Origin: Anaerolineae bacterium
GTDB lineage: Bacteria; Chloroflexota; Anaerolineae; UBA4142; SHND01
Assembly: GCA_022072245.1 (NCBI GenBank)
Contig: JAJVIA010000018.1
Coordinates: 1-52,754, forward strand
DNA length: 52,754 bases
Direction: 5' to 3'
Shown here: in pieces, positions 1-52,754 of the stretch
How positions within the stretch are numbered: position 1 is the stretch's first letter
Layout: every line of letters starts with the position of its first letter
Made by a program: the position numbers and the translations under genes
The notes under the pieces: model-generated
Databases searched by the model: none
The model's input: the letters and a program-made list of their open reading frames with translations, nothing else
Told to the model about the DNA's origin: nothing

Positions 1-128
1 CCGGGGACAATATCAAGATGAGCGTGGAATTGATTACGCCGGTGGCATTGGAGAATGGGTCGCGGTTTGCGATTCGGGAAGGCGGACGCACCGTCGGCGC
101 AGGCGTGATTACTCAGGTGATTGCATAG
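1..128 (+). CDS. tuf: Elongation factor Tu, C-terminal end (partial)
   Basis: This is the last 41 residues of an open frame that enters from the left edge. It reads [11 protein letters not shown] near its start and ends [16 protein letters not shown], the domain III signature of EF-Tu, the GTPase that delivers aminoacyl-tRNA to the ribosome. The beginning lies outside the window. Its position just before rpsJ is the usual str-S10 junction. Only domain III is visible, so the G domain cannot be assessed. Confidence 0.95.
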
Positions 129-138
129 AGCGGCATTG

Positions 139-186
139 GCTATTCGTTATGCGTTGGTTATATGACAAACGACCATAACGGATAGC
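139..186. repeat. Intergenic imperfect hairpin, tuf-rpsJ
   Basis: GCTAT-CGTTATG (139-151) pairs with CATAACG-ATAGC (174-186), with one mismatch. It fills most of the 80-base gap before rpsJ and runs almost to the start codon. It belongs to a series of word-like intergenic hairpins in this operon. It has no U-tract, so it is not a typical terminator. Confidence 0.6.
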
Positions 187-208
187 TAACGACTATTGAC
201 AAACGATA

Positions 209-517
209 ATGGCGCGACAAAAAATTCGCATTCGGCTTAAAGGTTACGACCACCGCGTGCTTGACCAATCGGTAAAACAAATTGTGGAAACGGCAGAACG
301 TACCGGCGCCGCCGTCATTGGCCCCGTACCGCTGCCGACTAAAATCGAAAAATTCACGGTCATTCGCGGCGCATTCATTGACAAAGATTCGCGCGAACAA
401 TTTGAAATTCGCACGCACAAACGGCTCATTGATGTGCTGGAACCGAGCAGCAAAACGATTGACACGCTCATGCGCTTGAATTTGCCGGCGGGCGTGGACA
501 TTGAAATCAAATTGTAG
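209..517 (+). CDS. rpsJ: 30S ribosomal protein S10
   Basis: At 102 residues this is the normal length for S10 (uS10), a small-subunit head protein that also acts as NusE in antitermination. The frame opens [15 protein letters not shown] and has the conserved IGPVPLPT stretch and a C-terminal [10 protein letters not shown]. It is the first gene of the S10 block. The ATG is preceded by ACAAACGATA, in which no Shine-Dalgarno sequence can be seen, and the upstream gap is filled by a hairpin repeat. Confidence 0.97.
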
Positions 518-538
518 TTTCCAGAGCGGCAATGTGCC

Positions 539-602
539 GATTTGATTTTTGATTTGACCCGAGTGACGCAAGCAGAAATCAAAAATCATAAATCATAAAT
601 GC
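539..602. repeat. Heptamer-based inverted repeat, rpsJ-rplC
   Basis: The right arm is four 7-base units in phase: GAAATCA, AAAATCA, TAAATCA and TAAATGC (575-602). The left arm (539-556, GATTTGATTTTTGATTTG) is roughly complementary. The two would fold into an A/T-rich imperfect stem. A GC-rich tract and a good GGGGAG ribosome-binding site for rplC follow. Confidence 0.65.
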
Positions 603-656
603 AAACGCCTACTGTCGCGCGCGCGCAGGCGCGAACGCGATGAAGGGGAGCTTAAA

Positions 657-1292
657 ATGGCAGAGGGATTATTGGGCCGCAAGCGCGGCATGACGCAAAT
701 TTTTTCCGACAAGGGGCATGTGATTCCCGTGTCCGTTCTCGAAGTCGGACCGTGCTATGTCACGCAAATTCGTACGGGCGCCAAAGAAGGTTATACCGCC
801 ATTCAAATTGGCTTTGAGGAAACGCGTCGTTTGAATAAACCCGCGCGCGGTCATTTGAAAAATTTACCGCCGCTCAAGTTTTTGCGCGAGGTCCGCACCA
901 GCCAAGTGGATCAGTACAAAGTCGGTCAAAAATTGAACGCCGCATTATTTGCCGTAGGCGAACGGGTGGACGTGACCGGCACGAGCAAGGGCAAAGGCAC
1001 CGCCGGCGGCGTGAAACGCTATCATTTCCGCGGCGGCCCCAAAACGCACGGGCAATCCGACCGCTTGCGCCGCCCCGGTTCTTCTTCGGCGACGACGACG
1101 CCGGGCCGTGTGTTAAAAGGCACGCGCCGCGCGGGCCGCATGGGCGCGGAACGCGTGACCGCGCCGAATCTGGAAGTGATTCAGGTGGACACCGAGCGCA
1201 ATTTGGTCGTAGTCCGCGGCGCCGTACCCGGCGCCAAGAACGGATTGATTTTTGTAAAAAAGGCGCGCAAGCAGCCGAAGGGGAAAAAGTAA
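657..1292 (+). CDS. rplC: 50S ribosomal protein L3
   Basis: This is L3 (uL3) at 211 residues, the usual size; it organises the peptidyl-transferase region of 23S rRNA. The start MAEGLLGRKRGMTQIF is typical. The long internal loop FRGGPKTHGQSDRLRRPGS and the GRMGAERVT motif that reaches the ribosome core are both present. The start is supported by GGGGAG about six bases upstream. The C-terminus is Lys-rich, ending ARKQPKGKK. Confidence 0.97.
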   Translation: MAEGLLGRKRGMTQIFSDKGHVIPVSVLEVGPCYVTQIRTGAKEGYTAIQIGFEETRRLNKPARGHLKNLPPLKFLREVRTSQVDQYKVGQKLNAALFAVGERVDVTGTSKGKGTAGGVKRYHFRGGPKTHGQSDRLRRPGSSSATTTPGRVLKGTRRAGRMGAERVTAPNLEVIQVDTERNLVVVRGAVPGAKNGLIFVKKARKQPKGKK

Positions 1293-1297
1293 GCACT

Positions 1298-1363
1298 AAT
1301 CAGAATACAGGATGCAGGCAATAGTCTGTCTGCCTACTGTTTACTGACTACTGACTACTGATT
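1298..1363. repeat. Heptamer-based inverted repeat, rplC-rplD
   Basis: The right arm contains five consecutive 7-base units ending in CTG: CTGTCTG, CCTACTG, TTTACTG, ACTACTG and ACTACTG (1326-1360). The left arm (AATCAG at 1298, CAGG, GCAGGCA) is complementary with gaps, so the element can fold back on itself. It runs nearly to the rplD start and leaves no visible ribosome-binding site. Confidence 0.7.
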
Positions 1364-1368
1364 TTGCG

Positions 1369-2007
1369 ATGCAAGTTCCATTGTTTAATCAAGCAGGCCA
1401 AGAAATCAGCCAAATCGAGCTGCGCGACGATATTTTCGGCATCGAGCCGAACAAAGCGGTGATGCATCAGGCCTATCTGCGCCAGATGGCAAATGCCCGC
1501 CAAGGCAATCACCAGACCAAAACGCGCGGCATGGTGCGCGGCGGCGGCAAAAAGCCGTGGAAACAAAAAGGCACCGGTCGCGCGCGGCAAGGTTCGACGC
1601 GCGCCCCGCATTGGAAGGGCGGCGGCGTGGTGTTTGGACCGCATCCGCGTTCGTACGAACAAAAGATGCCCAAAAAGATGCGCCACCTCGCGTTAAAATC
1701 GGCGCTCGCCGCCAAAGCGCAAGAAAAACAAATTGTCGTCGTGGATGAAATCAAATTGGACGATGCCAAGACCGTCGCCATGCGCCGCGTGTTGACCAGT
1801 CTCAACGCGCAGCCCACCGCGCTCGTCCTCTTGCCCGAAGCGAATCAAGCGCTCGCGCGCGCCGCGCACAATTTGGAAAACGTCAAAACCTTGCGCGCCA
1901 GTTATTTGAACGTGCGCGATTTGCTCGGTTACGAAAAATTGGTCATGAGCAAAGCGGCATTGAACGCGGTCGAAACCTTTTTCGACGCCGGAAACGGAGA
2001 CAAATAA
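1369..2007 (+). CDS. rplD: 50S ribosomal protein L4
   Basis: This 212-residue protein matches L4 (uL4), which lines the exit tunnel and in some bacteria represses its own operon. The extended loop is recognisable from [20 protein letters not shown], followed by the globular C-terminal part with [16 protein letters not shown]. No Shine-Dalgarno sequence is seen before the ATG (GATTTTGCG). rplW follows after a single base, so the two are probably translationally coupled. Confidence 0.97.
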
Positions 2008-2008
2008 G

Positions 2009-2305
2009 ATGCACGTGTACGAAGTGTTGCGCCGCCCGCTCACGACCGAAAAGAGCAATTACCTGCGCGATGCGTATCGCAAATATGCGTTCGAGGTGGA
2101 TTCGCGCGCAAACAAACAACAAATCAAAGAAGCGGTGGAAACCGCTTTCCCCAAAATCACCGTGATTGATGTGCATGTCATGACCATGCCGCGCAAGGCG
2201 CGCCGTTCTTTGCGCCGCCGCCAAACGCGCTGGACTTCAATGTGGAAAAAAGCCATCGTCACCATTCCGGCGAATCAGCGGATTGACTTGTTTGAAGGTG
2301 TGTAA
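2009..2305 (+). CDS. rplW: 50S ribosomal protein L23
   Basis: At 98 residues this is a normal L23 (uL23), the tunnel-exit protein that docks trigger factor and SRP. The typical RRPLTTEKS motif opens the protein, and [20 protein letters not shown] follows. rplB begins two bases after its stop. Confidence 0.96.
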
Positions 2306-2307
2306 AA

Positions 2308-3141
2308 ATGCCAACAAAAGCATATAAACCCACGTCGCCCGGTCGCCGCTGGCAAACCGTTTCGACGTTTGAAGAATTAACCAAAGGCAAGGCGCCGGAA
2401 AAACGGCTCTTGCGCCACAAAAAGAAATGGGCGGGGCGCAATAATCGCGGCGAATTGAGCGTGCGCCATCGCGGCGGCGGCAACAATCCCAAATATCGGC
2501 TCATTGATTTCCGCCGTAACAAGCCGGGCATTCCCGCCAAAGTGGCGGCGATTGAATATGACCCGAATCGCACCGCGCGCATCGCGCTGCTGCATTACGC
2601 CGACGGCGAAAAGCGTTACATTCTCGCGCCGCTCGACGTGCGCGTCGGCGATGTCTTGATGTCGGGACCCGATGCCGAAATTAAATCCGGCAACGCGCTG
2701 CCTATCAAAAATATCCCGCTCGGCACGCTCATTCACAACATCGAACTCGTCAAGGGCAAGGGCGGCCAAATCGCGCGCAGCGCGGGCGTGGGCGCGCAAT
2801 TGCTCGCCAAAGAGGGCAAGTACGCCCAAGTGCGGATGCCGTCCGGCGAAGTGCGTTACATTTCAATGGAGTGCAGCGCGACGATTGGTCAAATCGGCAA
2901 CATCGAACAAAGCACCATCAAGCTGGGCAAAGCGGGCCGTCGGCGGCACATGGGTTGGCGTCCGAGCGTGCGCGGTGTGGCAATGACGCCGCGCGACCAT
3001 CCGCATGGCGGCGGCGAAGGCAAAACGGGCATCGGGATGCCCGGACCGAAAACGCGTTGGGGCAAGCCCGCGCTCGGTTATCGCACGCGCAATAATGCGC
3101 GCACCGACAAATTTATCGTGCGCCGTCGCGGAAAGAAATGA
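2308..3141 (+). CDS. rplB: 50S ribosomal protein L2
   Basis: L2 (uL2) at 277 residues is the expected length. It is needed for subunit association and peptidyl transfer. It begins with the characteristic [11 protein letters not shown], carries the OB-fold and SH3-like core, and near the C-terminus has the universally conserved [16 protein letters not shown] loop. It ends FIVRRRGKK. The gap after it is a heptamer repeat. Confidence 0.97.
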
Positions 3142-3149
3142 GATTATTT

Positions 3150-3222
3150 TTGGTTTAAGATTTTTGATTTTGCCGGACGCAACGTCTGAAATCGGAAATC
3201 ATAAATCGGAAATCGTAAATTC
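3150..3222. repeat. Heptamer-based inverted repeat, rplB-rpsS
   Basis: Five units follow in exact 7-base phase at 3188-3222: GAAATCG, GAAATCA, TAAATCG, GAAATCG and TAAATTC. Upstream lies the partly complementary T-rich arm (GGTTTAAGATTTTTGATTTT), with a small GACG-CAA-CGTC apex between the arms. The repeat ends two bases before the rpsS ATG and replaces any ribosome-binding site. Confidence 0.75.
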
Positions 3223-3223
3223 C

Positions 3224-3505
3224 ATGAGCCGTTCTCTAAAAAAAGGGCCTTTTGTCGAACCCAAGCTGCTCAAACGCATCGAGCAGATGAATCGCAACAA
3301 TGAAAAGCGCGTCGTAAAAACTTGGTCGCGCGCATCGGTTATCTTTCCGCAGATGGTGGGGCATACCATCGCTATACACGATGGACGCCGACACGTGCCG
3401 ATTTATATTACCGAAAACATGGTCGGGCATCGCCTCGGCGAATTTGCGCCGACGCGCCATTTCCGCGGTCATTCGTCCAAAGAAAAGGCCACTGAAGCGA
3501 AATAA
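3224..3505 (+). CDS. rpsS: 30S ribosomal protein S19
   Basis: S19 (uS19) has 93 residues and opens with the hallmark [12 protein letters not shown], which fixes the start even though the frame is open further upstream into rplB. It contains the rRNA-contacting [16 protein letters not shown] block. In the ribosome it sits in the 30S head with S13. No Shine-Dalgarno sequence precedes the ATG. Confidence 0.97.
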
Positions 3506-3513
3506 GGTGGAGT

Positions 3514-3567
3514 GATGGAGCGATAGAGCGGCGCGAGGTTGACTCTTGCGCGCTCGATCCCGCTATC
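3514..3567. repeat. Imperfect inverted repeat, rpsS-rplV
   Basis: GATGGAGCGATAGAGCGG... (3514-3537) folds with ...GCGCTCGATCCCGCTATC (3543-3567) around a short loop. The arms are near-repeats of an 8-base word (GGAGTGAT, GGAGCGAT, AGAGCGG). It is related in style, though not in sequence, to the heptamer hairpins elsewhere in the operon. Confidence 0.55.
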
Positions 3568-3577
3568 AATTACGAAC

Positions 3578-3928
3578 ATGGCAGATTTTGAAGTCAAAGC
3601 GGTAGAAAAATACTTGCGGATGTCGCCCCGCAAAGCGCGGTTGGTGCTGGACTTGGTGCGCGGCAAACAGGTGGACCAGGCGCTGGGCGTATTGAAATTG
3701 ACGTCCAAGGGCAGCGCCGAGTCCATTGCCAAAGCCATCAATTCGGCTGCCGCGAACGCGGAAAATAATTTTGGCCTTTCGCGCGATGATTTATTTATCA
3801 CCACCGCCGTCGCGGACAAGGCGCCGTCGCGGCGCTGGCGCAAAATCGGCGCGCGCTCGCGCGTGAAACCGATTGAACATCGCTATACCCACATCACCGT
3901 GGGCGTTTCCGAAAAGGAGAGCAAATAA
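3578..3928 (+). CDS. rplV: 50S ribosomal protein L22
   Basis: This is L22 (uL22), which has a beta-hairpin reaching into the exit tunnel. The start was set at MADFEVKAVEKYLRMSPRK, giving 116 residues. The upstream in-frame codons do not resemble L22. The signature KARLVLDLVRGK and the C-terminal HITVGVSEKES are present. rpsC begins immediately after the stop with a GTG codon. Confidence 0.96.
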   Translation: MADFEVKAVEKYLRMSPRKARLVLDLVRGKQVDQALGVLKLTSKGSAESIAKAINSAAANAENNFGLSRDDLFITTAVADKAPSRRWRKIGARSRVKPIEHRYTHITVGVSEKESK

Positions 3929-4624
3929 GTGGGTCGCAAAGTACATCCTTTTGGTTTCCGTCTGGGCGTCATCAAAGACAGCCGCTCGCGCTGGTATGCT
4001 GCCGACAAGAAAACCTATCAACAGCTCTTGCTGGAAGACCGCGCCATTCGCAAATTGGTCGCGGACAAGGTGTCGAACGCGGGGATTGCGGATGTGGAAA
4101 TTGAACGCTATCCCGGCAACGTCACGGTAAATGTGTGGACCGCCAAGCCCGGGCTCGTCATCGGGCGCAAAGGCGCCACCGTCAACGAACTCCGCAAAAA
4201 ATTGGACGAGTTGACCAAGAAAAAGACGAAACTCGAAGTTTTAGAAGTGTCCAAGCCGGAAACCAACGCCGCGTTGATTGCCGAAAGCATCGCGCAGCAA
4301 GTGGAAAAGCGCATTTCGCATAAACGCGCCATGAAGCAATCGGTCCAGCGCGCCATGCGCGCGGGCGCCAAAGGCGTCAAAGTCGAAATGGCGGGCCGGC
4401 TCGCCGGTTCCGAAATGAAACGCCGTGAAACCGTCAAAGATGGTCGCGTGCCGTTGGGCACCCTGCGCGCCGATATTGATTACGCGCGCAAAGAAGCCAA
4501 GACCACTTATGGCAAAATCGGAATCAAGGTGTGGGTCTATCACGGCGAAATTTTACCCGAAGACCGCAAACGAAAATTAGAAGAACGCATTGCGCGGGTG
4601 GTCGAAGCCAGCGCGACAAATTAG
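3929..4624 (+). CDS. rpsC: 30S ribosomal protein S3
   Basis: S3 (uS3) has 231 residues. It opens GRKVHPFGFRLGVIKD and includes a KH domain with the GxxG loop in VIGRKGATV, then the C-terminal domain with DYARKEAKTTYGKIGIKVW. It helps form the mRNA entry channel. The start is GTG, placed right after the rplV stop codon; GGAG lies upstream inside the end of rplV. Confidence 0.97.
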   Translation: MGRKVHPFGFRLGVIKDSRSRWYAADKKTYQQLLLEDRAIRKLVADKVSNAGIADVEIERYPGNVTVNVWTAKPGLVIGRKGATVNELRKKLDELTKKKTKLEVLEVSKPETNAALIAESIAQQVEKRISHKRAMKQSVQRAMRAGAKGVKVEMAGRLAGSEMKRRETVKDGRVPLGTLRADIDYARKEAKTTYGKIGIKVWVYHGEILPEDRKRKLEERIARVVEASATN

Positions 4625-4627
4625 CGA

Positions 4628-4680
4628 ATGGCATGGCGCGAGCCGGCGGGCGTCGTCCTTTGCGCCGCGCCCCAAGCCAT
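4628..4680. other. Hairpin in the rpsC-rplP gap
   Basis: ATGGC (4628-4632) pairs with GCCAT (4676-4680) and GGCGCG (4635-4640) with CGCGCC (4666-4671), forming a long interrupted stem. No U-tract follows. It separates rpsC and rplP, which most bacteria keep adjacent. Its function is unknown. Confidence 0.45.
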
Positions 4681-4702
4681 ATCCTACACACGAGTATTTA
4701 CT

Positions 4703-5122
4703 ATGTTGATGCCAAAACGTACCAAATTCAGAAAGCAGCATCGCGGGCGCATGAAAGGCAAAGAATTGCGCGGCGTTGAAGTCTCGTTCGGCGAGTTCGG
4801 GCTGCAAGCATTAGAACCGGCGTGGATTACCAGCCGTCAGATTGAAGCCGCGCGCCGCGCGATTGTTCGCTTTGTGAAACGCGGCGGCAAAATTTGGATT
4901 CGCATTTTTCCGGATCACGTCGTCACAATCAAGGGCGCCGAAACGCGCATGGGCGGCGGCAAAGGCGCGCCCGACCATTGGGTCGCCGTCGTCAAACCGG
5001 GCCGCGTATTGATTGAAATCGGCGGCATTAAAGAAGACGTGGCGGAAGAAGCGATGCGTCTGGCGTCGCACAAATTTCCCATCAAGACGCAATTTGTTCG
5101 CAAGCAAGAGGTGGGACAATGA
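4703..5122 (+). CDS. rplP: 50S ribosomal protein L16
   Basis: L16 (uL16), 139 residues, sits at the A-site side of the 50S subunit. The start [15 protein letters not shown] is the family standard; an upstream in-frame ATG would add 25 unrelated residues and was rejected. The conserved [18 protein letters not shown] stretch is intact. The stop overlaps the rpmC start by four bases (ATGA). Confidence 0.96.
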
Positions 5123-5343
5123 AATCGAATGTCGGCGAACTGCGCCGCTTGAATGACGCCGAATTGGCAAAACAGCTCGACGATTTGTACCAAGAGCAAT
5201 TTAACTTGCGCTTTCAAAACGCGTCGGGTCAGGTCAAGAACATGAACCGTTTCAAACAAGTGCGCCGCCAAATTGCGCGCATTAAAACGCTGCAACGCGA
5301 ACGGCAGCTGGCGGGAGTCGTGGTCAAGAAGGGAGCCGCGTAA
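5119..5343 (+). CDS. rpmC: 50S ribosomal protein L29
   Basis: A 74-residue, mostly helical protein matching L29 (uL29), which sits near the tunnel exit next to L23. It has the family features LRFQNASGQ and RRQIARIKT. It overlaps rplP upstream by four bases and rpsQ downstream by one base, so the three genes are translationally coupled. Confidence 0.94.
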
Positions 5344-5819
5344 TGAGCGAGCGCAAATACAAAGGCAAGGTGATGGTCGGCAAGGTCGTTTCCGACAAGA
5401 TGCAGAAAACGGTTGTCGTGGTCGTGGAAACGCGCCGCCGTCATCCGTTGTATGGCAAAATCATCACCGTGCGCCGCCGTTTCAAGGCGCATAACGAGAA
5501 TCCGCAAGCCAAAGCCGGCGACGTGGTGAAAATCGTCGAATCGCGTCCGCTCTCGCGCACCAAACATTGGCGCGTCGCCGAAATCGTCCACGCGGGCCAA
5601 GTGGTCGAAATGATCCGCGAAACTGAACTCGAAGCGTTGCTCGAAAAAGAACGCGTCGAAAAGCAAGCGCGCAAAGAAGAAGAACGCAAGCGCGCGGCGG
5701 AACGCTTGGCGCGTCTGGGCGGTTTTGAATCGGTGGACGAAATGTCGGACGCCGCAGACGAAGCGAGCGAGTTTGAACAGGAATATGTCGGAGATGACGC
5801 GCAAGGAGACCAAGAATGA
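5343..5819 (+). CDS. rpsQ: 30S ribosomal protein S17 with long C-terminal extension
   Basis: The first 80 or so residues are ordinary S17 (uS17, an OB-fold binding 16S rRNA): [23 protein letters not shown], then [18 protein letters not shown]. Typical S17 ends soon after this. Here the frame continues for about 75 residues. The first part is a highly charged Glu/Lys/Arg helix ([18 protein letters not shown]) and the second an acidic tail ([17 protein letters not shown], ending GDQE). The frame is uninterrupted and its end overlaps the rplN ATG, so the extension is not obviously an assembly error. Confidence 0.92.
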
Positions 5820-6187
5820 TTCAGGAAACCACGCGCCTCAAAGTCGCCGACAATTCGGGCGCGCGTGAAATCATGTGCATTCGCGTTATCGGCGGTTCAA
5901 ATCGGCGCTATGCCGCCGTCGGCGATATTATCATCGCTTCGGTCAAAGTGGCGGCGCCCAACGCCGCGATTAAAAAAGGCGAAGTGGTGCGCGCGGTGGT
6001 CGTGCGTACCGCCAAAGGATATGGGCGCAGCGACGGCTCGTACATCAAATTTGATGAAAACGCCGCCGTGATTTTGGAAAAAGAGACAACGAACCCGCGC
6101 GGCACGCGTATTTTCGGTCCCGTCGGCCGCGAACTGCGCGAAAAAGGTTTCATGAAAATCGTGTCGCTGTCGCCGGAAGTGCTGTGA
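5816..6187 (+). CDS. rplN: 50S ribosomal protein L14
   Basis: L14 (uL14), 123 residues, is an intersubunit bridge protein and the docking site of RsfS. The core [17 protein letters not shown] and the C-terminal ARG-type [18 protein letters not shown] are clear. Its ATG overlaps the rpsQ stop by four bases. Confidence 0.97.
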
Positions 6188-6196
6188 GCTTGAACC

Positions 6197-6520
6197 ATGA
6201 ACAAGATTCGTAAAGGCGATACCGTCCAGGTCCTGAGCGGCGAAGACAAGGGCAAGACGGGCGTGATTCAATACGTTTATCCGAAACAAGAGCGCGTCAT
6301 TGTGCAGGGCGTCAACATGCAGAAAAAAGCCCAACGCCGCACGGGCATGCAAGTCCGCACGCAAACGGGGATTATCGAACGCGAGGGCCCGCTGCATTGG
6401 TCCAAAGTGGCGCTGCTCTGCCCGAGCTGCGGCAAAGCGACGCGCATCGGGTTTGAATTTAATTCAGAAGGCAAGAAATTCCGCGTCTGCCGCAAATGCG
6501 GTAACGCGATTGACAAGTAA
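6197..6520 (+). CDS. rplX: 50S ribosomal protein L24
   Basis: L24 (uL24), 107 residues, is an assembly initiator of the 50S subunit. It has the KOW motif ([18 protein letters not shown]). The C-terminal half carries two CxxC pairs ([11 protein letters not shown] and [10 protein letters not shown]), a zinc-ribbon-like arrangement found in many bacterial L24 proteins. Confidence 0.96.
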
Positions 6521-6521
6521 A

Positions 6522-6601
6522 GGCAAGCAAAAAGCGCAAAGTATAAAGCGACCGAAAAAGCCCGCGCGCTATTTTTGAACCTTTTAGCTTTGAGCTTGTA
6601 A
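6522..6601. repeat. Heptamer-based inverted repeat, rplX-rplE
   Basis: The left arm has 7-base units GGCAAGC, AAAAAGC, GCAAAGT and ATAAAGC (6522-6549). The right arm has CTTTTAG, CTTTGAG and CTTGTAA (6581-6601). The arms are partly complementary. The same AAAGC/GCTTT vocabulary flanks the four-helix-bundle gene near 51 kb. Confidence 0.7.
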
Positions 6602-6606
6602 CGACT

Positions 6607-7269
6607 ATGGCTGACGAAAAGAAAGCAAAGCAAAGCGGTCAAGACACCGCCAAAAAGAGCGCCGCGCCCAAGGGCGAAGCCAAAGCCAAAGGCGCCGCCA
6701 AAGAGAGCGCGCCCGCGCAGCGCATCCCGCCGCGTTTGCTCGAACGCTATCGCCAGGAAATCGCGCCGACGTTGATGAAAGAATTCAGCTATGCGAACAC
6801 GATGCAGCTGCCGCGCGTCCAAAAAGTGATTGTCAATATCGGGCTCGGCGAAGCGCTGAGCAACGCCAAAGCGCTCGACGCGGCGGTCAAAGATTTGACG
6901 ACCATCACCGGGCAAAAACCGCTCGTGCGGAAAGCCAAGAAATCCATCGCGACGTTCAAATTGCGCGAAGGCAACGCGATTGGCGTCAAAGTGACCTTGC
7001 GCGGGGAACGCATGTATTGGTTCCTCGACCGGCTGATGAATGCGGCGCTGCCGCGCGTGCGCGATTTTCGCGGCATTTCGCGTGACGCCTTTGACGGTCG
7101 CGGCAATTATACGCTCGGCTTGCGCGAACAATTGATTTTCCCGGAAATTGATTACGATGCGATTGATAAATTGCGCGGGATGGAAATTACGATTGTGACT
7201 AGCGCCAAGAATGACGCAGAGGCGCGCCGCCTATTGCAATTGATGGGCATGCCGTTCCGACAGAAATGA
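6607..7269 (+). CDS. rplE: 50S ribosomal protein L5 with Lys/Ala-rich N-terminal extension
   Basis: From about residue 43 ([24 protein letters not shown]) onward this is normal L5 (uL5), the 5S rRNA-binding central protuberance protein, ending [12 protein letters not shown]. The first 40 or so residues are a low-complexity basic tail rich in Lys, Ala and Gly (for example [17 protein letters not shown]). The total of 220 residues exceeds the usual length of about 180. A downstream Met near residue 58 is too far into the conserved part to be the start. No Shine-Dalgarno sequence is visible. Confidence 0.94.
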
Positions 7270-7276
7270 GGATAGA

Positions 7277-7459
7277 GTGGCCAAGAAATCCATGATTAAC
7301 CGCGAGCTGCATCGCAAATATCCGAATCGCGTGCGTAATCGCTGCAAATTGTGCGGCCGTCCGCGCGGCTATATTCGGCGTTTTCAGCTCTGCCGCATCT
7401 GCTTTCGTAAAGAAGCGCTCGAAGGGCGGCTGCCCGGCGTGACCAAGTCGAGTTGGTAA
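7277..7459 (+). CDS. rpsZ: 30S ribosomal protein S14, zinc-binding type
   Basis: A 60-residue S14 (uS14) of the short zinc-binding class, with [20 protein letters not shown] giving four Cys ligands. It begins with GTG ([10 protein letters not shown]) seven bases after rplE, with AGGATAGA upstream as a weak ribosome-binding site. S14 sits in the 30S head. Confidence 0.96.
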
Positions 7460-7559
7460 ATTGTATTGCGCCGCGCGCGATCCATTTGAAATTGGCAAGC
7501 TCTTTTTCTCAAGGACGCGTTTGGCGTACAAGTTCTTCCGCTATTGAACCGGATATTTT

Positions 7560-7621
7560 GAGCGACGTAATGCCATGGGCAATGGTTTGTCATTGCCACA
7601 GGTCCGGCTAATGCGTCGCTC
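7560..7621. other. Structured leader just before rpsH
   Basis: GAGCGACG (7560-7567) pairs with CGTCGCTC (7614-7621). Inside, GGCAATG (7578-7584) pairs with CATTGCC (7591-7597). The structure ends two bases before the CAGGAG ribosome-binding site of rpsH and is in a 177-base gap, the widest in the spc block. It could be an autoregulatory site (S8 is the known spc regulator in enterobacteria), but the S8 recognition core could not be confirmed by eye. Confidence 0.5.
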
Positions 7622-7636
7622 CCAGGAGTTCGACCG

Positions 7637-8032
7637 ATGACGAATGATCCGATTGCTGATATGTTGGCGCGTTTACACAACGCGGCGATGGTGCGCCACC
7701 CGATGGTGAATATGCCGGCGTCCAAGATGCGCGTAGCAATCGCAAAAATCTTGAAAGACGAAGGGTTCGTGGATAAAATCGAAGTGACCCGCGAGCGCCC
7801 GCACGCGACGCTCAAGGTGTGGTTAAAATACGACCCTACCAAGCAGCCCGTGTTATCTGGCACGCGCCGCGTTTCCAAACCCGGCCGCCGCATTTATGCC
7901 GGCAAGCGCGATATTCCGTGGGTGCGTAACGGTTTAGGCGTCGCCATTGTTTCGACCACCAAAGGCGTTATGACCGGCGCCCGCGCGAAAAAAGAGGGCT
8001 TGGGCGGCGAGATTCTGTGTGAGGTGTGGTAA
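7637..8032 (+). CDS. rpsH: 30S ribosomal protein S8
   Basis: S8 (uS8), 131 residues, binds helix 21 of 16S rRNA. It opens MTNDPIADMLARLHNA and ends with the conserved STTKGVMTGARAKKEGLGG followed by EILCEVW. CAGGAG lies nine bases upstream of the ATG. rplF starts two bases after the stop. Confidence 0.97.
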   Translation: MTNDPIADMLARLHNAAMVRHPMVNMPASKMRVAIAKILKDEGFVDKIEVTRERPHATLKVWLKYDPTKQPVLSGTRRVSKPGRRIYAGKRDIPWVRNGLGVAIVSTTKGVMTGARAKKEGLGGEILCEVW

Positions 8033-8034
8033 TT

Positions 8035-8583
8035 ATGTCACGGATTGGCAAGATGCCCGTGGCGTTGCCCAAGGGCGTTAACATTAGTATTGATGGCTCT
8101 ACCGTCAAGGTCAAGGGCCCCAAAGGGGAATTGTCCCAAACCTTTCATCCCGACATGTCTATCCAACAAAAGGATGGCAAAATTGTCGTGGAAACGCCAG
8201 AGGACCCGGCATACAACGCGATGCACGGTTTGACGCGCGCTTTGCTCAATAACATGGTCAAAGGCGTTTCCGACGGTTTTTCCAAGACGCTGGAAATCGA
8301 AGGCGTCGGTTATCGCGGCGAATTACAAGGCAAAAATTTGGTGCTGGCGCTCGGCTTTTCGCATCCGGTGCCGGTCGAAGCGCCGGCGGGAATCACTTTT
8401 ACGGTGGACAAGACCCAACGCATCATTACGGTCGAAGGACCTGACAAGCAAATGGTCGGACAGGTTGCCTCCAACATTCGTTCGCTGCGCCCGCCGGAAC
8501 CGTACAAAGGCAAAGGGATTCATTATCAGGGCGAAAAAGTGCGCCGCAAAGCCGGTAAAGCCGGCAAGGCGGGAGGCAAGTAA
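8035..8583 (+). CDS. rplF: 50S ribosomal protein L6
   Basis: L6 (uL6), 182 residues, lies near the sarcin-ricin loop. The chosen start is [15 protein letters not shown]; an in-frame ATG three codons earlier would overlap rpsH and is less likely. The conserved C-terminal block [18 protein letters not shown] is present, followed by a Lys/Gly-rich tail. The stop overlaps the rplR start by one base. Confidence 0.97.
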
Positions 8584-8963
8584 TGGCTGCTACAACCAAG
8601 AATAAACCCGCGCTCTTGCGCCAGCGCCGTCACTGGCGCGCGCGCGAGCGCCATAATCTCAAAGGCACGCCCGAACGGCCGCGCTTGAACGTGTTTCGCA
8701 GTTCCAAACATATTTTCGCGCAGGTCATTGACGACAGTCGCGGTCATACTCTGGCGGCGGCTTCGACGCTGGACGCGGACATTCGCGCCCAAGCCAAAGA
8801 ATTGAACAAAGTGGAAGAAGCCAAGCGCGTCGGCAAGTTGGTCGCGGAACGCGCGCAAGCTGCCGGCATTAAAAAAGTCGTTTTCGACCGCGGCGGTTTT
8901 CGGTATCATGGACGCGTCAAAGCGCTCGCCGACGCGTCACGCGAAGCAGGATTGGAGTTTTAA
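8583..8963 (+). CDS. rplR: 50S ribosomal protein L18
   Basis: L18 (uL18), 126 residues, is a 5S rRNA-binding protein. It has an Arg-rich N-terminus ([17 protein letters not shown]), the [18 protein letters not shown] strand region, and the C-terminal [21 protein letters not shown] that defines the family. Confidence 0.97.
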
Positions 8964-8966
8964 GCA

Positions 8967-9548
8967 ATGGCAGACGAAAAAGAAAAGCGTCCGCGCGGGC
9001 GGCGTTCGACTCCGGACCGTGAACGCGAACGTGAACCGGAATCTACATTTGATGAACGCGTCGTAGATATTGGACGCACCGCCAAAGTGGTCAAAGGCGG
9101 GCGACATTTCGGATTCCGCGCGGTGGTCGTCGTGGGCGATAACAAAGGGACCGTCGGCGTCGGCGTCGGCAAAGCGCGTGAAGTGCCGGACGCGGTTCGC
9201 AAAGGCACCGAAAAGGCGCGCAAAGCCATGAAAGCGGTCGCGCTTTCGGGCAATACCATTCCGCATCCGGTGACGGCGAAATTTGGCGCGTCGCAGGTGA
9301 TGCTCAAACCGGCGACGCCGGGGACGGGCGTTATCGCGGGCGGCGGCGTGCGCGCGGTTTTGGAATGTGCCGGGGTGAACGATGTCTTGACCAAATCGCT
9401 CGGCAGCTCCAATAAATTGAATGTCGTGCGGGCGACGCTTTTGGCTTTGAGCGCAATGAAGAACGTCGAAGCGGAAGCGAAAAAGCGCGGCAAAACGGCG
9501 GACGAATTGTTGCCGCCCTGGAGAAAAAGCAATGGCAGCGCAAACTAA
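8967..9548 (+). CDS. rpsE: 30S ribosomal protein S5 with charged N-terminal extension
   Basis: S5 (uS5) maintains decoding accuracy and contributes to mRNA unwinding. The family core starts near residue 27 ([20 protein letters not shown]) and has [20 protein letters not shown] and the C-terminal [13 protein letters not shown]. About 25 residues of Arg/Glu-rich sequence precede the core, giving 193 residues against about 165-170 usually. The 3' end overlaps rpmD by 17 bases. Confidence 0.97.
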
Positions 9549-9738
9549 CGACGCGTCCAAGACGCTGCGCGTTACGTACAAAAAAAGCGCCATCGGTTAC
9601 AAAAAAGACCAAAAGGCGACGATTGCGGCGCTCGGTTTTCGTAAACTGGGTCAGACCGTCGAACATCCCGATACGCCGGTGGTGCGCGGCATGATTCGTA
9701 AAGTGATGCACTTGGTGACGGTTGAAGAAAAGGCGTAA
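9532..9738 (+). CDS. rpmD: 50S ribosomal protein L30
   Basis: L30 (uL30), 68 residues. The core [23 protein letters not shown] has the family pattern, and so does the C-terminal [14 protein letters not shown]. About ten extra residues precede the core. The start lies inside the end of rpsE, which points to translational coupling. Confidence 0.94.
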
Positions 9739-9740
9739 TT

Positions 9741-9810
9741 CGAAATTTGAAATTGGAAATTAGCGCGGCGCGCGCGTCGTCTAATTTTGGATTTTCAATT
9801 TTGGATTTCT
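9741..9810. repeat. Heptamer-based inverted repeat, rpmD-rplO
   Basis: The left arm has CGAAATT, TGAAATT and GGAAATT (9741-9761). After a GC-rich apex the right arm has AATTTTG, GATTTTC, AATTTTG and GATTTCT (9783-9810). The arms are complementary with slips. It occupies almost the entire 80-base gap. Confidence 0.75.
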
Positions 9811-9818
9811 CATCGAGA

Positions 9819-10292
9819 ATGAAATTATCCGATTTGCGTCCGGCAAAGGGCGCCACGAAAAATAAAAAGCGCAAGGGGCGCGGCATTGCGGCGGGGCAGG
9901 GCAAAACCGCCGGACGCGGCACCAAAGGGCAGGGCGCGCGCGCTGGCGGCGTCAAGGGCCCGTACTTTGAAGGCGGTCAATTGCCGTTAGTGCGTCGTTT
10001 GCCGCACGTGCGCGGTTTCACCAACATTTATCGCATCCCGTATGCGGTGGTCAATCTGGAAGCGCTAGAAAAAGCATTTGAGGCGCAAGCGCAGGTCACG
10101 CCCGAAGTTTTGCTTCAAAAGGGCTTGATTGATAATTCCCAACGCGTCAAAGTGTTGGGGCGCGGCGAGTTGACCAAAGCGCTGCAAGTGAGCGCGCACG
10201 CGTTTTCGGACAGCGCCAAAGAAAAAATCGCGGCTGCCGGCGGCAGCGTGAGCGAATTGGCGTGGCAGCGTCCGCCGCGTCGCGTGCGCTAA
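9819..10292 (+). CDS. rplO: 50S ribosomal protein L15
   Basis: L15 (uL15), 157 residues. It begins [22 protein letters not shown] and has the Gly-rich flexible arm [19 protein letters not shown] and [19 protein letters not shown]. An in-frame ATG 24 codons upstream lies inside the heptamer repeat and was rejected. The gene precedes secY, the usual order. Confidence 0.96.
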
Positions 10293-10358
10293 AATCTGAT
10301 GCTCGCGTTTTCTGTTTCTCCATGCCGACGCCCGGCGCGTTGGTTCGAGAGATAGAGA

Positions 10359-11708
10359 ATGCAAAGTAGAAACCTGACGATGCTGGAAGCCATTCAAAAT
10401 GCAATGCGGTTGCCGGATTTACGGCGTAAAATTTTGTTCACGCTCTTTATCCTGGTGATTTATCGCCTTGCCGCACATATTCCCGTTCCGGGCGTAAATC
10501 TGGATGCGCTGGAACAAGTATTCAATCCCCAAAATCAGAGCGCGACGAGCGGTCTGTTGAGTGTACTGGATATTTTTTCCGGCGGCGCGCTGTCCAACTT
10601 TTCCGTTGTGGCGATGGGCGTGTATCCGTACATTACGGCTTCTATCATTATCCAATTGTTGACGCCGTTGATTCCGCAACTCACCGCGCTGCAAAAAGAG
10701 GGCGACCAGGGCCGCCGCCAATTGAACCGCTATACGCATTGGCTGACGATTCCGCTGGCGCTGCTGCAAGGCATCGGCCAAGCGTCTATTATGGCGAATA
10801 CGTCGCCGCCGGTTTTGCCGGGCTTTAACGCGTTGAATTTGCTCAATCCGTTGTCGCCGCTCTTTATTTCGTCGTGGGCTATCCTGATTACCATGACCGC
10901 CGGGACGATGTTTGCGCTGTGGCTGGGCGAATTGATTTCCGAGCAAGGCATTGGCAGCGGCGTGTCCATCATTATCTTTGGCGGGATCGTCGCCGCCATT
11001 CCGTCACGGGTGCTGCAATTGGCGACGACAAACGTTCCGGCGCTGATTCTCTTTTTCATCATCACGGCGATTACGGTGGTGGGCGTGGTTTATTTGCAAG
11101 AAGGGCAGCGCCGTATTCCGGTCCAATACGGCAAGCGGGTGCGCGGGATGCGCGTCTATGGCGGCGGCAGCACGTATATTCCGCTGCGCGTCAATGCCGC
11201 GGGCATGATTCCGTTGATTTTCGCCATCTCGATTTTGATTTTTCCGGCGCTCATCGCTTCGTTCTTTCAGAATTCGAGCATTGAATGGCTGCGAAATCTG
11301 GCGACGGCCGTTGTGAATCTGTTTGACACGCGCGGTTGGTTGTACGCAGTGATTTATTTTGTGATGGTCATTGCGTTCACTTTCTTTTACACGTATATCG
11401 TCTTTCAGCAGCAAAACCTGTCCGAGACGTTACAGAATCAGGGCGGCTTTATTCCGGGCATTCGTCCCGGGCCGCAAACCACCAAGTATCTGAACGGCGT
11501 GGTGATGCGGATTACCATTATCGGCGCGTTGGGCTTGGGCATCATTGCGATTCTGCCGTTTTTTGAACGGTTCATTTCAGGCACGGACACCCAAACCTTT
11601 ATTGTGTCCAGCACAGGGCTGCTGATTGTGGTCGGGGTAGTTTTGGATACGATGAAGCAGCTCGAAGCGCAGTTGATGATGCGTCATTACGAGGGCTTTA
11701 TCAAGTAA
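10359..11708 (+). CDS. secY: Protein translocase subunit SecY
   Basis: SecY is the central channel of the Sec translocon in the cytoplasmic membrane. The 449 residues give ten hydrophobic segments. Diagnostic motifs are AAHIPVPGVNLDAL near the N-terminus, FSGGALSNFSVVAMGVYPYI (plug and TM2), GQRRIPVQYGKRV in the C5 cytoplasmic loop, and NAAGMIPLIFA. MLEAIQNAMR, seven codons in, is an equally plausible start. It ends with MRHYEGFIK. secE and secG are not in the window. Confidence 0.97.
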   Translation: MQSRNLTMLEAIQNAMRLPDLRRKILFTLFILVIYRLAAHIPVPGVNLDALEQVFNPQNQSATSGLLSVLDIFSGGALSNFSVVAMGVYPYITASIIIQLLTPLIPQLTALQKEGDQGRRQLNRYTHWLTIPLALLQGIGQASIMANTSPPVLPGFNALNLLNPLSPLFISSWAILITMTAGTMFALWLGELISEQGIGSGVSIIIFGGIVAAIPSRVLQLATTNVPALILFFIITAITVVGVVYLQEGQRRIPVQYGKRVRGMRVYGGGSTYIPLRVNAAGMIPLIFAISILIFPALIASFFQNSSIEWLRNLATAVVNLFDTRGWLYAVIYFVMVIAFTFFYTYIVFQQQNLSETLQNQGGFIPGIRPGPQTTKYLNGVVMRITIIGALGLGIIAILPFFERFISGTDTQTFIVSSTGLLIVVGVVLDTMKQLEAQLMMRHYEGFIK

Positions 11709-11779
11709 CGACGGCGAACGATGAGCGCACGCCGACGCGTTGCAAGAGCCGACGCGCGGTCGGGCAGACATCAGCGACG

Positions 11780-12490
11780 ATGGCTACAATAAAACGCTCG
11801 TTTAACAATCGCACTTGTGAAGCGCCGTATCTGATTTTTTTGGGACCGCCGGGTTCGGGCAAGGGAACGCAAGCGGAAAAATTGCAGCACAGTTTTCGGC
11901 TGGTGCAGCTCTCGACGGGCAATCTCTTTCGCGAACATATCAAGAATGAGACGCCGCTCGGACTCAAAGTCAAAAGTATTTTGGCGAACGGCGAACTGGT
12001 GCCGGACGACTTGACGGTGCAAATGGTGGTAGACCGGCTCGACCGACCGGATACCATTATGGGCGTGGTGTTTGACGGCTTTCCGCGCACGCGCGACCAA
12101 GCGCTAGCTTTACAAGACCGGTTGGACGCCAAAGGCAAGTGCATTACGGCGGCGGTCCTGTTTCGGATTACGGATGATGAAATCGTCGGGCGTTTGAGCG
12201 CGCGGCGCACGTGTCCCAAAGACAATAGCGTCTTTAATCTCAAAAGCAATCCGCCGCGCCAAGATGAAATTTGCGATTTGTGCGGGGGCGCGCTCATCAT
12301 GCGCGAGGACGATAAACCGGAAGTGATTCGCCATCGCTTGCAGGTCTATCGTCAACAAACGGAACCATTGATTGAATTTTATCGTGAACAGGATATGTTG
12401 ATTGAGGTAGACGCGACGCGTTCGATTCAAGAAATCGAAGCGCAGTTGGACGAGTGGATGCCCATGTTCATCTATAACGCCAATTCGTAA
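11780..12490 (+). CDS. adk: Adenylate kinase
   Basis: Adenylate kinase interconverts ATP + AMP and 2 ADP in the cytosol. The P-loop is GPPGSGKGTQAEKL; the AMP-binding region STGNLFREHIKNETPLG and the FDGFPRTRDQALAL motif follow. The LID domain is the long, metal-binding type, but its ligand set reads Cys-x2-Asp-x16-Cys-x2-Cys (CPKD ... CDLC) rather than the usual four Cys or three Cys plus a final Asp. About 15 extra residues precede the P-loop strand. It lies between secY and map, the common arrangement. Confidence 0.96.
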   Translation: MATIKRSFNNRTCEAPYLIFLGPPGSGKGTQAEKLQHSFRLVQLSTGNLFREHIKNETPLGLKVKSILANGELVPDDLTVQMVVDRLDRPDTIMGVVFDGFPRTRDQALALQDRLDAKGKCITAAVLFRITDDEIVGRLSARRTCPKDNSVFNLKSNPPRQDEICDLCGGALIMREDDKPEVIRHRLQVYRQQTEPLIEFYREQDMLIEVDATRSIQEIEAQLDEWMPMFIYNANS

Positions 12491-12510
12491 CGCGCGCGGC
12501 GGTTGGAATC

Positions 12511-13326
12511 ATGTACAAGGAACAGCATCAACGATTGCCGATTGAAATTAAATCAAAAAAAGAATTGGATTTGATGCGCGCCGCCGGTAAAATCGTCGCC
12601 GAAGTTTTGGCGGATATGCAGCAAAACGCCAAAGCGGGCGTTAGCACGGGCGACTTGGAACGACGGGCGCGCGCGATTTTGGAAAAGTACGGCGCGCAAT
12701 CGCCCTTTTTGGGATATCCAAATGTGGACGACAAGGGACCCGCTTTTCCGGGCTGGATTTGCGCGTCGTTGAATGAAGAAATCGTCCACGGCATCCCGCG
12801 CAACAAACGCATCTTGAAAGAGGGCGACCTCTTGAAAATTGACGTGGGCGCATATTATGGCGGTTTTATCGGCGATTCGGCGTGGACGTTTGCGATTGGC
12901 CAAGTTAGCGCCAAGGCGCAGCATTTGATGCAAGTGACGGAAGCGTCGTTGTACGAAGGAATCGCCCAAGTGCAATCGAACAAACGATTGTGGGATGTCA
13001 TTGCGGCGGTTCAACAAAAGGTCGAATCAAACGGCTTGACCGTGATTCGTGAATATCAAGGACACGGCGTCGGCCGCCAAATGCACGAAGAGCCGAGCAT
13101 CCCGAATTTTTTGGATAAAGAATTTGACAAGCGTCCCATGAATATCGCCCTGAAACCGGGCATGACGATTGCGCTAGAGCCAATGGTTGTCACCGGCAAA
13201 TGGGATACCAAAGTGTTGGGCGACAAATGGACGGTCATTACCAAAGATCGCGGCTTGGCGGCGCATTACGAACACACCGTCGCGGTCACCGAAAATGGGC
13301 CCGAAATCCTTACTCTGTGGAAATAG
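12511..13326 (+). CDS. map: Methionine aminopeptidase, type I
   Basis: It removes the initiator Met from new proteins. At 271 residues it is the short class without an N-terminal zinc finger. The five metal ligands are visible: two Asp (KIDVGAYYGGFIGDSAW), His in GHGVGRQMHEEP, Glu in IALEPMVV and Glu in HYEHTVAVTE. infA normally follows; here only 49 bases separate map from rpmJ. Confidence 0.97.
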   Translation: MYKEQHQRLPIEIKSKKELDLMRAAGKIVAEVLADMQQNAKAGVSTGDLERRARAILEKYGAQSPFLGYPNVDDKGPAFPGWICASLNEEIVHGIPRNKRILKEGDLLKIDVGAYYGGFIGDSAWTFAIGQVSAKAQHLMQVTEASLYEGIAQVQSNKRLWDVIAAVQQKVESNGLTVIREYQGHGVGRQMHEEPSIPNFLDKEFDKRPMNIALKPGMTIALEPMVVTGKWDTKVLGDKWTVITKDRGLAAHYEHTVAVTENGPEILTLWK

Positions 13327-13375
13327 CCAAGTTGTAATGGGAACATGGCGCCGCGGTCGGCGCAGGGAGTAAAAA

Positions 13376-13489
13376 ATGAAAGTCAAACCATCGGTCAAAA
13401 AACGCTGTGAAAAGTGTAAAATTATTCGTCGCAAGGGTATCGTACGGATCGTCTGTCAGAATCCCAAGCACAATCAGCGACAAGGATAA
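13376..13489 (+). CDS. rpmJ: 50S ribosomal protein L36
   Basis: A 37-residue L36 (bL36). It opens [20 protein letters not shown] and ends [11 protein letters not shown]. The zinc ligands are CxxC ... C ... H. AGGGAG stands five bases before the ATG. It lies directly after map, with no infA between, and before rpsM. Confidence 0.96.
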
Positions 13490-13493
13490 TTAC

Positions 13494-13567
13494 TAGTCCT
13501 TGGTCCTTAGGCATCAGTCATTTGCACGATGCGCTAACGACCAAGCGCTAACAACGGACAACTGCCA
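13494..13567. repeat. Heptamer-based repeat, rpmJ-rpsM
   Basis: Left block: TAGTCCT, TGGTCCT, TAGGCAT and CAGTCAT (13494-13521). Right block: GCTAACG, ACCAAGC, GCTAACA, ACGGACA and ACTGCCA (13533-13567). Parts of the two blocks are complementary (TTGGTC with GACCAA). The block ends one base before the rpsM ATG and leaves no ribosome-binding site. Confidence 0.65.
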
Positions 13568-13568
13568 A

Positions 13569-13952
13569 ATGGCTCGTATTTCAGGGGTTGACCTGCCTCG
13601 CCAAAAACGGATAGACATTGCGCTGCGTTATATTTATGGCATCGGCGCGACGCGCGCGAACGAGATTGTGGAAAAGGCGCAAGTGGCGCCCGAGATTCGC
13701 GTCAAAGATTTGAGCGAAGCCGAAGTCGGACGCATTCGCGCGGTCATTGACCGCGATTATAAAGTGGAAGGCGATTTGCGCCGTGAAGTGGCGCTCAATA
13801 TCAAGCGTCTGCAAGAAATCGGCTCGTATCGCGGTTTGCGCCATCGCCGCAATTTGCCGGTGCGCGGTCAACGCACTCGCACCAACGCGCGCACAAAACG
13901 CGGCACCAAAAAGACGGTTGCCGGACGCAAAAAGTCCAAGGCAAAGAAATAA
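13569..13952 (+). CDS. rpsM: 30S ribosomal protein S13
   Basis: S13 (uS13), 127 residues, contacts tRNA in the P site. The start is [19 protein letters not shown]; the longer upstream frame runs through repeat sequence and was rejected. The helix-two-turn-helix [10 protein letters not shown] and the C-terminal [20 protein letters not shown] are intact. Confidence 0.97.
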
Positions 13953-14030
13953 TAGCGGTCGCCGGCTCCAAGACGCAAACGCCATATTTTGGCTTTGTGG
14001 CTTGGCGCCTGTAACCTGTGATTAGGGAAA

Positions 14031-14438
14031 ATGGCTGACGAAAAACAAGCCCCGCGCCGTCCGCGCTCCGGGCGACGTAAAGAAAAGAAAAATATCCCGT
14101 TGGGCATTGCGACGGTCAACGCGTCTTTTAACAACACGCTCATCACCATCGCCGACCCGCAGGGTAACATTTTGGCGCAAGGCAGCGCCGGCGCCAGCGG
14201 TTTTCGCGGTTCGCGCAAAAGCACGCCCTTTGCCGCCGGGATTGCCGCGCAAAATGCCGCGCGCCAAGCGATGGAGCAAGGGATGCGCGAAGTGGATGTG
14301 CGCGTCATTGGTCCCGGCCCCGGACGCGAGTCCGCCGTGCGTTCGATGCAAAACGCGGGCCTCAAGGTGCGTTCCATTACGGACATGACGCCCATTCCGC
14401 ATAACGGCTGCCGTCCGCCCAAGAAACGAAGAGTGTAA
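14031..14438 (+). CDS. rpsK: 30S ribosomal protein S11
   Basis: S11 (uS11), 135 residues, forms part of the mRNA exit platform. The core [20 protein letters not shown] and the C-terminal [13 protein letters not shown] are family hallmarks. AGGGA lies four bases upstream of the ATG. The gap before it (13953-14030) holds a further short word-like inverted sequence (CCAAGACGCAAACGCC with GGCTTTGTGGCTTGG). Confidence 0.97.
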
Positions 14439-14450
14439 TCTAGTTAATCT

Positions 14451-14513
14451 GTAGTCAAGGATACAGGCGACGCGCGGGAAGGGTTCTACCTGTTTTCCTG
14501 TTTCCCTGACTAC
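14451..14513. repeat. Inverted repeat with heptamer units, rpsK-rpsD
   Basis: GTAGTCA (14451-14457) pairs with TGACTAC (14507-14513), and ACAGG pairs with CCTGT inside. The right arm is built from the near-heptamers CTACCTG, TTTTCCT, GTTTCCC and TGACTAC. No terminator-like U-tract follows, and rpsD starts 13 bases later without a visible ribosome-binding site. Confidence 0.65.
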
Positions 14514-14525
14514 CCAATCCAAACA

Positions 14526-15161
14526 ATGGCTCGATATATCGGTCCTGTCTGCAAATTGTGCCGCCGCGAAGGCGAGAAATTATATTTAAAGGGCGAACGC
14601 TGTTTTACGCCCAAGTGCGCGATTGAAAAACGCAATCAACCGCCCGGGCAGCACGGCGCGTCGCGCACCTTTCGCAAAAAGGTAAGCGATTACGGCATCC
14701 AGCTGCGCGAAAAGCAAAAAGCGCGTCGCATTTACGGCGTCCTCGAACGCCAATTCCGCCGCTATTACGCGGACTCGACGCGCCGCAGCGGCGTCACCGG
14801 CGCGGTATTGTTGCAATATCTCGAATCACGGCTCGACAATGTCGTGTTTCGGCTCGGCTTTGCCAGCTCGCGCAAACAAGCGCGTCAATTGATTGACCAT
14901 GGGCATTTCAGCGTGAACGGTCGCAAAGTGACCGTGCCCTCGTATCTGGTCAAACCCGGCGACAAGATTGCCGTCGCCGAGGGCAGCCGCAAAAGCGTCT
15001 TTTTTGCCGGCATGGACAAAGAGCTCAAGAGCGCGCGCACGCCGGGCTGGTTGACGGTGGATGCCCAGCAGCTCAGCGGCAGCGTGTTGAATCTGCCCTC
15101 GCGCGAACAAATTGACACGCCGCTCAAAGAGCAACTCATTATCGAATTTTACAGCCGCTAA
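14526..15161 (+). CDS. rpsD: 30S ribosomal protein S4
   Basis: S4 (uS4), 211 residues, is a primary 16S binder. The N-terminal domain keeps four Cys (CKLC, then C and C within GERCFTPKC) of the zinc-binding S4 class. The S4 RNA-binding domain follows from [20 protein letters not shown] through [15 protein letters not shown]. It ends [11 protein letters not shown], which is typical. Confidence 0.97.
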
Positions 15162-15163
15162 TC

Positions 15164-15244
15164 AAAGGTTAAAGGATAAAGGATGAAGGAGGAAGCGGAT
15201 GGTAGAATCGCTGTTTCTTTCTTCCGCCTTTCGCCTTCGTTTCA
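15164..15244. repeat. Heptamer-based inverted repeat, rpsD-rpoA
   Basis: The left arm has AAAGGTT, AAAGGAT, AAAGGAT, GAAGGAG and GAAGCGG (15164-15198). The right arm has CCGCCTT, TCGCCTT and CGTTTCA (15224-15244), preceded by CTTTCTT. The arms are imperfectly complementary. A true GGAGG ribosome-binding site for rpoA follows at 15246. Confidence 0.75.
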
Positions 15245-15255
15245 CGGAGGTTGTG

Positions 15256-16248
15256 TTGTTAGATATTTTTCCAAAAATCGAAGCCGAAGCGAACAGCAAA
15301 AATTACGGCAAGTTCGTCATTGGGCCGCTGGAAAGCGGTTATGGCGTCACGCTCGGTAATGCCTTGCGCCGTGTGCTGTTGTCCTCGCTGCCGGGCGCGG
15401 CTGTGACTTCGATAAAAGTTGACGGCGTGCATCATGAATTCACGCCGATTCCGAACGCCAAAGAAGACACCACGCAGTTGATTTTGAACGTCAAACAACT
15501 GCGAATGAAAATGCACGGCGAAGAGGGGCCCGTGCGCCTTTTGTTGGAAGCCCGCGGCAAGGGCAATGTCACCGCCGCCGATATTCAAGCGCCCGCGCAA
15601 ATCGAAATCATCAATTCCGATTTGCATTTGCTCACGTTGGATTCCGACGATGCCGCGTTCGTGATGGATTTGACCGTCAATCGCGGCAAGGGCTATCAAC
15701 CGGCGGAAAGCGGCGGCAAGCTCGCCATTGACGAAATTCCGGTGGACGCGATTTTCAGCCCCGTCCGCAAAGCGAATTTTCGCGTCGAACGCGCGCGCGT
15801 ACAGCAAATGACCAACTTTGATTCGTTGGTCATGGAAATTTGGACGGACGGCTCGATTTCGCCGCGTGAAGCGTTGACCGATTCCGCGAAATTGTTGGTG
15901 AAATTGTTGGGCATGGTCGCGGGCTTTGCCGGCGAAGAATCGGTCGAAGCGACCAGCGATTCGGAAATTCCGAGCCGCATTTATGAAACGCCGATTGAAG
16001 AATTGGAACTCTCGGTGCGCGCGTACAACTGTTTGAAACGCGCCAGCATTACCAAAGTCGGCGAAATTCTGGAAAAACTGCAAAAGGGCCGCGAAGAACT
16101 GTTGAACATTCGCAATTTCGGGCAAAAGTCGCTCGACGAATTGATGGAACGGCTTGAGGAAAAGGGCTATCTGGAAGTCATTCAGCCGCCGCCGGACCTC
16201 GTCGCGCCAAGCGATGGCGCCGGTTTTTCCGACGGAAACGAAGAGTAA
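15256..16248 (+). CDS. rpoA: DNA-directed RNA polymerase subunit alpha
   Basis: RpoA dimerises to nucleate RNA polymerase. The N-terminal domain has KFVIGPLESGYGVTLGNALRR and the C-terminal domain has the helix-hairpin-helix region ELSVRAYNCLKRASITKVGEI. I set the start at TTG (MLDIFPKIEAEANSK) because GGAGG lies five bases upstream. An in-frame ATG at 15199 would add 19 residues translated from repeat DNA. At 330 residues the length fits the family. Confidence 0.95.
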   Translation: MLDIFPKIEAEANSKNYGKFVIGPLESGYGVTLGNALRRVLLSSLPGAAVTSIKVDGVHHEFTPIPNAKEDTTQLILNVKQLRMKMHGEEGPVRLLLEARGKGNVTAADIQAPAQIEIINSDLHLLTLDSDDAAFVMDLTVNRGKGYQPAESGGKLAIDEIPVDAIFSPVRKANFRVERARVQQMTNFDSLVMEIWTDGSISPREALTDSAKLLVKLLGMVAGFAGEESVEATSDSEIPSRIYETPIEELELSVRAYNCLKRASITKVGEILEKLQKGREELLNIRNFGQKSLDELMERLEEKGYLEVIQPPPDLVAPSDGAGFSDGNEE

Positions 16249-16251
16249 GGA

Positions 16252-16267
16252 CTGCCCGACCGGGCAG
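16252..16267. other. Small hairpin, rpoA-rplQ
   Basis: CTGCCC-GACC-GGGCAG forms a six-pair stem with a four-base loop in the short gap. GGAG for rplQ follows. It lacks a U-tract, so it is not a classical terminator. Confidence 0.4.
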
Positions 16268-16284
16268 CGTGGAGACGATTAGAA

Positions 16285-16653
16285 ATGCCGCATCAAATTG
16301 CCGGGCGTCATTTGGGACGCAACAGCGCGCAGCGTAAAGCGCTCTTTCGCGGACTCGTGACGCAAGTGATTCAACACGAACGCATCGAAACGACCGAAGC
16401 CAAAGCCAAAGCCGTGCGCAGCGATGTCGAAAAAGTAATCGGTTACGCCAAGCGCGGCGATGTACACTCGCGCCGTTTGGCGCTGCGTATCATCCAAGAT
16501 AAAAAGACGGTCGAAAAATTATTTGATAAAATCGGGCCGCGCTTCAAGGACCGCAATGGCGGTTACACGCGCATCGTCAAACTCGGACCGCGCAAAGGCG
16601 ACGCCGCCGCGATGGCGCTGCTCGAATTGGTCGAACGCGAAGCCGCCGAATAA
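16285..16653 (+). CDS. rplQ: 50S ribosomal protein L17
   Basis: L17 (bL17), 122 residues. The core [33 protein letters not shown] is split here only by description; the sequence is continuous and is followed by [23 protein letters not shown]. It follows rpoA, its standard partner. Confidence 0.96.
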
Positions 16654-16665
16654 TGAATGGATAAC

Positions 16666-16705
16666 GCACAATGTCCGATGCAAAACGCATCGCGGCGCAT
16701 TGTGC
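16666..16705. other. Long hairpin, rplQ-truA
   Basis: GCACAATG (16666-16673) pairs with CATTGTGC (16698-16705). Inside, CGATGC (16676-16681) pairs with GCATCG (16687-16692). It fills the gap between rplQ and the GTG start of truA. With no U-tract it may slow rather than stop transcription, or serve mRNA processing. Confidence 0.5.
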
Positions 16706-16722
16706 CTTGAACCGTATGCGTC

Positions 16723-17499
16723 GTGCATTTACTTGCCATTCTCGAATATGACGGGACCGATTTTCAAGGGTTCCAAATCCAAAAGAATGGGCGAACGGTT
16801 CAAGCGGAATTGGAACGCGCGCTGGTCGAATTTTTGCCGCAGGCGGAACGCAAGACCGGACGCGTCAAGACTGTGGGCGGCGGACGCACCGACGCAGGCG
16901 TCCATGCTCAGGGCCAAGCCATTTCCTTTCAATTGACATGGCCGCACGCTTTGGAAACTTTGCGGCGTGCGTTGAATGCAAAATTACCAAACGATATTTT
17001 TGTACGCCGAATCATCGAGACGCCGGAAAATTTTTCGGCGCGCTATACGGCGCGCGGACGCGTGTACGAGTATCGCGTCTGGAATCAGCCCGAACGCTCG
17101 GTCTTGCGGACGCGGTACGCGTACTGGATTCCTGAAGCGTTGGATGTGACGGCGATGGCGCAAGCCGCGCAGCGGCTTGTCGGCGTACACGATTTTAGCG
17201 CGTTCGGTACGCCGCCGCGCGATGCGGGCGCGCGCGAACGCCGCAGCCCGGTGCGTCATTTGCGCCGCGCCGAGGTCGCACGCGTCGGCCCCGAAATTAT
17301 TTTTACGTTCGAGGCAAACGCCTTTTTGTATCGGATGGCGCGCCGCATGGTTGGCACGTTATTGTTGGTCGGACGCGGCGTCATGGCGCCCGCGGAAATT
17401 ACGAGCGTCATGCAGCGCCAACGGCGCGCGGGGTTCGCCGCGCCGCCCCAAGGTTTAACCTTGATTGAAATACAGTACGCATTGGAGAATGGAGCATAG
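16723..17499 (+). CDS. truA: tRNA pseudouridine(38-40) synthase
   Basis: TruA converts U38-U40 of the anticodon arm to pseudouridine. The catalytic Asp is in [15 protein letters not shown]. The opening [15 protein letters not shown] is typical, and so is [19 protein letters not shown] towards the end. The start is GTG; a nearby ATG is out of frame. The rplQ-truA-rplM-rpsI order is common in several phyla. Confidence 0.95.
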
Positions 17500-17505
17500 C
17501 CCTTT

Positions 17506-17538
17506 GGGGCGTCGCACGGTGCGGCGCATTGCCGCCCC
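17506..17538. other. Hairpin, truA-rplM
   Basis: GGGGCG (17506-17511) pairs with CGCCCC (17533-17538), with an inner CGCA/TGCG stem. It lies in the leader immediately before rplM. Leader structures regulate rplM-rpsI in several bacteria, but no known L13-leader class could be assigned by eye. Confidence 0.4.
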
Positions 17539-17558
17539 TTGATGGAGATTCAGCACGC

Positions 17559-17993
17559 ATGAAAACGTTTCAAGCGAAACCGGCAGAGGTCAAACGCGAG
17601 TGGTATGTGGTGGATGCCGAAGGCAAAACGCTGGGCCGCCTCGCCACGCAAATCGCGCGCATCCTGACCGGTAAACACAAACGCATTTATACGCCGGGCG
17701 TGGACACGGGCGATTTTGTCATCGTGGTCAATGCCGCCAAGTTCGCGGTGACCGGCAACAAGATGGACGAAAAATTTTACACGCGGCACTCGCAGTATCC
17801 GGGCGGTTTCCGCAAAGTCTATTTGCGCGAGCAATTGGTCGTGCATCCCGAAATTGTGATTCAACGCGCGGTCTGGGGCATGCTCCCGCACAATCGGTTG
17901 GGTCGGCAGCAACTCAAAAAGTTGAAAATTTATACGCAAGCCACGCATCCGCACGCGGCGCAGCAGCCCAAAATTTTGGAGGTAAAGGCGTAA
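17559..17993 (+). CDS. rplM: 50S ribosomal protein L13
   Basis: L13 (uL13), 144 residues, is an early 50S assembly protein. [19 protein letters not shown] and the C-terminal [19 protein letters not shown] are diagnostic. The start [11 protein letters not shown] was preferred over an upstream in-frame ATG in non-conserved sequence. The stop overlaps the rpsI start by one base. Confidence 0.96.
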
Positions 17994-18391
17994 TGGCAGC
18001 AACAGGTAAATATTACGAAGGCATTGGCCGCCGCAAAAGCGCGACCGCGCGCGTACGCATTTATGCCGGTCAGGGCAGTTTTCTAGTGAACGAGCGCGCC
18101 GTCGAAGAATACTTTCCGCGCCCGTTATGGATGCAAATGATGCGCGAACCGCTGCGCGCGACGCAGAACGAGGGCCGCTTTACGATTTCCGCCAAAGTGA
18201 TTGGCGGCGGACCTTCGGGCCAGGCCGCGGCGGTGCAGCTCGGGCTTGCCCGCGCGCTCGTCGCCGCCGACGAAAATTTTAAAAAGCAGCTCCGCGCGAC
18301 CAATCTCTTGACGCGCGACCCGCGTGAAAAGGAACGCAAGAAACCCGGTTTGAAAAAGGCGCGCAAAGCCAAGCAATACACCAAGCGTTAA
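17993..18391 (+). CDS. rpsI: 30S ribosomal protein S9
   Basis: S9 (uS9), 132 residues; its basic C-terminal tail touches P-site tRNA. It shows GIGRRKSATARVRIYAGQG, GGGPSGQAAAVQLGLARAL and the terminal KKARKAKQYTKR. It is the last gene of the ribosomal run and is followed by a strong terminator hairpin. Confidence 0.97.
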   Translation: MAATGKYYEGIGRRKSATARVRIYAGQGSFLVNERAVEEYFPRPLWMQMMREPLRATQNEGRFTISAKVIGGGPSGQAAAVQLGLARALVAADENFKKQLRATNLLTRDPREKERKKPGLKKARKAKQYTKR

Positions 18392-18406
18392 AAGTTTTCT
18401 TTTTTT

Positions 18407-18439
18407 ATCGCGGCGCGCCGACGCGCCGCGATAATTTTT
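18407..18439 (+). terminator. Intrinsic terminator after rpsI
   Basis: ATCGCGGCGCG and CGCGCCGCGAT form a perfect 11-pair stem with the loop CCGA, followed by AATTTTT. A T-rich run also precedes it. It closes the ribosomal super-operon. The AAGGAGG ribosome-binding site of the LysM gene starts almost directly after it. Confidence 0.85.
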
Positions 18440-18453
18440 CAAGGAGGCAAAAT

Positions 18454-18993
18454 ATGGCCGAGCCAAAAGACCAAGAGAAAATCTATATTCCCAGCGCGAG
18501 CGAACAACGCGATGCCGTGAACGCCATGAACATGGCGGAACAACAGCTCAAGCGCGCGGAAAAAATGTACGCCGATGCGACGGATGCGACAATGCGCGCG
18601 GCGGGTTTGAAAGCCGTCCAAGTCGCGCATGAAGAAATCGAACGCGTCAAAGCGAAATATGGGCGCGTACTCGATTGGCAAAAAAGCCAAGCTGCCGCCG
18701 ACAAAAACCAAGTGGACGATAAATTGCAAGACGCGCTCGCCGCAATGGGCGGCGCGAAATCCACCACCGCCACCCATGAGGCAGCCGCAGGCGCCGCCGC
18801 CGCGCCGGCAGCCCCCGCGCCGGCGCAAGTGAAAAAGCACATTGTGCAAAAGGGCGAATCGCTTTCCTTGATTGCCAAACACTATTACGGCGATATTCAC
18901 AAATGGAAGCAGTTGTACGAAGCCAACAAAGCCGTCATTGGCGATAATCCCGACCGCATCCAAATTGGCCAAGAGTTGGTCATCCCGGATTGA
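18454..18993 (+). CDS. LysM-domain protein
   Basis: This 179-residue protein has an N-terminal charged helical region (about 1-90) with heptad-like spacing, an Ala/Pro-rich linker (about 95-130), and a C-terminal LysM domain (about 134-178: KHIVQKGESLSLIAKHYYG ... IQIGQELVIPD). LysM binds glycan polymers such as peptidoglycan. No signal peptide or membrane segment is seen, so it may be cytoplasmic, as in YgaU-type proteins. AAGGAGG precedes the ATG. It is isolated between two terminators, so it has its own promoter or depends on readthrough. Confidence 0.85.
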   Translation: MAEPKDQEKIYIPSASEQRDAVNAMNMAEQQLKRAEKMYADATDATMRAAGLKAVQVAHEEIERVKAKYGRVLDWQKSQAAADKNQVDDKLQDALAAMGGAKSTTATHEAAAGAAAAPAAPAPAQVKKHIVQKGESLSLIAKHYYGDIHKWKQLYEANKAVIGDNPDRIQIGQELVIPD

Positions 18994-19005
18994 ACGTAAA
19001 AAAAT

Positions 19006-19039
19006 ATGCGCCGACCTTTTTAGGTTCGGCGCATTTTTC
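19006..19039 (+). terminator. Intrinsic terminator after the LysM gene
   Basis: ATGCGCCGACC pairs with GGTTCGGCGCAT, with one bulged T, around a TTTTTA loop and followed by TTTT. The A-run before the stem makes it potentially bidirectional. It overlaps the stop codon of the convergent gene on the minus strand. Confidence 0.75.
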
Positions 19040-20232
19040 TATTCACGCTGGCGTAACGCTGGGTCATACAGGGCGAGGATATTTTCGATTGGCGTATCCG
19101 ATTGAATGTGATGCGAACTCGCCATCACATAGCCGCCGTGCGCGCCCAAAATCTGTACGCGGTCGCGCACTTCGGCGCGCACCTCGTCCGGCGTGCCGCG
19201 CGGCAGCGTTTTGATAATGTCAATGCCGCCGTGAAAACAGAGACGCGCGCCAAAATCGCGTTTCAAGCGCTCACATTCCATCCCCGGCGAATCGGGTTGA
19301 ATTGGGTTTAACAAATCAATGCCCATCTCGATCAATTCGGGAATGAGCGGCGCAATCGCGCCGTCGCAGTGATACATGACGCGTTTGTCGTATTTTTTTG
19401 CGACCGCGATAATTTTTTCGTGACACGGTTTTACCATCGCGCGCCACATTTGCGGCGAAATCATTAGTGAGCGCGCCGTCGCCACATCGTCATAAAAATA
19501 TACCATGTCCAATTGGTCGGCTGCGACCTTGAGCGCGCGCTCTAGATTTTCGACATGCACTTCGGTCAAGCGTTCCATGATATAGATCGGCAGTTCCGGC
19601 TGCGACGCGAGGTCCATCAAAAATTCTTGCATCCCGCGCAGCTGCCACGCCTGTTCAAAAATGGAACCGATGCGAAACCGCAGATATAATTTTCGTTCGG
19701 GGTCGAGCGCCTGAATCGCGCGCGGCAGCGGCGTCCAATCCCACCAATCGGGTTCCGCCCATTGAAACGCTTGCAAATCTTGAATGGACGCGGCGTCCTG
19801 AAGGGGCCACGAACCAAATTCCTCGTATGCGCCCGTCGGATTTTCGACAATGCGATAATGATGCCCCCAAATGTCCAGCGAATCGCCGTCGGCGAGCCAC
19901 TGCCGCCACATGCGATTGGGTGTCGAACGCGTGAGCGCGTCCCACCATTCGACGCGCGCGCCCGGACGCAAAATAGATTCGGGCGGATTGCAAAATTGGT
20001 CGTACGAGAGGAGGCGCATATCGCTCTCCAAGCGCGCGGCGATTTGCTCCCATACGGGGTCGAAAAATTCATTATCGGCGGGCTTGCGCCAAGCCAAGCC
20101 AAAATGTCGAGCCAGTTTATGCCACACTTCGGGCGTCATCAAAAGGTCCACCGGCACGCGGTCCGGTTCAATATGTTGCAGCGCGGCTTGAATGCGCGCG
20201 CGCGCGGTGAGGGAATGGGTTTGCATTTGCAT
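19039..20232 (-). CDS. Uroporphyrinogen decarboxylase-family protein
   Basis: This 397-residue protein matches the UroD/MtaA superfamily, TIM-barrel proteins that include haem-pathway decarboxylases and corrinoid-dependent methyltransferases. The C-terminal part has MYHCDGAIAPLIPELIEMG, LLNPIQPDSPGME and FHGGIDIIKTLPRGTPDEV, the pattern of the non-HemE branch. The RQAGRY motif of true HemE is absent. I therefore infer a methyltransferase-like or unknown role rather than haem synthesis. It stands alone, convergent with the LysM gene. Confidence 0.85.
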   Translation of the reverse strand: MQMQTHSLTARARIQAALQHIEPDRVPVDLLMTPEVWHKLARHFGLAWRKPADNEFFDPVWEQIAARLESDMRLLSYDQFCNPPESILRPGARVEWWDALTRSTPNRMWRQWLADGDSLDIWGHHYRIVENPTGAYEEFGSWPLQDAASIQDLQAFQWAEPDWWDWTPLPRAIQALDPERKLYLRFRIGSIFEQAWQLRGMQEFLMDLASQPELPIYIMERLTEVHVENLERALKVAADQLDMVYFYDDVATARSLMISPQMWRAMVKPCHEKIIAVAKKYDKRVMYHCDGAIAPLIPELIEMGIDLLNPIQPDSPGMECERLKRDFGARLCFHGGIDIIKTLPRGTPDEVRAEVRDRVQILGAHGGYVMASSHHIQSDTPIENILALYDPALRQRE

Positions 20233-20426
20233 TGCGTTCTATTTTACCAGCTCATGTTACGCGCTTGGTTCTAATCAAGCGTGAAATGAGCGCGGCATAG
20301 TAACGAATTCATTCGTCCGCGATGCGAATTTAGCGCGTCAAACAATCAAGACGCTGCGCTGCATCGCGCCTTATTACGGCTGCGTAACGTGAGACGCCAA
20401 TTTCAAGCGGCGCGTCGGAAAATTAC
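20233..20426. other. Divergent intergenic region
   Basis: This 194-base gap separates the leftward UroD-family gene and the rightward permease gene, so it must hold both promoters. I see a short palindrome (ACGAAT-TC-ATTCGT, 20303-20316) but no convincing -35/-10 pair, RNA gene or small ORF. Confidence 0.4.
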
Positions 20427-21146
20427 TTGGATACGCTTCATTATTACATTTTTGGCGTCGTGCTTCTCGCGGCGCTGACTCAAACGTTGAGCGGTTTTGG
20501 TTCGTCTCTTGTGGCGATGGCGCTCTTGCCGATTTGGCTCGAACTGCGCCAAGCCGTTCCGTTGGTCGCGCTCGTGAGTTTGACGCTGGAAATTATTTTG
20601 CTGATCTATTATCGCGACGCCATCAATTTGCGCGCGATGCGGCGCGTGATTTTCGGTTCGCTATTTGGGATTCCGCTCGGCATTTTATTTTTACGCAATG
20701 TGGACGCCGCAATCGTGCTGCGCTTGCTCGGCTTTATTTTGCTCGGTTATGCCGCGTACGCGCTGCTGCGCCTGCGCGTACCCAACTTGACGAAACCGCT
20801 GTGGGGCTGGGTCTTTGGTTTTGTCGCGGGGATTTTGGGCGGCGCGTACAATACCTCGGGCCCCCCGGTCGTGATTTATGGACAGAGCCAAAATTGGCCG
20901 CCCAATGCATTCAAAGCGAATCTGCAAAGTTTTTTTCTGGTCAACAGCGCGATTGTTTTGAGCGGTCACGGCTTGAGCGGCAACGTTACGGCGCAAACGC
21001 TGAATTATTTTTTGTTCGCGCTGCCCGCGGCGGCGCTCGGCGTTTTCGTCGGGCTGAAACTCAATCGTTACATTGACCCGCTGCGCTTTCGCCAAATCGT
21101 TCAACTGCTTTTAATGGTCTTGGGCGCGCGTTTGATTTTGGCTTGA
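20427..21146 (+). CDS. TauE/SafE-family membrane permease
   Basis: A 239-residue polytopic protein with about seven or eight hydrophobic segments. It has two repeated halves, each opening with a small-residue-rich helix: LTQTLSGFGSSLVAMALLPIW and WGWVFGFVAGILGGAYNTSGPPVV (both shortened here by ellipsis of flanks). The GGAYNTSGPPVV signature is that of the sulfite/organosulfonate exporter TauE/SafE (DUF81) family. The substrate cannot be told. It starts with TTG (MDTLHYYIFG). Confidence 0.82.
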   Translation: MDTLHYYIFGVVLLAALTQTLSGFGSSLVAMALLPIWLELRQAVPLVALVSLTLEIILLIYYRDAINLRAMRRVIFGSLFGIPLGILFLRNVDAAIVLRLLGFILLGYAAYALLRLRVPNLTKPLWGWVFGFVAGILGGAYNTSGPPVVIYGQSQNWPPNAFKANLQSFFLVNSAIVLSGHGLSGNVTAQTLNYFLFALPAAALGVFVGLKLNRYIDPLRFRQIVQLLLMVLGARLILA

Positions 21147-21155
21147 ACGCTTTGC

Positions 21156-21176
21156 GTAGGACAAATTTCCAATTTG
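21156..21176. repeat. Degenerate palindromic element
   Basis: GTAGGACAAATT-TCC-AATTTG lies in the 65-base gap between convergent genes. The same word (GGACAAATT ... AATTTGTCC, followed by TAC) recurs as a perfect palindrome at 37567-37587, so it is probably a dispersed genomic repeat, here with a damaged right end. Confidence 0.5.
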
Positions 21177-21211
21177 CGCTGCCCCCGCGCAAGTTGAGTG
21201 GGCGACCGTTT

Positions 21212-22666
21212 TTATTGCGGCGTCGTAAAACCTTCGACCAGATCCAAAACGAGCTCGTGCAAATCGCCGCGATTCGGCAATGTGCCAATCATGCCATACA
21301 GCGCGGCGGAACGTCCGCCGCCGCCGGCGCCGCCGCCGAGCGCGGTGGACGCGCGCTGCGTCAATTCGCTCACCCACGCGGCGGGCAAGACGCGCGCCGC
21401 GCGATTCGCCACATTCACCAAAACATTGTCCATCAATTTGCGCGCGGACATTTTTTTCGCGGCGTTCACGGCGTCTTGCAGCGCGTATAAAAATTGTTCC
21501 GCGCTCTGCGCGTGCGCGTAATTTACCGTGAGATGCAGACTCGGCGGAAATTGTTGGCGGTCGAGATGCCAACCGCGCGCGGTCAACTCGTCGCCCACTT
21601 GATAAATGTCGAGCGTATCGCTCGCCAGCGCCATGACGCTCATGTCGGGATTGCCCAAAATTTTTACGTCGTCAATTTGCGCGATGCCCGCGCGCAATAG
21701 TTCGACGGTTTTCATCACCACGTTGGCGATATGTAAATAGCCGTCCGCGCCCAGATAATTCAAGACCGCCCACGCCGCCGCAATCGCGCCGCCGGGCCGC
21801 GTACCCAACATGGTCGGCGACGCGTAAATTCCGCCGGGCCATTCGGTCGTCGCGTACATCATCGCGCGGCGCAGTGCGCGCGGGCGATACAAAATTACCG
21901 ACGCGCCTTTGGCGGCGTAACCGTACTTGTGCAAGTCCACCGAAAGCGATGTAACCCCCGGCACGGCGAAATCAAAATCGGGAATCGCATAGCCGAGTTG
22001 TCGCACGAACGGCAGCATCATGCCGCCCACGCACGCATCCACGTGCATCAAGATATTTTTTTCGCGCGCGATGCGCGCGAGTTCGCGCAGCGGATCCACG
22101 ACGCCGTGCGCGTATTGCGGCGCCGAGCCGACGAGCAGAATGGTGTTGGGCGTAAGCGCGGCGCGCGTCGCCTCCGGGTCTGCGCGGAAATCCGCCGTGA
22201 CGGGCGTTTTCACGAGTTTTACGTCAAAATAATGCGCCGCTTTGTCGAACGCGGGATGCGCGGTGACGGGCGCAATCATTTCGGGCGTCTTGATTTCGGG
22301 ATGCAATTTCCGAAAATAATCGCGCGCGGCTTTGACCGCGACCAAAATACTTTCGGTGCCGCCCGACGTCATGTTGCCCACAATCGCGCCGTCGCCGCCG
22401 AGCAGCGATGCGACCATCGCGACGACATCCGTTTCAAATTTTCGCAGACTCGGAAACGCGGTGGGATTCAAACCGTTCTCGGCGAAAAATAAATCGTACG
22501 CGCGCTGCGCGATTTCGCGCGTCTCAGCGCCCGCGTGAAACACGAGCGAAAAAACGCGCCCGTCGCGCCATTTGACATCGTGAGCGCGCAGCGTTTGCAT
22601 CGCGTCAAAAATGGATTCGCGCGTCGCGCCGCGCGCGGGAAAGGAACGCGGATGTATCGCGGACAC
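21212..22666 (-). CDS. PLP-dependent lyase/decarboxylase (sphingosine-phosphate-lyase-like)
   Basis: A 484-residue fold-type I, group II PLP enzyme. The PLP lysine is in SVDLHKYGYAAKGASVILY, about residue 250. GNMTSGGTESILVAVKAAR is the phosphate-binding and group II signature, and HVDACVGG holds the conserved Asp. The sequence around the lysine, together with WPGGIYASPTMLGTRPG, is closer to sphingosine-1-phosphate lyase and its bacterial relatives than to glutamate decarboxylase. The substrate is unknown. The thioesterase gene ends three bases upstream, so both are in one transcript. Confidence 0.85.
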   Translation of the reverse strand: MSAIHPRSFPARGATRESIFDAMQTLRAHDVKWRDGRVFSLVFHAGAETREIAQRAYDLFFAENGLNPTAFPSLRKFETDVVAMVASLLGGDGAIVGNMTSGGTESILVAVKAARDYFRKLHPEIKTPEMIAPVTAHPAFDKAAHYFDVKLVKTPVTADFRADPEATRAALTPNTILLVGSAPQYAHGVVDPLRELARIAREKNILMHVDACVGGMMLPFVRQLGYAIPDFDFAVPGVTSLSVDLHKYGYAAKGASVILYRPRALRRAMMYATTEWPGGIYASPTMLGTRPGGAIAAAWAVLNYLGADGYLHIANVVMKTVELLRAGIAQIDDVKILGNPDMSVMALASDTLDIYQVGDELTARGWHLDRQQFPPSLHLTVNYAHAQSAEQFLYALQDAVNAAKKMSARKLMDNVLVNVANRAARVLPAAWVSELTQRASTALGGGAGGGGRSAALYGMIGTLPNRGDLHELVLDLVEGFTTPQ

Positions 22667-22669
22667 GCT

Positions 22670-23179
22670 TTATCCTTTCAAGACCAGCTGCGTTTGCGTC
22701 ACCAACGCAATCGCTTTGCCGTTTTCGCCGACGATTTGCGTTTGCCAAACCGACGTCGTGCGTCCCAAATGAAGGGGCGTGGCGCTGCCCAAGACCAGCG
22801 CGTCGCGCGGCGCGGCGCCGAGAAAATTTGTTTTGGATTCAATGGTGACGGTGCGCGCGCCGTCCGGCAAATGGAGGACCGCGCCGAACGCGCCCAGCGT
22901 ATCGGCGAACGCCATGATGGCGCCGCCGTGCAAAATGCCGTCGAGCGTACACAATTCGGGCCGCACGCGCAGCGACGCGGTCACGCGTTCGGGCGAAACG
23001 TGTAAAAATTCCATGCCCAGCATTTCGGGGAAATGCCCTTTGATGCCGTCTTGCATTGCGTTGATGAGCTGGGCTTTTTTTCCGGTCGTCGCGCGCAAGC
23101 GTTGAACAAGTTTTTCGCTGTCTGTTTTTTTTCTTGTCATGGTCTGGTCATAATATGCCTTGGCGTCCGTATGCCGCAT
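22670..23179 (-). CDS. PaaI-type hotdog thioesterase
   Basis: The conserved HGGAIMAFADTLGAFGA segment is the active-site helix of PaaI/YbgC-like hotdog acyl-CoA thioesterases. ESKTNFLGAAPRD and the final strands follow. About 45 residues of charged N-terminal sequence come first. The start is uncertain: an ATG at 23140 (MTRKKTDSEKL) is as likely as this one. The gene lies directly upstream of the PLP lyase gene. Confidence 0.85.
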   Translation of the reverse strand: MRHTDAKAYYDQTMTRKKTDSEKLVQRLRATTGKKAQLINAMQDGIKGHFPEMLGMEFLHVSPERVTASLRVRPELCTLDGILHGGAIMAFADTLGAFGAVLHLPDGARTVTIESKTNFLGAAPRDALVLGSATPLHLGRTTSVWQTQIVGENGKAIALVTQTQLVLKG

Positions 23180-23250
23180 CTTTGGACGCGCGTGAAATAA
23201 TTCGAGCGATTGCGGTGAAACTAAATTTTAGCATGGAACCTTGGCCGCGT

Positions 23251-24072
23251 TTACGTCCACTCGCGCCCGCCCGTCACCGCGAACGCTTGACCCGTAATAA
23301 AATTCGCATTGTCCGAAGCAAGCCACGCGACCATGTGCGCCACGTCTTGCGGCTGCGCGAAACGTCCGAGCGGAATGCGCGCGATTTGTCCCACATACAC
23401 CTCGTCGTACGTCAAACCTTTTGCGTCCGCTTCCAATTGCACGCCCCACTGTTTGAGCGCAGTCTCTACGTCGCCCGGCAAAAGCGCGTTCACTGTAATA
23501 TTGAACATGGCGACTTCTTGCGCGAGCGAACGCGTGAGCGCGACGACCGCCGCTTTGCTTGCGGCGTACGCCGCCATGTTCGGTTTGGGACGTTCGGACG
23601 CGATGGACGCGATATTGATGACGCGTCCGCCGCGTTCGCCGTCCAGCATCAACGGCAGCGCGTATTTACAGCACAAAAAAGTTCCCGTCGCGTTCACGTC
23701 CAATGTCTTGCGCCACGCTTCATCGGGCATAAAGACGACGGGCCCCGGACTGATGGCGATGCCCGCGTTATTGACCAAAATGTCGAGGCGTCCAAATTCC
23801 GCGCGCACGCGTTCCACCATCGCTTGCACCGAATCCGCGTCCGTCACATCCGCGCGCAGCGCCAGCGCGCGCCCGCCGCAGGTTTCGATTTCGCGCGCGA
23901 CATTTTGCAATTCTTCCCACGCGGGATTGTTCACCGCCAACAGTTCGGTTTGCGTCGCGCAAATATCGCTTATGACAATGTGCGCGCCGCGCTGCGCCAA
24001 CGTCAACGCAATCGCCGCGCCAATCCCGCCGCGTCGTCCCGCGCCGGTGATGAGGGCAACTCGATTATTCAA
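23251..24072 (-). CDS. Short-chain dehydrogenase/reductase
   Basis: A classical SDR. The cofactor motif is TGAGRRGGIGAA, then NNAG, then the catalytic Ser and YAASK (Tyr-x3-Lys), and PGDVET after it. The C-terminus AFAVTGGREWT fits 3-oxoacyl-ACP-reductase-like members. I place the start at TTG (MNNRVALITGAG), with GAGG eight bases upstream. A GTG at 24111 would start translation inside a palindromic repeat. The substrate is unknown; neighbours suggest a carbonyl or keto-acid pathway. Confidence 0.9.
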   Translation of the reverse strand: MNNRVALITGAGRRGGIGAAIALTLAQRGAHIVISDICATQTELLAVNNPAWEELQNVAREIETCGGRALALRADVTDADSVQAMVERVRAEFGRLDILVNNAGIAISPGPVVFMPDEAWRKTLDVNATGTFLCCKYALPLMLDGERGGRVINIASIASERPKPNMAAYAASKAAVVALTRSLAQEVAMFNITVNALLPGDVETALKQWGVQLEADAKGLTYDEVYVGQIARIPLGRFAQPQDVAHMVAWLASDNANFITGQAFAVTGGREWT

Positions 24073-24105
24073 TGCCTTTACCTCGATTGTTTGGAAAAAA
24101 CCTTT

Positions 24106-24178
24106 GGACACAGATGAGCGCAGATTTCACAGATAAAAACGAATAAAAAAATCTGTGGCATCCGTGAAATCTGTGTCC
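24106..24178. repeat. REP-like imperfect inverted repeat
   Basis: GGACACAGAT (24106-24115) pairs with ATCTGTGTCC (24169-24178). The inner parts GATTTCACAGAT and ATCTGTGG...GTGAAATC also match. The element is 73 bases and sits between the SDR gene and the ThDP-enzyme gene. Similar CACAGATTTCAC words are common as dispersed repeats in bacterial genomes. Confidence 0.65.
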
Positions 24179-24197
24179 CAAAAATCTCTTGCCTTTT

Positions 24198-25907
24198 CTA
24201 GTTTTCCGCGCGATAGACGAGACCCGTGAACGTCAACATTCCCGGCGGCATCATGTTGGCGGTAATGTCTGCCGTCACTTGGATGAGCGCGGGTTTGTTG
24301 GACGCGACTGCGCGCTCCAGCGCGGGACGCAATTCGGCGAGCGTATTGACGAGTTCGCCGTGACAGCCGAACGCTTTCGCCACTTGGTCATAGCGCGTAT
24401 CGGGCGACAAATCGCACTCGATAAAATCGGGAATGTTGAAAAATGCTTGCGACGAACGTTCCATGCCCCAACCGTTATCGCACGAAACAATGACAATGAC
24501 GTTCAAATTGTAGCGGCGCGCGGTTTCCAATTCTTGAATGTTGAAACCCATCGCGCCGTCGCCCGAAATCAAATAGACGGGCCGTTCGGGCGCGGCAAGT
24601 TTGGCGCCGAGCGCGTACGGCAAGCCCGTGCCGAGATGTCCAAACTTGGTCGTGTACAAATAACTGTGCGGCGCAAGGATCGGATTGTAACTCGCCGTCC
24701 ACAAACTCGTGTTGCCGCCGTCCTGCACCGTAATCGCGTCGCGCGGGAAAAATTCGCGCACGGTTTTTACCAATGCGCCGGGGTTCACGCCCTCTGCGCC
24801 CGCTTCCATTTGCGACGACAACATGGCTTGCCAATCCTGCGAATACTCGCGATAGATTTTGAATCCGTCATGTTCCGCGCGGGACGGAGTGAGTTGTTTC
24901 ACTTGCGCGCATAATGCTTGCAGCGCAGGTTTGGCGTCCGCGAGAATGCCTACGTCAACGGGACGATTCAACCCAAGCGAAAGCGGGTCCAGGTCAATGT
25001 GAATAATTTTTTGCGCGCCGACCTCACCCCACGAATCGCCCTTGCCCCACGCGTCCAGTTCGCCGACGCGGCTGCCGACGACCAAAACGACATCCGCTTC
25101 CGAACGCGCGGCTTCGAGCGCGTTGCGATTGAGCGCGTGAAAATAACGCGGATGGTCTTCGGGAACGATGCCGCGCGCGGCGAGCGAGGTTGTCATTGGC
25201 GCGGCAAGATAATCCGCGAGCGCGACAAATTCATCCCACGCGCCCGCCCACGAAACGCCCGACCCCGCGTGCAAAAGCGGGCGTTTGGAATTTGCCAAAA
25301 GTTCTGCCGCGTGTTGAATCAACGCCGCATCGCCCGCGCCCGCTTTGCCCGCGCGATATTGCGACGGCGAAAAAATTTGCAGCGCCTCGTCGTCAATTTC
25401 GCCGCGCATGAGGTCTTCGGGAATTTCAAGATATACGGGGCCCGGTCGTCCGTTCATGGCGTGGCGAAACGCGTGTCGCACCAATTCGGGCAAACGATTC
25501 AAATCGCGCACGCCCGCGCTAAATTTGGTCACAGGTTTGAACAGTCCGACCAAATCCACATTTTGGAACGAGCCGCCGCGGTCGGGATAAATGATATTGC
25601 GCCGCCGCTGTCCGCTAATCGCAATCAACGGTACGCCTTCGGCATACGCGGTAATGACGCCCGAAATCATATTCGCCGCGCCGGGGCCGATTCCGCCCAA
25701 CACGACGGCGGGTTCGCCGCGCACGCGCGCGTACGCTTCCGCCATGTGAACCGCCGCCGCTTCGTGACGCGGATTGACGAACCGCATGCCATACGCGTCC
25801 AGTTTTTCCAAAAACGCGTTAAAGCTGCCGTCGAGAATTCCAAACAGCGTGGTGATATTTTCTTGCTGCAAACATTTGAGTAAAACTTCGCCGCCTTTGA
25901 TGTCCAT
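24198..25907 (-). CDS. Thiamine-diphosphate-dependent enzyme (acetolactate-synthase-like)
   Basis: A 569-residue enzyme with the three-domain layout of the AHAS/benzoylformate decarboxylase family. The catalytic Glu is in NPRHEAAAVHMAEAYARV, the central domain is NAD/FAD-fold-like, and the ThDP site is GDGAMGFNIQELETARR ... CDNGWGM. The usual N-N pair of the ThDP motif is replaced by C-D-N here. No regulatory ilvN-type gene is adjacent, so catabolic decarboxylation or ligation of 2-keto acids is more likely than branched-chain synthesis; this is inference. Confidence 0.87.
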   Translation of the reverse strand: MDIKGGEVLLKCLQQENITTLFGILDGSFNAFLEKLDAYGMRFVNPRHEAAAVHMAEAYARVRGEPAVVLGGIGPGAANMISGVITAYAEGVPLIAISGQRRRNIIYPDRGGSFQNVDLVGLFKPVTKFSAGVRDLNRLPELVRHAFRHAMNGRPGPVYLEIPEDLMRGEIDDEALQIFSPSQYRAGKAGAGDAALIQHAAELLANSKRPLLHAGSGVSWAGAWDEFVALADYLAAPMTTSLAARGIVPEDHPRYFHALNRNALEAARSEADVVLVVGSRVGELDAWGKGDSWGEVGAQKIIHIDLDPLSLGLNRPVDVGILADAKPALQALCAQVKQLTPSRAEHDGFKIYREYSQDWQAMLSSQMEAGAEGVNPGALVKTVREFFPRDAITVQDGGNTSLWTASYNPILAPHSYLYTTKFGHLGTGLPYALGAKLAAPERPVYLISGDGAMGFNIQELETARRYNLNVIVIVSCDNGWGMERSSQAFFNIPDFIECDLSPDTRYDQVAKAFGCHGELVNTLAELRPALERAVASNKPALIQVTADITANMMPPGMLTFTGLVYRAEN

Positions 25908-25920
25908 TTGTGTATTTGGA

Positions 25921-25991
25921 AAATAGGGAAACAGATTGCCGTCGAATTCTATGCGCTGGCGCTTGCCTGTTCTCTCTCTGTTCTCCTATTT
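25921..25991. repeat. Imperfect inverted repeat between ThDP enzyme and UMF1 genes
   Basis: AAATAGGGAAACAG (25921-25934) is matched by CTGTTCTCCTATTT (25978-25991), with a preceding copy CTGTTCTCTCT. It resembles the word-repeat hairpins of the ribosomal operon. Its end overlaps the stop codon of the transporter gene. Confidence 0.5.
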
Positions 25992-27348
25992 AATGTCCTC
26001 CCAGGATAATTGCTTCGCCCGCATTTTCCGCGCTCAATTTTTCAGCCATGGCGCGCGCTTTCTTTTCGTTGACCCACAACAGCAAGAGCAAACCCGCAAA
26101 CAAGAACGCGATGATGGAAAGAATCGCGACGCGCTGCCCGCTCTGTTCCGCGAGAGCCGTATTCTGCCCCTGCGCTTGAAAATACAACGCCGCTTCCGCC
26201 GCGAGAAAACCGTACACGCCGGGTCCGATAAAGGACGACGTGCGTCCCGCCATCGCAAAAAAGCCGTAAAACTCGCCGCTCGCGCCGCGCGGCGCAAAGA
26301 GCCCGACCATCGTGCGGCTTACGGATTGAATGCCCGCCATGGCGAAACCCGCGAGCGCGCCAATCACGTAAAACATGGTCGCGGATTGATTGAGATACAA
26401 GCCGAACACAATCGCAATCATTAACGCGAGCGCGAGGATGAGCGAAGTTTTGCCGCCGATGCGGTCCACCAATTGCCCAAACAGATACGCGCCCGCCACA
26501 TTCGTCGCCTGCACGAGAATCACAAAAATAATCAATTCGGTTTGCTTCATGCCGTACAAGACCGCGCCGATGATGGCGGCAAAGTCGAGCGCCATAATTA
26601 CGCCGTCATTGAAAATCAAATACGCCAGCATGAATTTTAAAAATTCTCCAAAGCCCCCGGCGGTGCGAAATGTTTTGCCGAGGCGTTCGAACGCGACGTT
26701 CAAATAATTTTTGCCCGGCGGCAATTTTTGCGGCTGCGCGCGTTCCTTGAGCCAAAAGAGAATCGGCAGCGAAAAGGCGAGATAAAAAACGGCTGTGACG
26801 ACGAGCGAGAGCCGAATGAAAAAATCGGCGTTTGGCGTTTTGTCCGTCAGCAGAATCATCGGCAGGACGAGGAGCAAAATTACAATGCCGCCCGCCGAAC
26901 CGATTGCCCAGCCCAAACCGGCGACGCGTCCCATCTCGGCGGGCGCGGCGATTTCGGGCAGCAGCGCGTCATAAAAGACTTGGGCGCTGCGATAGCCGAT
27001 TTCGGCGAGGATGAAAAACAGCATCGCCATGACGATTTGGCCCTGCGTCGCAAAAAACAAGCCCGCCGTGAAAACGCACGCCAGCGCGGTGTACACAAAT
27101 AGAAATTTTTTCTTGGACCCGGAAAAATCCGCAATCGTTCCGAGAATGGGCGCGGTGACGGCGACGACGAGCATTGCCACTACAATCGCAATGCCCCACA
27201 AGCGCGTGCCTTCGGCGCCGCCGACAATCTGTTTTTGAAAATACGCGGAAAATACCGCGAGCAAGACGACGGACGCGTACGCCGAATTGCCAAAATCGTA
27301 CAGATACCACGCGATGCGCTCGCGGCGGGTGGATAGGGATGTGGACAT
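25990..27348 (-). CDS. UMF1/Atg22-type MFS transporter
   Basis: About twelve membrane segments in 452 residues. The opening RRERIAWYLYDFGNSAYASVV is the signature of the UMF1 family (bacterial relatives of vacuolar effluxer Atg22). The DR-type loop LVDRIGGK is MFS-like. The start MSTSLSTRR was chosen because AGGAGG lies six bases upstream; the longer upstream frame lacks this. The substrate is unknown, possibly amino acids or small metabolites. Confidence 0.85.
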   Translation of the reverse strand: MSTSLSTRRERIAWYLYDFGNSAYASVVLLAVFSAYFQKQIVGGAEGTRLWGIAIVVAMLVVAVTAPILGTIADFSGSKKKFLFVYTALACVFTAGLFFATQGQIVMAMLFFILAEIGYRSAQVFYDALLPEIAAPAEMGRVAGLGWAIGSAGGIVILLLVLPMILLTDKTPNADFFIRLSLVVTAVFYLAFSLPILFWLKERAQPQKLPPGKNYLNVAFERLGKTFRTAGGFGEFLKFMLAYLIFNDGVIMALDFAAIIGAVLYGMKQTELIIFVILVQATNVAGAYLFGQLVDRIGGKTSLILALALMIAIVFGLYLNQSATMFYVIGALAGFAMAGIQSVSRTMVGLFAPRGASGEFYGFFAMAGRTSSFIGPGVYGFLAAEAALYFQAQGQNTALAEQSGQRVAILSIIAFLFAGLLLLLWVNEKKARAMAEKLSAENAGEAIILGGH

Positions 27349-27415
27349 GCAACCTCCTCGTTGAGAATAATGTCGAACCTGAAATGGTTTGGGCTGAACC
27401 GGTGAGGATGAAACG

Positions 27416-28648
27416 TCAATCCATTTGAAATGCAACTTTGATCGAACGCGCGTTTTTCTTGTCGAGCGCGACGCGAAACGCTTCCCGATATTCTTCCAGC
27501 GGAAAACGATGCGTCACCAATTTTTCGGTCTTGAGCTTTCCATCTTGCAGCCAGCGCATCGCCAAGGCGAACGTGGAGATTTGTTCGCCGCGCCATCTTA
27601 ACACATCATGCCCGACGGCGCCGATGAGATTCACTTCTTGATACCACACCGGCGTCACATCCAATTTGAGGCGATGTAAATTTACGCCGACCAACACGAC
27701 GGTTCCGTTCGCGCGCGTCCAGCGCAAGGCATTGTTCAAAGTCGTTTGATTGCCTACGACATCAAAAATTATATCAAAGCCGCCGAGCAGCATTTTATTT
27801 TGCGCGCGCGGCGCGTACAGTTTTACCCCGGTCAATGCCGCGACGCGTGAATAGGCGTCCTCGCGCGTGAGAATCGTATGCGTCGCGCCGAATGCGCGCG
27901 CCAATTCCGCTTGCCATTCAAATTCGGCGAGCGCGGTGATTTCGCAGTGCGGTTCCATCACGCGCAAAACTTGAATGATTACAAGACCGATGACGCCGCA
28001 GCCAATGACCAGGACCCGCTCGCGAGACCCTAAGGGTTTTCGAAAACCTTTAGGGTCTTGCAAGCGCGAGACCGCATGAATCGCCACTGCCGTCGGTTCA
28101 ATCAATATCGCTTGCTCGTCGCTCAGCGCGTCAGGCACGCGCAGTAAAACGCTGGCGGGCGTGATGTACGAATCGCCAAAGCCGCCGCCGCAGAGCGGGT
28201 GTTCGCGCGCGTCGGACGCATTTTCGCACAAGACGCGATGCCCGCGCGCGCACGCGGGGCATAAATTTTCCAAACCGCGCGCCAGACAATCGTCTCCGCG
28301 CCCCCAACGCACCACGCGGTCGCCGACGCGAAAATCTTTGACCGCCGCGCCCGTTTCCGTAATGACGCCGACCATTTCATGCCCAAGATAAATGCGTTGA
28401 TGCGAAGGCAGCGCGACGGGCGCAACGTCCAAATCGGCATCCACGAGCAATTGATGTAAATCGCTGCCGCAAATGCCGCACAATGAATTTTTTACGCGCG
28501 CCCAATCGGGCGCGGGCAGGGGCGGGTCGGGAAACTGCGCGAGATGGAGACACGCGGTCGGCGCAAAATACGCGCCGCGCCAAACGCGTGCGAGCGCGCG
28601 CGTGACAAGAATGCGCGGGACGGATAGATCCAGATATAGAGTTTTCAT
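27416..28648 (-). CDS. Zinc-dependent alcohol/threonine-type dehydrogenase
   Basis: A 410-residue medium-chain dehydrogenase. CGICGSD carries the catalytic Cys, GHEM the catalytic His-Glu, and a Cys cluster (NLCPACARGHRVLC) probably binds the structural zinc. The Rossmann motif is VIGCGVIGLV. Just before it about 14 residues (QDPKGFRKPLGSRE) are encoded by a near-perfect 32-base palindrome, which looks like an in-frame repeat insertion. The substrate cannot be told. Confidence 0.87.
   Translation of the reverse strand: MKTLYLDLSVPRILVTRALARVWRGAYFAPTACLHLAQFPDPPLPAPDWARVKNSLCGICGSDLHQLLVDADLDVAPVALPSHQRIYLGHEMVGVITETGAAVKDFRVGDRVVRWGRGDDCLARGLENLCPACARGHRVLCENASDAREHPLCGGGFGDSYITPASVLLRVPDALSDEQAILIEPTAVAIHAVSRLQDPKGFRKPLGSRERVLVIGCGVIGLVIIQVLRVMEPHCEITALAEFEWQAELARAFGATHTILTREDAYSRVAALTGVKLYAPRAQNKMLLGGFDIIFDVVGNQTTLNNALRWTRANGTVVLVGVNLHRLKLDVTPVWYQEVNLIGAVGHDVLRWRGEQISTFALAMRWLQDGKLKTEKLVTHRFPLEEYREAFRVALDKKNARSIKVAFQMD
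28026..28057. repeat. Palindromic element inside the dehydrogenase gene
   Basis: GACCCTAAGGGTTTTC followed by GAAAACCTTTAGGGTC forms a 16-pair stem with one G-T type mismatch and no spacer. It lies wholly within the coding frame and is translated without a stop. The flanking A and T (28025, 28058) also pair. Confidence 0.8.
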
Positions 28649-28815
28649 CTCGATTCGCGCAATGCCGCGCGCGCTGGCTAAATTTCAAATCCTGCAAGCC
28701 AAGCCCGTTAAAACGGTCGAATCAAATAGCGGTGAATATAAAAAAACTGCGTCAGAGCGGTTTCTCTGAACGCAGCGCGCGTTGTGCCGACGAGAGCTTG
28801 ATTATGAATTGGTGA

Positions 28816-28888
28816 TGCCCCTAACGGGATTCGAACCCGTGTCTTGGCCTTGAAAGGGCCACGTCCTAGTCCACTAGACGATAGGGAC
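28816..28888 (-). tRNA. tRNA-Glu (anticodon TTC)
   Basis: A 73-base cloverleaf on the minus strand. Acceptor strands are GTCCCTA and TAGGGGC with discriminator A, the anticodon loop is CTTTCAA (anticodon TTC), and the T loop is GGTTCGAATCC. CCA is not encoded. The D arm carries TCGTCTAGTGGACTAGGAC, typical of tRNA-Glu. Confidence 0.95.
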
Positions 28889-28973
28889 ATGCGCGGCGAT
28901 GATTATACGCGGAACGGGGGTTACGTCAAAAAAAGGGCAACGCGCTTTTGGATTTGCGGTTCCGCGTATCTTT

Positions 28974-29747
28974 TCATACGGGCGGCCAGGGAATGTGGGG
29001 CCACCCTTCGGAGGGAGCGGGATAGACGCGCGCGCGCAGCAGTTCATTCAAACGCGTCGCCAGCGCGCGCAATTCCGCGCGCGTGAGCAGCTCTGTCAAG
29101 GGCGCGAGCGCCGGTTCGTTCGCCTTGAGCGCGGCGCGCAATTTTTCCAATTGTTTGTACAGCGCATCGGGAATCGGGTCGTCAATGAAATCCCAAATCA
29201 CGGTACGCAGTTTCGGTTCTTGGTGAAACGTCACGCCGTGGTCAATCGCCCACACCGCGCCTTGATGATCCATCAAAATATGTCCGCCTTTGCGGTCGGT
29301 GTTGTTAATCAGCGCGTCAAAGATGGCGATGCTTTGCATGTCCGCATGATATTTGTCGCGCAGGGTGAAAAAATTTTCGCGGCGCTTGTGGTCAATAAAT
29401 TCCTGCACCATTCCAAGCCCTTGCGGCGCGTCCGCGCGCAGGACCGTGACGGGGATATTGGGAAAACCGAGAAAGGCGCTCAATTCGTACGCCGCGACTT
29501 CACGTTTGCACAACGTGCCATCTTCAAAATCCCACAACGGGCGTTCGCCGCACTGCGGTTTGTAAATGGCGTGCATTGCGCGCCCGTCGTATGCAATCGA
29601 AACCAAGTACGTATAGTTGGAACTCCACGGCACGATGCCTTGCATTTCGATTTTGCCGCGCGTCAACGCTTCGCGCACTTGGGCGCGCTCTGTCGCCGCG
29701 CGCGCGGCTGGCGGTGAAAATTTATTATCGTCCGTCGCGCTGTTCAT
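28974..29747 (-). CDS. SCO1664-family protein (PI3/4-kinase-like fold)
   Basis: A 257-residue protein of the SCO1664 (TIGR03843) family, distantly like phosphatidylinositol 3/4-kinases. AIYKPQCGERPLWDFEDGTL corresponds to the nucleotide-binding Lys region. DALINNTDRKGGHILMD is a catalytic-loop-like N-x-D-R-K motif, and AIDHGVTFH supplies the metal-binding Asp. The family occurs in a set of three uncharacterised genes with DUF3090 and a phosphomutase-like protein. Both partners are the gene immediately upstream here, with a nine-base gap. The actual substrate is unknown. Confidence 0.88.
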   Translation of the reverse strand: MNSATDDNKFSPPAARAATERAQVREALTRGKIEMQGIVPWSSNYTYLVSIAYDGRAMHAIYKPQCGERPLWDFEDGTLCKREVAAYELSAFLGFPNIPVTVLRADAPQGLGMVQEFIDHKRRENFFTLRDKYHADMQSIAIFDALINNTDRKGGHILMDHQGAVWAIDHGVTFHQEPKLRTVIWDFIDDPIPDALYKQLEKLRAALKANEPALAPLTELLTRAELRALATRLNELLRARVYPAPSEGWPHIPWPPV

Positions 29748-29756
29748 ACGTTTGCA

Positions 29757-30974
29757 TTACATCATTTGCACATACGTGCCATGTCCGTTGCGGCGCGGAC
29801 AAAAATGTCCGCCCGGGTCAATCGGGCGGCCGCACAACACGCAGGTCGGGCGTCCCGCCGCCGCAACTTCGCCGATATAGCGCGCCAGCGCGCGCATCTG
29901 GTCGCGCGTCGCCCAAATGCGTACCACGTCAATCGTTTCCGCTTCTTCGGTAGCTTGAAGTTCATACGCTACAATGACGAGTAAATCGCTCTCTTGGTCG
30001 AATCCCAAACCCAATTGCCCGATGCGAAAGAGCGGTTCGACCGGCAGCTCGAGTACGAGGTCAAACGCTTTGACGGTCGTGGGCGCGTCCGCCGCGTCGC
30101 CGAGACGCGCGAGCAAATCGGTGATGCCTTGCGCCAGCGATTGCATCTGTTCTTTTTCGGTGACCAGACTGACCAACGTGCGCGCTTGGCGCGCCTGAAG
30201 AAAAAAGGTGCGTTGTCCGGGTTCGCCCAATGCGCCGACGGTGACGCGAGAGACCGGATTGAGGTCGTGCAAGATATTTGCTTCTGGCATGGTTCGTTCT
30301 TTCTGTGATTTCGAATCTGGCGCGTTCGCCGCATTGTTTTCCAATGGCGGTTTGGGTTTTTCGATTTTAGGCAGCGCGCCCGTATCGTTCAAGCGGATGA
30401 GCGTCGCGCGTTGGTCGTTCAATTGCAAGATGGTGACGGAGGCGGGATGAATGGCGATGCGTTGAAATTGATTCAAGTCCCAATTCAGGTAATGCGCGAT
30501 GACGCTTTTTAACGGGTCCGAGTGCGACACGAGCGCAATCAAACCGTCGGGATGTTTTTGACGCAATTTTTCGATGCCCGCGACCATGCGTGTTTGCACT
30601 TGATCAATGCTTTCGCCGCCGGGCAATTGGACGCCGACCGGTTGACTTTGCAGCGCTTGCCAAATCGCGGTGTCTTTTAATTCGTCAAGCTTGCGGCCCG
30701 TCCATTCGCCCGTCGCGGTTTCCAATAAATCCGTCACGATTTCGACCGGCAACTTGTGACATTCCGCCACCGCGTTCGCGGTATCGAGCGCGCGTTCGAG
30801 CGGGCTGGAATAAATCGCTTCGATTGGCAAATGCGCGGTGCGGCGCGCCAAATCGGTGGCTTGGCGCTGTCCTTCGGCGTTAATGTGTACGCCCGGCGTA
30901 CGGCCCGCCAAACGACCGCTTTGAACGTAATCGTTCGTCGCGTGTCGAATCAATAATAAAGTCGTCATGGGCAA
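29757..30974 (-). CDS. Fusion: histidine phosphatase (MSMEG_4193 type) + DUF3090
   Basis: A single 405-residue frame. Residues about 1-205 are a histidine phosphatase/phosphomutase: LLLIRHATNDY holds the phospho-His and SHSDPLKSV the second His, of the MSMEG_4193 type. After a linker rich in Pro, Lys and Asn, residues 229-405 are a complete DUF3090 domain (MPEANILHDLNPVSRVTVG ... CVLCGRPIDPGGHFCP, with a small Cys/His cluster). An internal ATG at 30290 starts the DUF3090 part exactly, so it could also be made alone. The two are normally separate genes. Confidence 0.88.
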   Translation of the reverse strand: MPMTTLLLIRHATNDYVQSGRLAGRTPGVHINAEGQRQATDLARRTAHLPIEAIYSSPLERALDTANAVAECHKLPVEIVTDLLETATGEWTGRKLDELKDTAIWQALQSQPVGVQLPGGESIDQVQTRMVAGIEKLRQKHPDGLIALVSHSDPLKSVIAHYLNWDLNQFQRIAIHPASVTILQLNDQRATLIRLNDTGALPKIEKPKPPLENNAANAPDSKSQKERTMPEANILHDLNPVSRVTVGALGEPGQRTFFLQARQARTLVSLVTEKEQMQSLAQGITDLLARLGDAADAPTTVKAFDLVLELPVEPLFRIGQLGLGFDQESDLLVIVAYELQATEEAETIDVVRIWATRDQMRALARYIGEVAAAGRPTCVLCGRPIDPGGHFCPRRNGHGTYVQMM

Positions 30975-31068
30975 AAAGGCAAAAGCAAGGATGCGCGTTA
31001 CAAGCTTGCGGCGCGTCGCTTGGTTTTACCCGGCGCCTTTCTAAATTTTTTTCAACGCGTATAGTGTA

Positions 31069-31716
31069 TCATATTGCGCCGATTTGCGCTGCGCGAAGCA
31101 GCGCCGCAAATTCGCTCAACAACATTGCGGTCGCGCCCCACACCGGATAGCCGTGTAAATCAAAAAACGGCACGCGCACCGGCGCTCCGCGCAGTTCCCA
31201 TTCTTGTTCGCGAATATGCGCGTCATCCAAAATGTCCGCGAGCCGCGTCGGCAAAATTTCCAAAACTTCGCCGGCGGAGGCGCGCGTATGCGGTTCGGCG
31301 CAGCAATAATTTCCCACAAAAGCCGTGACCCAATAGCGGCTCACCGGAATATACAACGGCGTCAACGGCGCGCCCAAAATTTCAATCTGCGTCGGGTCAA
31401 TGCCCAATTCTTCGCGCGCTTCGCGCAGCGCGGTTTCCTGCAAACTTTCGCCTCGATCCTGTTGACCGCCGGGCAATGAAATTTGTCCCTTGTGCGACGC
31501 GACGCTTTCGGTGCGCCGCGTGAGATAAAAATACAATTCGGCGTCGCGGGCGAACAATAAAATCAACACGGCGGCTTGTTTGCCCGATGGATTTGCGGGC
31601 ATGGGAAAAATATCGCCGGGGCGCGGGCGCGGCGACATGCGTTCTTGCGCGGGGCGTCCGATGCGGGGCGCGGCGAGCGCGCGGCGGACATCCGCAACGC
31701 CCAAAGAATGGCTCAT
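31069..31716 (-). CDS. Nudix hydrolase, CoA pyrophosphatase type
   Basis: The Nudix box GGQQDRGESLQETALREARE continues into ELGID with the required Glu residues, and the preceding SHKGQISLPG is the NuCoA/UPF0035 signature of CoA pyrophosphatases (NudL/YeaB). It is predicted to split CoA or related pyrophosphates. I start it at MSHSLGVADVRRAL; an earlier in-frame ATG would overlap the end of tlyA. Confidence 0.88.
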   Translation of the reverse strand: MSHSLGVADVRRALAAPRIGRPAQERMSPRPRPGDIFPMPANPSGKQAAVLILLFARDAELYFYLTRRTESVASHKGQISLPGGQQDRGESLQETALREAREELGIDPTQIEILGAPLTPLYIPVSRYWVTAFVGNYCCAEPHTRASAGEVLEILPTRLADILDDAHIREQEWELRGAPVRVPFFDLHGYPVWGATAMLLSEFAALLRAAQIGAI

Positions 31717-31748
31717 ACAAAATGATTGTACAAAAAAGCAAGGGACGG

Positions 31749-32486
31749 TCAAACAAGCGGCGCGGCGCGATTTTCCAAATGAATCAAAAACTCGACGTTG
31801 CCTTCGGTTCCCTGAATGGGCGATTGTATCAGGCCGCGGCGCTGCAAACCGATGCGCTCTGCCGCGCGCGTAATTTTTTCAATCGTCTGCGCGTGTACTT
31901 GCGGGTCGCGCACAATGCCGCCGCGCCCCACCTGTTCGCGTCCCGCTTCGAATTGCGGTTTGATGAGCGCAATGATTTGTCCGTCGGGTTTGAGAAAACT
32001 TTTTGCCGTCGGTAGAATCAATTCCAACGAGATAAAGGAAACGTCAATCACGACCAAATCGAGTCGTTCCGGCAGCGGTTCCGCATAGCGCGCATTGACG
32101 CGGTCCAGCGCGACCACGCGCGCGTCTTGGCGCAATTTCCACGCGAGTTGACCATAGCCCACATCCATTGCATACACTTTTGCCGCGCCGCGCTGCAACA
32201 GTACGTCGGTGAAACCGCCGGTGGACGCGCCAATGTCGGCGCAAAGCATACCCTGCGGATTGACGGCGAACGCGTCGAGCGCGCCCGCGAGTTTATAGCC
32301 GCCGCGGCTGACATAGGGCAGGGGTTCGCGGATGACGATTTCCGCCGCGCCGTTCACTTGCGCGCTCGCCTTGTCCATCACGCGCCCGTGAATCGTCACC
32401 GCGCCCGCGCGAATCAATTCCTGCGCGCGCTCGCGCGATTCCGCCAGCCCGCGCTCGACCATCAAAACGTCCAAACGTTTCTTCAT
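31749..32486 (-). CDS. TlyA-family rRNA 2'-O-methyltransferase
   Basis: A 245-residue protein with an N-terminal S4 RNA-binding domain ([18 protein letters not shown]) joined to an FtsJ/RrmJ-type methyltransferase. SAM binds at [19 protein letters not shown], and the catalytic region includes [12 protein letters not shown] and [12 protein letters not shown]. This matches TlyA, known to methylate cytidines in 16S and 23S rRNA, and homologous 'haemolysin' annotations. The functional assignment is by family. Confidence 0.92.
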
Positions 32487-32509
32487 CGTTCAAAAAAATC
32501 TCCGAACCG

Positions 32510-33112
32510 TCATGGCGATTCGGAGGTCTCGGCGGCGCCCGTCGGAAATTCTACTTTGGCGTACAAGTCCGCAATCGGAATTTCAAGCTCTAACGATTCC
32601 AGCGTCAGCGTATCTTTCGCATCGTTCCACATATCAATCGTCCATTTGCCGCTGCCGACCTCACGCCGCAAGATGGAAACGACTATGCGCTCGGAATCCA
32701 CCAAAACATATTCGTGCAATGAGGCGATTTGTTTATAGAGTTTGAATTTTTCGATGCGGTCATGTTCGCGCATGGACGGTGAAAGTATCTCAAAGAGGAC
32801 AACGGGATTGGCGACAACGTCCGTGCGTCCGGCTTGAAATTCCGTTTTGCCGCAAATGACCATGGCGTCGGGATACGTAATGGTTCTGCGACGCTCAATC
32901 AGCAAGCGCATGTCACTCGTGTAAACGCGGCACGACTTTTTCCAAAGCGCGATATTGAGCTGCGTGATCACATTTCCTTGGATCACACTGTGGTTTTCGG
33001 ACCCGCCCGCCATCATGCGAATTTCGCCGTCATAGTATTCGCTTTTGTATTCCGCCTGCTCCTCGCGCGCCAGATATTCTTCCGGCGTGTATTTGGTTTT
33101 GGAATAAATCAT
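32510..33112 (-). CDS. Uma2-family (DUF820) putative endonuclease
   Basis: This 200-residue protein has the PD-(D/E)xK-like layout of Uma2/DUF820 proteins: [24 protein letters not shown] at the start, then PDAMVICG and [32 protein letters not shown] falls near the end. The role is unknown; such genes are multicopy in Cyanobacteria and Chloroflexi. It is divergent from the UbiA gene. Confidence 0.85.
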
Positions 33113-33199
33113 GTGTGCGTTCCTGCTGCCGACAAACCAAGTTTTGCGGACAATAAATTATATCACGCGCGCTTTGACTTGGATAGAGTTTCGGTTAAG

Positions 33200-34165
33200 A
33201 TGCCATGCGGTATGTTAAAACTCATTCTCAAAGAGATGCGCCCGCGTCAGTGGCCCAAGAATTTTTTTGTTTTTTTGCCGCTGATTTTTACGGTCAGTCA
33301 ATACTGGCGTCCGTTCACCCCGACCATGTGGGTATTTTTAGGACTGACCCTCGGCGCGTTTTTCGTCTTTTGTCTGGCGTCGGGCTTTGTGTATTTTGTG
33401 AACGATTTGGTGGACGTGGATAAAGACCGCGCCCATCCGCGCAAACGCACGCGACCCATTGCGTCCGGCGCGCTGCCCGAAAACATCGCGCGCGTCACCG
33501 CCGTTGTTCTGCTGCTGCTGACGTTGGCGAGCGCCATCGCGCTGGATGCGTTTTCGCAGACGTTCCCCTATCCGGCGGGCGAACCGATTTTCGCGCTGCC
33601 GTATGCGTTCACCGTCGTGACCGTCGTCTATTTGCTTTTGCAAATCGCGTATTCGTTTTATCTCAAACACATTGTCATCATTGACGTCTTTTGCATTGCG
33701 GGCGGTTTCGTGCTGCGCGCGGTGGCGGGCGCGGCGATTATTCAGGTGCCGGTTTCGCCGTGGCTGTACGTCTTGACGACGCTGCTTTCGCTCTTTATCG
33801 GTTTTGCGAAACGCCGCAACGAAATCGTCATTTTAGAAGATAACGCCAAAAATCATCGCGCGATTTTGGAAGAATACAGTCCGCAGCTGCTCGACCAGAT
33901 GATTACGATTACGATGGCGTGTACGGCGATTGCGTATTTTTTGTACACCTTTACGGCGGAGAATTTACCGAAAAATCACGCGATGATGTTGACCATTCCC
34001 TTTGCGTTGTACGGAATTTTTCGGTACATGTATCTGATTTATATCAAGAACGAAGGGGGCAGTCCCGAAGAGGCGTTGCTGCGCGACCGCCCTTTGTTGA
34101 TTGACGCGCTTTTGTGGGGGGCGACGGTCGTCATTATTCTTTATGTCTTTGGCGGCGCAAATTGA
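33200..34165 (+). CDS. UbiA prenyltransferase, decaprenyl-phosphate phosphoribosyltransferase-like
   Basis: A 321-residue membrane protein with about nine hydrophobic segments. The opening MRPRQWPKNFFVFLPLIF and the motif NDLVDVDKDRAHPRKRTRPI followed by ASGALP are those of the DPPR-synthase subgroup of UbiA, which transfers phosphoribose to polyprenyl phosphate in arabinan precursor synthesis. The second Asp motif region is KRRNEIVILED. No epimerase partner is nearby. The start could also be the ATG at 33212. Confidence 0.83.
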   Translation: MPCGMLKLILKEMRPRQWPKNFFVFLPLIFTVSQYWRPFTPTMWVFLGLTLGAFFVFCLASGFVYFVNDLVDVDKDRAHPRKRTRPIASGALPENIARVTAVVLLLLTLASAIALDAFSQTFPYPAGEPIFALPYAFTVVTVVYLLLQIAYSFYLKHIVIIDVFCIAGGFVLRAVAGAAIIQVPVSPWLYVLTTLLSLFIGFAKRRNEIVILEDNAKNHRAILEEYSPQLLDQMITITMACTAIAYFLYTFTAENLPKNHAMMLTIPFALYGIFRYMYLIYIKNEGGSPEEALLRDRPLLIDALLWGATVVIILYVFGGAN

Positions 34166-34167
34166 AA

Positions 34168-34198
34168 ACGCGTCGGGCAAAGCCCGACGCGTTTTTTT
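34168..34198. terminator. Intrinsic terminator after the UbiA gene, probably bidirectional
   Basis: ACGCGTCGGGC and GCCCGACGCGT form a perfect 11-pair stem with an AAA loop, followed by seven T. An AAAA run precedes it, so it can also serve the convergent minus-strand gene ending at 34228. Confidence 0.88.
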
Positions 34199-34227
34199 AT
34201 GGCTGGGCGCGCTAGTCGCCAATCCAA

Positions 34228-35814
34228 TCAATCATAGTGGCGCTGGCGAATCGTTTCCAGAAATTCCGCGATTGGCTCAAAGCCGTACAGCAAATCGTGA
34301 AAGTAATCGTTCAAGAGTTCCATCACATCCTCGCGCGGCGTTTCAAATGTCTTGTCGAGCGATTCTAGCGTTGGCTGTAACCCTAACGCTTCGTCGCGCG
34401 CGCGCATCAACGCGTGAACGATACGCAGTTCGCGTTCGCCTTCGGTCGAAACAATCACCTGCTCGATGAGCTTGTCGTACTGTTTCAACAAGACGACGCG
34501 GTCCAGGCGCGAATCGGGCGCGGACGCGCCGCTGAGCGTATCAAACAACGCCCAGACGCGATAGAGCGCCGTCGTCGGTTCGTCAAACAATTCGCGCATG
34601 TAGGCGGCTTCGGCGTGGCGGCCAGTCAAACGAAAAATATTGTACGAACGTTTGGCGACTTTGCCATAATTCAGATGTTTGACCAGATATTTATACACCT
34701 CGTATTCGAGGTCGGCTACATATTTTTGTAACGCGTCTTCGCTGACCTCGCGGACGATTTTGCTAAATACCGGCACCGACGTCGGGTCGAGATAAATTTC
34801 CTGAAAGTATGGATCTACCGCGCTGTCGAGCGGCGTAATTTTTCCGTCGGGCGCTTCCCACGTCACATCGAGCAGATTGCTTGCGTTTGCCAACGCGCCG
34901 CGCGCGGTATCCGCCACAATCCAATCGAATTTGGTCCAGCCCGGCTCGACCATGCCATCCGCCCATTGAATGGTTTGTTTGCCGCCGTCCGCCAATTCGA
35001 TTTCGAACGCGCCCGCTTCCAGGTCTGGCGGATACCACGTCATGGACGAACCCTTTTTGAGCGCTTTGCCGTTGCGCGTCGCGTTTTGCGTATGCGTGCC
35101 GAATTTGACGGCGAGCAAATGATAATTGGGCCCGTTGCGCGTGTCCAAACCTTTGGCGCGCATGAGGTCTGCGAGAATTTTAATGGCGTCTTGACGCGTC
35201 GCGGCATGAATATTGACGCGTTGAAAATAATCCGCGTCGCCGGGATTTTTTTGAATCTTGCTTTGCGCCGCGCTGCCGCTCAACGCGAGCGCGGTTTCGA
35301 CGACGCCGGGCTGGTCCGGCACGGCAACAATTTTTCCGATGGCGCGAAAATATCCAAGGTCTTGCGGCGAAAAATCTAGAATCGCCACTTTGGCGCCATA
35401 GATGGAATGTTTGGTATCAACCGTAACTTCATTCGCGTCCTGCACCGCCATTTGGGTCAGCCATTGGAGGGCTTCGTCTTGGTCGAGTTCGATGCCCAAC
35501 CGTTCGGCGGACGCGCGGATTTTTTCGACCTCTGCTTCCGGTGAAATGCGCTGTTTGGAAGAGGGCGCCGTCGCTTGCGCGCGCGTCGTTTTACGCGCAT
35601 TAGGAGACGCTTGCGCGCGTTTTGGGGGTTTCGAGGTTTTGGCTTTTTTCGCCGACGCCGCGCGCGCTGGAGGCGCTTTTTTCACAGACTTGGATTTTTT
35701 CGTCTCGGCGCGAGCTGTAGTTGACTTGGGCGCAGGTTTGGATTTGGGCGCGGCGGCTTTAGGTTTGCGCGCTGCGGTTTTAGGCGTTTTGTTTTTGTTT
35801 GAAGCGGTTGCCAT
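34228..35814 (-). CDS. Uncharacterised protein with histone-H1-like N-terminal tail
   Basis: A 528-residue protein I do not recognise. Residues 1-90 are a low-complexity Lys/Ala/Pro/Ser tail resembling histone H1 (KTAARKPKAAAPKSKPAPK is typical of it). The remainder is a normal globular sequence: a mixed region with EALQWLTQMAVQDANEV and YGAKVAILDFSPQDLGYFR, a Trp-rich strand segment (SSMTWYPPDLEAGAFEIEL), and an all-helical C-terminal half with many Tyr (DLEYEVYKYLVKHLNYGKV). No catalytic motif, signal peptide or membrane segment is seen. The tail suggests nucleic-acid contact. Confidence 0.8.
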   Translation of the reverse strand: MATASNKNKTPKTAARKPKAAAPKSKPAPKSTTARAETKKSKSVKKAPPARAASAKKAKTSKPPKRAQASPNARKTTRAQATAPSSKQRISPEAEVEKIRASAERLGIELDQDEALQWLTQMAVQDANEVTVDTKHSIYGAKVAILDFSPQDLGYFRAIGKIVAVPDQPGVVETALALSGSAAQSKIQKNPGDADYFQRVNIHAATRQDAIKILADLMRAKGLDTRNGPNYHLLAVKFGTHTQNATRNGKALKKGSSMTWYPPDLEAGAFEIELADGGKQTIQWADGMVEPGWTKFDWIVADTARGALANASNLLDVTWEAPDGKITPLDSAVDPYFQEIYLDPTSVPVFSKIVREVSEDALQKYVADLEYEVYKYLVKHLNYGKVAKRSYNIFRLTGRHAEAAYMRELFDEPTTALYRVWALFDTLSGASAPDSRLDRVVLLKQYDKLIEQVIVSTEGERELRIVHALMRARDEALGLQPTLESLDKTFETPREDVMELLNDYFHDLLYGFEPIAEFLETIRQRHYD

Positions 35815-36061
35815 ATTTGCCCTTGAAGCGGAATCTCGCGCGTTATTTTATCATGGCGCATCGCGTAAAACAAGCTCTTTTTCGTGTTTTTTCCTTGCTT
35901 TGCGTTAGTTTTGTCACAAAAATCAAATTCTTTCATTTTGATTACAAATCCCGCGCGCGGCGCGCCAAACCTCTTGTCAAGCATAAATCTTTGTGATAGA
36001 GTAGGCATAGGAAATAGGTACTATTGCGCTTTAACAATTCTCGTCTGTTTTAGATTGTTTA
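35815..36061. other. Intergenic region between the H1-like gene and the riboswitches
   Basis: A divergent gap, A/T-richer than its surroundings. Apart from the promoter-like pair at 35974-36002 I see no ORF or RNA gene in it. Confidence 0.5.
35974..36002 (+). promoter_or_regulatory. Candidate promoter for the riboswitch-adhesin transcript
   Basis: TTGTCA and TAGAGT are separated by exactly 17 bases, a good sigma-70-type spacing with a close -35 match. Transcription would start near 36009, about 50 bases before the first aptamer. Assigned by eye only. Confidence 0.5.
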
Positions 36062-36148
36062 ACGGATGCGATGAACTCGGGTCTTGTTGCGAAGGATGCA
36101 GCGAGATGGACGCCCGGACCCGAGGGAGCAAGTGGCGTAACCGGCCGT
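36062..36148 (+). promoter_or_regulatory. Cyclic-di-GMP-II riboswitch aptamer, copy 1
   Basis: The fold matches the c-di-GMP-II class. P1 is ACGG (36062-36065)/CCGT (36145-36148), then GATGAA, P2 CTCGGGTC (36076-36083)/GACCCGAG (36117-36124), and an inner stem CTTGTTGC/GCAGCGAG (36083-36105). The pseudoknot pairing is ACGCC (36110-36114)/GGCGT (36134-36138). The 3' consensus GAGC-AAGTGGCGTAACCGGCCG corresponds to the GAGTTAGTAGTGCAACCGACCG tail of the known clostridial class. A terminator follows within ten bases. Confidence 0.85.
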
Positions 36149-36155
36149 ATCAAGT

Positions 36156-36187
36156 CGCTTCAAGCGCTTGAAGCGGTCTTTTTTTTT
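36156..36187 (+). terminator. Intrinsic terminator of riboswitch 1
   Basis: CGCTTCAAGCGCTTGAAGCG (36156-36175) is a perfect palindrome, followed by GTC and nine T. It lies seven bases after P1 of aptamer 1. An alternative pairing of CCG...CAAG (aptamer end) with CTTG...CGG could link folding of the two, but direct overlap is less clear than in copy 2. Confidence 0.85.
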
Positions 36188-36208
36188 GAAACGGCGAGAC
36201 GTTTTTTT

Positions 36209-36319
36209 GACGGGGGCTGTGAAACCCTGCTTTGTCGCGGTATTGTTTTGCCGACAAGATGGACGCTCATTGCATAGGATGCAAAGAGCAGGGTGGAGCC
36301 GGTAGCGTAACCGACCGTT
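36209..36319 (+). promoter_or_regulatory. Cyclic-di-GMP-II riboswitch aptamer, copy 2
   Basis: Same architecture with different, covarying stems. P1 is GACGG (36209-36213)/CCGTT (36315-36319), P2 CCCTGCT (36225-36231)/AGCAGGG (36287-36293), inner stem TTGTCG/CGACAA (36232-36257). The pseudoknot is ACGCT (36263-36267)/AGCGT (36304-36308). The 3' consensus is GGTAGCGTAACCGACCG. An extra hairpin (TTGCA/TGCAA, 36270-36284) is inserted before the P2 3' strand. Confidence 0.88.
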
Positions 36320-36347
36320 CGCGAATTATTCGTGAACGGTTTTTTTT
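36314..36347 (+). terminator. Intrinsic terminator of riboswitch 2
   Basis: ACCGTTCGCGAA (36314-36325) pairs with TTCGTGAACGGT (36329-36340), twelve pairs with one G-U, loop TTA, then a run of T. Its left arm shares 36315-36319 with the P1 3' strand of aptamer 2, so ligand-stabilised P1 and the terminator are mutually exclusive. This predicts an ON switch. Confidence 0.88.
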
Positions 36348-36376
36348 ATGGGTTTTTATCCAAGGAGGATAAAGAA

Positions 36377-37555
36377 ATGAAATGGTTCAGAAAAATTTCG
36401 GTCAACGCGCTGCGCGTCGGTTTGATGCTCATTGCCGTTGCGGCGTTGGGAAGCGTGTTAGTTTCTACCGCATCGGCTGATTTGGCGCCATGCGCTTCGG
36501 CAACCGGCGGGATTTCGGGAACGGGCCCAGGCCAATCCATCAATGGGACGATTGGCGCGACAAACTATAGCTTGTGGGCGGGCGTTATTTATTTGGACTT
36601 GACCGGGACGCCGAACGATATTCAGGCATTCTGTATTGACATGACGCATCACGCCGGCGTCGGCGATTGCTTTAACACGGGCGCGGCTTTGACGGGCAGT
36701 CTAGCCAAGGCGATTTATTATTATCCGCCCGATAAAACTTTGTCGAATGATGAAAACGCGGCGCGGCAAGCTGCCGTGTGGCATTACTCGGACGGCTTTG
36801 CGCCGACGAGTCCGCAGGCCGTAGTGGATCGTTACAATGCCATTGTGTCGGACATTGATGCGAAACCTGCGCCGCCGTCCGCGCATCCGCCCGTTATGAC
36901 AGTGAACCCCTTGACTGCGGAACACAAGCCCGGCGAATCGCAGACCTTTACTTTGACGGTTAAGAAAGATAGCTTGCCTGTCGTCGGGCAGGTCATCAAT
37001 TTGAGCTTGACGGGCGTTGGTTCGCTCAGCGCGCCGAGCGTCACAACCGATGCGAATGGTCAAGCAACGTTTAGCGTCACGAGCAGCGTTGAGGGCGCTT
37101 CGGTTGTAAACGCGAATTTTTCCTACAGCTTGCCTATCGGCACGCAGTTTGACCCGGTGACAGCCGGTAAACAGAAATTGGTTTTGGGCGAGACCGCTAC
37201 CGGCAATGTAAATGTTGACCCAATGGTTACTTGGCGCACGCCAAACGCCGTTACGCTAGCTGCGTTCCATCTTCGGGCAAAAGGCAAACGGGTCGAATTG
37301 CAATGGGAGACCGGAACCGAATTGCAGATGCTGGGTTTCAACGTTTGGCGCAAGACCGGCAAAAACGCGTGGAAAAAAATCAACGCGGATTTGATTACGG
37401 CGACGAACGCGGGTATGGCTGCGGGCGCCCAATACAAGTTTAGCGACAAAGCGGTCAAGACGGGCAAAAAATATTCTTATAAAATCGAAATGGTCGGCGT
37501 GAATCAAGTATCGGAATGGTCGGCGGTGCAATCCATCAAACTGCCGGCTAAATAG
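36377..37555 (+). CDS. Secreted thioester-domain (TED) adhesin-like protein
   Basis: 392 residues. A Sec signal peptide (about 1-34, ending STASA) is followed by a TED domain: Cys86 in QAFCIDM and Gln131 in RQAAVWHYSDG are the residues that form the internal Cys-Gln thioester in Gram-positive adhesins. Residues about 160-270 form a Big_1-like Ig domain (TLTVKKDSLPVVGQVINLSL, DANGQATFSV). Residues about 295-392 are FnIII-like (VELQWETGTELQMLGFNVW). No LPxTG motif or C-terminal helix is seen. AAGGAGG lies eight bases before the ATG, just after the second riboswitch. Confidence 0.85.
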   Translation: MKWFRKISVNALRVGLMLIAVAALGSVLVSTASADLAPCASATGGISGTGPGQSINGTIGATNYSLWAGVIYLDLTGTPNDIQAFCIDMTHHAGVGDCFNTGAALTGSLAKAIYYYPPDKTLSNDENAARQAAVWHYSDGFAPTSPQAVVDRYNAIVSDIDAKPAPPSAHPPVMTVNPLTAEHKPGESQTFTLTVKKDSLPVVGQVINLSLTGVGSLSAPSVTTDANGQATFSVTSSVEGASVVNANFSYSLPIGTQFDPVTAGKQKLVLGETATGNVNVDPMVTWRTPNAVTLAAFHLRAKGKRVELQWETGTELQMLGFNVWRKTGKNAWKKINADLITATNAGMAAGAQYKFSDKAVKTGKKYSYKIEMVGVNQVSEWSAVQSIKLPAK

Positions 37556-37566
37556 TTGAGCGCAGC

Positions 37567-37587
37567 GGACAAATTATAAATTTGTCC
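37567..37587. repeat. Perfect small palindrome
   Basis: GGACAAATT, ATA, AATTTGTCC, followed by TAC. It directly follows the adhesin gene and shares its core with 21156-21176. Probably a dispersed repeat; as no T-run follows it is not a clear terminator. Confidence 0.6.
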
Positions 37588-37605
37588 TACATTTCGAATT
37601 TGTTT

Positions 37606-37652
37606 GTGGAATGAACGGAGGTATGGCAGAGCCATACAGGCATCCTTTCCAC
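37606..37652. other. Unassigned structured element
   Basis: GTGGAA (37606-37611) pairs with TTCCAC (37647-37652). Inside, GTATGGC (37621-37627) pairs with GCCATAC (37631-37637) around an AGA loop. It lies in the adhesin-paaA gap and is followed by an intrinsic terminator. This could be a leader RNA, but it matches no riboswitch class I can recall. Confidence 0.45.
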
Positions 37653-37672
37653 CGCAAGTTTTGAAGGGGGGG

Positions 37673-37710
37673 AATACGCGCAAGGCGCAAGCTTTGCGCG
37701 TATTTTTTTT
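37673..37710 (+). terminator. Intrinsic terminator before paaA
   Basis: AATACGCGCAA (37673-37683) and TTGCGCGTATT (37694-37704) form an 11-pair stem, followed by a run of T. It ends the adhesin transcript, or attenuates the paa operon together with the structured element before it. Confidence 0.85.
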
Positions 37711-37788
37711 CGACCTGAATCCCGCGCGCCGCAATTGACGCGCGCGCACGATTGGATGTATTCTATGTTGGCGACGATGGAGGTTCAA

Positions 37789-38718
37789 ATGACAGAGACA
37801 GAACAATTACAAGCGTTTGAAGCGCGCATTGCGCGCGGAGAAAAAATTGAACCGGGCGATTGGATGCCCGATGCGTATCGCCAGCAATTGATTCGGATGA
37901 TTTCGCAGCACGCGCACAGCGAGATTATCGGGATGCTGCCCGAAGGCGTGTGGCTCCAGCGCGCGCCGACGCTGCGCCGTAAATTGGTTCTGCTTGCCAA
38001 AGTGCAGGACGAAGGCGGACACGGCCAATACTTGTATCACGCGGCGGAAACGCTCGGCGTGACGCGCGCGGAAATGATCGACGCGCTCTTGGCGGGCCGC
38101 GCCAAATACTCGTCCGTGTTTAATTATCCGACGCTGACCTGGGCGGATATTGGCATGATTGGCTGGCTCGTGGACGGCGCGGCGATTCAAAATCAAACCA
38201 TGCTCGCGCACTGTTCGTACGGCCCGTATGCGCGCGCGATGGTGCGGATTTGCGCCGAAGAAACGTTTCATAAAAAGCAGGGCATGGAGCAAATCATTCG
38301 CTATACGCGCGGCACGCCGCGCCAAAAACAGATGGCGCAAGACGCGTTGAATCGCTGGTGGTGGCCCTCGCTGATGATGTTTGGGCCTCACGACGCCACT
38401 TCGCCCAACAGCGCGCAATTGATTCGCTGGGGCATCAAAACCAAAACCAATGACGAACTGCGCCAAGATTTTGTCAATAAAATGGTTTCCGATTTTCACG
38501 CCGTCGGTTTGACGATTCCCGACCCGGATTTGTATTACGACGCGTCGAGCGGAAACTGGATTTCCGGCGAAATCAATTGGGATGAATTCTGGCGCGTCGT
38601 CAAGGGCGACGGACCCTGCAACGCGGAACGCTTGCAAGCGCGGCGTGAGGCGCAGGAAAATGGCGCGTGGGTGCGCGAGGCATTGGCGGCATACGCTGCG
38701 GCAAGGGGCGAAGGTTGA
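37789..38718 (+). CDS. paaA: 1,2-Phenylacetyl-CoA epoxidase, catalytic subunit PaaA
   Basis: PaaA is the di-iron subunit that epoxidises the ring of phenylacetyl-CoA. The two iron-binding helix motifs are [20 protein letters not shown] and [22 protein letters not shown]-like [19 protein letters not shown] is also typical. 309 residues, starting at [18 protein letters not shown], where GGAGG lies upstream. paaB follows after three bases. The window has paaABCD but no paaE reductase and no paaK ligase. Confidence 0.95.
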
Positions 38719-38721
38719 ACG

Positions 38722-39297
38722 ATGAACGATTCACAATGGGCGCGGTACGAAGTGTTTGAGCAAGAACGCGCGGGCGCGCCGCATCGCAACGCCGGTTCGG
38801 TGCACGCGTCCGATGCGGAAATGGCGCTGGGTAACGCGCGCGACGTGTTTGTGCGGCGGCCCAATTGTTTCAGTTTGTGGGTGGTCCCGGAAGCGGCTGT
38901 TTTCGCCAAGACGGCGCAAGAGGTGGCGCGCGACGATTGGTACGCGGCGCCAGCCGCCGACGCGCCGCGCGAAACGTATCTGGTCTTTAGCAAAAAGGGC
39001 CAGCCCGCGCGCGAAACGTTTGTCGAATATGTGGGCGAGGTGCAAGCGGCGACGCCCGCGCACGCGCTGCGCGTAGCGTTGGAAACGTTTCCCCCTCAAG
39101 ATGTCTTTGTATGGTGGGTTGCGCCGGAACGGCGCGTGTTGAAAAGCGAACAGGCGGACGCCGCGAGCATGTTTGCGCCGGCGCGCGCTAAAAAATATCG
39201 CATGCACACCTTTTATCCGGTCGAACCGATTATGCGCGAATTGAAATCCGCGCAAGGCATGTTGGATAATTCAGAAAAAACGACGGACAATGATTAA
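38722..39297 (+). CDS. paaB: Phenylacetyl-CoA epoxidase subunit PaaB, internally duplicated
   Basis: PaaB bridges PaaA-PaaC dimers and is normally about 95 residues. This one has 191. The first half (residues about 7-65) has YEVFEQERAGAPHRNAGSVH and ARDVFVRRPNCFSLWVV. The second half (about 84-145) repeats the plan with YLVFSKKGQPARETFVEYVG, then FPPQDVFVWWVAPE. Both halves keep the hydrophobic core pattern but differ in sequence, so this is an old duplication or fusion. Confidence 0.88.
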   Translation: MNDSQWARYEVFEQERAGAPHRNAGSVHASDAEMALGNARDVFVRRPNCFSLWVVPEAAVFAKTAQEVARDDWYAAPAADAPRETYLVFSKKGQPARETFVEYVGEVQAATPAHALRVALETFPPQDVFVWWVAPERRVLKSEQADAASMFAPARAKKYRMHTFYPVEPIMRELKSAQGMLDNSEKTTDND

Positions 39298-39336
39298 GCC
39301 AGCCGCCGCGTTCTTGGCGGTTATAGATAACGCAAT

Positions 39337-40086
39337 ATGAATGACACACTTTTGGCGCGAAACGTTCTGGCGCTCGCGGACGATTCCCTGCTGCTCGGTC
39401 ATCGCAATTCCGAATGGGCGGGCCACGCGCCGATTCTCGAAGAAGACATTGCTTTTGCCAATCTCGCGCTCGACGAATTGGGCCACGCGCAATTGTGGTA
39501 CGAGCTGCATCAAGAACTGACCGGCCGCGAACCGGACGAAACGATTTTCTTTCGCGACGCGGCGGATTACTTGAATGTCCAGTTGGTCGAATTGCCCAAA
39601 GGCGATTGGGCGTTTTCGATGCTGCGACAGTATTTGTTTGACGCGTATGAAAACGTTTTGCTCGCGCATTTGGTCAATAGTTCCAACGCGCGCGTCGCGG
39701 AAATTGCCGCCAAGCAGCGCCCCGAAGAGATGTATCATTTGCGTCATACGTCGAATTGGGTGAAACGATTGGGTTTGGGCGCCGCCGAAAGTCATCGCCG
39801 CATGACGGCTGCGCTGAATGAATTATGGGCGTACGCGCTGCAATTGTTTGCGCCGTTGGAAAACGCGCAAGCGCTGACGGACGCCAACATTTTGCCGGAC
39901 CCGCGCGCGCTGCAAACGGAATGGGAAAATCAAGTGGGCGCGCATTTGACGGCATCCGCTTTAGCCGTTCCCGCCGCGCGCGCGCCGCGCGCAAAATCGC
40001 GTTCAGAGCATACCGCGCATTTGCGCGAACTATTGACCGAGATGCAAGAGGTGGCGCGCAGCGAAGTATATGGAGTGGAATGGTAA
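39337..40086 (+). CDS. paaC: Phenylacetyl-CoA epoxidase subunit PaaC
   Basis: PaaC is the structural partner of PaaA, with a ferritin-like fold. LGHRNSEWAGHAPILEEDIA, LALDELGHAQLWYELHQELTG and RPEEMYHLRHTSNWVKRLG are recognisable (each taken separately from the first half). 249 residues, the normal size. Its end overlaps paaD by seven bases. Confidence 0.94.
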   Translation: MNDTLLARNVLALADDSLLLGHRNSEWAGHAPILEEDIAFANLALDELGHAQLWYELHQELTGREPDETIFFRDAADYLNVQLVELPKGDWAFSMLRQYLFDAYENVLLAHLVNSSNARVAEIAAKQRPEEMYHLRHTSNWVKRLGLGAAESHRRMTAALNELWAYALQLFAPLENAQALTDANILPDPRALQTEWENQVGAHLTASALAVPAARAPRAKSRSEHTAHLRELLTEMQEVARSEVYGVEW

Positions 40087-40562
40087 TTACGTTAGCTGAA
40101 GTTTGGCGCGCGCTCGACGAAATTACGGACCCCGAAATTCCGGTGGTCTCGCTCGTCGAAATGGGCATTGTGCGCGACGCGCAAATCGAGGGCGATACCG
40201 TTATCGTCACGATGACGCCGACGTTCGCGGGCTGTCCCGCGCTCCGCGTCATGCGCGACTCGATTGTGGAAAAATTGACCGCGCGCGGCGCCGCGCATGT
40301 CGAGGTCAAAACGGTCTTGACGCCGCGCTGGTCGAGCGATTGGCTTACGGATGCGGCGCGGGAAAAATTAAAAGCGTTCGGTCTCGCGCCGCCGCCGAAA
40401 CATGGCGGCAACGCGCAATTGTTTTTCCCGGACCAAGTTGCCTGTCCGTACTGCAATTCCACCGATACGCGCGTCGCCAATCATTTTGGGTCCACGCTGT
40501 GCCGCGCCATTTATTTTTGCCGCGCGTGTCAGCAGCCGTTTGAACAATTCAAAGCTTTGTAA
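40080..40562 (+). CDS. paaD: Phenylacetate degradation protein PaaD (Fe-S maturation type)
   Basis: PaaD has an MIP18/DUF59 domain (EITDPEIPVVSLVEMGIVRD, TFAGCPALRVMRD) thought to assist Fe-S or di-iron maturation. A C-terminal zinc-ribbon-like part follows: CPYCNSTDTRVANHFGSTLC, then CRACQQPFEQF. 160 residues from an ATG overlapping the paaC stop. The frame is open for much longer upstream inside paaC; that part was rejected. Confidence 0.93.
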   Translation: MVITLAEVWRALDEITDPEIPVVSLVEMGIVRDAQIEGDTVIVTMTPTFAGCPALRVMRDSIVEKLTARGAAHVEVKTVLTPRWSSDWLTDAAREKLKAFGLAPPPKHGGNAQLFFPDQVACPYCNSTDTRVANHFGSTLCRAIYFCRACQQPFEQFKAL

Positions 40563-40662
40563 GGAATCCGCGAACTCGCAAGCTCTGCCAAGCGGCAAGC
40601 GTTTCCGAATGGAAGCAAACGCCGCGTCTGCGCGCGGCTTGCGCTTTCGCGTTTTTGATTGA
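40563..40662. other. Gap after paaD
   Basis: A weak hairpin (GCCGCG 40621-40626 with CGCGGC 40633-40638) is followed 13 bases later by TTTTT. It is a poor terminator candidate; nothing else is seen. Confidence 0.3.
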
Positions 40663-41727
40663 ATGATGATGCAGGTCGAAACGCTCGCGCGCCAAACGCT
40701 TGAAAATTTTGATTTGCGCGGTCTCGTCGCGTTGGCGGCGCGCGACGAGACCAAGCCGGTCGCGTTGTATCTTGGCGCGGATGCGACGGGCGCGCCGCTT
40801 GGCGCGGACAGTTTTTTTATCGTCGCCTCGCTTACCAAACTCGCCACGGCGTTGTGCGTTTTGCGTTTGGTGGACGCGGGCGGGTTGGCGCTGGATGACC
40901 CGCTTGCAAAATATCTGCCCGAAGCGGCGAGCGCGCGGGCGGGCGTGACGCTGCGCGCGCTGTTGTGTCACACGGCGGGGCTGCCGTCGGATTTGCCCAA
41001 CGGCGATGCGTTGTACGGCAAGCCGTTGACGTGGCGAGACATTGCGCGCGAATGTTTGCGCGTGGAATTGGAACGCGCGCCGCGCACGCGCGTCGTGTAT
41101 GGCAATCTCGGTTTCGGTTTGCTGGCGATGGCGGTAGAACGCGTTACCCAAGAAGATTTTGCGGTAGCGCTGCGGCGTCTGGTTTTGAATCCATTGGGCA
41201 TCGAAGGGTATTTGGGCGACGAGCCGCCGCGCGCGCCCGTGCAAATTTCCGATGTACGCAGCCGCTACGCCAATACGCCGTACGCGCCGTTCAACTCGCG
41301 CTATTATCGTTCGCTCGCGCTGCCGTGGTCGCAATTGGTGACGACGCCGGCGGGCGCGCTGCGCCTCGTGCGCGCGTATGCCGGCAAAGCGCGCGATTTT
41401 CTTTCTGACGCGCTGCGTCATGAAGCGGTGCAGAATCAAACGGACGATTTGCCCGGCGGCTATGGCGGAATTTTTGAATATGAAAAATGTCCGTGGGGTT
41501 TGGGCGTGGACCTCAAGGGCGCAAAAAAACCGCATTGGACGCCGCCAAGCGCCAGCCCGCGCACGTTTGGTCACGCGGGCGCGTCGGGGTGCGTCGTCTG
41601 GCACGACCCCGCCGCCAATGTATCATGGACGATTCTGGGTACGCGCACGGCGGATAACGGATGGCTCGTGCGCGCGGGACCCGAAATTGGCGCGGCGCTT
41701 TTGGATGCCGCAGCGCGCGAACAATGA
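40663..41727 (+). CDS. Serine hydrolase, beta-lactamase/class C type
   Basis: A 354-residue member of the beta-lactamase/DD-peptidase superfamily. The Ser-x2-Lys motif is ASLTKLATALC, the Tyr-x-Asn motif VVYGNLGFGLLAMAVE, and the third motif FGHAGASGCVVW. No signal peptide is seen, so an esterase-like intracellular role is possible. TGA overlaps the ATG of the DDAH gene (ATGA), so the two are coupled. Confidence 0.88.
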   Translation: MMMQVETLARQTLENFDLRGLVALAARDETKPVALYLGADATGAPLGADSFFIVASLTKLATALCVLRLVDAGGLALDDPLAKYLPEAASARAGVTLRALLCHTAGLPSDLPNGDALYGKPLTWRDIARECLRVELERAPRTRVVYGNLGFGLLAMAVERVTQEDFAVALRRLVLNPLGIEGYLGDEPPRAPVQISDVRSRYANTPYAPFNSRYYRSLALPWSQLVTTPAGALRLVRAYAGKARDFLSDALRHEAVQNQTDDLPGGYGGIFEYEKCPWGLGVDLKGAKKPHWTPPSASPRTFGHAGASGCVVWHDPAANVSWTILGTRTADNGWLVRAGPEIGAALLDAAAREQ

Positions 41728-42554
41728 TTTTGGAAATTGGCGGACTGAAATTGAAACGCGCGCCATTTCCCGGAGCAAAAGTGAATCAAGAGCCGAATCG
41801 TTATACGCACGCGCTCGTACGGCCGCCGGGCGCGTCCTATGTCAATGCCATTGCGGAACAACCTCAACCAATTGACGTGAGCTTGGCGCAAAGACAGCAC
41901 GCGGAATACGTTGCCGCGCTGCGCGCGACGGGTTTGCAAGTGGAGCTATTAGAGCCGAGCCAAGATTTTCCCGACGCGTGTTTTATCCAAGACCCCGCCA
42001 TGGTGATTCAAAACTGCGCCATCTTGAATCGGATGGGCGCGCCGAGTCGGGTGGGGGAAACCGCGTTGGTGGCGGACATTTTGCGCGCGCGGTTTGAAAC
42101 GGTTGCGTTGCGCGCGCCCGCGACGTTAGAAGGCGGCGATGTGTTGAATGTGGGCGACGCGCTTTTTGTCGGCAGAACCGCGCGCACGAACGACGCGGGC
42201 ATTGAACAATTGCGCGCCGTGTGCGCGCCGCGCGGGATTGCGGTCACGGCAGCGCCCGTCGGCGCGTTTTTGCATTTGCTGACGGCGGTCACATATATCG
42301 GGCAGGGGATTGTGGTGGCGCATCAAGATTTTGCGGAACAGGCATGGCTGCGCGAGTTTGAAAAAATAGTTGTGCCGCGCGCCGAAGCGTATTGCGCCAA
42401 CGTCTTGGGCATTGGCAAATATGTAATTGTGCCGTCCGGTTTTCCGCTAACGACCGCGCAAATTCGCGCCAGAGGGTTTGAAGTTTTGCCGACGCCCATG
42501 AGCGAATTTTATAAAGCGGACGGCGGAGTGAGCTGTTTGAGTTTGCTGTGGTAA
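41724..42554 (+). CDS. Dimethylarginine dimethylaminohydrolase-family amidinotransferase
   Basis: A 276-residue pentein-fold enzyme. The catalytic Cys is near the C-terminus (ADGGVSCLSLLW), the His in GAFLHLLTAVTYIG, and the Glu and Asp in ATLEGGDVLNVGD and DACFIQDPAMV. This pattern fits DDAH or arginine-deiminase-like hydrolases acting on a guanidinium group. The start MILEIGGLKLKRAP overlaps the preceding stop; longer upstream frames were rejected. Confidence 0.9.
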   Translation: MILEIGGLKLKRAPFPGAKVNQEPNRYTHALVRPPGASYVNAIAEQPQPIDVSLAQRQHAEYVAALRATGLQVELLEPSQDFPDACFIQDPAMVIQNCAILNRMGAPSRVGETALVADILRARFETVALRAPATLEGGDVLNVGDALFVGRTARTNDAGIEQLRAVCAPRGIAVTAAPVGAFLHLLTAVTYIGQGIVVAHQDFAEQAWLREFEKIVVPRAEAYCANVLGIGKYVIVPSGFPLTTAQIRARGFEVLPTPMSEFYKADGGVSCLSLLW

Positions 42555-42578
42555 GTTGAAAAGAATCGAGCGCCGCCG

Positions 42579-43970
42579 TTATAGATCGAATAGTTTATCT
42601 ATCGCTTCCGCCAATTGCGCGAGATTGGAAACCTCATGTACGGCGTCAAAGAGCGGCGCGTATTGCAGCATATCGCTGTCGCCGCTGCCCCACAAGCGCG
42701 GGTCTTCGTTATTGAACCACAACATTTTGCGCGCGCGTTTTTTAATCTCGTCCACCCGGTCGAGGCGCGGATTCAAATAATTGTTGCGTCCGTCGCCGAG
42801 AATGATTACGGTGGTGCGATGATCCACCGTATCCAGAAATTCTTGCGTAAAGTGCGCGAGCGCGTAACCGAGATTGGTGTTGTAATAGCCGGGCGGATTG
42901 GCGGCGAGCGCCAGCTCGACCGCGGTTTCGGGGCGATGCGCCGCGAAAATCGCGCTAATGTCCGTGATGTCGTCAATGAAAAGAAAAGAGCGCGCTTTGG
43001 CGATTTGGTCTTGCAGTTCGTACACGAGCCGCAGCATAAATTCCGCGACGGGACGCACCGAAGTCGAAACGTCGCAAATGATGACGAGCTTTGGTTTTTG
43101 ACGATGGATTTTATGTTTGAGTTCGAGCGGCACGCCGCCGTGTCGCAAGTTTTCGCGCAGGGTCTTTTTCGCGTCGAGCGCGCCGCGCTTGCCCTTTTTC
43201 ATTCGCAGGGCGGCGCGCGAACGCAAGCGCGCGGCGAGCCGACGAATTTGATGGCGCAGCTCTTGAATATCCGCTTCGGTCAGGTTTTGAAATTTACGGC
43301 GCATCAGGTCGGGCGCCTCGAACGCTTGACGCGGATTTTGTTCGGCTTGCTGGCGCGCGAGCTGCATCCCGACATAATTTTCGATTTGCTCTTGCAAGAT
43401 GCCTTCGTTCGCGCGCAGACGCGCCGCGAGCTCTTGGAGCGCCCGGTCGCTCATGCCCAGCTCGCGCAAACGCTCCAATAATTCTTGCATCAGCGCTTGA
43501 AATTCTTGATCCATGCCGAGTTGGCGCATCATGCGGCGCGCGAGCCATTGGCGTTGATAATCTTGGCGCGAAAGCGGCACGCCCGCGCGGCGACCCATTT
43601 CATCCAATTCTTCGGGCGACGGGTTGCGGCCTTCCATGATATATTTGAGCAACTGCTGCAAGCGTTCGTTGTCGCCGAGCAGCGCGCGCAGCGCGTCTTT
43701 GAGCATCTCGGCTTCTGCGGGCGACAAATCTTCTTGCGGATTCAATAGAGAGGGCCCGCCGCTGTTGAAATAGTATGGAAATAATTTTTCAAAAACTTCT
43801 TGGTCGGGTTCTTGTTTGACGAGCGTGGCGCTCAAGGCGGATTTGAATAGCGCGCGCTCTTGGACGCCAATCGTTTCGGTGGCGCGAAACGCGTCCGCGC
43901 TTTCGGCGAGCGAAACGCGCACGCCCGCCGCGCGCAGCGCGGCAATAAATTCGACAATTCGCTGATCCAT
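42579..43970 (-). CDS. VWA-domain protein, CoxE-like
   Basis: 463 residues. The N-terminal two thirds are helical and charged (QLLKYIMEGRNPSPEELDEM, for example). The C-terminal third is a VWA domain of the CoxE type, with the MIDAS motif in VIICDVSTSVRP (Asp-x-Ser-x-Ser) and VIILGDGRNNY. Such proteins act with MoxR ATPases as metal-cofactor or complex-assembly chaperones. The start is at MDQRIVEFIAAL with GGAG upstream. The MoxR gene lies on the same strand, beyond an opposite-strand gene. Confidence 0.88.
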   Translation of the reverse strand: MDQRIVEFIAALRAAGVRVSLAESADAFRATETIGVQERALFKSALSATLVKQEPDQEVFEKLFPYYFNSGGPSLLNPQEDLSPAEAEMLKDALRALLGDNERLQQLLKYIMEGRNPSPEELDEMGRRAGVPLSRQDYQRQWLARRMMRQLGMDQEFQALMQELLERLRELGMSDRALQELAARLRANEGILQEQIENYVGMQLARQQAEQNPRQAFEAPDLMRRKFQNLTEADIQELRHQIRRLAARLRSRAALRMKKGKRGALDAKKTLRENLRHGGVPLELKHKIHRQKPKLVIICDVSTSVRPVAEFMLRLVYELQDQIAKARSFLFIDDITDISAIFAAHRPETAVELALAANPPGYYNTNLGYALAHFTQEFLDTVDHRTTVIILGDGRNNYLNPRLDRVDEIKKRARKMLWFNNEDPRLWGSGDSDMLQYAPLFDAVHEVSNLAQLAEAIDKLFDL

Positions 43971-44024
43971 CTGGTTCTCCAACTCTGCGATGCAATGCGT
44001 GTACAATAACGACGAGGTGAGGCC

Positions 44025-44711
44025 ATGCAACGATGGGGTGTAACGCTGGGTCTGTGTATTTTAATTTTGAGCGCCGCGTGCGGAGGCAATCCGACGGCGC
44101 CGCCCAATTTGCCGCCTGCGACGGCGGCGCTGCCGACCGCGCTGCCGGTCGAGGCGACGCGCGCGCCGACGCTAATTCCAACAACGCCAATCACGGCGCA
44201 AACTGCGACGTCCACCGCCGCCGCGGCGACATTGCCGCCTCCAACGGTAACGTCCGTTCCAAATTTGCCGAGCGCGACGACTGCGTCAAACGAACCGACC
44301 CGCGCGCCAAGCGCAACCTTTACCTCCGCGCCAACCGATACGCCCACCTTGCCCGCGCCGACGCAATTTCATGGCGATGTCGCCAAAGGCGCGGCGCTGT
44401 TTGAAAAAATGGGCTGCAAGGGGTGTCACATGCCGCCGCCCCAAGCGAGACGCATCGCGCCGGATTTGAAACATATTTTGGCGGACGCGGATGAATTTAT
44501 TCGGCTCCCGGAGTATAAAGGCACGGCGACCGATGCGCCCAGCTATATCCGCGAGTCCATTGTCTTGCCCAATATCTTTGTGGTGCCGGCTTGGCGTTAT
44601 CTGACGATGGACGGGTCCTCGATTATGCCGCTTGATTTTGGTCAGCGGCTGAGCGCGGAGGAAATTGACGACCTCACCGCCTACATCTTGACGCTGCCGC
44701 AAGCGAAATAA
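44025..44711 (+). CDS. Lipoprotein c-type cytochrome
   Basis: 228 residues. A lipoprotein signal peptide (LILSAAC, Cys19 as the acylated residue) is followed by about 95 residues of Thr/Pro/Ala linker, then a monohaem cytochrome c domain with CKGCH and a likely Met ligand in SSIMPLDFG. It should be anchored outside the membrane as an electron carrier. It is oppositely oriented to, and lies between, the VWA and MoxR genes. Confidence 0.9.
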   Translation: MQRWGVTLGLCILILSAACGGNPTAPPNLPPATAALPTALPVEATRAPTLIPTTPITAQTATSTAAAATLPPPTVTSVPNLPSATTASNEPTRAPSATFTSAPTDTPTLPAPTQFHGDVAKGAALFEKMGCKGCHMPPPQARRIAPDLKHILADADEFIRLPEYKGTATDAPSYIRESIVLPNIFVVPAWRYLTMDGSSIMPLDFGQRLSAEEIDDLTAYILTLPQAK

Positions 44712-44725
44712 AATCAAACGCTGCG

Positions 44726-45694
44726 CTAACGGTTCTTGCGCGGATTATAACGCGTCACATTGCGCGGCAAATCGTCGTCGTCGCCCAGGTCGCCCTTGAA
44801 TTCGCTTAGCACGCGTTTGGCGCGCTGTACGTCTTGTTCGTATTTCAAAAGAACCGTCAGCGTATTGTCCAACACCTGGTCGTCAATCGAGGTCGCGTTG
44901 AGCGTCACCAATACGCGCGCCCAATCCAACGTCTCGCTAACGCTCGGATATTTTTTGAGTTCCATGCCGCGCAGCCGTTGGACAAGTTCCACCGCTTGTT
45001 TTGCCAATTGCGGATTCAAATCGGGTACCTTCAAGCGGACGATATTCAATTCCGCTTGGACCGTCGGATAATCAATGTGCAAATACAGACAGCGGCGTTT
45101 CAACGCCTCGGAAAGTTCGCGCGTGTTGTTGGAGGTGAGCAAGACAAAGGGCAGCTGTTTCGCTTTGATGGTGCCCAATTCCGGTACGGTCACTTGAAAA
45201 TCGCTCAACACTTCTAAAAGGAACGCTTCAAATTCCGCGTCGGCGCGGTCAATTTCGTCAATCAGCAGCAAGGTCGGTTCGTCCGATGCAATCGCGCGCA
45301 GCAGCGGACGCGGCAGTAAAAAGCGCCGCGAAAAGAAAACGTCCTCTTCGCGCGCCACGCGGTCGGCGGCGTCGGCGAGCGAATGTGCGTCCTTGAGCAA
45401 GTCCGATAATTTATCGCGCAGCAATTGCGTGTACAACATTTGCTTGGCGTATTCCCATTCGTACAGCGCTTTGGTTTCGTCCAATCCTTCGTAACATTGC
45501 AGGCGAATCATTTCGCGCTGGACGGCGCCCGCCCACGCTTTGGCGAGTTCGGTTTTGCCGACGCCCGCGGGCCCCTCGACCAGAATCGGTTTTTGTAATT
45601 TAGCGGCGAGAAAAATCACGGTCGCGATTTCGTCGGTGGCAATGTACTGCTGCGTCGCGAGCGCGTCGCGGACTTGCGAGATGGATTCAAACAT
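44726..45694 (-). CDS. MoxR-family AAA ATPase
   Basis: A 322-residue AAA+ protein. Walker A is VEGPAGVGKTELAKAWA, Walker B LLLIDEIDRADAEFEAF, sensor region LLTSNNTRELSEALKRRC. The last matches the MoxR family (sensor Asn and Arg finger). It should act as chaperone-like ATPase with the CoxE/VWA protein encoded about 750 bases downstream. The start ATG at 45694 has AAGGAG four bases upstream. Confidence 0.9.
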   Translation of the reverse strand: MFESISQVRDALATQQYIATDEIATVIFLAAKLQKPILVEGPAGVGKTELAKAWAGAVQREMIRLQCYEGLDETKALYEWEYAKQMLYTQLLRDKLSDLLKDAHSLADAADRVAREEDVFFSRRFLLPRPLLRAIASDEPTLLLIDEIDRADAEFEAFLLEVLSDFQVTVPELGTIKAKQLPFVLLTSNNTRELSEALKRRCLYLHIDYPTVQAELNIVRLKVPDLNPQLAKQAVELVQRLRGMELKKYPSVSETLDWARVLVTLNATSIDDQVLDNTLTVLLKYEQDVQRAKRVLSEFKGDLGDDDDLPRNVTRYNPRKNR

Positions 45695-45830
45695 AAAACT
45701 CCTTGTCGTCAACTCGTATGCTATCGTAGCGGCAAAACGATTGTGGGTGAAAACGCGCGCGCGGTCGAGACCGCGGGCGCATGGGGACGGCGCAAAGGCA
45801 AGAATAATTCTATACGAATTGCGCGGGGCG

Positions 45831-47792
45831 TCAATCGCCTACTTTTTCAGCCCCTTGCGCCCGAAATTGTGTGTGATACAAACGCGCGTACAAACCATCG
45901 CGCGCCAACAATTCGAGATGCGAACCGCGTTCGACGATTTGCCCATTGTCCACAACCAAAATGAAATCGGCGGCGAGAATGGTCGAGAGCCGGTGGGCAA
46001 TGACAACGCTGGTGCGCTGCCGCATCAAGGGTTTGAGCGCGTCCTGAATCAACGCTTCGGATTCCGAATCGAGCGAAGAGGTGGCTTCGTCCAAAACGAG
46101 AATGCGCGGATTTTTCAAGATGACGCGCGCGATGGCGACGCGCTGTTTTTCGCCGCCGCTCAAACGATAGCCGCGTTCGCCCACCACCGTTTCGTACTGT
46201 TTGGGCATGTTCATGATGAACGCGTGAATGTGCGCGGCGCGCGCGGCATTTTCGATTTCGGCGGCGGTGGCGTCGGGTTTGCCGTACAATAAATTCGCGC
46301 GCACCGTATCGTGAAACAGATACGTTTCCTGTGTGACCATGCCGATTTGCTGCGCGAGCGATTCTTGCGTCACGTCGCGCAAATCGTGTCCGTCGAGCAA
46401 AATGCGTCCGCCCGTCGGGTCGTACAAACGCGGAATGAGATAGGTGATGGTGGTCTTGCCCGCGCCGCTGGGGCCCACGAGCGCGACGAGCTGCCCCGGT
46501 TCGATTTCAAACGAAATGTTTTGCAGCGCCAGGCGGCGCGTTGGCACAATCTGCGGCGCGTCGAGCGTCTGCGCGTTGGCGTTGCCGTTTGCGCCGTTGC
46601 CGTGCGCGCCGTTGCCGTTTGATGGGTTGACGCGGATTGGGGGCGGTTTGGGCGCGTACGGATTTTGCGCGTCGTCCTCATTTTCGCCGAGATACGAAAA
46701 CGTTACGTTCTCGAACGCGATGCGGCCGCGCACATTTTTTAATGTCGCCGCGTCGGGTTTGTCTTGAATTTCAATCGGCAGGTTGAGCGTTTCAAAAACG
46801 CGCTCGAACGAAACGAGCGAAGTAGCCAGGTCCACGCGCGAATTGATGAGCGTGGAAATCGGGCCGTACAACTGCGCCAGATACGCGCCGAACGCAATAA
46901 TCGTGCCGACGGTAAAAATGCCTTGCATGGTGAGGATGCCGCCGCCCAAATACACAATCGCCGTGCCGAACGCGGCGACGAGTCCCAGCATCAAAACCAA
47001 ACCGCGCCCCACCAGCGCTTGTTCGACGCCGATTTTTGCCAATTGTTCCGAACTCGCCGCGAGTTTGTCGCCTTCCATTTTTTGCCGCGCAAACAATTTG
47101 GTCAAGAGCGCGCCGCTCACGTTCAGCGTTTCCGACAACTGCGCGTCCAATTCGGCGTTGTGTTTGTACTGTTCTTTGACCAAGCGGCGCAGAATCAAAC
47201 CGACGCGGCGCGCGGGCAGCACAAACAAGGGTACGACCAGCAAGCCCAATAACGTCAAGCGCCAATCCAACGCGAGCATTACGCCCAAAATTAAAACGAC
47301 GTTGACGGCGTTGGTGACGATGCTGATGAATGTGCCGGTCACGGCGCGCTGCGCGCCAATCACGTCATTGTCGAGGCGCGAAATCAATTCGCCCGTTTTT
47401 GCGTTGGTGAAAAAACGGAGCGACATTTTTTGCATGTGTTCGTACAACGCGACGCGCAAATCCGCAATCAAATTTTCGCCGACGCGCGCCGAGAGATACC
47501 GCTGCCCCATGCCGATAAGCCCGTCGAGCAGGGGAATCGCAATCAAGCCGAGCGAAAGCAATATGAGCAGCTGCAAATCGTTGTGCGGGAGCGCCGTGTC
47601 AATGATGGCGCGATAAATCAAGGGCGGAATCAAACCGATGAGCGAAGAGATAAAAATCGCCACCAGCAAGAGCGCAAGCGCGCCGCGATAGGGCCGCGCG
47701 TACTGCGCGACGCGTTTCAATAAACTCAACGAAATCGTCGGTTGTTCCTGTTCGTCGTACTGAATGTAACGCCACCAACCGCCAGTGTGCAT
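45831..47792 (-). CDS. ABC exporter, fused membrane and ATPase domains
   Basis: About 653 residues, a half-transporter of the MsbA/LmrA type. Six membrane helices lie in the first 320 residues. The ATPase domain has Walker A VGPSGAGKTTITYL, signature YRLSGGEKQRVAIAR, Walker B ILVLDEATSSLDSE and H-loop VIAHRLSTILA. Between the first beta strand (FENVTFSYLG) and LALQNISFEIEPG there is an unusual insertion of about 45 residues with an Asn-Gly-Ala repeat. AGGGA precedes the ATG. The substrate is unknown. Confidence 0.92.
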   Translation of the reverse strand: MHTGGWWRYIQYDEQEQPTISLSLLKRVAQYARPYRGALALLLVAIFISSLIGLIPPLIYRAIIDTALPHNDLQLLILLSLGLIAIPLLDGLIGMGQRYLSARVGENLIADLRVALYEHMQKMSLRFFTNAKTGELISRLDNDVIGAQRAVTGTFISIVTNAVNVVLILGVMLALDWRLTLLGLLVVPLFVLPARRVGLILRRLVKEQYKHNAELDAQLSETLNVSGALLTKLFARQKMEGDKLAASSEQLAKIGVEQALVGRGLVLMLGLVAAFGTAIVYLGGGILTMQGIFTVGTIIAFGAYLAQLYGPISTLINSRVDLATSLVSFERVFETLNLPIEIQDKPDAATLKNVRGRIAFENVTFSYLGENEDDAQNPYAPKPPPIRVNPSNGNGAHGNGANGNANAQTLDAPQIVPTRRLALQNISFEIEPGQLVALVGPSGAGKTTITYLIPRLYDPTGGRILLDGHDLRDVTQESLAQQIGMVTQETYLFHDTVRANLLYGKPDATAAEIENAARAAHIHAFIMNMPKQYETVVGERGYRLSGGEKQRVAIARVILKNPRILVLDEATSSLDSESEALIQDALKPLMRQRTSVVIAHRLSTILAADFILVVDNGQIVERGSHLELLARDGLYARLYHTQFRAQGAEKVGD

Positions 47793-47888
47793 AAAAAAAT
47801 CCCTTCTGTGTCTGCAAACTACCATTATATCCGGCGCGCGCAAAGGATAAAACGCTCAAAAGGATAGGTTTGGTTTTATGTTTCTTTG

Positions 47889-49382
47889 ATGGATAATATG
47901 AACCCCATGACATCCCAATGGCTGCGCCGCGCGTTTCTGCCGGCGCCCGAAGTTTTTTTGTTCGTTCTGATTTTCTTCTTGTCGCTCGCCTTTATGCCCG
48001 ACATGCTTAATTCAGATGGCGATTTGGGGCGACATCTTACCGTCGGCAATTATATTTTGGATACGCGCGCGGTTCCGCTGCGCGACGTGTTTTCGCATAC
48101 GCGTTTCGACGCGCCGCTCGTCTTGCACGAATGGTTGAGCGAAGTAGCGTACGCGCTGGCGTTTCGCGCGGCGGGTTTGAACGGCGCGGCATGGTTGACG
48201 GCGTTTTTGTTGGCGGCGCTTTATTTCGTGTTGGCGGCGGGCTTGCGCGCGGTGGGCGTGAGCGCGCCGCTCGCGTTTCTCGCCGCGCTCGCCGCGTATT
48301 TTACGGCGATGCTGCATCATTTGCCGCGCCCGCACCTTTTTTCGCTGTTGTGTTTTACGACGCTGTTGGTCCTGTGCGAACTGTATCGCAAGACGGACAA
48401 GAAATTTTGGCTCGCGCTCTTTGTGCCGGTGATGGTCTTGTGGGCGAATTTCAATGGCGCGTTCGTGCTAGCTTTTTTCGTTTTGGGAATTTATGCGGTG
48501 GGCGCGGCGTTCGAGCGCTTGCCGCAGCGCGCGCTGATTTTTCTTGGCTTGCTGGGCGTCTCTTTTCTCGCCGCGCTCGTCAATCCCTTTGGCATCGCGC
48601 TGCCGCAGCATGTTTTCGGTTTCATGGGCAACCGTTTTTTGGTGGACAATACGGTGGAATACCTGTCGCCAAATTTTCACGGCGCGAATACGTGGCTCTT
48701 TGCCGCGTGGATTTTGTTTTCGATTTTGTTGTTGGGGCGCAACACAACGCGCGTTGCGTGGACCGGAATTTTTCTCTTGGGCGCGTGGACGGCGTTCGGC
48801 TTGTATTCCGCGCGCAACATTCCGCTATACGCGCAGGTCGCCGCGCTGACGTTGTTTCCCATCGCGGAACGTTTGCTCGTAACGCGTTTGCCCGCGCTGC
48901 GCGCGCGGTTAGAGAATATGAACGCGGTGGCGCCCATCGCGTCGGGCTGGACGTGGCTCGTGATTTTGCCCGCGCTGTTGATTTTTTTCCAAGCGCAGGG
49001 CGCGCGATTCGACGTGCGCGGCAGCGGCAATGTTTTTAATAACGCGACGTTTCCGGCGCGCGCGGTGGATTTTTTGCAGCGTCAGCCGCCGCAGGGCAAT
49101 ATGTTTAACGAATACACGTGGGGCGGTTATTTGGAATATCGTTTGTTTCCGTCGCAGCGCGTATTCATTGACGGCGATAACGATTTTTTTGGCGAAGCGT
49201 TGGTGCGCGAATATCTGGATGCGATCAATGCGCGTCAAGATTGGCAAGGTATTTTGCAAAAATACAAAGTGCAGTGGGTGATTGTGCCGCCGACGCGTCC
49301 GTTGGCGCAAGCGCTGGCGCAGTCGGACGCCTGGCGCGAAATTTTCCGCGACGAGACGGCGGTGGTATTTGTGTCCAAATAA
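47889..49382 (+). CDS. Polytopic membrane protein, GT-C-like
   Basis: 497 residues with about ten hydrophobic segments. After the first there is an extracytoplasmic loop with NSDGDLGRHLTVGNYIL and HEWLSEV, resembling the Asp-containing loop of GT-C glycosyltransferases. The C-terminal soluble part has FNEYTWGGYLEYRLFPSQRV and FIDGDNDFFGEALVREYL, a domain shared by many large bacterial membrane proteins of unknown function. A glycosyltransferase role is only a guess. Confidence 0.78.
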   Translation: MDNMNPMTSQWLRRAFLPAPEVFLFVLIFFLSLAFMPDMLNSDGDLGRHLTVGNYILDTRAVPLRDVFSHTRFDAPLVLHEWLSEVAYALAFRAAGLNGAAWLTAFLLAALYFVLAAGLRAVGVSAPLAFLAALAAYFTAMLHHLPRPHLFSLLCFTTLLVLCELYRKTDKKFWLALFVPVMVLWANFNGAFVLAFFVLGIYAVGAAFERLPQRALIFLGLLGVSFLAALVNPFGIALPQHVFGFMGNRFLVDNTVEYLSPNFHGANTWLFAAWILFSILLLGRNTTRVAWTGIFLLGAWTAFGLYSARNIPLYAQVAALTLFPIAERLLVTRLPALRARLENMNAVAPIASGWTWLVILPALLIFFQAQGARFDVRGSGNVFNNATFPARAVDFLQRQPPQGNMFNEYTWGGYLEYRLFPSQRVFIDGDNDFFGEALVREYLDAINARQDWQGILQKYKVQWVIVPPTRPLAQALAQSDAWREIFRDETAVVFVSK

Positions 49383-49414
49383 AAACTGCGGCGCGAATTT
49401 GCGCGCGGCAAAAA

Positions 49415-49449
49415 AAATCCGTTCGCGTGTAATGCGCGAACGGATTTTT
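49415..49449. terminator. Bidirectional intrinsic terminator
   Basis: AAATCCGTTCGCG and CGCGAACGGATTT form a 13-pair stem around TGTAATG, followed by TTTTT and preceded by a run of A. It serves the convergent genes on both sides (membrane protein and gcvPB). Confidence 0.88.
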
Positions 49450-49474
49450 GATTTTTGATGTCGCTATCTTGATG

Positions 49475-50938
49475 TTACGCCGCCGACGGACGATAACGCA
49501 GAATTGGCTCGCGCGCCGCTTTTACGTCGTCCATGCGCGTCACGGGCGTATCGTGCGGCGCGTCGTGTAACAGTCGCGGATTCGTGCGCGCTTCCTCTGC
49601 AATTTTCAACAGCGCGTCGGCGAATTCGTCGAGCGACGCTTTGGACTGCGTTTCCGTCGGTTCAATCATCAAACATTCGGGAACGATGAGCGGAAAATAA
49701 ATCGTCGGCGGATAGTAGCCGTAATCAATGATGCGTTTCGCCACGTCGAGCGTGCTGACGCCAAAATCTTTTTTGAACCGCGTGCCGTTCAACACAAATT
49801 CGTGTTTGCACAAGCGTTCGGGAATTTGCAGGTCGTATGTCTCACGAATCAGCGCGAGCAGGTAATTGGCATTGAGGACGGACACCTCTGCGATTTCTTT
49901 AAGATATTCTTTGCCGTAGCTGCGAATATAGGCGTATGCGCGCACGAGCGCGAGGAAATTGCCCCAAAACGATTTGATGCGCCCGATGCTGCGTTCGGGG
50001 GTGACGAAAACATAGGCGTCGTTTTCTTGGGCGACAAGCGGACACGGCAAAAATTGCGCGAGGTCGGCGCGCACCATGACGGGCCCGCTGCCGGGGCCGC
50101 CGCCGCCGTGCGGGATGCTGAACGTTTTGTGCAGATTGGTGTGCATGACGTCAAATCCCAAATCGCCGGGTCGCGCAATGCCGATGATGGCGTTCAAGTT
50201 GGCGCCGTCGCCGTACACCAAACCGCCTGCGTCGTGAATGATTTGATTCACTTGGCGCACATGCTCTTCGAACAAGCCGAGCGTGTTGGGATTGGTGAAC
50301 ATGATGGCGGCGGTTTTGTCCGAAACTTTGGCGCGCAAATCGTCCAAATCCATATTGCCGCGCGCGTCCGATTTGACTTGGACTACCTTGTATCCCGCCA
50401 TGGCGCTGGTCGCGGGATTGGTGCCGTGCGCGGAATCGGGAATCAACACCTCGTTGCGCGCGCTGTCGCCGCGCGCGAGATGATACGCGCGAATGACGAG
50501 GATGCCGACGAGTTCGCCTTGCGCGCCGGCGGCGGGTTGCAGCGTGACGCCGGGCAAGCCGCTGATTTCGCCGAGATAATTTTGCAACTCGTACATCAAT
50601 TGCAGCGCGCCCTGCGCGGTTTCGGGCGTTTGCATCGGATGAACTTGGGACATGCCAAAAAGTCGAATCGCCTCTTCGTTGATTTTCGGATTGTACTTCA
50701 TCGTACACGAGCCGAGCGGATAAATTCCCAAATCCACGCAATAATTTTTTTGCGAGAGCCGCGTGAAATGACGCACGACATCCACTTCGGCGACTTCGGG
50801 CAAAGGCAATTCGTCCCGCAAAAGGTGATTGGGCAGCGCGGTGGTTGGCACATCGCAATCGGGCAACGAATAGCCGACGGCGCCGGGGTTGGACATTTCG
50901 TACAACAGAGGTTCGGGTTTGTTTGCAACAATTGACAT
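49475..50938 (-). CDS. gcvPB: Glycine dehydrogenase (decarboxylating) subunit 2
   Basis: The C-terminal half of the glycine cleavage P protein as a separate subunit; it carries PLP. 487 residues. The PLP lysine is in MHTNLHKTFSIPHGGGGPG. DLGIYPLGSCTMKYNPKIN and IPDSAHGTNPATSAMAGY are family hallmarks. It decarboxylates glycine, passing aminomethyl to GcvH. It is separated from gcvPA by an inserted four-helix-bundle gene. Confidence 0.96.
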   Translation of the reverse strand: MSIVANKPEPLLYEMSNPGAVGYSLPDCDVPTTALPNHLLRDELPLPEVAEVDVVRHFTRLSQKNYCVDLGIYPLGSCTMKYNPKINEEAIRLFGMSQVHPMQTPETAQGALQLMYELQNYLGEISGLPGVTLQPAAGAQGELVGILVIRAYHLARGDSARNEVLIPDSAHGTNPATSAMAGYKVVQVKSDARGNMDLDDLRAKVSDKTAAIMFTNPNTLGLFEEHVRQVNQIIHDAGGLVYGDGANLNAIIGIARPGDLGFDVMHTNLHKTFSIPHGGGGPGSGPVMVRADLAQFLPCPLVAQENDAYVFVTPERSIGRIKSFWGNFLALVRAYAYIRSYGKEYLKEIAEVSVLNANYLLALIRETYDLQIPERLCKHEFVLNGTRFKKDFGVSTLDVAKRIIDYGYYPPTIYFPLIVPECLMIEPTETQSKASLDEFADALLKIAEEARTNPRLLHDAPHDTPVTRMDDVKAAREPILRYRPSAA

Positions 50939-50940
50939 TG

Positions 50941-51010
50941 AAAGTTAAAAGTACAAAGCTAAAAGCTAAAAGTAAAATCAAGTCGTACTTGGCGCTTTTG
51001 GCTTTTTACT
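50941..51010. repeat. Heptamer hairpin downstream of the four-helix-bundle gene
   Basis: The A-rich arm has AAAGTTA, AAAGTAC, AAAGCTA, AAAGCTA and AAAGTAA (50941-50975). The T-rich arm follows (CTTGGCGCTTTTGGCTTTTT). It shares the exact 17-mer CAAAGCTAAAAGCTAAA (50954-50970) with the other flank at 51359-51375, in the same orientation. Part of the T-rich arm encodes the C-terminus of the four-helix-bundle protein. Confidence 0.75.
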
Positions 51011-51340
51011 TGTCAATACTGTTTTGGCTAGAATCAATTTGATTTCTAGCGCTTTTTGGATGAGTGAGTCAATTCGATTCGCGGCTACGAGTTCCGCGTC
51101 CTTGATGAGGCGCAGCCAATAATGTGTCTCGCGCGCTTCTTTGAGCGCAATGCTCATTTTTTGCGAAAATTCACGCGAGCTTACTGCGGCATACGCTTCT
51201 TTAACATTTGCGCCGATTGATGTGCCGGAGCAAAGAACTTGTTTGCCAAGCACATCTGCCGCTGGCGTGTGCGGCAAAGACGAAACGAGTTTGATGACGC
51301 GTAACGCGAATTTATACGTGCGCTCATCAATACGCTCCAT
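50978..51340 (-). CDS. Four-helix-bundle protein (S23/rRNA intervening-sequence type)
   Basis: 120 residues, all-helical, matching the TIGR02436 four-helix-bundle family first seen as ORFs in 23S rRNA intervening sequences. LGKQVLCSGTSIGANVKEAY and EARETHYWLRLIKDAEL are the family signatures. The function is unknown. Its last residues (SKKPKAPSTT) come from heptamer repeat DNA. It interrupts gcvPA-gcvPB. A TTG at 51361 would extend it by seven residues into the upstream repeat. Confidence 0.88.
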   Translation of the reverse strand: MERIDERTYKFALRVIKLVSSLPHTPAADVLGKQVLCSGTSIGANVKEAYAAVSSREFSQKMSIALKEARETHYWLRLIKDAELVAANRIDSLIQKALEIKLILAKTVLTSKKPKAPSTT

Positions 51341-51351
51341 AGGTGAAAATG

Positions 51352-51437
51352 AAAAGTTCAAAGCTAAAAGCTAAAGTCAAAATGGGCTTTGCCTTTACTT
51401 GGCTTTTAGCTTGATACTTTCAGCTTTTTACTTTTAA
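51352..51437. repeat. Heptamer hairpin upstream of the four-helix-bundle gene
   Basis: GAAAAGTTCAAAGCTAAAAG is followed by CTAAAGTCAAAATGGGC, then by the complementary arm ACTTGGC, TTTTAGC, TTGATAC, TTTCAGC, TTTTTAC and TTTTAAT in 7-base phase. It is a second copy of the element at 50941. Its end supplies the last codons of gcvPA (Lys-Val-Lys-Ser-stop). Confidence 0.72.
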
Positions 51438-52754
51438 TGCGTTCACCAACGTATCAATCTGTTCTCGCGTATTCATCTCCGTTACCGCAAGCAACATGCC
51501 GTTTTTGAAATGCGGATAATCGTTGGACAAATCGTACCCGCCGATGATGCCTTTTTCGTACAGCATGTGATTGATTTCGGCGACGGGACGCGGACATTCG
51601 ACGACAAATTCGTTAAAGAATTCGTTTGTCGCAACGCGATAGCCGTCGAGTTTGGCGATTTCTTGCGCGGCGTAATGCGCTTTGTGATAACACAATTCCG
51701 CGACTTGGCGCAAACCCTGTTTGCCGAGCGTCGCCATGTACACGCACGCGGCGAGCGCGTTCAACGCTTCGTTGGTGCAGATATTGGACGTGGCTTTTTC
51801 GCGGCGAATGTGCTGCTCGCGCGCTTGCAGGGTCAAGACGAAACCGCGCCGTCCTTGCGTATCGGTCGTTTGACCGATGAGACGGCCCGCCATACGGCGC
51901 AGATATTTTTCTTTGCACGCAAAGATGCCGAGATACGGACCGCCAAAACCGAGCGCGTTGCCGAGCGCTTGGCCTTCGCCAAACACAATGTCGGCGTCAT
52001 AAGCGGAGGGCGGTTGATACATGCCGAGCGCAATCGGATACGCGCTGACGATGAGCAGCGCGCCCGCCGCGTGGACGCGTTCAGCAATCGGTTTCAAATC
52101 GCGCACATTGCCGAGAAAATCGGGATTGGCGACGAGAACGCCCGCCGTTTGATTGTCGAGATGTTTATCAAGAACGGCGTCGAGCGACATCGAAACATTT
52201 TCATCGCCGACGATGGGAATTTTTTGACCTTCCAAATACGTTCGCATCGTCGCGCGATAGTGCGGATGTAGCGTGGGTGAAACGATAATTTTGTTGCCGT
52301 TGCGAACGGAATTGATTGCCATGACGGCGGCTTCGGCGGCGGCGGTGGCGGCGTCGTAATGCGAGGCGTTCGCCGCGTCCATGCCCGTCAAATCGCACAA
52401 CATGGATTGATATTCAAAAATAGTTTGCAGCGTGCCTTGTGAAATTTCGGGTTGGTACGGCGTATAGGCGGTGTAAAATTCCGTGCGGAAAATGAGATGC
52501 GGCACGGTGGCGGGGACGAAATGATTGTACGCGCCCGCGCCGAGAAAATATGCGTACGCGCCCGCGTGCGCGTTTTGATTTGCCAAACCGCGCAGCGTAT
52601 GCATCAATTCCATTTCGGACAGCGCGGGCGGCAAATTGATTTGCGGATACTGCGCGTCCTCGGGAACGTCGTTAAACAAATCGTCAACCGAATTAACGCC
52701 AATCGTTTTGAGCATCGCGGCGCGGTCGGCGTCGGTGATGGGGATAAATCTATG
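51420..52754 (-). CDS. gcvPA: Glycine dehydrogenase (decarboxylating) subunit 1 (5' end beyond window)
   Basis: The N-terminal half of the P protein as a separate subunit. The frame continues to the right edge with HRFIPITDADRAAMLKTIG, the family's N-terminal pattern, so only the first one or two codons are missing and the ATG at 52715 is internal. HYDAATAAAEAAVMAINSVR and FGGPYLGIFACKEKYLRRM are typical. The last four residues (KVKS) are encoded by repeat DNA. Confidence 0.95.
   Translation of the reverse strand, partial: HRFIPITDADRAAMLKTIGVNSVDDLFNDVPEDAQYPQINLPPALSEMELMHTLRGLANQNAHAGAYAYFLGAGAYNHFVPATVPHLIFRTEFYTAYTPYQPEISQGTLQTIFEYQSMLCDLTGMDAANASHYDAATAAAEAAVMAINSVRNGNKIIVSPTLHPHYRATMRTYLEGQKIPIVGDENVSMSLDAVLDKHLDNQTAGVLVANPDFLGNVRDLKPIAERVHAAGALLIVSAYPIALGMYQPPSAYDADIVFGEGQALGNALGFGGPYLGIFACKEKYLRRMAGRLIGQTTDTQGRRGFVLTLQAREQHIRREKATSNICTNEALNALAACVYMATLGKQGLRQVAELCYHKAHYAAQEIAKLDGYRVATNEFFNEFVVECPRPVAEINHMLYEKGIIGGYDLSNDYPHFKNGMLLAVTEMNTREQIDTLVNALKVKS

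Follow-up and report, generated by a model that had tools for sequence, protein, structure and literature searches.

Tandem riboswitches have been surveyed across many phyla, Chloroflexota included, and riboswitches for cyclic di-GMP (c-di-GMP), tandem ones among them, are reported to be enriched in Thermodesulfobacteriota and Deinococcota (PMC12452182). For the class-II c-di-GMP riboswitch (c-di-GMP-II), 59 doublets and nine triplets have been described, mostly in Paraclostridium and its close relatives and located before surface-anchor genes; the bi-mechanism systems that we found in the same report are pairs of SAM-class riboswitches, and its authors state that not all tandems were checked for a double mechanism (PMC9481103). 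A triple class-I array in Bacillus was measured to give lower background and a tighter, more digital response (PMC4759541). In C. difficile, the class-II switches are reported to work as transcriptional ON switches, apart from one translational exception, and one ON switch of this class controls CD3246, a thioester-domain protein, so this kind of target is already known (PMC11477304). Here, we describe a locus in a 52,754-nucleotide stretch of DNA (the window) from a Chloroflexota bacterium known from metagenomes. We think it likely that two complete class-II c-di-GMP riboswitches in tandem gate transcription into a thioester-domain surface-protein gene at this locus. Both the elements and their arrangement are of kinds already known, and the locus is an additional case in Chloroflexota.

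The two aptamers lie on the forward strand of an intergenic region (35815–36376) flanked by a leftward 528-residue open reading frame and a rightward gene. We ran cmsearch with Rfam model RF01786, as the sequence-only reading of this DNA had proposed. Its class-II assignment of both RNAs stands: copy 1 (36055–36153) scored 49.6 bits (E = 9.3e-10) and copy 2 (36203–36325) scored 42.3 bits (E = 1.1e-7), both significant although below the RF01786 gathering score of 53.5 bits. When Rfam gathering thresholds are applied, copy 1 alone is reported, and under a different family, RF03169 (c-di-GMP-II-GAG; 50.8 bits, cut-off 40). A covariance model made from our own alignment of relatives (R1, see below) gave 84.0 bits for copy 1 and 68.9 bits for copy 2, scores to be read with the fact that both window copies belong to that alignment. 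The tandem architecture is as first read, and the matched stretches are separated by 49 bases. We found no third RF01786 match at E ≤ 0.001 in the 3.99 Mb, approximately 80% complete assembly, for which 150 of 269 first-look candidates were scored. A chance match for the aptamers is ruled out by the RF01786 E-values, the assembly-wide search and the covariation described next. Upstream, a candidate sigma-70-like promoter (TTGTCA-17-TAGAGT, with TG ahead of the second hexamer; 35974–36002, forward strand) matches by consensus only, and four such promoter-like sites were found in the 2.2 kb scanned against 1.7 expected.

Next, we aligned 40 copies (the two from the window and 38 from relatives, chosen from 56 candidates) with MAFFT, blind to structure. 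The R1 model was built from this alignment with a short calibration, so its E-values are rough. Across P1, P2, P3 and the pseudoknot, 93.4% of cells are paired, and 15 of the 21 base pairs show changes on both sides. None of 500 shuffles reached the observed covariation on any of five measures. Because kin sequences may beat such shuffles even without structure, a slid control is important here; when the 3′ partners were shifted by one to three columns, pairing fell to only 28–38%. In copy 1, the P1 5′ strand ACGG (36062–36065) pairs with CCGT (36145–36148; alignment columns 8–11 with 130–133), and the pseudoknot joins ACGCC (36110–36114) to GGCGT (36134–36138). In copy 2, ACGG (36210–36213) pairs with CCGT (36315–36318), and ACGCT (36263–36267) forms the pseudoknot with AGCGT (36304–36308). 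Pairing reaches 98.5% of cells in the pseudoknot (helix 4 of the alignment), where the last pair is C-G, U-A, G-C or U-G. All stems had been said to covary between the two window copies. This holds along the length of the inner stem, for one pair of P2 and for the last pair of the pseudoknot; P1 has an identical core (ACGG/CCGU) in both copies and does not contribute. The class-defining 3′ stretch is conserved as first noted, with AACCG in both window copies and in 40 of 40 rows; from the crystal structure, we take this stretch to carry ligand contacts. Copy 2 also contains an accessory hairpin (36268–36286), seen in the alignment and in the fold. The second copies of two sister species (G003 and G001) carry an insertion at the same site that is also able to pair, with changed letters.

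Each copy is followed by its own terminator with a T-tract, as had been read from the sequence. The copy 1 terminator (36143–36187) has a long register at 36143–36178 followed by a T-tract at 36179–36187, with a folding energy of −20.8 kcal/mol (z = −4.9). The copy 2 terminator (36313–36347) has a 13-pair stem at 36313–36341 and then its T-tract (−18.5 kcal/mol, z = −4.2). In both, the 5′ arm is the 3′ strand of P1. The ON prediction that had been drawn from this overlap in copy 2 fits cleanly, and the overlap is also present in the longer register of copy 1. An unguided terminator scan of the region gave six sites against 4.4 expected, hence no overall enrichment, and the two riboswitch terminators have the longest stems among them. 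Enforcing P1 in copy 2 raises the energy from −52.7 to −43.9 kcal/mol (a cost of 8.8), and the remaining seven-pair hairpin stops four bases before the T-tract. With P1 enforced in copy 1 (−41.8 versus −48.2 kcal/mol), the region stays paired up to the T-tract. The platform is thus cleanly coupled to P1 in copy 2, and in copy 1 it is coupled through the long register only, with a competing hairpin that is independent of P1.

The same arrangement recurs among relatives. Of 105 related copies, 77 have a hairpin with a T-tail that begins in the P1 3′ region; 40 sets in which the downstream sequence was shuffled gave a mean of 10.6 (standard deviation 2.8, maximum 16). A slightly laxer limit on hairpin length raises the count to 79 of 105. 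Under the rules of our script, 28 of the 105 have no overlapping terminator. Some of these have shorter hairpins beyond the length limit, and others may act on translation. Since most related copies have a terminator that uses the P1 3′ strand, ligand-ON transcription switches are predicted.

The competing hairpin of copy 1 (36154–36177) has ten pairs without P1 and ends one base before nine Ts, so copy 1 may terminate even when bound and may shift from strong to moderate termination instead of from off to on. In an extended form of this idea, copy 2 would be the only working switch and copy 1, binding or defunct, a fixed attenuator that lowers the expression ceiling and terminates many transcripts in both states. 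Hairpins that are independent of P1 and share the T-tract of the overlapping terminator occur in 12 of the 105 copies, and that of window copy 1 is the longest and the sole ten-pair case; the inner stems of the first copies in G001 and G003, read from their sequences, stop several bases short of the T-tract. However, the inner hairpin taken alone (−10.7 kcal/mol) is unremarkable against shuffles (z only −1.7), and the P1-using long register has the lower energy, at −20.8 kcal/mol, so ligand should still shift the balance. Copy 1 also keeps the invariant and near-invariant positions of the alignment and outscores copy 2. We therefore regard a fixed attenuator as rather unlikely, though it is the alternative that we take most seriously. 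We give hardly any credence to the switches being of the OFF type or mainly translational. Part of the gene's Shine-Dalgarno sequence (AGGAGG, 36363–36368) does lie in the loop of a predicted hairpin (36353–36375), and the second copies of G003 and G004 have the look of translational switches. In both window copies, however, a terminator recruits the P1 strand as its 5′ arm, so that this terminator and the aptamer are mutually exclusive, and class-II switches in C. difficile have been described as ON (PMC11477304).

We next considered the ligand. The GAG variant group is named for the letters G-A-G at three positions, where the standard class has G-C-A. The 3′ tails of the two window copies read GGCGUAACCG and AGCGUAACCG, that of the RF01786 consensus and of L003, a standard-type relative from the same class, reads GGUGCAACCG, and the GAG-type relatives read GGUGAGACCG. 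If copy 1 or both copies belonged to the GAG group, they would sense something other than c-di-GMP. Copy 1 does pass the RF03169 cut-off at 50.8 bits, and GAG-type tails are found in relatives of the same order (L034, L033, L012 and L011). However, both window copies read G-U-A at the naming positions, with the adenine retained, and on these letters we rejected the GAG identity of copy 1 despite its RF03169 listing. Furthermore, the differing U faces an A across the pseudoknot; this pair is A-U in 37 of the 40 clade rows, G-C in L003 and U-A in GAG types, so the change looks compensatory. GAG membership is therefore very improbable. The tail U is best seen, from the sequences compared, as a change of pseudoknot pair, and a novel ligand hinted at by the G-U-A tail was set aside because that base belongs to this covarying pair. 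The tail adenines and guanine, presumably ligand contacts, are kept in the window copies. Given the compensated U and these retained letters, c-di-GMP is the expected ligand of both copies. The source genome has eight GGDEF domains over the cut-off and a ninth below it, together with three HD_5 domains; no match for an EAL phosphodiesterase was found in it.

The gene downstream of the riboswitches (36377–37555, forward strand) encodes a 392-residue protein with a hydrophobic N-terminus, a thioester domain, a Big_1 Ig-like domain and a C-terminal FN3-like domain. The thioester domain named in the sequence-only reading is borne out by a PF08341 match of 28.4 bits (cut-off 22), with no other thioester-domain match in the source genome, and the product is predicted to be a surface protein that binds covalently. 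The Big_1 domain scores 34.8 bits, just below its cut-off of 34.9. Two orthologues score 24.0 bits (over the cut-off) and 17.4 bits (under it) with PF08341. Thioester domains have been described with the motif [YFL]C-hydrophobic-hydrophilic, and a C-terminal LPXTG anchor is almost always present in the Gram-positive set of that report (PMC4450167). The window protein has the cysteine motif FCID at residues 85–88, invariant in three orthologues. Several glutamines are likewise invariant, including Q257 and Q266, and the stretch RQxxVW is similar to the motif TQxx-hydrophobic-W. We saw no LPXTG anchor by eye in the 392-residue protein, whose C-terminus is the FN3-like domain. A structure model of the adhesin made with three sequences has a mean pLDDT of 62.7, with ten-residue blocks at 39–62 over residues 81–160, and is therefore too weak for placing the thioester glutamine. 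The only hits in a sequence search of solved structures with the adhesin were three intimin chains, which align to the Big_1 part; none was a thioester-domain structure. The terminator scan placed a terminator-like hairpin (37685–37699, forward strand) between the adhesin gene and paaA, which starts at 37735, and the riboswitches may therefore control the adhesin gene alone. Directly downstream, positions 37735–40086 hold paaA, paaB and paaC-like genes for phenylacetate degradation. Elsewhere in the window there is a tRNA gene (28816–28888, reverse strand, 63.5 bits).

We infer ligand, direction and action for both copies from computed features: the aptamers, their covariation, the terminators with their P1 overlap, and the conserved doublet with its target. 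In the absence of c-di-GMP, each aptamer would give up its P1 3′ strand to the terminator, and the polymerase would halt at the first site or, having passed it, at the second. With c-di-GMP bound, the pseudoknot and P1 would be held, the terminator would be deprived of its 5′ arm and transcription would continue. The two read-through probabilities would multiply, so that leak is squared and the response becomes moderately steeper. We calculate that placing two identical, independent switches in series shrinks the 10–90% range from 81-fold to about 40-fold, and the multiplication of leak is the larger effect. The locus had been called an AND-type gate. Since both copies are expected to sense the same ligand, a pseudo-cooperative series, in the term of PMC9481103, fits instead of a two-input AND gate. 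The locus has the make-up of a pseudo-cooperative tandem, namely two complete units that belong to one class, lie 49 bases apart and each carry a platform of their own.

We also looked at how widely such arrays occur. Records that match the tail pattern (78 stretches) are mainly metagenome assemblies of Chloroflexota/Anaerolineae; the remainder include Clostridia and other groups. Five of these stretches have no R1 match and three a weak one, and these eight are therefore probably chance. Under stricter filters, RF01786 matched in 24 of 60 relatives, eight over the cut-off. R1 matched in 19 of the 20 genomes searched from the order and, again with stricter filters, in 26 of 199 genomes sampled from the class. 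Counting matches less than 300 bases apart as an array, arrays make up 11 of the 79 units in the order (ten doublets and one triplet). Doublets account for 8 of the 18 units in the genus, one of them including a weak match of 28.3 bits, and all six genomes have at least one doublet. A double array had been thought unusual outside Firmicutes; this is not supported by the six genus genomes and the four triplets of G030, a genome of the same class, nor by the enrichment in Thermodesulfobacteriota and Deinococcota, tandems included (PMC12452182), or the doublets and triplets of the class that are already on record (PMC9481103). In the open-licence literature, supplements aside, we found no published description of c-di-GMP-II doublets in Chloroflexota; the tables of PMC12452182 may hold cases.

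Some of the relatives have other arrangements. The G030 triplets (L038, 475–833 and 2228–2588; L039, 519–871 and 2289–2650) are each followed by an open reading frame with a hydrophobic N-terminal stretch. In G024 (C23; L003, 1320–1583, reverse strand), a c-di-GMP-II aptamer precedes an RNA that weakly resembles c-di-GMP-I-GGC (34.9 bits, cut-off 59, E = 1.6e-4), with a terminator-like hairpin seen by eye after each RNA. This is a possible mixed-class tandem. G002 has a strong c-di-GMP-I-GGC riboswitch (L024, 234–318, reverse strand; 71.2 bits, cut-off 59) close to a c-di-GMP-II doublet that is encoded on the other strand.

The doublet and the thioester gene are kept in sister species G003 and G001, whose proteins are 63% and 65% identical to that of the window. 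In a tree of the copies, the first copies form one group (support 0.87) and the second copies another (0.99), the latter including two copies from G005. The riboswitch locus adjoins paaA in the window, in G003, in G005 and, at a contig end, in G001. Given the same doublet, gene and paaA neighbor and the grouping by position, the doublet predates these species. No thioester-domain match was found in G005, where a different gene follows the doublet, and from this comparison of sequences it seems that the control element stayed at this locus and the target changed.

The output of the second unit also appears to vary. No T-tailed terminator was found for the second copies of G003 (L026, 697–819) and G004 (L027, 772–875). 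Folding predicts pairing of the P1 3′ strand to the Shine-Dalgarno GG in G003 (z = −4.4) and to the start-codon region in G004 (z = −2.7). If these folds are right, the two doublets act on transcription first and then on translation. G003 and G004 would then be a natural c-di-GMP-II bi-mechanism gate; in the accessible part of PMC9481103, we found no c-di-GMP-II pair among the bi-mechanism systems. For a single copy in G001 (C23), no clear translational platform was readable (z = −1.0).

The C-terminal FN3-like domain of the window protein (37238–37552) has the motif W.TG.EL..GFNVWR. Across the six genomes of the genus we counted 56 occurrences of this domain, which may serve in anchoring or secretion. 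Nine riboswitch units in the genus precede genes for proteins that end in it, and a tenth in G005, backed by an open reading frame and a domain match, brings the count to 10 of 18 units, a count that is a description and no independent test, as the domain was picked from these same genes. Two further FN3-linked units are possible in G005, and one unit runs into a contig end. We hold, with about equal weight for and against, a joint proposal for this lineage. In it, c-di-GMP-II switches, often doublets or triplets, would be a main control layer of a set of secreted, adhesin-like proteins with the C-terminal FN3-like domain, and within the genus the output of the second unit would have been exchanged while its aptamer was kept: the window and G001 would have a terminator there, and in G003 and G004 the Shine-Dalgarno sequence or the start codon would be masked.

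The locus carries the link between c-di-GMP-II and surface proteins, and the stacking of switches, into Chloroflexota of groundwater, sediment and other environmental metagenomes, where attachment likely matters. Furthermore, the genus provides natural variants of one doublet, with related aptamers and differing outputs and target genes. These variants allow testing of what a second switch adds and how a platform is swapped while the sensor stays.

In general, the window RNAs are close to the RF01786 class. They share its core, P1, P2, P3, pseudoknot and 3′ AACCG, as well as an ON-type terminator that competes with P1 and a surface-protein target. They differ in the tail, which reads GCGUAACCG with an A-U pseudoknot pair where the RF01786 consensus and L003 read GUGCAACCG, in a longer P3 loop and extra hairpins, and in their Chloroflexota host. 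With the c-di-GMP-II-GAG variant (RF03169) they have in common that copy 1 passes the cut-off and that GAG types occur in the same order, but the window copies have G-U-A and no G-A-G. The C. difficile CD3246 system shares the riboswitch class, the predicted direction and the target domain (PMC11477304). However, CD3246 is a protein of a Firmicutes pathogen, reported to bind the host and cut from the surface by PPEP-1 (PMC11477304), whereas the window protein is from an environmental Chloroflexota bacterium, ends in an FN3-like domain and has two switches in series. The c-di-GMP-II doublets and triplets before COG4932 surface-anchor genes are likewise pseudo-cooperative, same-ligand series in front of a surface-protein gene, but are described mostly from Paraclostridium and close relatives and so from a different phylum (PMC9481103). 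Finally, the triple c-di-GMP-I array before cspABCDE in Bacillus thuringiensis also has an aptamer and a platform in each unit and is of the ON type; its class-I aptamer is non-homologous to class II, and it is the array for which more stringent, digital control was measured (PMC4759541).
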